Shown: positions 1-36,710 of the stretch, piece by piece
Position numbering within the stretch: the first letter of the stretch is position 1
How the letters are laid out: every line of letters begins with the position of its first letter
Source of the DNA: Pseudomonadota bacterium
Lineage (GTDB): Bacteria; Desulfobacterota; Desulfovibrionia; Desulfovibrionales; Desulfovibrionaceae
Direction of reading: 5' to 3'
Length of the DNA stretch: 36,710 nucleotides
Assembly (NCBI GenBank): GCA_018817515.1
Contig: JAHIUD010000104.1
Span: 1-36,710 of the forward strand
The notes under the pieces: generated by a model
Databases searched by the model: none
The model's input: only the letters and a program-made list of their open reading frames with translations
Told to the model about the DNA's origin: nothing
Position numbers and translations under genes: made by a program

Positions 1-1
1 C

Positions 2-355
2 ATGATCCGCGAGAACGTGCGGCGCATCGGGGCCTGGCTGGTGGACACCGTCACCGGCGAGATGCCCGACTGCCTGGCCGCCCTGCCGGACCCGGACCGC
101 GTGTTCATCGGCGGCGGCCTGGGGCAGAACACCCGCGCACTGGCCCATGCCTGCCTGCGGCTCAAGCCCGGCGGGCGGCTGGTCATCCACGCCATCCTGC
201 TGGACACGCTCATGCGCGTGAAGGACTATTTCCAGGCCCAGAACTGGAACTTCGGCATCACCCAGATCCAGGCCTCCACCGCTGACCGCCTGGCCGGAGA
301 CCTGCGCCTGCGCGCCCAGAACCCGGTATTCATCATCTGGGCGGACAAGGCGTGA
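2..355 (+). CDS. cbiT: Precorrin-6B C5,15-methyltransferase, CbiT (CobL C-terminal) domain, 5' truncated
   Basis: The window opens inside this gene, so only the last ~117 residues are seen; the ATG at position 2 is probably internal. The visible part has the second half of a Rossmann-type SAM methyltransferase: an asparagine-valine-rich helix (IRENVRRIG), the strand VFIGGGLG, then LKPGGRLVIHAILLDTL, which is the usual order in CbiT or the C-terminal half of CobL. The family methylates and decarboxylates (cobalt-)precorrin-6B during corrin ring synthesis in the cytoplasm. Identification is supported by the cbiG and cobJ genes directly downstream. Whether the gene is free-standing cbiT or a fused cbiET/cobL cannot be told from here. 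Confidence 0.85.
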   Translation: MIRENVRRIGAWLVDTVTGEMPDCLAALPDPDRVFIGGGLGQNTRALAHACLRLKPGGRLVIHAILLDTLMRVKDYFQAQNWNFGITQIQASTADRLAGDLRLRAQNPVFIIWADKA

Positions 356-377
356 GCACGCTAAAGGCGTGCAACGC

Positions 378-1409
378 GTGAACACGGCCCTGTATGCCCT
401 GAGCGCCCAGGGCCTGGCCCTGGCGCTGCGCCTGGCCGGGAGCCTCGCGGCGGACGTGTACGCCCCGGAGCGCCTGGCGGGGCAGGGGGGCGAGCCTTTC
501 TCCAGCATCCACGACCTGCTGGCCCGGACCTTCTCCGGCTACCGGCGCCATGTGTTCATCGGCGCAGCGGGCATCGCCGTGCGCGCCATCGCCCCGCTGC
601 TGCGCGGCAAGGACGTGGACCCGGCCGTGGCCGTGCTCGACCAGGAGGCGCGCTTCGCCATCAGCCTCGTGTCCGGCCACATCGGCGGGGCCAACGAGCT
701 GGCGCGCGAGCTGGCGCGGCTCACCGGCGCAACGGCGGTCATCACCACCGGCACGGATGTCGCGGGTGTGCCCGCCGTGGACGAACTGGCCCGCGTGCGC
801 GGCATGGCCATGGACAACCTGCCTGCGGCCAAGGCCGTGAGCGCAGCGCTGCTGGAAGGCCGCCCGGTACAGATCTTTGATCCCGAAGGGCGGCTTTTGG
901 ACGGGGAGGATTTATCCGGGCTCTTTGTGCCCACAACCCCGTCAGACTGGCTGGCCGACGCGCCGGGGGTCTGGTGCGATTGGCGCGCGGGCGGGGAGTT
1001 CGCGGCCACCTTTCGGGTGTATCCGCGCTGCCTGTGCCTGGGTCTGGGCAGCCGCAAAAATGTGCCGGAAAGTGAAATCCTTGCGCACATTGCGACCGTG
1101 TTTGCGCAGCAGGGCCTTTGCCCGCAGAGCGTGGCACGGGTCGGCACCGCGAGCATTAAGCGTGACGATCCGGAACTTTGCGCCGCTGCGGCGGCCCTTG
1201 GCCCGGAAGTTGTATACTATGAACTGGAAGCCCTGGCGGCGGTTGCCTCCGCCGGGCAGTCCGAGACGGTCAAACGCCGTACCGGCACCGGCAGCGTGAG
1301 CGAGGCTGCGGCCCTGCTGCTCGCAGACGGCGGGGAGCTGGTCTCGCCCAAGTCCAAGACCGGGCGCGTCACCTGTGCGGTGGCGCTTGCGGCGCACAAG
1401 GGAGCATGA
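378..1409 (+). CDS. cbiG: Cobalt-precorrin-5A hydrolase CbiG
   Basis: Opens the delta-lactone ring of cobalt-precorrin-5A and releases a two-carbon unit in the anaerobic cobalamin pathway. The central domain has the family block SLVSGHIGGANELARELA followed by ATAVITTGTD. The C-terminal domain begins with a GLGSRKNV segment and ends with the SPKSKTGRVTCAVALA type of block, both usual for CbiG. The protein is 343 residues, normal for the family. I take GTG at 378 as the start because an AAAGG at 363-367 stands 10 bases before it; an upstream in-frame GTG at 369 lies only one base from that site. It sits 22 bases behind cbiT and its stop is directly followed by the cobJ start region, so the three genes are probably one operon. 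Confidence 0.9.
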   Translation: MNTALYALSAQGLALALRLAGSLAADVYAPERLAGQGGEPFSSIHDLLARTFSGYRRHVFIGAAGIAVRAIAPLLRGKDVDPAVAVLDQEARFAISLVSGHIGGANELARELARLTGATAVITTGTDVAGVPAVDELARVRGMAMDNLPAAKAVSAALLEGRPVQIFDPEGRLLDGEDLSGLFVPTTPSDWLADAPGVWCDWRAGGEFAATFRVYPRCLCLGLGSRKNVPESEILAHIATVFAQQGLCPQSVARVGTASIKRDDPELCAAAAALGPEVVYYELEALAAVASAGQSETVKRRTGTGSVSEAAALLLADGGELVSPKSKTGRVTCAVALAAHKGA

Positions 1410-1410
1410 G

Positions 1411-2181
1411 TTGAACGGACGCATCACTGTAGTAGGACTCGGGCCGGGCGACGCGGCCCTGCTGCCACCGCTGGCTCGGGCCGCGCTACTGCGCGCGCAG
1501 GCCATCGTGGGCTACAAGGGCTACATCGAGCTTCTGGAGCCGGAGGTCCTGGCCGGACGCCAGGTCCTGTCCACAGGCATGACCGGCGAGGTTGAGCGCT
1601 GCAATGCGGCCATCGACCTGGCGCGCTCCGGGGTCGAGACGGTGGTGGTCTCAAGCGGCGACGCGGGCGTGTACGCCATGGCCGGCCTGGTGCTGGAGCT
1701 GGTGGAGACGCGCGGCTTGGCGCTTGAGCTCGAGGTCGAGGTGGTGCCGGGCATTCCGGCCCTGTGCGCGGCGGCGGCGCTTCTGGGCGCTCCGCTCATG
1801 CACGACTTCGCCGTCATCAGCCTGAGCGACCTGCTCACGCCCTGGGAGGTCATCCTGCGGCGGGTGAAGGCTGCGGCCGGGGCCGACTTCGTCATCGTGC
1901 TCTACAACCCGCGCTCTGTGCGTCGCAAGGACCAGCTGCCGTTGGCCCTGGCGGCCATAGCCGCAGAGCGTCCGGGCACGACGACCCCTGTGGGGCTGGT
2001 GAAGCGCGCGTACAGGCCCGGCCAGGAAGTCCTGGTGACCAGCCTGGGCGGGCTTGAGCCGGAGTTGGTGGACATGCAGAGCATCCTGGTGGTGGGCAAC
2101 AGCGCCACGCGGCTGGTTGCCGCGTCGCAGGGGCCGCGCATGCTGACCCCGCGCGGATATGCCGGGAAATACGGGCTTTAG
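1411..2181 (+). CDS. cobJ: Precorrin-3B / cobalt-factor III C17-methyltransferase
   Basis: SAM-dependent tetrapyrrole methylase that methylates C17 and drives ring contraction in corrin synthesis (CobJ in aerobic, CbiH in anaerobic naming). The N-terminal GRITVVGLGPGD is the signature glycine loop of tetrapyrrole methylases; SSGDAGVYAMAGLVLE and VVPGIPALCAAAALLGAPL are the following conserved blocks, and FVIVLYNPRS is typical of the C17 enzyme. No ATG fits: the best start is TTG at 1411, six bases after AAGGGAG (1398-1404), giving 256 residues beginning MNGRITVVG. An in-frame start at 1375 would lie inside cbiG and lacks a ribosome site. Last gene of the visible cobalamin group; with CbiG beside it, the anaerobic route (CbiH) is the likelier role. 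Confidence 0.9.
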   Translation: MNGRITVVGLGPGDAALLPPLARAALLRAQAIVGYKGYIELLEPEVLAGRQVLSTGMTGEVERCNAAIDLARSGVETVVVSSGDAGVYAMAGLVLELVETRGLALELEVEVVPGIPALCAAAALLGAPLMHDFAVISLSDLLTPWEVILRRVKAAAGADFVIVLYNPRSVRRKDQLPLALAAIAAERPGTTTPVGLVKRAYRPGQEVLVTSLGGLEPELVDMQSILVVGNSATRLVAASQGPRMLTPRGYAGKYGL

Positions 2182-2368
2182 GGCGGGGATAACCCTGCAG
2201 GCTCGTGAAAAAAATCCCGGAAAAGTGTGCCGCCTCCCTTGCCAGGAAGCGTCATTTGAGGGTATCTCTTGTTTGTTCGTCTCGGATAGGTCCCTCGTCA
2301 GTGGGGGTACCGTTTAATAGGCAGAGGATAATGGAGTGTTCACGCACGTGAAAGGAGGATTGAGAAGC

Positions 2369-2761
2369 ATGAAACGTTCTCTCTTTATGACCCTGATGGT
2401 TGCCGCCCTGGCTCTGGCCCTGGCGCTGCCCCTGTATGCCGCCGCCCCCAAGGCCCCGGCTGACGGCCTTGCTATGAAGGCCCCCGCTGGCGCCAAGCAG
2501 CCGGTGGTGAAGTTCAACCACGGCACGCACAAGTCTGCCAAGTGCGCGGACTGCCATCACAAGAAGGCCGGCGCCAATGAGTTCGCCAAGTGCGACAGCA
2601 AGGGTTGCCACGCTGACTACGCCGCCAAGACCGGCAAGGATTCCTACTACGCCGCCTTCCACGGCGCCAACGCCAAGAGCTGCCTGGGCTGCCACAAGGC
2701 CGTGAAGGACAAGAGCCCCACCGCTCCCACCGCTTGTCCCAAGTGCCACGTGAAGGGCTAG
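2369..2761 (+). CDS. cycA: Tetraheme cytochrome c3 (class III, type I)
   Basis: Periplasmic electron carrier of sulfate reducers, usually the partner of periplasmic hydrogenases and formate dehydrogenases. The 130-residue precursor has a Sec signal peptide (MKRSLF, then an Ala/Leu-rich core, cleavage near residues 24-26). Four heme attachment sites are visible: C59-H63 (CADCH), C75-H81 (CDSKGCH, the CX4CH spacing common in this family), C105-H109 and C123-H127. H51, H54, H64 and H98 are candidates for the distal axial ligands. The start ATG at 2369 follows a strong AAAGGAGG at 2351-2358; the reading frame stays open upstream to a GTG at 2336, but that start has no comparable site. The gene has its own terminator and a 187-base upstream region. 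Confidence 0.95.
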   Translation: MKRSLFMTLMVAALALALALPLYAAAPKAPADGLAMKAPAGAKQPVVKFNHGTHKSAKCADCHHKKAGANEFAKCDSKGCHADYAAKTGKDSYYAAFHGANAKSCLGCHKAVKDKSPTAPTACPKCHVKG

Positions 2762-2779
2762 ACCTGACTAGGCTCATCC

Positions 2780-2807
2780 GGGGGCTGCGCAAGCGGCCCC
2801 CTTTTTT
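2780..2807 (+). terminator. Intrinsic terminator of the cytochrome c3 gene
   Basis: GGGGGCTGC (2780-2788) pairs with GCGGCCCCC (2793-2801) around a GCAA tetraloop, followed by six T (2802-2807). It starts 18 bases after the cytochrome stop codon. Confidence 0.92.
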
Positions 2808-2833
2808 AACGTTTCCCTGCGGAGGAGGAGACC

Positions 2834-4423
2834 ATGACGCCGACTCCCCCCTCTCCTGAAGACGACATCCTCGATCTGGCGGGACTTGACCTGGAACCCA
2901 AAAAGGCCAAGGCATCGACCCCGGAGAGTGATTTCGAGAAGGAGCTGGAGGCCCTCTTTGCCGAGGACCTGACCGAACCTGTGATCAAGTTTCCCGCCTC
3001 CGGCGATTCCGCCGGGGAGGACATCCTCTTGCTTGACGACCTGGTGCCCGAGCCTGCCGAAGGCGCCGCCCCAGCCCCTGCCCAGAACGACGATGTTCTG
3101 GATCTTGGCGATTTCGCCGCCTCGGTCCCGAGCGCTCCGGCCGCGCAGGACGATGACGTCCTCGACCTCGGCTCCTTTGCCGCTCCCGCCGCGGGTGTCG
3201 GCGAGGATGACGCGTCGGATGACGGCGTGCTCGATCTTGGGGCCTTCGCCACCGGCGGCGAGCTTGACATCACCCCGCCGGACGAAACCGCCGGCGGCAA
3301 AAATAGCAACATCAACACCGCTGCGCTGGACGACCTCATCTCCGGACTGGGCGACACCAAGACTCCCGTGGCCGAGGAAGCCGACCGTCCCCATGACGAC
3401 ACCGACATGAGCGATCTGCTGGAGACGCTGAACGTACCCAAGGCGTCCGCGCCTGCCGCTGCGGCCGAACCTGCCGACGAGATGCTTGAGCTGTCCCTGG
3501 GCGATCTGGTTGAGGACATGCCCACAGTGGAGCCCCTGGTGGCCGCCGAGCCCGCTCCCGCAGCGGAACTGCCTGATCTTGAAATTTCCCTGCCTGACTT
3601 CTCCGAACCGGAACCCTTGGCTCAGGCCGACGAGGACATGGGCGGAGAGATGAACCTTTCCCTGGCCCCCGAGGGCCTGGAAGACCTGGCTGGCGCCGAC
3701 GACCTTGACGTCGCTCCGGCCGAGGGCGGCGGCCAGCTTCTGGATACCGGCGATCTCGACATCAGCGGCCTCATGGAAGGCGGCATGATGGAGGGCCTTG
3801 AGGCTCCGGCCGAAGAACCGGTGGAGGCTCAGTCCCTTGACGCCGCGGCCCTGCTTGATCAGATCGATGACGGACAGGGTTCCCTTGAGCCCGCGCCCGA
3901 ACCCCAGGGCGGCCTGCTCGACGGCCTTTCTCTGGCCGATGTAAGCATCGGTGTCGCCGCAGCCGGGGCAGCCGCAACCCTTGCCTCTGAGCAGTCGCCA
4001 GCCGAGGCTTCGCCTGTGCCGGTTGCGGCGCTCAAGGAGCTGCAGGAGAAGCTCGCGGCCCTGGCCACCCAGGTCATGGGCGGCAGCGTCGCCGTGGTGC
4101 GTCTGGAAGGCCAACTGGCCGAGAAGGACCAGGCCCTTGCCTCCATGGAACAGCGTCTGCAGTCCTCCCACGATGAGGCCCATTCCCTGCGCCGGGAGCT
4201 GTCCGATCTGCGCTCCCAGCTGGAGGAGACCCTGCGCCAGCGCGCTCAGGACAACGACAAGTCCGCCACGGAGCTCAAGGAACGTTTGGCGCTGGTGGAA
4301 GACCGCCAGATCCAGATCGACCGCGACGTGCGCACCGAGATCGAGCGTGCCGTGCCGCGCGAGGCCGCGCGGGTCATCCGCGAGGAAATCGCCGCCCTGG
4401 CCGCGAGCATGCACGAGGAATAG
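2834..4423 (+). CDS. Acidic repeat and coiled-coil protein of unknown function
   Basis: I do not recognise a named family. The 529-residue product has two parts. Residues 1 to about 395 are very acidic, rich in Ala, Pro, Asp, Glu and Leu, free of Cys, and carry a recurring short motif of the form DD(V/I)LDLG-x-FA: DDILDLAGL near residue 10, then DDVLDLGDFA, DDVLDLGSFA, DGVLDLGAFA and weaker copies such as DEMLELSLGDL. Residues about 395-529 are a charged heptad-like coiled coil (LKELQEKLAAL, LEGQLAEKDQALASMEQRLQ and on) ending MHEE. There is no signal peptide; one Ala-rich stretch (about 372-388) is only weakly hydrophobic. The start ATG follows GGAGGAGGAG. Terminators lie on both sides, so it is probably transcribed alone. 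The layout suggests a cytoplasmic scaffold or adaptor with repeated short docking motifs, but that is inference. Confidence 0.75.
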   Translation: MTPTPPSPEDDILDLAGLDLEPKKAKASTPESDFEKELEALFAEDLTEPVIKFPASGDSAGEDILLLDDLVPEPAEGAAPAPAQNDDVLDLGDFAASVPSAPAAQDDDVLDLGSFAAPAAGVGEDDASDDGVLDLGAFATGGELDITPPDETAGGKNSNINTAALDDLISGLGDTKTPVAEEADRPHDDTDMSDLLETLNVPKASAPAAAAEPADEMLELSLGDLVEDMPTVEPLVAAEPAPAAELPDLEISLPDFSEPEPLAQADEDMGGEMNLSLAPEGLEDLAGADDLDVAPAEGGGQLLDTGDLDISGLMEGGMMEGLEAPAEEPVEAQSLDAAALLDQIDDGQGSLEPAPEPQGGLLDGLSLADVSIGVAAAGAAATLASEQSPAEASPVPVAALKELQEKLAALATQVMGGSVAVVRLEGQLAEKDQALASMEQRLQSSHDEAHSLRRELSDLRSQLEETLRQRAQDNDKSATELKERLALVEDRQIQIDRDVRTEIERAVPREAARVIREEIAALAASMHEE

Positions 4424-4445
4424 CGCGCAAAAGTTTGCCATTTGC

Positions 4446-4482
4446 AAAAGGGCCGTTTCCTTGGTGAGGCGGCCCTTTTTTT
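4446..4482 (+). terminator. Intrinsic terminator after the acidic repeat protein
   Basis: GGGCCG (4450-4455) pairs with CGGCCC (4470-4475), with seven T (4476-4482) after it and an A-run before it, so it may work in both directions. It starts 22 bases past the stop codon. Confidence 0.88.
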
Positions 4483-4724
4483 GTGGCGCGTCCCCGCGCG
4501 GGCAAGCGTTGGCGCGGCATGCGCAACATTTGCCCTGCGCCGGGCTCGACGAGGCCGGGGGGCGCGTGCTAGGAAACGGCGAAACAAAGGGGGAGGGGCC
4601 TCACCGGTTTCTTCCTTTTTCCCGCCCGGGGTCCCCGCGTGGTGCGGTCACGGCCATTTCCCACCGGGCGGGTTTTTCTGGGCACCAGCCGGGCCTTCGC
4701 GCTCGGACAACAGTGGGAGTATGC
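4483..4724 (+). promoter_or_regulatory. Long gene-free leader with possible terminator/attenuator hairpin
   Basis: About 300 bases separate the acidic-protein stop from the next start. After the terminator at 4446-4482 no protein-coding frame with a ribosome site is seen. CCCGCCCGG at 4621-4629 is the exact complement of CCGGGCGGG at 4664-4672, which is followed by TTTTT (4673-4677). This would be a terminator-like hairpin with a 34-base loop, ending 47 bases before the start codon at 4725. It could be an attenuator for the downstream 64-residue gene and menG. No promoter hexamers could be assigned with confidence. Confidence 0.35.
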
Positions 4725-4919
4725 ATGGAATCTCTGGAAAAGCAGGCCCTGCAAGTGGCCAAAGAGATCGTGGTCAAGTTCATCGAGGTGGGCCGCATCT
4801 CCCCGGCCAATTTCGCCGAGCATTTCGCCGAGATCTACACCGAGATCCTCTCCACCGTGGGCGGCGGCGCGGCCAGCTCCCCAGCCAAGGCGAACAAGCA
4901 CAAGGACAAGGCCGAGTAG
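4725..4919 (+). CDS. Small conserved-looking protein upstream of menG
   Basis: A 64-residue protein (MESLEKQALQVAKEIVVKF...). Residues 1-45 are predicted mostly helical, with LQVAKEIVVKFIEVGRISP followed by an aromatic-rich helix; the last 18 residues are a Gly/Ala/Lys-rich tail. There are no Cys residues, membrane segment or signal. The helix-SPANF-helix pattern loosely recalls the N-terminal part of MucR/Ros-type proteins, but there is no zinc finger and I do not assign it. ATG at 4725 follows GTGGGAG at 4713-4719. The stop is three bases before the menG start, so the two are almost certainly cotranscribed. I do not know its function. Confidence 0.65.
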   Translation: MESLEKQALQVAKEIVVKFIEVGRISPANFAEHFAEIYTEILSTVGGGAASSPAKANKHKDKAE

Positions 4920-4922
4920 CCC

Positions 4923-5723
4923 ATGCAGCGCGCCCCAGCTCCAGACCAGGATCAGCGCGACCAGATGCACGGTCGCCAGGTGGCGGCCATGTTCGGCCGC
5001 ATCGCTGGCTGGTACGACTTTCTCAACCACACCTTGAGCCTCGGCCTGGACATTTACTGGCGCTGGCGGCTGGCCCGCGCGGCCCGGCCAGAGCCCGGTT
5101 CGACCGTGCTGGACCTTGCCGCAGGCACGCTGGACGTGTCCGTGGCACTAACCCGCCAGTACCCGGACGTGCGCGTGGCCGCCGTGGACTTCGCCCTGCC
5201 CATGCTGGAGCGCGGCCAGAGGAAGCTTGCGGACGGCCTGTTCGAGCGCATCATGCCCGTGCAGGGCGACGGCAGGAAATTGCCCCTGCCGGACGAGAGC
5301 GTCAGCGCCGCCACCATCGCCTTCGGCATCCGCAACATCCGCCCGCGCTTAAGCGCGCACCGCGAGGTGCTCCGCGTGCTGAAGCCCGGCGGGCGCTTTT
5401 GCATCCTGGAGTTCGGCACGGGCAGGCGCAAGGTCTGGGGTGGGCTGTACAATTTCTACCTGGACAAGGTGTTGCCTGGGCTCGGCAAGCTGATTTCCGG
5501 CGACCCTGCGGCCTACCGCTATCTTGCCGAGACCATCCGCGAGTTCCCGGACGAGCGGCAGTTGGCGCGTGAGCTCATGGACGCCGGGTATGCCCGTGTG
5601 TTTCACGTTGCCATGCTCTCCGGCATCGTGTACCTGCATGTGGCGGAAAAGGCGGACGGAGTAGAGGCGCAGACGCCTTTTGAGCCTTCCGCGCCACAGG
5701 AGCCGGAAGCGGTTCAGGGATGA
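4923..5723 (+). CDS. menG: Demethylmenaquinone methyltransferase MenG/UbiE
   Basis: SAM-dependent C-methyltransferase for the last step of menaquinone synthesis, acting on the membrane quinone from the cytoplasm. Visible signatures: MFGRIAGWYDFLNHTLSLGLDIYWRW near the N-terminus (the UbiE/COQ5 signature), the SAM loop VLDLAAGTLDVSVAL, the block ATIAFGIRNI, and VLRVLKPGGRFCILEFG. The length of 266 residues is slightly above the usual ~235-250 because of a short N-terminal lead and a Pro/Glu-rich C-terminal tail. In VLDLAAGTLDV the usual GTGD is GTLD, a small departure. Futalosine hydrolase and polyprenyl synthase genes are found 1.6-2.4 kb downstream, consistent with a menaquinone role rather than ubiquinone in a sulfate reducer. 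Confidence 0.9.
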   Translation: MQRAPAPDQDQRDQMHGRQVAAMFGRIAGWYDFLNHTLSLGLDIYWRWRLARAARPEPGSTVLDLAAGTLDVSVALTRQYPDVRVAAVDFALPMLERGQRKLADGLFERIMPVQGDGRKLPLPDESVSAATIAFGIRNIRPRLSAHREVLRVLKPGGRFCILEFGTGRRKVWGGLYNFYLDKVLPGLGKLISGDPAAYRYLAETIREFPDERQLARELMDAGYARVFHVAMLSGIVYLHVAEKADGVEAQTPFEPSAPQEPEAVQG

Positions 5724-5755
5724 TTTCGGCGGGCCTGCGAGCCTGCAGCCCCTTG

Positions 5756-5956
5756 TTAAAGGGACCGCCCCAGGGCCACCAGCAAAACGCCCAGGATGAT
5801 GGACGTCAGGCCCAGGATGCGCAGGGCGCGCGGCGGGCGGCTGGCCAAAATCAGCAGGATGGCCGGCATGCGTTCAGCCAGAATGAAGTAGGGCAGACCC
5901 TCCAACAGGAAGGCCAAGCCCAGGGCGATGAAGATGAGTTGCCAGTCGAGTTCCAT
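5756..5956 (-). CDS. Small membrane protein, DUF2065-like
   Basis: A 66-residue protein with two predicted transmembrane helices (about residues 7-24, LIFIALGLAFLLEGLPYF, and 46-64, ILGLTSIILGVLLVALG) joined by a short basic loop. The segment GLAFLLEGLPYFILAERM fits the DUF2065 (YjeT-like) family, small inner-membrane proteins of unknown function. I chose the start MELDWQ at 5956; the open frame extends to 6043 but that extension overlaps the ribosome site and start of the opposite gene and does not look like protein. Convergent with menG (32-base gap) and divergent from the sugar dehydrogenase. Confidence 0.8.
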   Translation of the reverse strand: MELDWQLIFIALGLAFLLEGLPYFILAERMPAILLILASRPPRALRILGLTSIILGVLLVALGRSL

Positions 5957-6033
5957 GCGGCCCCTTGTATCCGCGCTGGCGCGGGTTGTCCACTGGCGGG
6001 CTGGTGGAGCGGCAATAAACCCTTGAGGAACGA

Positions 6034-7347
<1,314 letters not shown>

Positions 7348-7356
7348 GACACCGCT

Positions 7357-8112
7357 ATGCCGATTCTCGTCATTGCCGCCACTGTGCGGGAGCTTTCCGC
7401 CGCCCTGGGCGTTGACGCGAGCCCGCCCCAGGGGACCGTCGTCCACCTTTCGGCCCATGGCCGCGAGGTGCTGGCCTGCGTTTCGGGCCTCGGCGTCATC
7501 AACGCCAGCCTGACCCTTGGCGCTGCGCTCACGCGCGGCGATGTGGACGGGGTCCTCTGCCTGGGCGTGGCCGGGAGCTTTGATCTCACAGCCCACCCTC
7601 TGGGCGCGGTGCGCTTGGTGGACCGCGAGGTCTGGCCGGAGTTCGGCCTGCTGGCCACGGGCTGGTGCTCGGCCAATGCCGCGGCCCTCGGATTTCCTCT
7701 GGGCCAGGCCTATCGCGCGGACGGCCAGGTCGGGCCGGACGCCGTGGTCTGGGACCGCGTGGTCTGGGACGCACCCGTCAACCTCGCGCGGCTCGGGCTC
7801 TGCCTCGGCCCCTGGGTCACGGCCAAGAGCCTCACGGTGAGTGGCGTCACGGCTGACCCGGAGCGCGCCGGGCTGCTCCGGTCGCGCCACTTGGCGGGCC
7901 TGGAGAATATGGAAGGTTTTGCCCTGGCCTATGGCTGCGCCGTGGCCGGGGTCCCCTTTGTGGAATTGCGCGCGGTGAGCAACGCGGTGGGCGCGCGCCC
8001 CCCTGAGGCCTGGGACCTGCCCGGCGCCCTGAACGCCCTGGGACAGGCCACTCTGCGGCTCTTTGCCCAACCCGGTTGCAAGGCCGACCCCTTGACCGAC
8101 ACTGGAAAGTAG
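7357..8112 (+). CDS. mqnB: Futalosine hydrolase MqnB
   Basis: Releases hypoxanthine (or adenine from the 6-amino form) from futalosine in the alternative menaquinone pathway. It belongs to the nucleoside phosphorylase/MTA nucleosidase fold: ILVIAATVREL at the N-terminus, VSGLGVINASLTLG, the CLGVAGSFD motif, and a C-terminal GLENMEGFALAYGCAVAGVPFVELRAVSNAVG block, where MEG-FA and RAVSN are the usual purine/ribose contact segments. The 251-residue length is standard. It starts nine bases after the sugar dehydrogenase stop and is followed 33 bases later by a polyprenyl synthase, which supports a menaquinone role over MTA/SAH nucleosidase. Confidence 0.85.
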   Translation: MPILVIAATVRELSAALGVDASPPQGTVVHLSAHGREVLACVSGLGVINASLTLGAALTRGDVDGVLCLGVAGSFDLTAHPLGAVRLVDREVWPEFGLLATGWCSANAAALGFPLGQAYRADGQVGPDAVVWDRVVWDAPVNLARLGLCLGPWVTAKSLTVSGVTADPERAGLLRSRHLAGLENMEGFALAYGCAVAGVPFVELRAVSNAVGARPPEAWDLPGALNALGQATLRLFAQPGCKADPLTDTGK

Positions 8113-8145
8113 CCGGACACCTCAACTGGCGAGCGGACGGAAGCG

Positions 8146-9114
8146 ATGAACGAACTACGGGCCTATTTCATGCGGGAGATCCCCGGCGTCGACGCCTTCC
8201 TGGCTGCCGAGGCGGACAAGCTCGATGGTCTGGTGCGCGAGGTTGCCCGCCACGTGCTGCTCTCCGGCGGCAAGCGCATCCGGCCCATGCTGACCATTCT
8301 TTTCGCCCGCGCCCTGGGCCACAAGGCCGACAACGCCCTGCCCATCGCCTGCGCTCTGGAGATGCTGCACACGGCCACGCTGTTGCACGACGACGTGCTG
8401 GACGAGGCCGTGACGCGCCGGGGCAAGTCCTCGGCCCACGTTCGCTTCGGCGTCACCGAGACCATCCTGGCGGGCGACGTGCTCCTGGCCCTGGCCAACA
8501 AGCTCGGCGCGGACTACGACATCCCGCGCCTGAACGCGCTTTTGGCCCGGGGCATCATGGCCACGGCCGACGGCGAGATCCGCGAGCTGGCCCACACCAA
8601 GAGCCCCACGGTTGATCGCGGCGTCTACATGGACATCATCATCGGCAAGACAGCAAAGCTCATCGAGACCGCCTGCCGCTGCGGCGCGGCCCTGGCCAGC
8701 GGCGAGCGCGCCCTGGAGGATCTGGCCGGGGATTACGGGCTGAACCTGGGCATCGCCTTTCAGCTGGTGGACGACGCGCTGGACTATACCGTCAGCGAGG
8801 ATGAAATGGGCAAGCCCGCAGGAGGCGACCTGCGCGAGGGCAAGATGACCCTGCCGCTGATCCTGCACCTGGAGAGCCTGGCGCCGGAGAAAGCCGCTGA
8901 GCTGCTCTGCGCGCTCCGGGAAAAACGGTTGACCGTGGCGCAGGCCGAAGGCATAGTGCATGATGTGCGGGAAAAGGGTCTGGCCGAGAAGACCCGCGAG
9001 GCCGCCGCCGGCTACATCAATACCGCCATCAAAATGCTGGAGACATTGCCCGTCTCCCCGGAGCGTGAGGTCCTGGCCCAGGCTGCGGAGTATGTCCTGA
9101 CCAGGCGCAAGTGA
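8146..9114 (+). CDS. Trans-polyprenyl diphosphate synthase (menaquinone side chain)
   Basis: Elongates allylic diphosphates with isopentenyl diphosphate to the long prenyl tail used for quinones. The chain has GGKRIRPML (IPP binding), the first aspartate-rich motif in LLHDDVLDEAVTRRGKSSAH, GDVLLA, GKTAKLIETACRCGA and the second aspartate-rich motif QLVDDALDYT followed by KPAGGDLREGKMTLPLIL. The length of 322 and the residues before the first motif (ALEMLHTATLLHDD) fit the long-chain IspB/HepT/DdsA group rather than short-chain IspA. Product length cannot be read from sequence. The last codons overlap the frame leading into the next gene (GTGA), suggesting coupling or readthrough into the HDOD-GGDEF gene. 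Confidence 0.9.
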   Translation: MNELRAYFMREIPGVDAFLAAEADKLDGLVREVARHVLLSGGKRIRPMLTILFARALGHKADNALPIACALEMLHTATLLHDDVLDEAVTRRGKSSAHVRFGVTETILAGDVLLALANKLGADYDIPRLNALLARGIMATADGEIRELAHTKSPTVDRGVYMDIIIGKTAKLIETACRCGAALASGERALEDLAGDYGLNLGIAFQLVDDALDYTVSEDEMGKPAGGDLREGKMTLPLILHLESLAPEKAAELLCALREKRLTVAQAEGIVHDVREKGLAEKTREAAAGYINTAIKMLETLPVSPEREVLAQAAEYVLTRRK

Positions 9115-9125
9115 CCGGGGGGCCG

Positions 9126-11618
9126 ATGGCCGATACTCTGCTGCTCAACTCGCCGCACCTGCTCCAGAAGATCTCCCTCTCTCCTGTGATGCTGCGCCTC
9201 ATGCAGGAGGCCGTCAAACCCGAGCCGGACTTCTCCGTCATGGCCGAGACCATCCGGCTGGACCCCGCGCTGGCGACCACCGTCCTCAATCTCGTCAACT
9301 CCGCCTTCTACGGCCTGCCCCAGAAGGTAACGGACCTGCACCGCGCGGTGTCCGTGCTGGGCAGCCGCGAGCTGCTCAAGGTGGCCGTGGCCATGAGCCT
9401 GCAAAAGGACCTGGAGAACGGTTTCCCGGACTGTGAGTACGATTTCTTCCCCGACTGGCGGCTCATCGTCTGGTCGGCCATCGCCGCCGAGCTGCTGGCC
9501 GCGCGGCTGTGCCCGCGCCAGGCCGATCAGGCCTATCTCTGCGCGCTGCTGAAGGACGTCAGCCTGCTTTTCCTGCGCTGCGCGGCCAAGGAGCTTCTGC
9601 CAAACCCGGATCAGCGCGACCGTATCACCGTGCTGGACAAGGACCAGCTGGTTTCCGAGGAGGAGCGCTGGGGCATGCACCATGGTTCCCTTTCGCAGAT
9701 GCTGCTGACCCGCTGGGGCATTCCGGCGGACATGTGCGAGAGCATCCGAGCCCACCACGCCATGGATACCCTGTCCGAACAGAGCCCGCTGACCCAGGCC
9801 GTGATCCTGGCCACGCAGTGGTCGGAGATGGAGCTGGGGCACGCCTCGGGTCCGTTCAGCGTCGTGCAGTTTGAGGTGCTCCTGCGCGGAGTGCTGGGCA
9901 TGAGCGAGCGCGAGGTGGACTCCCTGCGCAGCGAGTGCCTGGAGAAGTTCCGCTCCATGCTGGAGTCGCTGGGCATAGGCGAGGGCGACCAGAACAGGGC
10001 CTATTACCGCCACTCAGTCAAGGTCATGCAGGGCTATTGCTTCCTCAGCATGGATCTTTTGACCGCCGAGGGCGGGCTTATGTCCGTGGCGCGCACCATG
10101 GGCAAGCACATCAAGCTCAACTGGGACGTGAAGTCCTGGGACCTGGCCCTGCGCACGCCCCACGGCAGCACCTACAGCCTGTTCCATCTGACTCCGGGGG
10201 GCATCCTGGAGCAGTCCGACGTCCGTGCCGCGGAAGGCCGCTTGCCCTGGCGCATCAAACGCCCCGGCCTGGAGCTGACCAGTTCTGGCAAGCGCCTGGG
10301 CGAGCTGCGCCTGGGCGAGGCCAACCTGCCCCAGGATGAGTTGGACAACCTCGGACTGTACCTGCGCTTCTTCAGCCAGGGCTACGAGTACTACTGCGCC
10401 CGGCAGGCCGTGCTGGAGGAGAAGGCCCTGGCCTTTGACAAGATCCCCATCGGCGTGGCCCGCATCGACGGGGCCGGGGTCGTGGCGGAGGCCAACAAAC
10501 TCTTCGGAGACTACTTGGAGCTGGACGCCGCCCCGCGCGGGCAGTCATTGACTGTGATCCTGGCCCGCAGGCTCTCCGCCGACACCGTGGCCGAGGTTGC
10601 CGCCTTCCTGGTTGACCCGGCTCGGCAAAATTATGGCAAAATCGTTTATTTTATGGAGAAAAAGAGCGGACGCAAGGTCGACGGCTGCCTGTACCTCTCG
10701 GCTCACCGCATGAAGGACGCCCAGAGCCAGGGCGTTCTGCTCCTGCTTGAGGATCTGCGCGAACTCTCCGAGGTCGAGGTTCAGACCCTGCGGCGCAAGA
10801 ATTTCCTGGAGCGCCTCGTGGGCTCCATGCAGGAGCTGGTGCTCACCGTCAGCGCCAAGGGCGTCGTGGACTTCTGCTCGCGCCAGGAGCTGGGGCTCAC
10901 GGGCCGGGAGTTCTTCAAGACCTTCACCCCGCAGCAGGCCTACGCGGGCGTTTGGGGGCTGGAGCTTTTCGCCGTGGAGCAGCCGTCTCCGGTGGAGGCC
11001 CAGCTGACCACCCAGGACGGCTCGGAGCTGCCCCTTGAACTGTCCATCGCGCCGCTCACCGGCAAGGCCGGCACTGCCCAGGAGTATCTTGTGGTGGGCC
11101 GCGACCTGACCCAGATCCGCAGGCTGGAGGCCAAGCTCAAGGTGCGCGCCCTGTTCGACGGGCTCACTGGCCTGTTCAACCACTACCAGTTCCACACCAC
11201 CCTTGAGCGCGAGGTGAACCGCTGCCGACGTACCGGGCGGGGATTGGGCATGGTCTTCTTTGACCTGGACAAATTCAAGGCTGTCAACGACACTCAGGGG
11301 CACCTGGCCGGAGATGCGGTGCTCCGGGGGGTGGGGGCCATGTTGCTGCGGCAGGTCCGCCAGGGCATGGACTACCCCTGCCGCTACGGCGGGGATGAGT
11401 TTGTGGTCATCGTCACCGAGGTCGACCAGGAGCACTTGCGGGTCATCGGCCAACGCATCCTGACGGACATGCGTGAGCTGTTCAAGGGGTTGGTCACCGT
11501 CAGTGTGGGCGCTTCCATGTTGCAAGGGCGGGACACCCCGGAGACCCTGCTCAAGCGTGTGGACAACCTGGCCTACACCTCCAAGGTCGCCGGGGGCGAC
11601 ACTCTCTCCGAGGGCTGA
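9126..11618 (+). CDS. HDOD-PAS-GGDEF signalling protein (probable diguanylate cyclase)
   Basis: Large cytoplasmic regulator of 830 residues. Residues about 10-215 form an HDOD domain (IRLDPALATTVLNLVNSAFYGLP, VSVLGSRELLKVAVAMSL). The middle (about 220-425) has no clear motif. A PAS-like region begins near KIPIGVARIDGAGVVAEANKLF, and a second PAS-like segment precedes the C-terminal GGDEF domain (about 665-830), whose start LFDGLTGLFNHYQFHTTLERE and active loop YGGDEFVVI are intact, so cyclic-di-GMP synthesis is likely. The inhibitory I-site position before GGDEF reads QGMD instead of RxxD, so product inhibition may be absent. ATG at 9126 follows a G-rich site; the GTG at 9111 overlaps the upstream stop codon. 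The PilZ gene at 17428 is a possible receptor of the same second messenger. Confidence 0.85.
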   Translation: MADTLLLNSPHLLQKISLSPVMLRLMQEAVKPEPDFSVMAETIRLDPALATTVLNLVNSAFYGLPQKVTDLHRAVSVLGSRELLKVAVAMSLQKDLENGFPDCEYDFFPDWRLIVWSAIAAELLAARLCPRQADQAYLCALLKDVSLLFLRCAAKELLPNPDQRDRITVLDKDQLVSEEERWGMHHGSLSQMLLTRWGIPADMCESIRAHHAMDTLSEQSPLTQAVILATQWSEMELGHASGPFSVVQFEVLLRGVLGMSEREVDSLRSECLEKFRSMLESLGIGEGDQNRAYYRHSVKVMQGYCFLSMDLLTAEGGLMSVARTMGKHIKLNWDVKSWDLALRTPHGSTYSLFHLTPGGILEQSDVRAAEGRLPWRIKRPGLELTSSGKRLGELRLGEANLPQDELDNLGLYLRFFSQGYEYYCARQAVLEEKALAFDKIPIGVARIDGAGVVAEANKLFGDYLELDAAPRGQSLTVILARRLSADTVAEVAAFLVDPARQNYGKIVYFMEKKSGRKVDGCLYLSAHRMKDAQSQGVLLLLEDLRELSEVEVQTLRRKNFLERLVGSMQELVLTVSAKGVVDFCSRQELGLTGREFFKTFTPQQAYAGVWGLELFAVEQPSPVEAQLTTQDGSELPLELSIAPLTGKAGTAQEYLVVGRDLTQIRRLEAKLKVRALFDGLTGLFNHYQFHTTLEREVNRCRRTGRGLGMVFFDLDKFKAVNDTQGHLAGDAVLRGVGAMLLRQVRQGMDYPCRYGGDEFVVIVTEVDQEHLRVIGQRILTDMRELFKGLVTVSVGASMLQGRDTPETLLKRVDNLAYTSKVAGGDTLSEG

Positions 11619-11680
11619 TTCCAGAGATTAACGGCTGCGCCCGGACATGCCGGGGGCGGATATTCCAAGGAGTGCATCCT

Positions 11681-14600
11681 ATGCTTTTGCGTTTCGAGGT
11701 GGGCCTGAAGCCCCATGTGCGCGATGTGGTGGGCGAGCGCGTGGCTCGCAAGATCAAGAGCGAACTCGGCCTGACCCTTGAGGGCGTAGACATCGTCCGG
11801 GTCTACACGGTGGAGGGCGTTAACCAGGCCCAGGCCCGTGCCGTGCTGGACGCAGGCGCTCTGCACGACCCCGTGCTGCACCAGGTCTCGCTCACGCCCC
11901 TGGCCCTGGCCCGGGCCGGGAGTTTCGACTGGGCGCTGGAGGTGGGCTTCCGCCCCGGCGTGACGGACAACGAGGCCCGCACCGCGCGCGAAACCATCGC
12001 CCTGGTGCTCGGGCTGCAAAAGTCCGCCAAGACCCTGGCCGTCTACACCAGCGTGCAGTACCTGCTGCGCGCCCTGCCTGGCGAAGCCCTGGACGAGAAG
12101 ACCGTGCTGCACATCGCGCGGGACCTGCTGGCCAACGAGCTCATCCAGCGCTTCGAATACAAGTCCGCCGAGCAGTGGCTCGAGAGCCCCGGCTTCGAGC
12201 CCAAGGCCGCGCGCGTCACCGGCCAGGCCAGCGACGAGGTCCAGGTCATCAAGCTGACCACCATGACCGACGACGAGCTGGTGGCCTTCAGCCGCGCCAA
12301 CACCCTGGCCCTGTCCCTGGGCGAGATGCGTACCATCGTGGACTACTTCAAGGACCCGGCCACGCGCGCCGCGCGTAAGGCTGCGGGCCTGGCCCCCGAG
12401 CTGGTGGACAACCCCACCGACGCCGAGGTGGAGGTGCTGGCCCAGACCTGGAGCGAGCACTGCAAGCACAAGATCTTCAACGCCAAAATAGACTACGAGG
12501 ATGCCGAGCAGGGCACCAGGCGCAGCATCGACAGCCTGTACAAGACCTGCATCAAGGGCAGCACCCAGGCCATCCGCACCGCCAAGGGCAAGGACGACTT
12601 CTGCCTGTCGGTGTTCAAGGACAACGCGGGCGTGCTGCGCTTCAACGACAACCTGAACATCTGCATCAAGGTCGAGACGCACAACTCGCCCTCCGCGCTG
12701 GACCCCTACGGCGGAGCGCTCACGGGCATCGTCGGCGTCAACCGCGACCCCATGGGCACGGGCCTGGGCGCCAACCTCTTGTGCAACACCGACGTCTTCT
12801 GCTTCGCCTCGCCGTTCTACGAGGGCGAGCTGCCGCCTCGGCTCCTGCACCCGCGCCGCGTGCTGGAAGGCGTGCGCGAGGGCGTGGAGCACGGCGGCAA
12901 CAAGAGCGGCATCCCGACCGTCAACGGCTCCATCGTGTTCGATGAGCGCTACCTGGGCAAGCCGCTGGTCTACTGCGGCACAGTGGGCACCATGCCGGTG
13001 CGGGTGGCCGGACGCCTGAGCCACGAGAAATGCGCGCTGCCCGGCGACCATATCGTCATGAGCGGCGGGCGCATCGGCAAGGACGGCATCCACGGCGCCA
13101 CCTTCTCCTCGGAGGAGCTGCACGAGGGCTCGCCAGCCACGGCCGTGCAGATCGGCGACCCCATCACCCAGCGCAAGATGTACGACTTCCTCATGCGCGC
13201 CCGCGACCTGGGCCTGTACAACGCCATCACCGACAACGGCGCCGGCGGCCTGTCCTCAAGCGTGGGCGAGATGGCCCAGGACTGCGGCGGCTGCGACCTC
13301 GACCTGTCCCGCGCGCCGCTCAAGTATGACGGCCTGAAGCCCTGGGAGATCCTCATCTCCGAGGCTCAGGAGCGCATGACCTGCGCAGTGCCGCCGGAAA
13401 AACTCGCCGAATTCCTGGCCCTGTCCGAGGAGATGGACGTGGAGTCCACGGCGCTTGGCACCTTTACTGACTCCGGCACCTTCCACGTGCGTTACGCGGA
13501 CAAGACCGTGACGCACCTGTCCATGCACTTCCTGCACGAGGGGCTGCCGCAGATGGAGATCAAGGCGCGCTGGGAGCGCCCCCAGGTTCCGACCAACCCG
13601 CTGCCCATGGATGTGGACCACGCGGACCTGCTGCAGCGCATGCTCTCGCGGCTGAACATCTGCAGCAAGGAATACGTCATCCGCCAGTACGACCACGAGG
13701 TCCAGGGCAAGAGCATCATCAAGCCGCTGGTGGGCGTCGAGCGCGACGGCCCGTCCGACGCGGCGGTGATCCGGCCGGACTTCGCCACGGACGAGGGATT
13801 GGTGCTCTCGCACGGCATCTGCCCCAAGTTCAGCGACCTGGACACCTACTGGATGATGGCCGCGGCCATCGACGAGGCCGTGCGCGGGGCCGTGGCCGTG
13901 GGCGGCGATCTGCGCTTCATGGCCGGCACGGACAACTTCTGCTGGTGTGATCCCGTCAAGAGCGAGACCACGCCCGACGGCGAGTACAAGCTGGCCCAGC
14001 TGGTGCGCGCCAACGAGGCGCTCGACCACTTTTGCCGAGGCTTCGGCGTGCCCTGCGTGTCCGGCAAGGACTCCATGAAGAATGATTACAAGGGCGGCGG
14101 GGTCAAAATCTCCATTCCGCCCACGGTGCTCTACTCCGTGGTGGCCAAGATGCCCGACGTGAAGTGCGCCGTGACCTCGGACTTCAAAGCCGCAGGCGAT
14201 CTGGTGTACGTTCTGGGCCTGACCAAGGCCGAGCTTGGCGGCTCGGAGCTGGCCAGCGAGCTTGGCGTGTCGCGCGGGGCTGTGCCCCAGGTGGACCTGG
14301 TGAGCGCGCGCGAGCGGTACCTCTCCTACTTCGAGGCCACCCGCCAGGGGCTGGTCACGGCCTGCCATGACTGCTCCGATGGCGGACTCGCCGTGGCTCT
14401 GGCCGAGATGTGCATCGGCGGACGCCTGGGCGCGGAGATCGACCTCGCCTGCGTGCCCCAGTGCGGCTGCTCCGGGTCCCTTGAGGTGCTCTACAGCGAG
14501 TCCACGAGCCGGTTTGTGGTCAGCGTGGCCCCGGCCAAGCAGGCCGCGTTTGAAGCCCTGTTTGCCGGGCAGCACTGCGCGCAGATCGGCGTGGTGGGCG

Positions 14601-14695
14601 GTGCGGCCCTGACGGTCACCGTGGGCGGTTCGGACCTGCTCAGCACGGCTGTGGGATCTTTGACCCACGCCTTCAAGGCTCCGCTTGACTGGTAG
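11681..14695 (+). CDS. purL: Phosphoribosylformylglycinamidine synthase, fused PurS-PurL
   Basis: Converts FGAR to FGAM with ATP and ammonia in purine synthesis. Residues about 1-190 are PurS-like, apparently as two ferredoxin-like units (RFEVGLKPHVRDVVGERVAR and WALEVGFRPGVTDNEARTAR); the rest is PurL: WSEHCKHKIFNAKIDYED, KVETHNSPSALDPYGGALTG, DPMGTGLGANLL, HGGNKSGIPTVNG, MSGGRIGKDGIHGAT, ITDNGAGGLSSSVGEMA and a C-terminal half with VSGKDSMKND and HDCSDGGLAVALAEM. At 1004 residues it lacks the C-terminal glutaminase of the large proteobacterial PurL, so a separate PurQ must supply ammonia; it is not in the window. The start ATG lies eight bases after AAGGAG (11667-11672). Confidence 0.92.
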   Translation: MLLRFEVGLKPHVRDVVGERVARKIKSELGLTLEGVDIVRVYTVEGVNQAQARAVLDAGALHDPVLHQVSLTPLALARAGSFDWALEVGFRPGVTDNEARTARETIALVLGLQKSAKTLAVYTSVQYLLRALPGEALDEKTVLHIARDLLANELIQRFEYKSAEQWLESPGFEPKAARVTGQASDEVQVIKLTTMTDDELVAFSRANTLALSLGEMRTIVDYFKDPATRAARKAAGLAPELVDNPTDAEVEVLAQTWSEHCKHKIFNAKIDYEDAEQGTRRSIDSLYKTCIKGSTQAIRTAKGKDDFCLSVFKDNAGVLRFNDNLNICIKVETHNSPSALDPYGGALTGIVGVNRDPMGTGLGANLLCNTDVFCFASPFYEGELPPRLLHPRRVLEGVREGVEHGGNKSGIPTVNGSIVFDERYLGKPLVYCGTVGTMPVRVAGRLSHEKCALPGDHIVMSGGRIGKDGIHGATFSSEELHEGSPATAVQIGDPITQRKMYDFLMRARDLGLYNAITDNGAGGLSSSVGEMAQDCGGCDLDLSRAPLKYDGLKPWEILISEAQERMTCAVPPEKLAEFLALSEEMDVESTALGTFTDSGTFHVRYADKTVTHLSMHFLHEGLPQMEIKARWERPQVPTNPLPMDVDHADLLQRMLSRLNICSKEYVIRQYDHEVQGKSIIKPLVGVERDGPSDAAVIRPDFATDEGLVLSHGICPKFSDLDTYWMMAAAIDEAVRGAVAVGGDLRFMAGTDNFCWCDPVKSETTPDGEYKLAQLVRANEALDHFCRGFGVPCVSGKDSMKNDYKGGGVKISIPPTVLYSVVAKMPDVKCAVTSDFKAAGDLVYVLGLTKAELGGSELASELGVSRGAVPQVDLVSARERYLSYFEATRQGLVTACHDCSDGGLAVALAEMCIGGRLGAEIDLACVPQCGCSGSLEVLYSESTSRFVVSVAPAKQAAFEALFAGQHCAQIGVVGGAALTVTVGGSDLLSTAVGSLTHAFKAPLDW

Positions 14696-14734
14696 TTCTC
14701 CCTCAAGTTCTTGAACAAATGTCCGATGAAGTAG

Positions 14735-14771
14735 CGGCAGTCATGGTGACATGGCTGCCGTGAACTTTTTT
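14735..14771 (+). terminator. Intrinsic terminator of purL
   Basis: CGGCAGTCATG (14735-14745) pairs with CATGGCTGCCG (14750-14760) through one T-G wobble around a GTGA loop, followed by TGAAC and six T (14766-14771). It is 39 bases after the purL stop. Confidence 0.85.
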
Positions 14772-14777
14772 CAATCG

Positions 14778-14806
14778 TTTACAAAATTGCAGGCATTGTG
14801 TATTGT
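14778..14806 (+). promoter_or_regulatory. Putative sigma70-type promoter of the cytochrome / chemoreceptor operon
   Basis: TTTACA (14778-14783) and TATTGT (14801-14806) are separated by exactly 17 bases, five and four matches to the consensus hexamers. It lies just behind the purL terminator in the only AT-rich stretch nearby, about 60 bases before the cytochrome start at 14869. Confidence 0.5.
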
Positions 14807-14868
14807 GTCACAAAGTTACTTAATGTGTGCGCTACGTAGCAGGACTGTGGATCCGTAGGAGGTGCTTG

Positions 14869-15351
14869 GTGAAAGGGAAGATGATACTTATCTCTGTTCT
14901 CGCTGGCGTTATGTTGTCGGCCGGAGCATCTCTCCTACCAGGGTCCGCAAAGGCCGCCAGCACCTATGTCGGATCTGCAACCTGCGCAGGCTGCCACGAC
15001 AAGGAATACACCAACTTTTCCAAGTACGCCAAGAAGGCGCATTCCGACCGCAGCATCAAGATGATGGCCAAGAAGCTCACACCTGAGGAACTCAAGGAGT
15101 GTTACGCCTGCCACACCACAGGCTACGGCCAGCCTGGCGGGTTCGTGAGTTTTGAGAAGACCCCGGACATGGCCCACGCAGGCTGCGAGGTCTGCCACGG
15201 TCCCGGGTCCGCCCACGTGGACGCCGGCGGCGCCAAGGCCCTCATCAAGGGCAAGGGCCGCATGAACGTCAAGGAATGCGAGAAGTGCCACAATTCCGAG
15301 CGGGTCTCCAACTTCCGCTTCAAGCCCATGCTCTATGGCGGAGCCCACTAG
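14869..15351 (+). CDS. Periplasmic tetraheme c-type cytochrome (cytochrome c554-like)
   Basis: A 160-residue exported cytochrome. The signal peptide is MKGKMILISVLAGVMLSAGA, cleaved near AKAAS (about residue 30). Four CxxCH heme sites follow: C39-H43, C78-H82, C106-H110 and C137-H141. The motif TYVGSATCAGCH at the mature N-terminus and the CEVCHGPGSAHV block are typical of the c554/NrfB-like multiheme proteins, not of cytochrome c3. The start is GTG at 14869, six bases after AGGAGG (14857-14862); TTG at 14866 and ATG at 14881 are weaker choices. The stop codon overlaps the ribosome site of the heme chemoreceptor gene, ten bases before its ATG, so it is probably its electron donor or co-sensor; this last point is inference. 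Confidence 0.88.
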   Translation: MKGKMILISVLAGVMLSAGASLLPGSAKAASTYVGSATCAGCHDKEYTNFSKYAKKAHSDRSIKMMAKKLTPEELKECYACHTTGYGQPGGFVSFEKTPDMAHAGCEVCHGPGSAHVDAGGAKALIKGKGRMNVKECEKCHNSERVSNFRFKPMLYGGAH

Positions 15352-15360
15352 GAGGATGGC

Positions 15361-17388
15361 ATGAAATTATCTGAACGGTTCAACACCTCCCTGACCTTCC
15401 GAATCCTCGTGCTCACCTGCGTTGTCTCCGGCGTGGTGTTCCTGTGCCTGTTCCTGGCCACCTCCTTCTGGCAGAAGAAGGCCATGCTCACCGAGGTCAA
15501 GGCCAATGCCCTGCGCTCTTCGCAGATGATCGCCATGGCCGTGGAGGAGCCCATGCGCCTGGGCGACAACAAGGCCACCAGGGAGCGTTTCAGCGACATC
15601 GGCAAGCAGCACAAGACCATCGATGTCTACATGGTGGACTACGCTGGCAACGTCACCTACGCCTCGCAGAATGGCACCGAGCGCAAGGACCTCAAGGTCG
15701 TGCTGGCGCATGAGGACTGCAACGCTCTGGTTGAGCGCGCCCTGAAGGAGAAGTTCGAGGGCGGCGATGTCATGGACATGAACGGGGCGCGCTTCTACAC
15801 CGAAGTGAAGACCATCGCCAATGAGCCGGCGTGCTTCCACTGCCATGGCAAGAGTCGGCCCATCCTGGGCGCCATGATCATGCGCCAGGATTTAACGGAA
15901 CAGTATACCTCGCTGCACCTGACCCAGCTCATGACCGCGGTGCTGTCTCTTGGCGGCATGCTGGCTTTAAGCTTCGTGCTCTTCAGCTTTTTCAAGCGTG
16001 TGGTCATCCGCCGCATCACGAGCATCGAGCAGAGCGCCGACATGGTCCTGCAGGGTGACCTGAACGCCAAGTTCAACGTCCCCGGCGAGGACCGCCTGGC
16101 GCGGCTGGCCAGCCACCTGGGCGTCATGGTCGGGCGCATCAAGGACCAGCTTGAGTACAGCAAGGGCCTGCTCGACGGCATCATCGTGCCCATGTATGTG
16201 GCTGACAAGGACTGCAAGCTCACCTACGTCAATGCTCCCATGCGGGCCATCCTGGGCAAGCCCGAGGATGCGATCCTCGGCCAGGCCGTGTCCATGGTGT
16301 TCTACGGCGACGCCTCGCGCGCCTCCAACGCCAGCAAGGTGCTCAGCACCGGCAGCGCCGCCAGCGGCAAGCTCAAGTACACGCGCTCCGACGGTGTGGT
16401 CTTCCCCCTGTATGCTGAAGCTTCCCCGCTCAAGGACTCCCAGGGCGCCCTGGTGGGCGTGGTCTGCGTCCTGGTGGACCTGACCCAGGAAGAACAGGCC
16501 AGGGCGCGCATCGAGGCCAACCGTCAGAACCTGCTCACCGTGGCCAACGATGTGACCCAGGTGGCGCTGAAGCTTGAGCAGGCCTCGCACGTCATCAGCG
16601 GACAGATGGAAGACCTGACCAAGGGCATGGACTCCGCTGCGGACCGCACCACTCAGATGGCCACGGCCATGGAGGAGATGAATTCCACCGTGCTCGAGGT
16701 CGCCCGCAACGCAGGCGAGACTTCCGAGGCTTCAAGCAAGGCCAACAGCGTCGCCCGCGAGGGCGGAGAGATGGTCCAGAGCACCCTGGCCGAGATCCAG
16801 CATGTGGCCGACACTGCGGAGAGCCTGTCTCAGGCCCTGGGCCAGCTTTCGCTCAGCGCCAAGGACATCGGTCAGGTCATGAGCGTCATCAATGACATCG
16901 CCGACCAGACCAACCTGCTGGCCTTGAACGCCGCCATTGAGGCCGCGAGGGCGGGAGACGCCGGGCGCGGATTTGCGGTTGTCGCCGACGAGGTGCGCAA
17001 GCTGGCCGAAAAGACCATGACCGCCACCAAGGAGGTCGAGAGCGCCATCAAGCACATCCAGAAGAGCACTGCCGACGCCGTGCGCGAGATGAACACGGCC
17101 AAGGAGCGCGTGGACAAGACCACTGAGCTCGCAGGCGGGGCGGGCGGCGTGCTCAAGCAGATCGTGGACGCGTCCGACCATATCGCCGACATGGTGCGCT
17201 CCATCGCCACCGCAGCGGAAGAGCAGTCCGCCACCAGCGAGGAGATCAATATCAACGTCAGCGAGATCAGCACCCTCTCAGGGCAGATGTCAGGGGACAT
17301 CCAGCATGCGAACGATCGAATCCGCGAAGTTGCGGAGATGTCGAAAGACTTGGCAAAGCTTGTTGAAAAATTCCGTGCAGAGGAGTAG
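15361..17388 (+). CDS. Methyl-accepting chemotaxis protein with periplasmic c-heme motif (DcrA-like)
   Basis: Chemoreceptor of 675 residues. Order: transmembrane helix 1 (about 13-35), a periplasmic domain (36-188) with a single c-type heme site C158-F-H-C161-H162 in [10 protein letters not shown], transmembrane helix 2 (about 189-212), HAMP (about 213-265), a PAS domain (about 275-385, starting [25 protein letters not shown]), and a cytoplasmic signalling domain (about 400-675) with the conserved hairpin tip [20 protein letters not shown]. DcrA of Desulfovibrio vulgaris is the known example of a heme-bearing chemoreceptor, proposed to sense oxygen or redox state. Here the gene sits between a tetraheme cytochrome and a PilZ gene. 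ATG at 15361 follows AGGAGG (15351-15356). Confidence 0.92.
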
Positions 17389-17427
17389 GATAGTCCACAA
17401 GCTTCTCTCAGGCTTGAGGAGGGTGAC

Positions 17428-17757
17428 GTGGAAAATCCTGAAGATCGTAGAAAATACGCCAGGATACAGCTTTGTGCCTACGGCGTGGGTGCAGTGTGTA
17501 GTGTGACGCAGGGACAAAAGCGTTGCAACCTTGATCTGGTTGACATCAGTTCCGGCGGTGCGCGCCTCCGAGGGAAGGAAGCCCTGCCGGAGTTCACCGC
17601 CGAGAGCATGACCTTGTCCGTGCACGGCACCAAGGACAACGGGAGGTTGCAGGGCTTGACCGCCTATGTTCGCTGGCGGTCCGGGCAGGAGGTCGGCGTA
17701 CAATTTGCCGAGAAACTCGACTTACCCCTGACAGCGCTTCAACGGCTCGTCGGTTAG
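17428..17757 (+). CDS. PilZ-domain protein (c-di-GMP receptor)
   Basis: A 109-residue single-domain protein. It has both halves of the PilZ binding signature: the N-terminal basic motif in EDRRKYARIQL (RRxxxR) and DISSGGARLRG (D/N-x-S-x-x-G), followed by an aromatic/basic VRWRSGQEVGVQF strand. Binding of cyclic-di-GMP is therefore expected, with an effect on motility or envelope functions. GTG at 17428 follows GAGGAGGG; no ATG is available. It lies 39 bases after the chemoreceptor stop with a terminator after it, so it is the last gene of the cytochrome-chemoreceptor-PilZ unit. This places second-messenger control beside a redox chemoreceptor. Confidence 0.88.
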   Translation: MENPEDRRKYARIQLCAYGVGAVCSVTQGQKRCNLDLVDISSGGARLRGKEALPEFTAESMTLSVHGTKDNGRLQGLTAYVRWRSGQEVGVQFAEKLDLPLTALQRLVG

Positions 17758-17770
17758 AGCAGCAAATAAG

Positions 17771-17795
17771 GCCCGCCCCAAGGCGGGCTTTTTTT
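17771..17795 (+). terminator. Intrinsic terminator after the PilZ gene
   Basis: GCCCGCC (17771-17777) pairs with GGCGGGC (17782-17788) around CCAA, followed by seven T (17789-17795), 13 bases after the PilZ stop. Confidence 0.92.
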
Positions 17796-17890
17796 GGTCT
17801 CGCCGTATCGACATATTCGATGCGCGATTAGTGCTACTGGCTCGCGTTTGCAATTTGTTTCCAATTCGATAGAAGTGCTTCCTTAATACC

Positions 17891-17930
17891 TTGACAGCGA
17901 TACAATTCGCTACTAGTAATTATTCTCAGC
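17891..17930 (+). promoter_or_regulatory. Putative promoter with AT-rich PerR/Fur-like operator upstream of perR
   Basis: A perfect TTGACA (17891-17896) is followed after 17 bases by the weak -10 TAGTAA (17914-17919). The -10 area TAGTAATTATTCTCA (17914-17928) is AT-rich and partly resembles a Fur/PerR box, so the regulator may repress its own promoter. The start codon is at 17946, preceded by GAGAGG. Operator assignment is by pattern only. Confidence 0.4.
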
Positions 17931-17945
17931 ACTGAGAGGCACCAT

Positions 17946-18350
17946 ATGAAAGATGAAGACAGCAAGGGCATTCGCCTTTCCCGCCAGCGGGAAACCATCC
18001 TGGCCGAGTTGCGCAAGGTGAAGACGCACCCCACGGCAGACGAGGTCTACGACATGGTCCGCAAGATCCTGCCCCGCATCAGCCTGGGCACGGTCTACCG
18101 GAACCTGGACACCCTGAGCAACAGGGGCGTGGTGTTGCGCCTGGGCGGAGCCGGAACGCAGAAGCGTTTTGACGGCAACCCGGCGGCACATCCACATCTG
18201 CGTTGTTCTGTGTGTGGCCGGGTGGATGACTTGGAATGGCCTTTTGCCTTGCCGGACCTTCCCGTGGAACATTCCATGGGCTATGTGGACCTGCGGTGTG
18301 ACGTGGAGTATGTCGGCATCTGTCCGACTTGCGCCGGGAAAAATAACTGA
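17946..18350 (+). CDS. perR: Fur-family peroxide-type repressor (PerR-like)
   Basis: A 134-residue DNA-binding metalloregulator. The N-terminal winged helix has RLSRQRETILAELRKVKTHPTADEVYDMVRK and the recognition helix segment ISLGTVYRNLDTLSNRGVV, the Fur-family signature. The C-terminal dimerisation half has the zinc cysteine pairs CSVC and CPTC and the metal-binding segment HPHLRCSVCGRVDDLE. It is the first gene of a run of oxygen-defence genes (rubrerythrin, desulfoferrodoxin, rubredoxin, Roo), which is the known PerR regulon context in Desulfovibrio; this supports PerR over Fur or Zur. Metal and peroxide response are not proven by sequence. The 108-base gap to rubrerythrin contains no clear terminator. 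Confidence 0.87.
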   Translation: MKDEDSKGIRLSRQRETILAELRKVKTHPTADEVYDMVRKILPRISLGTVYRNLDTLSNRGVVLRLGGAGTQKRFDGNPAAHPHLRCSVCGRVDDLEWPFALPDLPVEHSMGYVDLRCDVEYVGICPTCAGKNN

Positions 18351-18458
18351 CGCGGAAATTGCCCGTCATTTCCCCTGGCGCTCCCTACGTATTGTGTTAA
18401 GGTCAAACCGTAGGCAATTGCCGGTCCGTCCGGCGCCAGCACAGAACAGGAGCGAAAA

Positions 18459-19031
18459 ATGAGCATTCGTGGAACGCGCACTGAGAAAAACATCCTCACC
18501 GCCTTCGCCGGCGAGTCCCAGGCCCGCAACCGCTACACCTACTTCGCCGCCGCGGCCAAGAAAGAGGGTTTTGTTCAGGTCGCCGCAGTGTTTGAGGAGA
18601 CCGCCAGCCAGGAGAAGGAGCACGCCAAGCGCCTGTTCAAGCTCCTTGAGGGTGGCGAGGTCGAAGTTACAGCTTCCTTCCCGGCCGGAACCATCGGCAG
18701 CACCCTGGAAAACCTGAAGGCCTCCGCAGGTGGCGAAAACCACGAGCAGGTCAGCATGTACCCCGAGTTTGCGGCCATCGCCCGTGAGGAAGGCCTCACC
18801 GAGATCGCCACCATCTTCGACGCCATCGCCGTTGCCGAACGCTTCCACGAGAAACGCTTCAACGCCCTGGCCAAGAACATCGAGACGGGCAAGGTCTTCA
18901 CGAAGGACAAGGCCGTCACTTGGCGTTGCCGCAACTGCGGTTATGTTTACGAAGGCGTGGCCGCGCCCAACAAATGCCCGGCTTGCGCCCATCCTCAGGC
19001 CCATTTTGAAGTGGCTGAGGAAAACTGGTAG
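18459..19031 (+). CDS. rbr: Rubrerythrin
   Basis: Non-heme diiron peroxidase that reduces hydrogen peroxide with electrons from rubredoxin; cytoplasmic. The four-helix diiron domain (about 1-145) shows the ExxH-type helices: [31 protein letters not shown], and [14 protein letters not shown]. The C-terminal rubredoxin-like FeS4 domain has [12 protein letters not shown] and [12 protein letters not shown], giving two CxxC pairs. The length of 190 is normal. The start ATG follows CAGGAGCG. The next gene, desulfoferrodoxin, begins 35 bases downstream with its own AGGAGGA, so the genes are likely cotranscribed. Confidence 0.95.
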
Positions 19032-19066
19032 GCAATTCTTCCAAATCATCTAAGCGAGGAGGAACT

Positions 19067-19450
19067 ATGGGAATAGAATGTGGACAGATTTATAAATGCG
19101 ATCTTTGTGGCAATATCGTGTGCGTCGTGCATCCGGGCGGCGGGGACCTCGTTTGTTGCGGCCAGCCCATGGTGCTCCAGGTTGAGAACACTGTGGACGC
19201 CGCCAAGGAAAAGCACGTGCCCGTCATTGAGAAGGTTGCTGGCGGCTACAAGGTGAAGCTCGGTTCCGTGCCCCACCCCATGGAAGAGAAACACTACATC
19301 GAGTGGATCGAACTTGCGGCCGGGCAGGACATCCTGATCCACTGGCTCAAGCCCGGCGATGCGCCCGAGGCCGTGTTCAAGACCGACGCGACCAGTGTCT
19401 CTGCCCGTGCCTACTGCAACCTGCACGGCCTCTGGTCGGCCAAGGCCTAG
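19067..19450 (+). CDS. dfx: Desulfoferrodoxin / superoxide reductase (2Fe-SOR)
   Basis: Reduces superoxide to hydrogen peroxide at a mononuclear His4Cys iron. The N-terminal desulforedoxin-like centre I uses C11, C14, C30 and C31 (YKCDLCGN and LVCCGQPM). Centre II ligands are visible as H50 (KEKHVPV, with the conserved Glu-Lys before it), H70 (SVPHPM), H76 (EEKHYIEW), C117 and H120 (YCNLHGLW). At 127 residues it matches the Desulfovibrio enzyme; gene names rbo, dfx and sor are all used. Two extra cysteines, C5 and C19, are near centre I. Start ATG follows AGGAGGA. Electrons probably come from the rubredoxin encoded next. Confidence 0.95.
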
Positions 19451-19481
19451 CGCTCAAGCATAAAGCCAGGAGGCGCGCCGC

Positions 19482-19874
19482 ATGGCCCAGCCCGAAGAAA
19501 TGTACCAGTGCCAGACCACCAACTGCGGCTATATCTACAACCCTGACAAGGGCGACCGCAAAGGCAAGATTCCGGCCGGGACGAAGTTTGAGGACCTCCC
19601 AGACGAGTGGCGCTGCCCCGTCTGCGGCGGGACCAAGAAATGCTTCCGCCCCTTGGCCGGGCCAGGATCCACACTTGAGGTGGCCTGCCCCACGCCGGTC
19701 GCAGGAGAAGAGCCCATGCAGAAGTACACGTGCAACATCTGTGGCTATGTCTACGACCCCGCCGCTGGCGACCCCGACAACGGCGTGAAGCCCGGCACCA
19801 AGTTTGAGGATGTCCCGTCCTCCTGGTCCTGCCCCATCTGCGGCGCCAGCAAGGACGACTTCAGCCCCGAGTAG
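19482..19874 (+). CDS. rub: Double-domain rubredoxin with unusual CX4C first site
   Basis: Iron-sulfur electron carrier with two rubredoxin domains in one 130-residue frame. Domain 1 (residues 1-60) has C10-QTTN-C15, a CX4C spacing instead of CX2C, then [19 protein letters not shown] and CPVC. Domain 2 (from residue 79) is a canonical rubredoxin: [19 protein letters not shown] and CPIC. The linker contains AGGAG (19703-19707) eight bases before an in-frame ATG at 19716, so domain 2 may also be made alone. Rubredoxin is the electron donor to desulfoferrodoxin, rubrerythrin and Roo, and all three are encoded around it. Rubredoxins with a two-residue insertion in the first site are known in some Desulfovibrio (Rd-2 type). 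Confidence 0.9.
19716..19874 (+). CDS. Possible independently translated canonical rubredoxin (internal start)
   Basis: An in-frame ATG at 19716 follows an AGGAG ribosome site (19703-19707) at ideal spacing and would give a 52-residue canonical rubredoxin, which is the normal size of a free rubredoxin. This could be a second product of the same gene, or the trace of two ancestral genes joined by loss of a stop codon. I list it as an alternative to the full 130-residue product; which is made cannot be decided from sequence. Confidence 0.4.
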
Positions 19875-19885
19875 CCGCGCGCGGC

Positions 19886-19944
19886 GGCCACCGGTGGCCA
19901 ACTGAGCCATACAGGGAGCGCCTTCTTGACAAGGGGGCGCTCCC
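19886..19944 (+). other. Two inverted repeats between rubredoxin and roo
   Basis: The 14-base perfect palindrome GGCCACCGGTGGCC at 19886-19899 lies 12 bases after the rubredoxin stop. A second hairpin pairs GGGAGCGCC (19914-19922) with GGCGCTCCC (19936-19944). Neither has a T-run behind it, so they are more likely an mRNA processing or partial attenuation structure than a full terminator. roo starts at 20029. Confidence 0.5.
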
Positions 19945-20028
19945 CATGTTTCCACAACATGCATGAGCGCCCGGAGACCTTGTGTCGTCGGGAGATCCCT
20001 ATTTCATACCCAATGATGGAGTACACAC

Positions 20029-21246
20029 ATGAAGCCTGTTGAGATCAAAAAAGATATTTTCTGGGTGGGTGCGGTTGACTGGGACAGCCGCGACTTCCAC
20101 GGCTATTCCCTGTCCCCGCGCGGCACCACCTACAACGCCTTCCTGGTGCGCGACGAAAAAACCGTCCTCATCGACACCGTCAAGAGCGATTTCCTGTCCG
20201 AGCTCATGTGCTCCGTGTCCCAGGCCTGCGGCGGCGAGCCCTGCATCGACTACATGGTGGTGAACCACCTGGAGCCCGACCACGCCGGATGCCTGGACAC
20301 CATCGTGGAGCGCTTCAAGCCCGAGAAAATCTTCGTCTCGCCCATGGGCGAGAAGGCCCTGCGCTCGTTCTACCACAATTCCCAGGACTGGCCCCTTGAG
20401 GTCGTGCCCACGGGAGCGAGCATCAGCATCGGCAAGCGCACCATCCAGTTCATTGAGACGCGCATGCTGCACTGGCCCGACAACATGGTCTCCTACATCC
20501 CCGAGGACAAGATCGCCTTCTGCTCCGACGCCTTCGGCCAGAATTGGGCCAGCACCGAGCGCTTCGCCGACGAGGTGGACCGCGGCATCCTGACCCGGCT
20601 TTTGGCCGACTATTACGCCAACATCGTACTGCCGTACTCGCCCATGGTCTTGAAGACCCTGGACGCCCTGGCTGGCATGAATCTGGACATCGACATGCTC
20701 TGCCCGGACCACGGCCTCATCTGGCGCGGCAAGGAGGACGTGGCCTTCGCGCTCGACTCCTACCGCCAGTTCGCCCTGCAGAAGCCCACCAACAAGGCCG
20801 TCATCGTGTACGACACCATGTGGCACAGCACCGAGAAGATGGCCCGGGCCATCTGCGACGGCCTGGTCTCCGAGGGCGTCAGCGTGCGCGTCATGAGCGT
20901 CAAGCACAACCACCACAGCGATGTCATGAGCGAGGTCTTTGCCGCCGCAGCGGTCATCGTGGGCTCGCCCACGCACAACAACGGCATCCTGCCCCTGGTG
21001 GCCGATGTGCTGACCTACATGAAGGGCCTGCGCCCCCAGAACAAGATCGGCGCGGCCTTCGGCTCCTTTGGCTGGAGCGGCGAGTGCGTGAAGATCCTCG
21101 CCGAGCACCTCTCCGGCATGGGCATGGAGATGGTCGAGCCCGCCGTGAAGGTGAAAAACCGCCCGGACCACGAGACCTTCCAGGCCTGCTTCGAGCTGGG
21201 CCAGAAAGTGGGCCAGGCCATCAAGGCCAAGCTGGCCGCGGCCTAG
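20029..21246 (+). CDS. roo: Rubredoxin:oxygen oxidoreductase (flavodiiron protein, FprA family)
   Basis: Cytoplasmic flavodiiron protein that reduces oxygen to water (and in some members nitric oxide) with rubredoxin electrons. The N-terminal metallo-beta-lactamase-like domain (about 1-250) has the diiron ligands H80-x-E82-x-D84-H85 in NHLEPDHAGCL, later ligands in MLHWPDNMVSY, SDAFG and CPDHGLIW. The C-terminal flavodoxin domain (about 255-405) opens with AVIVYDTMWHSTEKMARAI, the FMN phosphate loop, followed by GSPTHNNGILP and FGSFGWSGECV. Length 405 is typical. It completes the oxygen-defence block behind perR and has a strong terminator. The 154-base space before it, with two hairpins, may allow separate regulation. 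Confidence 0.95.
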   Translation: MKPVEIKKDIFWVGAVDWDSRDFHGYSLSPRGTTYNAFLVRDEKTVLIDTVKSDFLSELMCSVSQACGGEPCIDYMVVNHLEPDHAGCLDTIVERFKPEKIFVSPMGEKALRSFYHNSQDWPLEVVPTGASISIGKRTIQFIETRMLHWPDNMVSYIPEDKIAFCSDAFGQNWASTERFADEVDRGILTRLLADYYANIVLPYSPMVLKTLDALAGMNLDIDMLCPDHGLIWRGKEDVAFALDSYRQFALQKPTNKAVIVYDTMWHSTEKMARAICDGLVSEGVSVRVMSVKHNHHSDVMSEVFAAAAVIVGSPTHNNGILPLVADVLTYMKGLRPQNKIGAAFGSFGWSGECVKILAEHLSGMGMEMVEPAVKVKNRPDHETFQACFELGQKVGQAIKAKLAAA

Positions 21247-21263
21247 TCCGAACGTGAGCACCA

Positions 21264-21292
21264 GGGAGGGCGGATGCGCCCTCCCTTTTTTT
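21264..21292 (+). terminator. Intrinsic terminator after roo
   Basis: GGGAGGGCG (21264-21272) pairs with CGCCCTCCC (21277-21285) around GATG, followed by seven T (21286-21292), 18 bases after the roo stop. Confidence 0.95.
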
Positions 21293-21337
21293 CCGGCCCG
21301 CACATCCGGGCGTCATGCTCTGAGCAGGGGAGGGGCC

Positions 21338-22126
21338 GTGGCCCAAGGTAAAGTCTGGTTCATCGGCGCCGGCCCCGGCGACCCCGAACTCATCACCGTC
21401 AAGGGCGCTCGGCTCATCAAAAGCGCCGACCTCGTGGTCTACGCCGGCTCCCTCGTCCCGCGCGGCCTCTTCGAGGCTGTCAAGCCTGGCATCCCGGTCA
21501 TCGACTCCGCTCCGCTCTCCCTGCCCGAAACCCACGCCCTGCTGCGCGACTGCGCCAGCTCCGGCGGGCTCGTCGCGCGGGTGCACACCGGCGAGAGCGC
21601 GCTCTTCGGCGCCGTGCGCGAACAGGCCGCCCTGCTCGACGCCGACGGCATCGACTGGGATGTCGTGCCCGGCGTGTCCTCGGCCTTTGCCACCGCCGCC
21701 GCCGCCAAGGTTTCCCTCACCGTGCCCGGCGGGCCGCAGACCTTCATCATCACGCGCCTGTCCGGCCGCACCCCGGTGCCGCAGTCCGAAGCCCTGCCCA
21801 CCCTGGCCGCCCACGGCGCGGCCCTGGCTGTGCTGCTCTCGGCCTCCGAGCCCGAGCGCGTCCAGGCCGAGCTGCTGGAGGGTGGCTACGCCCCGGACAC
21901 CCTGGTCGTGCTGGGCCACAAGGTCGGCTGGCCCGGCGGCGAGGTCGTGCGCACCAGCCTGATGAACCTGGCCCAGGCCGCCCGCGACCACGGCTTCACG
22001 CGCCAGACCGTGTTCCTGGTCCTGCCCGGCCAGGACCTGTCCGCGGAAGCCTCGCAGTCCAAGCTCTATGCCCCGGACTTCAGCCACGGCTGGCGGGAAG
22101 CCCTGGACGGGAAAAAGGAGGACTGA
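21338..22126 (+). CDS. cobM: Precorrin-4 / cobalt-precorrin-4 C11-methyltransferase
   Basis: Tetrapyrrole methylase that methylates C11 of the corrin precursor (CobM/CbiF). Signatures: GKVWFIGAGPGDPELITVKGARL at the N-terminus, VVYAGSLVPRG, the block HTGESALFGAVREQ, and VVPGVSSAFATAAAAKVSLTVPG followed by QTFIITRLSGRTPVP, which separates CobM from other corrin methylases. GTG at 21338 follows AGGGGAGGGG and gives 262 residues; an in-frame ATG-less upstream extension overlaps the roo terminator. It is separated from the cbiT-cbiG-cobJ group by about 19 kb but has two possibly related genes after it. The stop overlaps the next ATG (TGATG). Confidence 0.92.
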   Translation: MAQGKVWFIGAGPGDPELITVKGARLIKSADLVVYAGSLVPRGLFEAVKPGIPVIDSAPLSLPETHALLRDCASSGGLVARVHTGESALFGAVREQAALLDADGIDWDVVPGVSSAFATAAAAKVSLTVPGGPQTFIITRLSGRTPVPQSEALPTLAAHGAALAVLLSASEPERVQAELLEGGYAPDTLVVLGHKVGWPGGEVVRTSLMNLAQAARDHGFTRQTVFLVLPGQDLSAEASQSKLYAPDFSHGWREALDGKKED

Positions 22127-22605
22127 TGCGGCAACTCTCTCTCTCCACTACGCGGCGCGAAGAACTCCTGGATATCACCAGTGAGGTGGCCGCCGCCCTC
22201 AGGGACATCGTACGCGAGTCGCAACAGCCCACAGGCCTGCCCACGGGTCTGTCCGAAGGGCTGTCCAAGGGCCTGAACGAGGGCGCGGTGCTCGTCTACT
22301 CGCCGCACACCACCGCAGGCATCACCATCAACGAGGGCGCCGACCCGGACGTCAAGCGCGACATCCTGGCGCACCTGGCGAGCATGGTCCCCAACCGGGC
22401 CGACTTCCGCCACGCCGAGGGCAACTCCGACGCGCACATCAAGACCAGCCTCATGGGACCGTCCCAGCTCATACCCATCAGCGGCGGGCGGCTGCAGCTC
22501 GGCACCTGGCAAAAAATCTACTTCTGCGAATTCGACGGGCCGCGCAAACGCTCCGTGCTGCTGCAGTTCCTGCCCGCAGCAAGCCCCGCCAGGGAGGACC
22601 TGTGA
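22126..22605 (+). CDS. YjbQ (UPF0047) family protein with inserted GL repeat
   Basis: The YjbQ family is a compact trimeric fold with a His/Asp metal-type site; some members have thiamine phosphate synthase activity in vitro, but the cellular role is unsettled. Visible signatures: EGAVLVYSPHTTAGITINEGADPDVKRDIL, then HAEGNSDAHIKTSLMGPSQLIPISGGRLQLGTWQKIYFCEFDGPR. The start ATG at 22126 overlaps the cobM stop codon, so the two are translationally coupled. Unusual: residues 36-53 are four-residue repeats (TGLP, TGLS, EGLS, KGLN) encoded by 12-base repeats at 22231-22278, placed just before the conserved core. The length of 159 is about 20 above most members because of this insert. Confidence 0.88.
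   Translation: MRQLSLSTTRREELLDITSEVAAALRDIVRESQQPTGLPTGLSEGLSKGLNEGAVLVYSPHTTAGITINEGADPDVKRDILAHLASMVPNRADFRHAEGNSDAHIKTSLMGPSQLIPISGGRLQLGTWQKIYFCEFDGPRKRSVLLQFLPAASPAREDL
22231..22278 (+). repeat. 12-bp in-frame tandem repeat inside the yjbQ gene
   Basis: Four degenerate 12-base units, each with GGNCTG in the middle (ACAGGCCTGCCC, ACGGGTCTGTCC, GAAGGGCTGTCC, AAGGGCCTGAAC), code for four-residue GL repeats. Because the unit is a multiple of three, copy changes would keep the frame. Confidence 0.7.
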
Positions 22606-22892
22606 GCGAACACTTCAAGCACGTGCAGAACTCCGCCTGCGAGTACTTCCCTTGCCACAAAAACGCCGATCCCGGCACCTTCAATTGCCTATTCTGTTAC
22701 TGCCCGCTCTATTTTCTGACGGACTGCGGCGGTAACCCCGGCTGGCGCGGACTCGTCAAGGACTGCACCGGCTGTACCCTGCCACACAGCCCAGGCGGCT
22801 GGGAGGCCGTTCAGCAACGCCTGCTCCTCGCCTTCGCCGACCTGCGCGAAGGCCGAGCGCCAAAGACCCTGGGACCAGGGCAAGAGGAATAG
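22602..22892 (+). CDS. Cysteine-rich small-domain protein (PF04071-like)
   Basis: A 96-residue cytoplasmic protein with eight cysteines in the pattern C13, C18 (SACEYFPCHKNAD), C29, C32, C34 (FNCLFCYCPLYF), C42 (TDCGG) and C55, C58 (KDCTGCTLPHSPGGW). The EYFPCH and FCYCPLYF segments fit the cysteine-rich small domain family, a presumed metal-binding domain that often lies next to cobalamin synthesis genes, as here beside cobM. The start is GTG at 22602, overlapping the yjbQ stop by four bases. The stop codon TAG (22890-22892) is part of the terminal repeat of the structured element that follows. Function unknown; a metal (cobalt or zinc) role is inference. Confidence 0.8.
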   Translation: MSEHFKHVQNSACEYFPCHKNADPGTFNCLFCYCPLYFLTDCGGNPGWRGLVKDCTGCTLPHSPGGWEAVQQRLLLAFADLREGRAPKTLGPGQEE

Positions 22893-23228
22893 CCTCCGGC
22901 GGCCAAAGCCGAGAGCCTCCGGCGGCCTGGGGCCTGAGGCCCCCGGACCCCCCATTGGCCTGGGCCTGGGCGGCCGGGGCAGAGGCGTTGGCCTGGCTTG
23001 GCCCTGGCAATGCGCGCGGGTTTTCGAGGGTAGACCCTCGAAAGCCCCGCGCGCGGTTGGCCCTGTTTAAGAGTGTTGGTCCCCTTTGAAGCGTGAAAGA
23101 GAAGCAGAATGCTCTCCCGTGGCTCACCCAAAGCGAAAGGTTCCAGTCGACGGCTTTGCGTCGGCTGGAACCTTTCGCGTAATGGGGATTCCAAAGGGCC
23201 TCAGGCCCTTTGGCCGCCGGAGGCTATT
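22888..23228. repeat. Structured 341-bp intergenic element, copy A
   Basis: This fills the whole gap between the convergent cysteine-rich gene (+) and mrp (-). It is bounded by a 21-base perfect terminal inverted repeat, 22888-22908 and 23208-23228, beginning AATAGCCTCCGGCGGCC. Its reverse complement aligns over the full length with copy B at 28016-28352. Inside are two long hairpins: 23012-23054, with common core TTTCGAGGGT / ACCCTCGAAA, and 23133-23178, a ~20-base stem (GCGAAAGGTTCCAG / CTGGAACCTTTCGC plus an inner extension). Shorter hairpins of the GGGCCTGAGGCCC kind lie near both ends. A second GCCTCCGGCGGCC copy is at 22914-22926. No credible protein is encoded. The element supplies the TAG stop of the left gene and ends two bases before the stop codon of mrp. 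Confidence 0.85.
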
Positions 23229-23230
23229 AC

Positions 23231-24106
23231 CTAGCCCAGGGCCAGGATGGGCTCGACGATCTTTTGCAGGGCTTTGCCGGTGGGGGTATCGGCCTGGACC
23301 TTCATGAAGGGGTAGCCCTCGTCGCCGGAGCGCACGACCTCGGGATCCATGGGGATGCGGCCCAGGAACCGGACGCCCATCTCCGCCGCCAGGGCTTCGC
23401 CGCCGCCGGAGTTGAAGATGTCGTGGGTGGTCTTGCAGTTGGGGCAGATGAACCCGCTCATGTTTTCCACCATGCCGAGGATGGGGTTGCCCAGCTGGCG
23501 GCAGAAGGTCACGCTGCGGCGCACGTCGTCCACGGCCACGCCCTGCGGGGTGGTCACGATGACGGCGTGGGCCTCGGTGCCGAGGGTCTGGAGCGCGGCC
23601 AGGGGTTCGTCGCCGGTGCCGGGGGGGCAGTCGGTGACGAGATAGTCCAGGTCGCCCCAGCTCACGTCGCGCACGAACTGGCGGATCAGCCCCAGCTTCA
23701 TGGGTCCGCGCCAGATGACCGCGGTTTCCTTGTCCGGGATGAGGAACCCGAGCGACATGACCCAGAGGTTGCTGCTGTAGGGAACGGGCTCCATGTGGTC
23801 GGCCTCGATGTGTGGCTTGGAATCGCCAAGCGAGAGCAGGCGCGGGATGCTCGGGCCGTGGATGTCCACGTCGAGCAGGCCCACCTGCTTGCCGGCCATG
23901 GCCAGGGCCAGGGCGATGTTTGTGGCCACGGTGCTTTTGCCGACGCCGCCCTTGCCGGAGAGTACGACGATCTTGTGCTTGATGCGGCCGAGGGTCTTGG
24001 CGATCTTTTCGTCGACGGGCTTGTCGCCGCAGTTCTTGGGGTCCTGGCCGGAGGAGCAGCCGCCGGAGGAGTCAGCCGAGGGGCAGCCATTGCAGGATTT
24101 GCTCAT
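23231..24106 (-). CDS. mrp: Mrp/NBP35-type iron-sulfur cluster carrier ATPase
   Basis: P-loop ATPase (ApbC/Mrp/Nbp35 family) that binds and transfers iron-sulfur clusters in the cytoplasm. The deviant Walker A motif GKGGVGKST is at 51-59, the switch region LLDVDIHGPSIPRLL at 78-91, DCPPGTGDE at 159-167, and the cluster-binding CxxC pair C221-C224 in FICPNCK. The N-terminus carries four more cysteines (C5, C8, C17, C26), recalling the N-terminal cluster site of eukaryotic Nbp35, though the spacing is different. ATG at 24106 follows CAAGGAGA. The 114-base upstream gap includes a perfect 8-bp hairpin at 24123-24141 close to the ribosome site. Confidence 0.92.
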   Translation of the reverse strand: MSKSCNGCPSADSSGGCSSGQDPKNCGDKPVDEKIAKTLGRIKHKIVVLSGKGGVGKSTVATNIALALAMAGKQVGLLDVDIHGPSIPRLLSLGDSKPHIEADHMEPVPYSSNLWVMSLGFLIPDKETAVIWRGPMKLGLIRQFVRDVSWGDLDYLVTDCPPGTGDEPLAALQTLGTEAHAVIVTTPQGVAVDDVRRSVTFCRQLGNPILGMVENMSGFICPNCKTTHDIFNSGGGEALAAEMGVRFLGRIPMDPEVVRSGDEGYPFMKVQADTPTGKALQKIVEPILALG

Positions 24107-24122
24107 GAACGTCTCCTTGAGG

Positions 24123-24141
24123 CGCCGGGACGGTCCCGGCG
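24123..24141 (-). other. Short hairpin in the mrp leader
   Basis: CGCCGGGA (24123-24130) pairs with TCCCGGCG (24134-24141) with a 3-base loop, ending 17 bases before the mrp start codon on the minus strand. There is no T-run. It may affect translation of mrp or mark the end of the preceding transcript. Confidence 0.4.
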
Positions 24142-24220
24142 TGAGTGGTTTGAAATGCTGCTTGCGGAGTGCAGTGTAAGCCCGCTCGCTGCGATGTCAA
24201 ATCGGGCTGGTTTGGTGCGG

Positions 24221-24706
24221 CTACCAGAGCGGTTTGTTGGTCTTGGCCAGGTAGTCGTCCAGGTCCTCGATCTCGTCGCTGGGCCAGGGGCACTGCAGGT
24301 TGATGAAGTTCAGCAGGTCCATGAGCCGGTCGATGGTCTCGCTTTCCGGTCCGGCTGGGGCCAGGGGCACCCAGGCCACGGGGTTGAAGCCCTTGGCCTT
24401 GCACCAGTCCCGCGTGGCCGCGAAGCCAGAGCCCGGCACGTCCTCGTCCAGGCAGACGAGCACCAGGACGCTCGCCCCGGCATGCGCTCCGTAGAGGGCC
24501 TCGGGGTCCTGGCCCTGGCGCAGGGCGCGGCCCAGCATGACCAGCGGATAGCCGTCGCGGAAGAGCGTGCGCCACTGGTTCTTGCGCATGTGCAGGTTGG
24601 GCTTGAGGTGGCGCGCCAATTCGCGGCGCACCGGGGCCTCGGCAGGGCCGCTGACGAGCACGGCGAGCTTGGGCATGGTCTTGAGCTTCAGTGTGCTCAT
24701 TGTCAT
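24221..24706 (-). CDS. Protein of unknown function, translationally coupled to hypB
   Basis: I do not recognise the family. The 161-residue product is soluble, with a first strand PKLAVLVSGPAEAPVRRELARHL, a basic segment HMRKNQWRTLFRDGYPLVMLGRALR, a strand SVLVLVCLDEDVPGSG, and an acidic C-terminus with SDEIEDLDDYLAKTNKPLW. Two cysteines only besides C-terminal QCPW; no metal motif. The start ATG (24704-24706) shares a base with the hypB stop (TAATG), so translation is coupled and the gene belongs to the hypA-hypB unit. This points to a role with hydrogenase maturation or nickel handling, or to chance operon growth; there is no direct evidence. A downstream ATG at 24700 is also possible. Confidence 0.7.
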   Translation of the reverse strand: MTMSTLKLKTMPKLAVLVSGPAEAPVRRELARHLKPNLHMRKNQWRTLFRDGYPLVMLGRALRQGQDPEALYGAHAGASVLVLVCLDEDVPGSGFAATRDWCKAKGFNPVAWVPLAPAGPESETIDRLMDLLNFINLQCPWPSDEIEDLDDYLAKTNKPLW

Positions 24707-25365
24707 TAGCGCTTGCTGGCCCGGGCCTTGCGCAGCCAATCGTACCAGGGCCCCAGGCCTTCCTGGGTGCGGCAGGCCACGGGGAAGATCTCGATGTCCT
24801 TGTTGAGCTTGCGCGCATGGGCGCTGGCGGCCTCAAGGCTGAAGTCCACGTAAGGCAAAAGGTCGGTCTTGTTCAGCAGCATCACCGAGGAGAGGTGGAA
24901 CATAAGCGGATATTTTTCCGGCTTGTCGTCGCCCTCGGTGACGGAGAGGATGCTGACCTTGTGGTCCTCGCCCAGGTTGAACTCCGCCGGGCAGACCAGG
25001 TTGCCCACGTTCTCGATGAACAGGATGTCCAGGTCCTTCATGTCCAGCACGGCGATGGCGTCCTCGATCATGGAACTGTCCAGGTGGCAGCCGCCCTCGG
25101 TATTCACCTGCACGGCCTGGGCGCCGGTGGCGGCCACGCGCCGCGCGTCGTTGTCGGTCTGCAGGTCGCCCTCGATGACGGCCATCTTGAACTCGCCCTT
25201 GAGGTCGGCCAGGGTCCGCTCCAGCAGGCTGGTCTTGCCCGCGCCGGGGCTGCTCATGAGGTTCAGGCAGAGGATCTTGTTGCCGTCGAAATAGCTTTTG
25301 AGGCTGGCGGCGCGGCGCTCGTTGGCCTCCAGCACGTTGCGGACGATGGTCACGGTCTTGGACAT
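24706..25365 (-). CDS. hypB: Hydrogenase nickel-incorporation GTPase HypB
   Basis: GTPase that delivers nickel to NiFe hydrogenase precursors together with HypA. The P-loop is SSPGAGKTSLLE (about 38-49), followed by VIEGDLQTDNDARRV, the metal-binding segment EGGCHLDSSMI with the conserved Cys-His, IENVGNLVCPAEFNLGE, and the NKTDLLPYV specificity motif. There is no N-terminal histidine-rich nickel-storage stretch; the protein of 219 residues starts directly with SKTVTIVRNVLEANERRA. hypA overlaps its start by 16 bases and an unknown gene overlaps its stop by one base, so the three are cotranscribed. Confidence 0.95.
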   Translation of the reverse strand: MSKTVTIVRNVLEANERRAASLKSYFDGNKILCLNLMSSPGAGKTSLLERTLADLKGEFKMAVIEGDLQTDNDARRVAATGAQAVQVNTEGGCHLDSSMIEDAIAVLDMKDLDILFIENVGNLVCPAEFNLGEDHKVSILSVTEGDDKPEKYPLMFHLSSVMLLNKTDLLPYVDFSLEAASAHARKLNKDIEIFPVACRTQEGLGPWYDWLRKARASKR

Positions 25366-25754
25366 TGCGCACTCCCGCTTGCGGCCACTTCGTCCTTGTC
25401 GTCAGGGACGTCGGCCTCGATTTCTTCGATGTAGAGTTCCTTGCCGCTCACGATGTCGTGCCCCAGAATCTCCTCGCAGGCCGGACAGGGCATGTATTGC
25501 TTGTCCTCGGGCTCGAAGGCCAGGCCGCAGGAGCCGCAGGTCACGCGCAGGGGCGCGTCCACGATGTCCAGGGTCACGCCCTTGAGCTCACCCTCGGCCG
25601 TCAGGCACTCCCAGCCAAAGGCCAGGGCGTCCGAGACAGCGCCGGAGAGCGCGCCGTTGACCACGCGCACGCGGACGATGCGCTCCATGCCGTGCTTGGT
25701 GCGCTCCTCGCGGATGATCTCGATCATGCTTTGGATGAGTGAAAGTTCATGCAT
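25350..25754 (-). CDS. hypA: Hydrogenase nickel chaperone HypA
   Basis: Small zinc and nickel protein that works with HypB. The required N-terminal MHELSL, whose His2 binds nickel, fixes the start at 25754. The zinc finger is C73-x2-C76 (TCGSCGL) and C90-x2-C93 (PCPACEE). At 134 residues it is longer than the usual ~115 because of a Glu/Asp-rich tail after SGKELYIEEIEADVPDD that continues over the hypB start. The frame is open upstream to 25931 but that part is Arg/Pro-rich shadow sequence. A 58-base gap separates it from the QueC-like gene upstream. Confidence 0.93.
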   Translation of the reverse strand: MHELSLIQSMIEIIREERTKHGMERIVRVRVVNGALSGAVSDALAFGWECLTAEGELKGVTLDIVDAPLRVTCGSCGLAFEPEDKQYMPCPACEEILGHDIVSGKELYIEEIEADVPDDKDEVAASGSAQCPRP

Positions 25755-25812
25755 GGGTTTGGGGCATAGCGCAAAAGCCGGGTTGCGGCAAGGCCGCAAC
25801 GGTCCCGCAGTC

Positions 25813-26523
25813 TCAGGGCGTCGGGACGGACGGGCTGGAGGCGGTGAAGGGGCCTTCGGACCCCGACGCATCTTGCTGGCCCGAAGGCTCTGGCAGAGCC
25901 CCCTCCTTCTGCGGCGGCGGCGCGATGCCAAGTGTCCTGCAACTGATGCACTTGCCGCAGGCGATGGCCTGCTTGCCCTCGTATGTGGGCCTGCGGCAGG
26001 ACCAAGTGTGGGCGCGCAGCTCCGGCGGCAAAAGTTCCCAGATGTCGCGCTTGGTCAGCTGGGCCAGGGGCAAGATCTGCTCGGAGGGGTTCAGGTTCAG
26101 GGATTTCACCGCCCGGAAGATTGTCTGGGCCCGGCCCATGCGCCCCTGGAAGTCGCTGCCGCCTTGCTCGATGTCCGTTTTCGTGACGCCCAGGGCCACG
26201 TAGCGGATGTCCGAGGTGGCGTTGCAGATGTTCCCGGCCATGAAGGCGCAGAGGTCCGCATCCCAGATGAGCTGCCGGTTGAAGGCCGGATAGCGGTGCA
26301 GGCTCTCCGAATAGCTGAACTCCCGGTAGCCGCTCTTGCGCATGTGCTCCAACGCCCCCTGGGTGACGGCGTGCATCACCAGGGCGCGGTTCTCAGGGTT
26401 CACAAGCTGCAGGTGGTGAACGTGGATGGCGTAGTCCTTGAACTCGTCGCGCGTCAGCAGCACGTGCAGCAGCCCTGCCGAATCAAGGCCGCCGGAATAC
26501 ATGCAGAGGATTATGTTGCTCAT
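25813..26523 (-). CDS. QueC-like PP-loop ATPase
   Basis: N-type ATP pyrophosphatase related to 7-cyano-7-deazaguanine synthase. The PP-loop is SGGLDSAGLLH (about 10-20), and the C-terminal zinc site looks like that of QueC: HTWSCRR followed by ACGKCISCRTLG. The middle LTKRDIWELLP also fits QueC's LTKxEI segment. The match is not complete; QueC normally has SGGxDSxT, and spacing before the cysteines is longer here, so I leave the substrate open (queuosine pathway or another nucleobase). 236 residues; the last 25 (EPSGQQDASGSEGPFTASS) are low complexity. The start MSNIILCMY at 26523 is chosen over an upstream ATG at 26595 with no similarity in between. Confidence 0.75.
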   Translation of the reverse strand: MSNIILCMYSGGLDSAGLLHVLLTRDEFKDYAIHVHHLQLVNPENRALVMHAVTQGALEHMRKSGYREFSYSESLHRYPAFNRQLIWDADLCAFMAGNICNATSDIRYVALGVTKTDIEQGGSDFQGRMGRAQTIFRAVKSLNLNPSEQILPLAQLTKRDIWELLPPELRAHTWSCRRPTYEGKQAIACGKCISCRTLGIAPPPQKEGALPEPSGQQDASGSEGPFTASSPSVPTP

Positions 26524-26697
26524 GTGCGTTCCGGGAGGCTGCGCACCGCGGCGCAGGTTGCGGGGCGAAGTTTTGGCGCGCCCCAAAGGCTTCATGCCTG
26601 CTCCGTCCGTTTTCGGGCAATCCCGGGCGCCGCTGGCCCGGACCCATCACCACATTCCTAGTGCAGGCGGGCCAGGCTTGGCAAGGCCCGGAAATAC

Positions 26698-27627
26698 TCA
26701 ACAGGCTCCTGGCGCTTCGGGCGCGGAAGCCCCCTCAAGTCCCCAGACCTGCCGCAAGGCGGCCAGCACGGCGCACAGGGCCGGGTCCGACGCGCGGTCT
26801 TTGCGGTGCAAAAAACAGATGTCGATGGGCAGGCTGTCGTGGGGCCAGATGCAGACGTCGCCGCATTTTTCCCAGCCCCTGGCCTCGTCCTGGTGCATCA
26901 GCCCCAGGCCCGCGCCGCTGGCCACCAGGGCCTTGAGCGTGCCTTCATAGTCGGTGGTGGCGACCTTCTTGACCACGCTCGCATAGGGTTTGAGCTGGCG
27001 CTCCAATAGCGCCCGGCAGGGACAGGTGTCGGTGAACCAGACCCAGGACTCCTCGGCCAGCTCACGCCAGCCCGCGTCCTTGAGCCGCTCGGCCCAGCCT
27101 GCGGGGGCCACCACGTGCAGAGCTGTCGTGGCCAGCTTCACGGCCTCCATCTCCTGGGCCAGGGCCGGGGGCAGGGGCTCGGACACGAAGGCGAAACCGC
27201 CATCCAGCCGTCCGGCGCGCACGTCCTCGGTGATGATGTTGCTGCTGCTCTGGGGCAGGTGCACCTCAAGCTTCGGGTGGGCCGCGCGCAAGGCGTCCAC
27301 CAGTTGGCGAATGCGCAACAGGTCCGGGTCCGTGTTGAGCGCGATGCGCAGAACGCCCGTCAGGTTCTCGCGCAAGGAACGCGCCTGGGACATCAGCTCG
27401 CCCACGCTCCTGAGCGTCGTCTCGGCCTGGGCCCGGAGCGCCTGGCCTTCGCGAGTCAGCTGCATACCGCGCGCGCTGCGCAAAAAGAGCACAACGCCAA
27501 GCTCCTCCTCCAGGGCCTTCACATGCGCAGACACCGCTGGCTGGCTCATGAACAGCTTCTCCGCCGCGCGCGTCAAATGGCCTTCCTCGGCCACGGCCAC
27601 GAAAGTGCGCAACTGGTACAGCTCCAT
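26698..27627 (-). CDS. LysR-family transcriptional regulator
   Basis: A 309-residue regulator. The N-terminal winged helix (MELYQLRTFVAVAEEGHLTRAAEKLFMSQPAVSAHVKALEEELG, residues 1-44) is the LysR signature; residues about 90-300 are the periplasmic-binding-like effector domain. A cysteine pair CPCR near residue 200 in the effector domain (DTCPCRALLERQL) is uncommon and could be redox sensitive, but this is speculation. The start at 27627 follows GGAGGAT. It is divergent from the 59-residue membrane protein at 27830, and the space between has a perfect inverted repeat that may be its operator. Confidence 0.9.
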   Translation of the reverse strand: MELYQLRTFVAVAEEGHLTRAAEKLFMSQPAVSAHVKALEEELGVVLFLRSARGMQLTREGQALRAQAETTLRSVGELMSQARSLRENLTGVLRIALNTDPDLLRIRQLVDALRAAHPKLEVHLPQSSSNIITEDVRAGRLDGGFAFVSEPLPPALAQEMEAVKLATTALHVVAPAGWAERLKDAGWRELAEESWVWFTDTCPCRALLERQLKPYASVVKKVATTDYEGTLKALVASGAGLGLMHQDEARGWEKCGDVCIWPHDSLPIDICFLHRKDRASDPALCAVLAALRQVWGLEGASAPEAPGAC

Positions 27628-27684
27628 CCCGTATCCTCCGGCCACTGGCCTACGTGAAATCAAACCCATTGAGGCATCACGATT

Positions 27685-27703
27685 CCTGAACCCCTGGTTC
27701 AGG
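27685..27703. promoter_or_regulatory. Inverted repeat, candidate LysR operator
   Basis: CCTGAACC (27685-27692) and GGTTCAGG (27696-27703) form a perfect 8-base inverted repeat with a 3-base spacer in the divergent region between the LysR gene and the small membrane protein gene. LysR regulators usually bind such dyads near their own promoter. The classical T-N11-A spacing is not exact here. Confidence 0.5.
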
Positions 27704-27829
27704 CATTGCGATTGGACCCAGGCGCAAACCGGCTGCTAGGTATCTCCTCACAGGGCCGCGCCAGCGCAATCGTTCATGCCACGAACCCGGCCAGCGCGTC
27801 CAGAACCCATACTTCCCAAGGAGGCTGCC

Positions 27830-28009
27830 ATGATCCCCATGCTCGCAGAGATTTCCCGCTTCCTGCGCTACCTGCTGACACCGGAATCACCCGTGGCCGC
27901 CGTCCAATACGACTGCGCCGCCGCAGGTGCCACCAAGGCCGCCCTCTGGATGAGCCTCGCCATTGCCGCCGGCATCGCCCTGGCACGCCTGCTGGGCCAG
28001 GGCACATGA
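27830..28009 (+). CDS. Small membrane protein divergent from the LysR gene
   Basis: A 59-residue protein that standard callers might miss. ATG at 27830 follows AAGGAGG (27818-27824) at five bases, a very strong site. Residues 36-54 (AALWMSLAIAAGIALARLL) are one predicted membrane helix; the N-terminal half is amphipathic (MLAEISRFLRYLL) with a single cysteine. There is no signal peptide cleavage site and no known family. The divergent arrangement with a LysR gene suggests it is a target of that regulator. The next thing downstream is the structured element copy B, seven bases after the stop. Confidence 0.65.
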   Translation: MIPMLAEISRFLRYLLTPESPVAAVQYDCAAAGATKAALWMSLAIAAGIALARLLGQGT

Positions 28010-28015
28010 GGCGCG

Positions 28016-28352
28016 AATAGCCTCCGGCGGCTGTGGGGCCTGAGGCCCCCCAGACCCCCACATTAAGCCGAACGGGCTGTTTCAGGAGGAACCTGAAACA
28101 GCCCGTTCGGCGTGTGTGGGAATCACGGGAGGGGTCTTTCTCATGGCCTTTATACCAACCCTCTGAAAAGGGCCAACCGTGTTCGGATTTTCGAGGGTCC
28201 CCCCTCGAAAATCCGAACACATTGCCGGGCCAGCCAAGCCGACGCCTCTGCCCAGGCCACCCCGGCCCAGGCCAAATGGGGGGTCCGGGGGCCTCAGGTC
28301 CCCGGCCGCCGGAGGCAGCTCCCGACTCCGGCGGCCGGCTGCCGGAGGCTAG
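28016..28352. repeat. Structured 337-bp intergenic element, copy B
   Basis: This fills the gap between the convergent small membrane gene (+) and the HxlR gene (-). Left end AATAGCCTCCGGCGGC (28016-28031), right end GCCGGAGGCTA (28341-28351), an inverted repeat with one mismatch inside. It is in the opposite orientation to copy A and aligns with it end to end. Its two hairpins are perfect: 28067-28111 (20-base stem, GCCGAACGGG...) and 28179-28220 (19-base stem, GTGTTCGGATTTTCGAGGG with its complement). The linkers GGGCCAACCG before the second stem, CATTGCC after it, ACGCCTCTGCCC and the GGGGGGTCCGGGGGCCTCAGG block are shared with copy A. The right end overlaps the last codon and stop of the HxlR gene. 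Confidence 0.85.
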
Positions 28353-28798
28353 CCCCGGCTCTGGCTGTTTGGCGTGGCGCAGAGGTAGCGCGGGTGGAGT
28401 ACTCCGGGTGCCGGGGGTTCGGCCAGTGCGCCGGGTTGGAGTTCTGCGCCGCCCAGGGCTTGTTCGTATTTTTCGCCCCAGGCGCGCATTTGGAGTAGCA
28501 GGGGGAAGAGCCCCAGGCCGAGTTCGGTCAGTGAGTATTCCACTTTGGGCGGCACCTGGCGGTAGACGGTGCGTTGGATGAGGCGGTCGGCCTCCAGTTC
28601 GCGCAGTTGGCGGGTGAGCATGCGGTCGGTGACGTCGGGCATGGAGCGTCCGAGTTCGCTGAAGCGCAGCACGCCTCCCACACCGAGGTGGTAGAGGATG
28701 ATGGGCTTCCATTTCCCGCCCATGACGAGCAGCGCCAGCTCGAAATAGCAGCGGTAGTTCTTGTCTCCAAGCTTCTTTGGGCTGCAGCGGTCCGCCAT
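28349..28798 (-). CDS. HxlR-family transcriptional regulator
   Basis: A 149-residue winged-helix regulator. The core FELALLVMGGKWKPIILYHLGVGGVLRFSELGRSMPDVTDRMLTRQLRELEADRLIQRTVY is the HxlR/MarR-like signature, including the WKPIIL and FSEL blocks, with C-terminal EYSLTELGLGLFPLLLQM. One conserved N-terminal cysteine (C17, in NYRCYF) is at the position used by redox-sensing members such as YodB/HypR, so thiol-based sensing is possible. The C-terminus (about 115-149) is Pro/Ala-rich and atypical. Its stop codon lies in the terminal repeat of element B. The start has AAGGAG. It faces a flavodoxin-like reductase gene across a promoter region with an inverted repeat. Confidence 0.9.
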   Translation of the reverse strand: MADRCSPKKLGDKNYRCYFELALLVMGGKWKPIILYHLGVGGVLRFSELGRSMPDVTDRMLTRQLRELEADRLIQRTVYRQVPPKVEYSLTELGLGLFPLLLQMRAWGEKYEQALGGAELQPGALAEPPAPGVLHPRYLCATPNSQSRG

Positions 28799-28830
28799 GT
28801 GTCGCTCCTTTTGTCGCTATACAAAGAGAT

Positions 28831-28855
28831 AGTACCTGACAAATTGTGCGGTACT
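28831..28855. promoter_or_regulatory. Candidate HxlR operator
   Basis: AGTAC (28831-28835) and GTACT (28851-28855) form an inverted repeat, and GTACCTGAC / GTACTTGCA also read as a direct repeat 19 bases apart. GTAC-containing dyads of about this size are typical sites of HxlR-family regulators. It lies between the divergent HxlR and flavoprotein genes (start at 28930). Confidence 0.45.
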
Positions 28856-28929
28856 TGCAATAAGTGCAGGCAATGGGTATTCGCTAATCTTCCCGGTTTC
28901 GGGAGTCAAGCACAACCCTGGGAGTCATC

Positions 28930-29544
28930 ATGAAAGTCATCGCCATCAACGGAAGCCCGCGCAAGGGCGGCAACACCCGGCTGCTGCTGGAGACGGTGCT
29001 GGAGCCCCTGGCCTCGGCCGGGTGGGAGACGGAGATCGTGCAACTCGGCGGCAGGAACATCCACGGCTGCCGGGCCTGCTTCAAGTGCTGGGAGAACAAG
29101 GACAAGCGCTGCGTGTTCGGCAAGGACGCCTTCAATGAGGTGTTTGAGAAGATGCTCGCAGCCGACGCCATTGTTCTTGGTTCGCCCACGTATTTTGCGG
29201 ACGTGACCGCGGAGCTGAAGGCGCTCATCGACCGCGCGGGCTTTGTGGCCATGGCCAACGGCTGCCTGCTGGCGGGCAAGGTCGGCGCGGCTGTGGTGGC
29301 CGTGCGTCGCGGCGGCGGCACTCACGTGTTCGACACCATCAACCATTTGTTTTTCATCTCGCAGATGGTGGTGCCGGGCTCCACCTATTGGAACCTGGGC
29401 TATGGTCTGGGTGAAAAGGAGGTTGCCGGGGATGACGAGGCCCTGCGCAACATGCGGCACCTGGGCCAGGCTGTTGACTGGCTGGGCCGGGCGGTGGCGG
29501 GCTGCGGCGCGCCCTATCCCGTGCAGGCGGGCGGCGAGGGGTAG
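28930..29544 (+). CDS. Flavodoxin-fold NAD(P)H:FMN / iron-sulfur flavoprotein-like reductase
   Basis: A 204-residue flavodoxin-like protein. The FMN phosphate loop is GSPRKGGNTRLLLETVLE (about 8-25), followed by HGCRACFKCWENKDKRCVF, a cysteine cluster (C47, C50, C53, then C61) similar to the compact motif of iron-sulfur flavoproteins and related multimeric flavodoxins, and LGSPTYFADVTAELKALIDRAG. Whether the four cysteines bind a cluster is not certain. It is divergent from an HxlR regulator, a frequent pairing for quinone or electrophile stress reductases, so it is a probable regulatory target. The start has GGGAG nine bases upstream. Confidence 0.85.
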   Translation: MKVIAINGSPRKGGNTRLLLETVLEPLASAGWETEIVQLGGRNIHGCRACFKCWENKDKRCVFGKDAFNEVFEKMLAADAIVLGSPTYFADVTAELKALIDRAGFVAMANGCLLAGKVGAAVVAVRRGGGTHVFDTINHLFFISQMVVPGSTYWNLGYGLGEKEVAGDDEALRNMRHLGQAVDWLGRAVAGCGAPYPVQAGGEG

Positions 29545-29591
29545 GCTAAGTCTACGGCGTTAAGCCGGAGCGGGAGCCGGGGCGTGCGCGA

Positions 29592-30008
29592 TCAGCGTGC
29601 GCCTTGGTTCCTGGCGTAGGCGATAATCTTGGCGTCCTCGCCGGCCACATGTTCGCGGAACCAGTTGACGAGGAAGTTCAGCAGCTCTTCGCAGGGCATG
29701 GCGTCCAGCAGGCAGGTGTCCGTGAGGGCGTTGGTCCTCTGCACGAAGTTGCGGTGCAGTTCCGCGTGGCGTTCCTTTTCCGGGTAGCCGACGCGGTCCA
29801 TGTACGCCTCCTCGTCAAAAAAGTGCTCCTTGGCGTGGAGGTACATGGCGGTCAGGCATTTCATGACCAGGGCATCTCTGTCCGGGGCGTCCAGGTGGCT
29901 GTGCAACTCGTTGATGATCTCCACCAGCCGTTTGTGCTGGCGGTCGATGTTCTCGTCGCCAAGGGCCAGGGCGTCGTCCCATTCGAGGGGGAGGCTTGGG
30001 GCAACCAC
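29592..30008 (-). CDS. Bacteriohemerythrin
   Basis: A 138-residue non-heme diiron oxygen-binding protein. Ligand helices are visible: NIDRQHKRLVEIINELH, MYLHAKEHFFDEEAYM (the H-x3-E pair), ERHAELHRNFV and WFREHVAGEDAKI. Such proteins in anaerobes bind or deliver oxygen. No ATG is available at the right place: GTG at 30008 (MVAPSLPLEWDD) starts just before the conserved N-terminal LEWDD. It lies five bases after the stop of the OmpA-like gene, inside the same unit. Convergent with the flavoprotein gene (47-base gap without a clear terminator). Confidence 0.9.
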   Translation of the reverse strand: MVAPSLPLEWDDALALGDENIDRQHKRLVEIINELHSHLDAPDRDALVMKCLTAMYLHAKEHFFDEEAYMDRVGYPEKERHAELHRNFVQRTNALTDTCLLDAMPCEELLNFLVNWFREHVAGEDAKIIAYARNQGAR

Positions 30009-30013
30009 GGCGC

Positions 30014-30607
30014 CTAGTCCAGCCTCTTGATGACGACGCGGCGGTTCTTGCCGCGACCGGCTTCCGTGTCGTTGCCGGCCACGGGCTGGGTCTCCCCGTA
30101 GCCCTTGGCTGCGAGGTTGGCCGCGTTGACGCCGTAGGAGCCCACAAGCAGGCCGCGGATGTGCGCGGCGCGCTGCTCGGACAGGGTCTGGTTGCGGGCG
30201 TTGGAGCCTTGGGAGTCCGTGTGCCCGCCGATTTCGAGCTTGGCGCCAGCCAGGGCCGGGGAGCTGAGGGCCTTGCCCAGGGCGGCCAGCTGCTTCTTTG
30301 AATGCTCGCCCGCCAGCTCGGACGAGCCGGACTTGAAGTACAGGTACACGGTGACGGCAGGCTTTTCCTGATTCATGTCGCGCGCGGGCTCGGCTGGCTG
30401 ATGGGGCTTGGCATCGGCGGCGGAGGTGATGCGGATGCCCCGGAAGCTGCGCGATTTGCCGGGGTCGGCCTCGGGCCCGGGCTTCTTGTCCAGCTGGTTC
30501 AGGATGTCGTCGCTTGTGATGATCTTTCCGGCCTGGGCCAGGGCGGGAGTCTGGGCCGCCAGCAGCAGGCACAGGGCCGCGAGCCCCAGGCGCAACAGCA
30601 TGTTCAT
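30014..30607 (-). CDS. OmpA-family peptidoglycan-binding protein
   Basis: A 197-residue exported protein. The signal peptide covers residues 1-25 (MNMLLRLGLAALCLLLAAQTP, cleavage after ALA), with no lipobox cysteine in the mature start, so not a Pal lipoprotein. Residues about 85-197 are the OmpA C-terminal domain: VTVYLYFKSGSSEL, LEIGGHTDSQGSNARNQTLSEQRAAHIRGLL and YGETQPVAGNDTEAGRGKNRRVVI, including the conserved Asp and Arg that contact diaminopimelate. The N-terminal part has no beta-barrel. ATG at 30607 follows AGGAGGT. The hemerythrin gene follows at five bases; the functional link between the two is unclear. Confidence 0.9.
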   Translation of the reverse strand: MNMLLRLGLAALCLLLAAQTPALAQAGKIITSDDILNQLDKKPGPEADPGKSRSFRGIRITSAADAKPHQPAEPARDMNQEKPAVTVYLYFKSGSSELAGEHSKKQLAALGKALSSPALAGAKLEIGGHTDSQGSNARNQTLSEQRAAHIRGLLVGSYGVNAANLAAKGYGETQPVAGNDTEAGRGKNRRVVIKRLD

Positions 30608-30695
30608 GGCGATACCTCCTGCGGCCGACCCCGGAGGGCGGCTCACTTGGGTACAGACATAGCACCTCCGGCTGGGCAATGCCAAGAGGGGGAGG

Positions 30696-31310
30696 TCAGA
30701 TTTTGGGCTGCCCCATGAGTATCATCTCGGCGATGGTCAGGTCCACGCGCGGCAGTTTGCCCATGCGCTCCCGGCCCACGAAGTCCATTTCCAGCCGGGC
30801 CAGATCGGTCAAGAGCGGGGTGCGGTCAAGCAGCGCAGGTTCGCAGGTCTTGCCCAGGGTCTGGGCTCGGTCGCAGCCGGGAAAGGCCGACTGCCCGCTG
30901 CGGGGGTGGAGCAGCACATTGGGCACGCCGTGCAGGCGGCAGACCATGGGCCGCACATCGTAGAGCCCGCAGCGCAGGCCCTCCGGCGATTCGGCGGGCG
31001 ACGGCTCGGAAAGCGGGCAGGGCACGCGTGGGCGCACGCCCGGCAGAAGCGGGTTCTGGTGGCGGCGCAGCCAGTTCTCGGCGGCGTCCCGTATTTCGGC
31101 TTGGCGCGGCGCGGGCAGGCCCGAGAGCGCGTTCCAGAGCCCGGCCCATTCCACATAGGTGTGGTGGCGGAACACGGTTTCGCAGCAGCTGTCGGCGCAG
31201 CCAGCGCAACTGAGGCCGATGGGCATGGCCGCAGCCGCATAGGCCTCGTCCATGCGCCGGTACAGGTCGGCCAATCTCTTCAGGGCTGCGGTCTTCTTGG
31301 CCTTGCTCAT
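30696..31310 (-). CDS. YkgJ-family cysteine cluster protein
   Basis: A 204-residue cytoplasmic protein. The family's cysteine cluster is in LSCAGCADSCCETVF (CxxCxxxCC, about 34-42) with further cysteines in RCGLYDVRPMVCRLHG and FPGCDRAQ and CEP. This pattern (formerly UPF0153) is thought to bind zinc or iron-sulfur; function is not established. The N-terminus is a basic helix. The ATG overlaps the stop of the shikimate-kinase-like gene (ATGA), so it is the last gene of the tetR-pyrR-aroK-ykgJ unit. 88 bases separate it from the OmpA-like gene. Confidence 0.82.
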   Translation of the reverse strand: MSKAKKTAALKRLADLYRRMDEAYAAAAMPIGLSCAGCADSCCETVFRHHTYVEWAGLWNALSGLPAPRQAEIRDAAENWLRRHQNPLLPGVRPRVPCPLSEPSPAESPEGLRCGLYDVRPMVCRLHGVPNVLLHPRSGQSAFPGCDRAQTLGKTCEPALLDRTPLLTDLARLEMDFVGRERMGKLPRVDLTIAEMILMGQPKI

Positions 31311-31867
31311 GCTTCCGGCTCCTGCTTAAGCCAGGCGAGAAGGCGTTCCACGCTGGCCATGCTGTCAGTGCTGTCTGTGGTCAGGGTGAAATCTGCGGCG
31401 GCCTGGTACAGGGGCTGGCGTTCCAGGTAGAGCTCCTCCCTGCTCTGGCCCGGGGCCACGGCCAGCCCGCGGTTGCCCGCATCGCCCACGCGGGCGAGGA
31501 AGGTCTCCATGCTGACGGAGAGGTAGATGACCGGTCCCAGGAGCTTGAGGCGCTCCAGGGCGGCTGGCCCGTAGACCACGCTCCCGCCGGTGGAGATCAC
31601 CGCGCGGCGCACCCCGAGCATGGACACCAGGGTCTCCTCGGTCTTGAGGAAGGCTTCCAGTCCCAGGCCGTCCAGGAGATCTTGCAGAGTCTGGCCGTAG
31701 TAGGCCTCCAGGAGCCGGTCGGTGTCCAGGTGCGCCCAGCCGAGCTTTTCGGCCAGCAGGCGGCCCAGGGTGGACTTGCCTGCCCCGGCCATGCCGATGA
31801 GGCTGACGCAGCCGGTCTCCGCGACACGGACGCGGGACGGAGTTTCGTGATCAAGTGAGGCGTGCAT
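31307..31867 (-). CDS. Shikimate-kinase-like P-loop kinase
   Basis: A 186-residue kinase of the shikimate kinase / NMP kinase fold. Walker A is IGMAGAGKSTLGRLLAEKLG (about 24-43), then LDTDRLLEAYYG with the DTD that holds shikimate in AroK, STGGSVVY, and ERQPLYQAAADFTL near the C-terminus. Differences from classical AroK: the FRxxE motif, whose Arg binds the shikimate carboxylate, reads FLKTEE, the GGG loop is GGS, and the lid RPLL is NRGLAV. It may be a divergent shikimate kinase or act on another substrate. It starts 18 bases after pyrR and overlaps the ykgJ gene. Confidence 0.72.
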   Translation of the reverse strand: MHASLDHETPSRVRVAETGCVSLIGMAGAGKSTLGRLLAEKLGWAHLDTDRLLEAYYGQTLQDLLDGLGLEAFLKTEETLVSMLGVRRAVISTGGSVVYGPAALERLKLLGPVIYLSVSMETFLARVGDAGNRGLAVAPGQSREELYLERQPLYQAAADFTLTTDSTDSMASVERLLAWLKQEPEA

Positions 31868-31885
31868 GGGGAAAGCTGGGGGCTG

Positions 31886-32425
31886 TCAGGCCTTGGCGCG
31901 CAGGAGGACCTTGTCCTGCTCGTCACGCTCGGACACGAGGACATCCACGCGTTCGTGGATTGCGGTGTTCACGCGCTTGCCCACGTAGTCGGCCTGGATG
32001 GGCAGCTCGCGGTGACCTCGGTCGATGAGAACCAAAAGCTCCACGCGCCTGGGGCGGCCGAAGTCGAGGATGGCCTCCAGGGCGGCGCGGGTGGTGCGGC
32101 CGGAGTAGAGCACGTCGTCCACCAGGATGAGGGTCGCACCCTCGATGTTGGCCGGGATGTCCGTGCTGCTGATGGTCGGCGAGATGCCGAGGTTGCTCCA
32201 GTCGTCGCGATAGAGATTGATGTCGAGCATGCCGAACAGTGTCGGTGCGGCCAGCCGGGCGTCCAGCAGGGCCTTGAGCCTGCGGGCCAGGTCCACGCCC
32301 CGGCGCTGAATGCCGACCAGCACGAGGGGGCCTTCCTCGCCCCGGCGCTCGATGATTTCCGAGGCCAGGCGTTCAAGCGTGCGGGCCATTTCCTTGGCGG
32401 TCATGAGGGTGCGCGTTTCGCTCAT
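31886..32425 (-). CDS. pyrR: PyrR-type pyrimidine regulator / uracil phosphoribosyltransferase
   Basis: A 179-residue member of the PyrR family. The PRPP motif is LVDDVLYSGRTTRAALEAI, with VGIQRRGVDLARRL (the typical VGIxTRG segment) near residue 35 and VLIDRGHRELPIQADYVGK after the PRPP site. PyrR binds RNA leaders of pyrimidine operons in Gram-positives and has uracil phosphoribosyltransferase activity; whether it regulates here is unknown and no leader with a PyrR site is seen. The start ATG at 32425 overlaps the stop of the TetR gene (ATGA), and an 18-base gap leads to the next gene. Confidence 0.9.
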   Translation of the reverse strand: MSETRTLMTAKEMARTLERLASEIIERRGEEGPLVLVGIQRRGVDLARRLKALLDARLAAPTLFGMLDINLYRDDWSNLGISPTISSTDIPANIEGATLILVDDVLYSGRTTRAALEAILDFGRPRRVELLVLIDRGHRELPIQADYVGKRVNTAIHERVDVLVSERDEQDKVLLRAKA

Positions 32426-32991
32426 CCCTTGGCCCCGGGAATCATCAGGCTGCGGCGGCAAAATTCCACGGCTTCCTTTGAAAAGTCATCGATCTCCGGC
32501 CAGTAGAGCTTGATGCGCATGAGGCCGAAAAACATATTGGCCAGGATCAGGCCCGTGGGCCTGAGCGGGACCTCGATAAGGCTGCCGCTCTTATGCCCGT
32601 GGGCCAGGAAGTCCTCGAACAGGCTGCGCATGCGCTCGATGAACCGGCCCATGGAGCGCCGTGTGGTGTCCAGGATGCTGTAGGTGCCGAGCACGATCTT
32701 GATGTCCGCGGCGTTGGCGTCGAGAAAGGTGAAATGGTTGCCCAGAAGGTCGTCCAGGGACAGACTGCCCTTTTCCATGCGCGCGCGGCAGTTCTCGGAC
32801 AAGGTCTGGTACTTTTCGTCAAAGGCGTCCAGGATGTGCTGGAGGATGTCTTCCTTGCTCTCAAAATGACGGTAGATGGTGCCTTCGGAGATGTCGGCCT
32901 GTTTGGCCAGGTTTGCCGTGGTCATCTTGTGGAAGCCCACTTCTGATATCATGTCCTTGGCGGTGACTAGGATGAGATCCTTGGTGCTCAT
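32422..32991 (-). CDS. TetR-family transcriptional regulator
   Basis: A 189-residue repressor. The N-terminal helix-turn-helix is MSTKDLILVTAKDMISEVGFHKMTTANLAKQADISEGTIYRHFESKEDILQHIL (residues 1-54). The C-terminal ligand/dimer domain (about 60-189) is all-helical with no cysteines before SKEAVEFCRR. The start at 32991 is chosen for the usual TetR N-terminus; upstream in-frame ATGs at 33003 and 33042 add proline-rich residues. First gene of tetR-pyrR-aroK-ykgJ and divergent from the selenocysteine gene at 33173, which could be its target. Confidence 0.9.
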   Translation of the reverse strand: MSTKDLILVTAKDMISEVGFHKMTTANLAKQADISEGTIYRHFESKEDILQHILDAFDEKYQTLSENCRARMEKGSLSLDDLLGNHFTFLDANAADIKIVLGTYSILDTTRRSMGRFIERMRSLFEDFLAHGHKSGSLIEVPLRPTGLILANMFFGLMRIKLYWPEIDDFSKEAVEFCRRSLMIPGAKG

Positions 32992-33110
32992 GGGAATCCT
33001 CATCAGGGGGGGTAGTCGTTCCAGGGGAGCGGGTATTCGCACCCCCAGGTTTGGATGTAGCCCAGAGCGGCACAGGGGTCAACGGTCTACGAAAAAGCGC
33101 AAGTGCTCAT

Positions 33111-33139
33111 TTGACAAAGTTGCGGGCCGTCATTATCTA
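33111..33139 (+). promoter_or_regulatory. Putative promoter of the selenocysteine HesB-like gene
   Basis: A perfect TTGACA (33111-33116) is followed after 17 bases by TATCTA (33134-33139), a weak -10. The start codon is 33 bases further down, with AAGGAGG at 33160-33166 as ribosome site. TTTGACAAA around the -35 is a short palindrome. Confidence 0.5.
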
Positions 33140-33172
33140 TGCAGCTCCCACAAACGTTCAAGGAGGCTTGCA

Positions 33173-33511
33173 ATGATTGAACTGACGGAAGCCGCCAAGA
33201 CCCAGCTCGACGGGTACTTTGCGGACAAGGAAAAGACCCCGATTCGCGTCTTTATGGCGTCCGGGGGCTGAAGCGGCCCCAGACTGTCGCTGGCTCTGGA
33301 TGAGCCGCGTGAGAACGACGACACCTTCGAAGTGATGGGCTACAGCTTCTGCGTGGAGCGGGCCCTGGGAGAGAAAACCGGCGCCATCCGCATCGACATG
33401 ACCAGCTACGGCTTCACTGTCGATTCGGAAAATCCCATGAACCTGGGCGGCGGCGGATGCGGCGGCAGCTGCGGAAGCGGGGAGAAATCCTCCGGCGGCT
33501 GTTCCTGCTAG
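33173..33511 (+). CDS. HesB/IscA-like selenoprotein (TGA at codon 33 read as selenocysteine)
   Basis: Read through one TGA (33269-33271), the frame gives a 112-residue protein ending at TAG 33509-33511. Residues 1-28 (MIELTEAAKTQLDGYFADKEKTPIRV) are nearly the same as those of the next gene, and after the TGA the protein continues in frame as SGPRLSLALDEP, ending in a Gly/Cys tail (GGGGCGGSC...GGCSC). The TGA lies at the position of the Cys pair (AGGCCGPKLSLALDE) of the neighbour. A stem-loop follows it. The fold is the HesB/IscA/ErpA A-type family; the tail adds five cysteines. Selenocysteine HesB-like proteins have been reported in deltaproteobacteria. Start ATG follows AAGGAGG. A decayed pseudogene is unlikely, since the second half is well conserved. 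Confidence 0.85.
33273..33308 (+). promoter_or_regulatory. SECIS-like stem-loop directly after the in-frame TGA
   Basis: Starting two bases past the TGA, GCGGC (33273-33277) pairs with GCCGC (33304-33308); inside it CCAGA (33279-33283) pairs with TCTGG (33295-33299), or CCAG with CTGG (33290-33293) leaving a 7-base loop ACTGTCG that contains a GT. Position and size match bacterial SECIS elements, which SelB recognises immediately downstream of the UGA within the coding region. In the intact cysteine paralogue the same place reads differently (CCCAAGCTCTCCCTGGC). Confidence 0.65.
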
Positions 33512-33534
33512 GAATCAATCCCCACGGCGATATA

Positions 33535-33568
33535 GGGCGGCGTTCCACGGAGCGCCGCCCGTTTTTTT
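33535..33568 (+). terminator. Intrinsic terminator after the selenocysteine gene
   Basis: GGGCGGCG (33535-33542) pairs with CGCCGCCC (33553-33560), extended by TTC / GGA pairs inside, followed by G and seven T (33562-33568). It separates the two tandem HesB-like genes, so the second probably has its own promoter. Confidence 0.9.
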
Positions 33569-33649
33569 GGGGCAGCGCTCGGCAAGTCCTGGCAGTTCGT
33601 TGTTGCAAGGCCATGAAACAACACACAAACGCATACAAGGAGCGCCCCA

Positions 33650-34006
33650 ATGATTACACTGAGTGAAGCCGCCCGCGACCAGCTCGACGGCTATTTCGAG
33701 GACAAGGAAAAGTCCCCCCTGCGCATCTTCCTGGCAGGCGGCTGCTGCGGCCCCAAGCTCTCCCTGGCTCTGGACGAGGTCCGCGACGGCGATGAGACCG
33801 TTGAGAGCATGGGCTACACCCTGCTGGCGGAGAAGTCCCTCTTGGCCGCTGCGGGCAAGATCGTCATCGATGCCGGGGAGTACGGCTTCTCTGTGGAGTC
33901 CGAGAACCAGCTTGGCGGCGAGTCTGGCGGAAGCTGCGGCTCTGGCGGCTGCGGAGGTGGTGAGTCCGGCAGCGGCTGCGGCTCCGGCGGCTGCGGCTGT
34001 TCCTAG
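33650..34006 (+). CDS. HesB/IscA-like protein, cysteine paralogue with Gly/Cys tail
   Basis: A 118-residue tandem paralogue of the preceding selenoprotein. Residues 1-35 (MITLSEAARDQLDGYFEDKEK...LRIFLAGGCCGPK) hold the HesB/IscA N-terminal core with a vicinal Cys pair C32-C33 in place of the TGA residue, followed by LSLALDEVRDGDETVESMGYTLLAEK and a typical A-type strand GKIVIDAGEYGFSVESE. The last 25 residues are a Gly/Ser/Cys tail with six cysteines (GGSCGSGGCGGGESGSGC...). A-type proteins normally end with a CxC pair at a fixed place; here the C-terminal cysteines are in this flexible tail instead. Likely iron, iron-sulfur or metal handling; exact role unknown. ATG follows AAGGAGCG. Ends at a bidirectional terminator. 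Confidence 0.82.
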   Translation: MITLSEAARDQLDGYFEDKEKSPLRIFLAGGCCGPKLSLALDEVRDGDETVESMGYTLLAEKSLLAAAGKIVIDAGEYGFSVESENQLGGESGGSCGSGGCGGGESGSGCGSGGCGCS

Positions 34007-34023
34007 GCCAGGCATCAACGACA

Positions 34024-34071
34024 CGAAAAGGCGGCGCCCTCCACGTTTGACTGGAGTGCGCCGCTTTTTTT
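34024..34071. terminator. Bidirectional terminator between the HesB-like gene and ridA
   Basis: GCGGCGC (34031-34037) pairs with GCGCCGC (34058-34064), with the inner pair CTCCA (34039-34043) / TGGAG (34052-34056). An A-run (34026-34029) precedes it and seven T (34065-34071) follow, so it can stop both the plus-strand HesB-like transcript and the minus-strand ridA transcript. Confidence 0.88.
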
Positions 34072-34078
34072 GCGCGCC

Positions 34079-34465
34079 TTAGGCCTGGGCGGCCACCACG
34101 CGCACCTCCACCTGGGCCTCGCGCGGGAGCGCGGCCACGGCCACGGCGGCCCGGGCGGGCTTGTGGCTGGTGAAGTAGGTGCTGTAGATCTCGTTGAACT
34201 CGCCGAAGCGGCCCATGTCGATGAGAAACACGTCCACCGAGAGCACGCGTTCAAGGTTCGACCCGGCGGCCTCGACCACGGCGCGCACATTGTCCAGGGC
34301 CTGCCTGGCCTGGGCGGAGAAATCCTCCGGAATGATGCCGGTGGCCGGAACAATGCCGAGCTGGCCGCTTAGAAACACGAGCCCCCCATAGGTCACGGCC
34401 TGGGAGTAGGGGCCGATGGCGGCCGGGGCGTTGGCGGTCTGGACGGTCTTTGGTTCCGCGGACAT
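34079..34465 (-). CDS. ridA: RidA family enamine/imine deaminase
   Basis: A 128-residue trimeric protein that hydrolyses reactive enamine/imine intermediates from PLP enzymes. Signatures: AIGPYSQAVTYGGLVFLSGQLG at residues 18-39, DNVRAVVEAAGSNLERVLSVDVFL, and a C-terminal PARAAVAVAALPREAQVEVRVVA with the conserved Arg (R105 region, PAR) and Glu that form the active pocket. The start MSAEPKT at 34465 is preceded by CAAGGAG on the minus strand; the open frame continues to 34669 but that stretch is shadow sequence inside the upstream gene. The 14-base gap to the Gate-domain gene suggests cotranscription. Confidence 0.93.
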   Translation of the reverse strand: MSAEPKTVQTANAPAAIGPYSQAVTYGGLVFLSGQLGIVPATGIIPEDFSAQARQALDNVRAVVEAAGSNLERVLSVDVFLIDMGRFGEFNEIYSTYFTSHKPARAAVAVAALPREAQVEVRVVAAQA

Positions 34466-34479
34466 GAAGACTCCTTGGT

Positions 34480-35515
34480 TCAGGGTGCCGGGGTGCGCGC
34501 CACGGTGGACCACAGCAGGCGGTCCGCCAGGCCCGGGGCCAGGCGCGCAGAGCATTTGACGAGCAGGGCCGTTGCCGCGAGGGCGAAGACGAGCCTGGCC
34601 CAAAGGATGCCGGAGAGGTGCGCCCCCAGCATGGCCATGAGCAGGGTGTCCTCGATGAGGCTGTGGCACAGGCCCATGAGGGTCAGGGAAAAGAACACGT
34701 CGCGCTTGTCCACGCGTCCGCTTTTCGCTTCAAAGATGATGAGCCCGCCGCCGTAGGCCACGCCCAGGGTCAGCCCGGCCACGGTGATGCCCGAGGCCGC
34801 CGGACCGATGCCGATGAGCCGGAGCACGGGCCGCAGCAGGCGGTTCAACAGGTCGATGGCGCCCACGGCGGTCAACAGCCGCATCAGGGCCATGAGCCCG
34901 GTGATGATGAGCGCGATGGACAAAAGTTTCTGGCCCTCGCCCAGGGCCCAGAGCCAGAGCGTGGGGGTCGCCGCTGCCTCGGGCCGGGTGAAGAGCACTA
35001 CGGCCGGGCCTTGCAGGGTGTCTAAAGCCTTGTAGGCCGCGCTGAGCAGCATGCCCAGGACCAGCGCGCCGCCAAACCGTGACACGATCTGGAAGCGCAG
35101 GCGCGCGCCGGATTTGCGCGCGATGCCGAGCTCCACCGGCAGGTTGTGGGCCACCAGGATGAGCGTGGCCAGCACCGTCATCTGGGCCTGGGTCAAGGGG
35201 GCGGCGCCGAGGGCCAGGAACACGATGATGGCGCTGTAGATGTTGTTCAAAAGCGCCGTGGCCCAGACCAGGCCCATCTCCGGCGGCAGGCCGACCAGGG
35301 CCATGAGGGGGGTAAGCGGCATGGCCAGGTAGGGCACGGCCCCCCAGCTCCTGGAGCACCTTCACGCCGAGGACCACCGGGATCATGACCACGAAGAGCT
35401 CCCGGCAGACGCGGAGGCTCTGCAGCAGAACGTCCCGGGCGGCGCGGCCAAAGGCTGCGCCCAGGCGCGCGGTCTGGGGAGCTTCGGGCTTGGCGGATGT
35501 GGAGCTGGCTGGCAT
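34480..35515 (-). pseudogene. Gate-domain (nucleoside-recognition) membrane protein, frameshifted
   Basis: Two overlapping frames together make one protein. The first (from 35515) gives MPASSTSAKPEAPQTARLG...SLRVCRELFVVMIPVVLGVKVLQELG; the second (to 34480) gives PYLAMPLTPLMALVGLPPEMGLVWATALLNNIYSAII and about eight hydrophobic helices, including NNIYSAIIVFLAL and the repeated Gate-like GVAYGGGLIIFEAKSG. The frames part in a run of six C at 35340-35345. Removing one C joins them as VLQELGAVPYLAMP, with no other defect. So this is a one-base insertion in a homopolymer: a sequencing or assembly error, a phase-variable site, or an early pseudogene. Adjacent feoB carries the same Gate-type domains, so a role in transport is possible. 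Confidence 0.75.
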
Positions 35516-35594
35516 GCGCGCCGAACATAGGCGGTTTGGCCACGAAAGGGAAGCCTGGGGGCCGGAGGAAGGAGGGTGTCGGGCCGGATGATGG

Positions 35595-35628
35595 GGAGCC
35601 CCGGCGGTCTTGCGGCCACCGGGGCTCC
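35595..35628 (-). other. Stable hairpin downstream of feoB
   Basis: GGAGCCCCGG (35595-35604) pairs with CCGGGGCTCC (35619-35628), a perfect 10-base stem with a 14-base loop, 49 bases after the feoB stop on the minus strand. There is no T-run, so it is a possible factor-dependent terminator or RNA 3' end. Confidence 0.45.
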
Positions 35629-35677
35629 GGCTGGAGGAGGAGTGTCGAGGTTGGCGCGGGCGCTGGGCCCTTGCGCC

Positions 35678-36709
35678 CTAGCTGAACAGCCGCGCTGTCT
35701 GGAACACGGCCACGGCGGCCACGAAGGCCAGGCTGGTGTTGAAGACCATGGCGAATCCGGCCCACTTCCAACTGGACTCGCGGGCCATGGTCACGATGGT
35801 CACGGAGCAGGGCGCGTAGAGGATGACGAAGATGATCAGCGCCAGTGCCGCGGACCTGGGGAAGGTGGGGTCCTGGGACAAGAGGCGCGACAGGGGCGCG
35901 GCGTCCTCGGCATCGACCTCGCCCAGGGAGTAGGCCGTGCCCAGGGTGGACACGATGACCTCCTTGGCCGCAAGTCCGCCCACCAGCGCGATGTTCACGC
36001 GCCAGTTGAAGCCGGCCAGACTGCTCACCGACTCCAGCGCCACGCCGGCGCGCCCGGCGGCGGAGGCCTTCAGGGATTCTTCGGAACGCTCCCCGGCCAG
36101 GCTGGCCAGCGCCTCGGTGAGCTCCGCCGGAGGCTCCTGGCCTTGGGTCTTGGCGTCGTCGATCTGCTGTTGCACCACGGCCTCGCGGGCATCAAAGGCC
36201 TTGGCCTGTTCTGCAGGCAGGCCGGGGAAGGTCATGGCCGCCCAGAGCAGCACGGAGATGGCCAGGATGGTGGTGCCGGCCTTGCGCATATAGTCCCAGG
36301 AGCGCTCCCAGGTGTGGATGCACAGGCCGCTTAGGGTCGGCATGCGGTACGGCGGCAACTCCATGACAAAGGGCGTGCTCTCGCCCTTGACCACGGTGGA
36401 GCGCAGGAGCTTGGCCACAAGCAGGGCCGCGACCCAGGCCGTCAGCGTCACCAGGGACATGACCCCGGCCTCGGAGCCGGGGAAGAAGGCCGCGGCCAGC
36501 ATCAGGAACACCGGCACCTTGGCCCCGCAGGTCATGAACGGTGTGACCAGCAGGGTAGCCAGCTTCTCCTTGGGGCTTCTGAGCGCTCGGGTGGCCATGA
36601 CGCCGGGCACGGCGCAGCCGCCAGCGATGCCGCCCGCCACGATGAACGGCAGCACGCTGGTGCCGTGCAGCCCGAAGATACGGAACACGCGGTCGAGCAT
36701 GTAGGCCAT
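35678..36709 (-). CDS. feoB: Ferrous iron transporter FeoB, C-terminal membrane part (5' end outside the window)
   Basis: 343 residues of the membrane half of FeoB, which imports Fe(II) through the inner membrane. The frame begins at the window edge, so the ATG there is probably internal and the N-terminal G-domain lies beyond it. Visible FeoB features: VLPFIVAGGIAGGCAVPGVMATRAL, TPFMTCGAKVPVFLMLAAAFFP (the first Gate with its conserved cysteine), ELPPYRMPTLSGLCIHTWERSWDYMRKAGTTILAISVLLW, and the second Gate WRVNIALVGGLAAKEVIVSTLGTAYSLGE followed by LYAPCSVTIVTMARESSWKWAGF. The insert of about 60 residues (EQAKAFDAREAVVQQQI...) between helices is charged. Its C-terminus is at 35678. Confidence 0.92.
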   Translation of the reverse strand: MAYMLDRVFRIFGLHGTSVLPFIVAGGIAGGCAVPGVMATRALRSPKEKLATLLVTPFMTCGAKVPVFLMLAAAFFPGSEAGVMSLVTLTAWVAALLVAKLLRSTVVKGESTPFVMELPPYRMPTLSGLCIHTWERSWDYMRKAGTTILAISVLLWAAMTFPGLPAEQAKAFDAREAVVQQQIDDAKTQGQEPPAELTEALASLAGERSEESLKASAAGRAGVALESVSSLAGFNWRVNIALVGGLAAKEVIVSTLGTAYSLGEVDAEDAAPLSRLLSQDPTFPRSAALALIIFVILYAPCSVTIVTMARESSWKWAGFAMVFNTSLAFVAAVAVFQTARLFS

Positions 36710-36710
36710 G

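Follow-up and report, generated by a model that had tools for sequence, protein, structure and literature searches.

The locus and its two NF038090 genes

Near the right end of the window (the whole stretch of DNA that was analysed, 36,710 nucleotides), two genes of the IscA/HesB kind follow each other on the plus strand, and the first of them carries an in-frame TGA that we predict to be read as selenocysteine (Sec). The host assembly comprises 3.6 Mb in 114 contigs and is 95% complete. The features of the locus are the following:

31886-32461, minus strand: PyrR-type phosphoribosyltransferase (NF003549, 215.8 bits, cut-off 138)
32422-33042, minus strand: TetR-family regulator, between the PyrR-type gene and the Sec-type gene (PF00440, 56.1 bits, cut-off 24)
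33160-33166, plus strand: ribosome-binding site AAGGAGG, assigned from sequence, 6-nt gap to the ATG (33173-33175)
33173-33511, plus strand: Sec-type IscA/HesB gene, 112 codons, codon 33 predicted as Sec, stop TAG, match to NF038090
33269-33271, plus strand: in-frame TGA (codon 33), predicted selenocysteine in the motif GGUSGP, at the same codon in relatives
33287-33312, plus strand: predicted bacterial SECIS hairpin, core 33292-33306 (GGCTC-TGGAT-GAGCC), loop 33297-33301
33535-33560, plus strand: intergenic hairpin of terminator-like form with a T run behind it, separating the Sec gene from the Cys gene (one found, shuffle mean 1.0, and thus weak as a single match)
33650-34006, plus strand: Cys-type paralogue, motif GGCCGP, 118 aa (NF038090, 92.6 bits)

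The reading frame is exactly as the first-pass annotation had described it, with a ribosome site, an ATG, a TGA at codon 33 and, as the next stop, the TAG at 33509-33511; purine-rich sites of a like kind precede the Sec genes of the relatives displayed. Ordinary translation would cut the gene at codon 32, and read-through restores the correct reading. The read-through product of 112 aa matches the NCBIfam model NF038090 (IscA_HesB_Se) over its full length with 112.5 bits (cut-off 85) when Cys is written for Sec, or 105.3 bits in the genome search, and this gene and its neighbour are the only two matches to the model in their own genome at E 0.001. Both halves of the product align with the neighbour, as had been claimed from the letters alone (58% identity over 89 aligned positions, E 7e-37), and the TGA, which had been said to face one of the neighbour's vicinal cysteines, falls opposite the first of the two (GGU-S-GP versus GGC-C-GP). 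We therefore consider it very probable that 33173-33511 is a genuine gene whose apparent stop is read as selenocysteine and whose product is a small protein of the iron-sulfur type.

This gene is a member of a protein kind known since the 2000s. Both copies in the window match NF038090 at full length and over its curated cut-off, and by score nothing sets the Sec gene apart from this model; we read the "Se" in the model name as the mark of a selenoprotein family. PMC1794560 counts 11 members among the HesB-like selenoproteins, with holders including D. vulgaris and D. desulfuricans, and PMC1914089 names DVU_1382 of D. vulgaris as one of them. These proteins, likened here by description, resemble ours in belonging to the HesB family, in having a TGA and in coming from the same bacterial family, but the accessible portions of both papers make no mention of a tandem Cys gene. 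For the HesB-like family, PMC13188914 gives the model TIGR01911 (HesB_rel_seleno) and the motif UxGP; the USGP of our gene fits this motif, yet its product scores 25.1 bits against a cut-off of 66.35 and so lies outside that model. According to PMC11097638, a HesB-like selenoprotein of Methanococcus maripaludis, also likened by description, came to light through mutagenesis and 75Se labelling, but this protein is archaeal, and the archaeal SECIS is described as lying in the 3' UTR and having another structure. While the first-pass annotation was right to propose a selenoprotein, calling it hidden was an overstatement, since NCBI has a model dedicated to the family and, according to a 2026 review, RefSeq and GenBank carry annotations for a substantial number of selenoproteins, the HesB-like ones serving there as an example query.

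The comparisons below rest on 106 copies from 73 loci found in order, family and genus searches (55 Sec-type copies and 51 Cys rows), the loci read in detail being taken from the best-scoring of the matches listed, with no more than 30 for each search. The 55 Sec-type copies represent one per genome from the best-scoring loci and are not a census, and the 51 Cys rows correspond to 49 genes, because L060/L072 and L058/L074 were counted twice with different cut ends.

Predicted fold and function of the Sec-type product

An AlphaFold model was obtained from a 12-row alignment, for which 10 of the 11 loci from one fetch were used (L101, an Opitutia locus that matched over 29 residues, was excluded). 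The predicted structure has the IscA fold, with a mean pLDDT of 72.6 and values below 50 for residues 92-112. Ten fold matches were obtained at E ≤0.001 with TM-scores of 0.52-0.71, including IscA (1x0g, 1r94, 1s98) and SufA (2d2a), the best being an IscA that holds a [2Fe-2S] cluster (1x0g, E 5.8e-7); HI1723 and DsrR are also matched by fold. In the sequence alignment, the cysteine of the GGC motif in AQ_1857 and HI1723 stands opposite Sec33. The protein thus shares the fold and the position of the first cysteine with IscA, SufA and ErpA, but differs from them in having Sec in place of Cys and a Gly/Cys-rich tail without CGC.

CGC is the C-terminal tail motif of A-type carriers. It is found in none of the 55 Sec tails and in 29 of the 51 Cys rows. 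The Sec tails instead have three to five cysteines after residue 88, the first two of which are mostly arranged as CxxxC (39/55). The canonical A-type models all score below their cut-offs on the Sec protein (IscA 22.8 versus 150.6, SufA 28.5 versus 136.2, ErpA 24.5 versus 117 bits), as does Pfam Fe-S_biosyn (23.1, cut-off 26.3), which together with the missing CGC makes an activity as Fe-S carrier uncertain. We infer that Sec33, together with cysteines of the tail, makes up a site for a metal or cluster or for redox chemistry. The protein might bind a metal or an Fe-S cluster through these residues and hand it on, or the same residues might perform thiol/selenol redox chemistry. The possibility of a thiol/selenol redox or metal-binding protein of HesB fold which is no Fe-S carrier is compatible with the gene encoding a selenoprotein and seems to us a serious option, if the less probable one: the absence of CGC from all Sec tails, the frequent CxxxC and the Fe-S_biosyn score speak for it, whereas the cluster-holding IscA as best fold match and the correspondence of Sec33 to a GGC cysteine in both HI1723 and AQ_1857 speak against it. 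The fold alone cannot decide between the two, as DsrR is also among the matches.

The in-frame TGA, its hairpin and the selenocysteine machinery

A stem-loop behind the TGA had been noted at 33273-33308; the structure is real, but the stable hairpin lies at 33287-33312 and thus starts about 14 nt further downstream. It has a UGGAU loop, an upper stem of 6 bp and 10 pairs in all with one bulge, and the loop comes 25 nt after the TGA. Taken alone (a 27-nt stretch), it folds with -13.9 kcal/mol, a stability reached by 1 of 200 shuffles (z -3.1), the signal being less marked in a 51-nt stretch around it (z -1.85, 12 of 200 shuffles). The bSECIS model printed in PMC13188914 asks for a loop of 3-9 nt with a G within its first two positions, an upper stem of 4-16 bp, and a spacing of 16-37 nt with an MFE of at most -7.5; with its 25-nt spacing and -13.9, the hairpin agrees with all four printed rules. 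A search of 32800-34200 against Rfam returned no SECIS family and two matches far below the gathering score (mir-290 and suhB), the latter overlapping the terminator-like hairpin.

Among relatives, the motif TGGCTC-TGGA[TC]-GAG[CT]C occurs at a fixed distance from the TGA, with the loop 25 nt behind it, in 55 of 55 Sec copies, versus one of 51 Cys rows. Likewise, the Ala codon at +8 is GCT in every Sec copy but in only three Cys rows (Fisher p 5e-27, uncorrected for kinship), and GCT is the least used of the other Ala codons in the same Sec genes (GCC 152, GCG 85, GCA 64, GCT 49). Since Sec and Cys copies encode a nearly identical LALDE peptide, the constraint acts on the nucleic acid and not on the protein; we accordingly rejected the idea that the hairpin is a mere by-product of a conserved LALDEP peptide, other codons being used for almost this peptide in the Cys copies. 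When synonymous codons were shuffled within each gene, the mean z was -1.60 for Sec copies and -0.56 for Cys copies. The core hardly varies and shows no covariation, no pair of the six-pair helix having changed on both sides. In the ten-pair helix two pairs did so, a number that 451 of 500 shuffles reach, and the covariation score was reached by 3 of 500 shuffles, so that support from the lower stem is modest and mixed.

The exact 36-nt pattern that runs from the TGA into the hairpin was found in 180 of the 297 genomes of the order, all but one of them (G028) Desulfovibrionaceae, and its reverse in none; as the pattern was built from Sec copies of the same genome set, this is a count and not an independent discovery. 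For this bacterial family, the SECIS hairpin is now sharply defined and could serve in searches for selenoproteins. At least one genome of the family (G186) lacks the exact pattern but holds a match of the Sec type with one TGA (99.1 bits). Five weak matches in the family (44-48 bits; G188, G306, G202, G275 and G293) also hold one in-frame TGA each and may form a second, divergent group of HesB-like selenoproteins; the one on contig C24 of G202 contains the exact TGA-hairpin pattern.

All parts required for selenocysteine insertion that the first-pass annotation had proposed to look for are found in the host genome. The tRNA-Sec (SelC) scores 83.6 bits (gathering score 47) and is called tRNA-SeC with anticodon tca by ARAGORN. 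The search gave seven matches in this genome, two of them over the gathering score (83.6 and 48), but the model also matched in 14 of 14 control genomes, over the gathering score in five, and therefore only the best, ARAGORN-confirmed match was used. SelB (381.3 bits) and SelA (575.7 bits), both over cut-off, are encoded within 5 kb of each other on contig C61, and SelD (323.6 bits, contig C31) has one in-frame TGA of its own, with a hairpin that differs from that of the Sec-type HesB gene. An open frame downstream of the tRNA-Sec (L001 1501-3090, contig C77) resembles by eye a primase of phages or integrative elements, so that such elements may integrate at the tRNA-Sec.

This genome has three FdhA genes that pass the cut-off, and one in-frame TGA is also present in two of them. 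Their hairpins (C95:15100-15114 and C35:6456-6470, GGCTC-TGGCA/TGGGA-GAGTC) are nearly the same as that of the HesB gene, with 22 nt from TGA to loop in both FdhA genes and 25 nt in the HesB gene, which suggests a common motif recognised by SelB. The pattern GGCTCTGGNNGAGYC has five matches in the 3.6 Mb genome (one for the reversed control), and a TGA lies within 40 nt upstream in three of them, namely the two FdhA genes and the Sec-type gene. An occurrence of the hairpin pattern at 25886 was considered as a second selenoprotein of the window and rejected, as no TGA is found in the 40 nt before it.

We further compared the presence of SelB with the form of the HesB-like gene in 69 genomes of the family, tallying matches of at least 75 bits, which leaves out 19 of 127 matches, five of these with one TGA. 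SelB is over cut-off in 59 genomes, of which 51 have a Sec copy, 4 only a Cys copy and 4 neither (no match of at least 75 bits); the genomes without SelB comprise 3 with Sec, 5 with Cys only and 2 with neither. Restricted to the 57 genomes that are at least 90% complete, the tally is 47 Sec and 4 Cys-only with SelB, versus 1 Sec, 4 Cys-only and 1 with neither when SelB is absent (Sec versus Cys-only by SelB, Fisher p 0.0009, uncorrected for kinship). The single exception, G251, has the Sec gene and no SelB found; this assembly is 95% complete but in 430 contigs, so its lack of SelB may be an assembly gap.

Sec decoding in general competes with termination. One could thus imagine that the UGA is read as another residue (Cys or Trp, through a near-cognate or variant tRNA) or serves as a selenium-sensing switch in which termination itself is functional, the intact Cys copy covering conditions of low selenium. 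We hold this to be very improbable in view of the complete set of Sec parts in the genome, the near-identical hairpin behind the TGA of two FdhA genes and the association of the Sec form with SelB in the more complete genomes.

The TGA occupies residue 33 within GGU[SA]GP in 55 of 55 Sec-type copies, each with exactly one TGA per domain and an open frame of 68-84 codons 3' of it, and the random stops that would have told against a selenoprotein are not seen among these homologues. None of the 51 Cys rows has a TGA, and each shows the motif CxG[PT]; as these rows were anchored on the Cys of that motif, TGC or TGT at the codon is given by construction. As expected of bacterial selenoproteins, some homologues retain the UGA while others, such as the neighbour, have Cys opposite it. 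In 14 same-genus sequences of the Humidesulfovibrio type (91 pairs), dN/dS is 0.13 before the TGA and 0.19-0.20 after it, indicating that the stretch 3' of the TGA evolves as protein under purifying selection. A decayed or mis-sequenced gene, in which the TGA came about by nonsense mutation or an error of sequencing and the product is no more than a fragment of 32 residues, is hardly credible even though the intact tandem neighbour could take over: in each of 55 genomes a copy has its TGA at this codon, the frame behind it is open and constrained, and the hairpin codons are fixed.

We thus consider it very probable, judging from the sequence data, that the gene encodes an A-type protein (IscA/HesB fold) in which selenocysteine replaces the first conserved cysteine; membership in NF038090, the conserved TGA, the purifying selection on the half behind it, the lineage-specific hairpin and the Sec machinery all favour the selenoprotein reading originally put forward. 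Decoding of the UGA as Sec would proceed through binding of SelB, loaded with Sec-tRNA, to the hairpin at 33287-33312.

The tandem Sec/Cys pair and its surroundings

The order Sec gene then Cys gene is found in 14 of 15 same-genus genomes, the fifteenth (G250, 87% complete) giving no match. In the family, 42 of the 69 genomes have both forms, and in 31 of these 42 the two genes lie within 1 kb on one strand, with the Sec gene first in 24 pairs and the Cys gene first in 7. By a crude test, a terminator-like structure separates the genes in 26 of 33 Sec-then-Cys pairs. In the region 33000-34150, no sigma-70-like site was found on the plus strand before either gene, and there was one on the minus strand.

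A tree of 100 rows and 91 columns, few for this purpose (6 of the 106 rows were dropped, being identical once the Sec/Cys column was masked), shows interleaved labels with 12 Sec/Cys changes, at least 7 of them forced by well-supported branches. A single, simple duplication with fixed residues therefore fails to explain the pairs, and recurrent duplication, exchange between Sec and Cys, or gene conversion are possible origins.

Searches of an open-access library turned up no description of a tandem Sec/Cys pair. Probably the Cys copy, which often lies behind a structure resembling a terminator, assists the Sec copy or stands in for it independently of selenium. More speculatively, and with the chances rather against it, the tandem IscA-like pair of Desulfovibrionaceae, which may often form two transcription units, could act as a selenium-responsive switch (or form a mixed Sec/Cys oligomer) in iron-sulfur handling, the pairing having arisen or been homogenised more than once, as the tree suggests. 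With both forms in the same cell, the pair offers a natural comparison that could show what an IscA-like protein gains from selenium.

Upstream, the divergent PyrR-type gene recurs at 50 of 54 other Sec loci (13/13 within the genus and 37/41 outside); the locus of the window lies outside the database of this neighbour search, and PyrR is present there too. The TetR-family gene was matched in every same-genus locus scanned and, with 45-49% identity, in three further loci (L077, L083 and L090). Elsewhere in the window, 24706-25745 (minus strand) carries the hydrogenase maturation genes hypB (over cut-off) and hypA (68 bits, below 88.1), and the region downstream of the pair, 34079-36709, contains a Rid-family gene and two genes with a Gate domain, one of them scoring slightly below the Pfam cut-off and the other also bearing a FeoB C-terminal domain.
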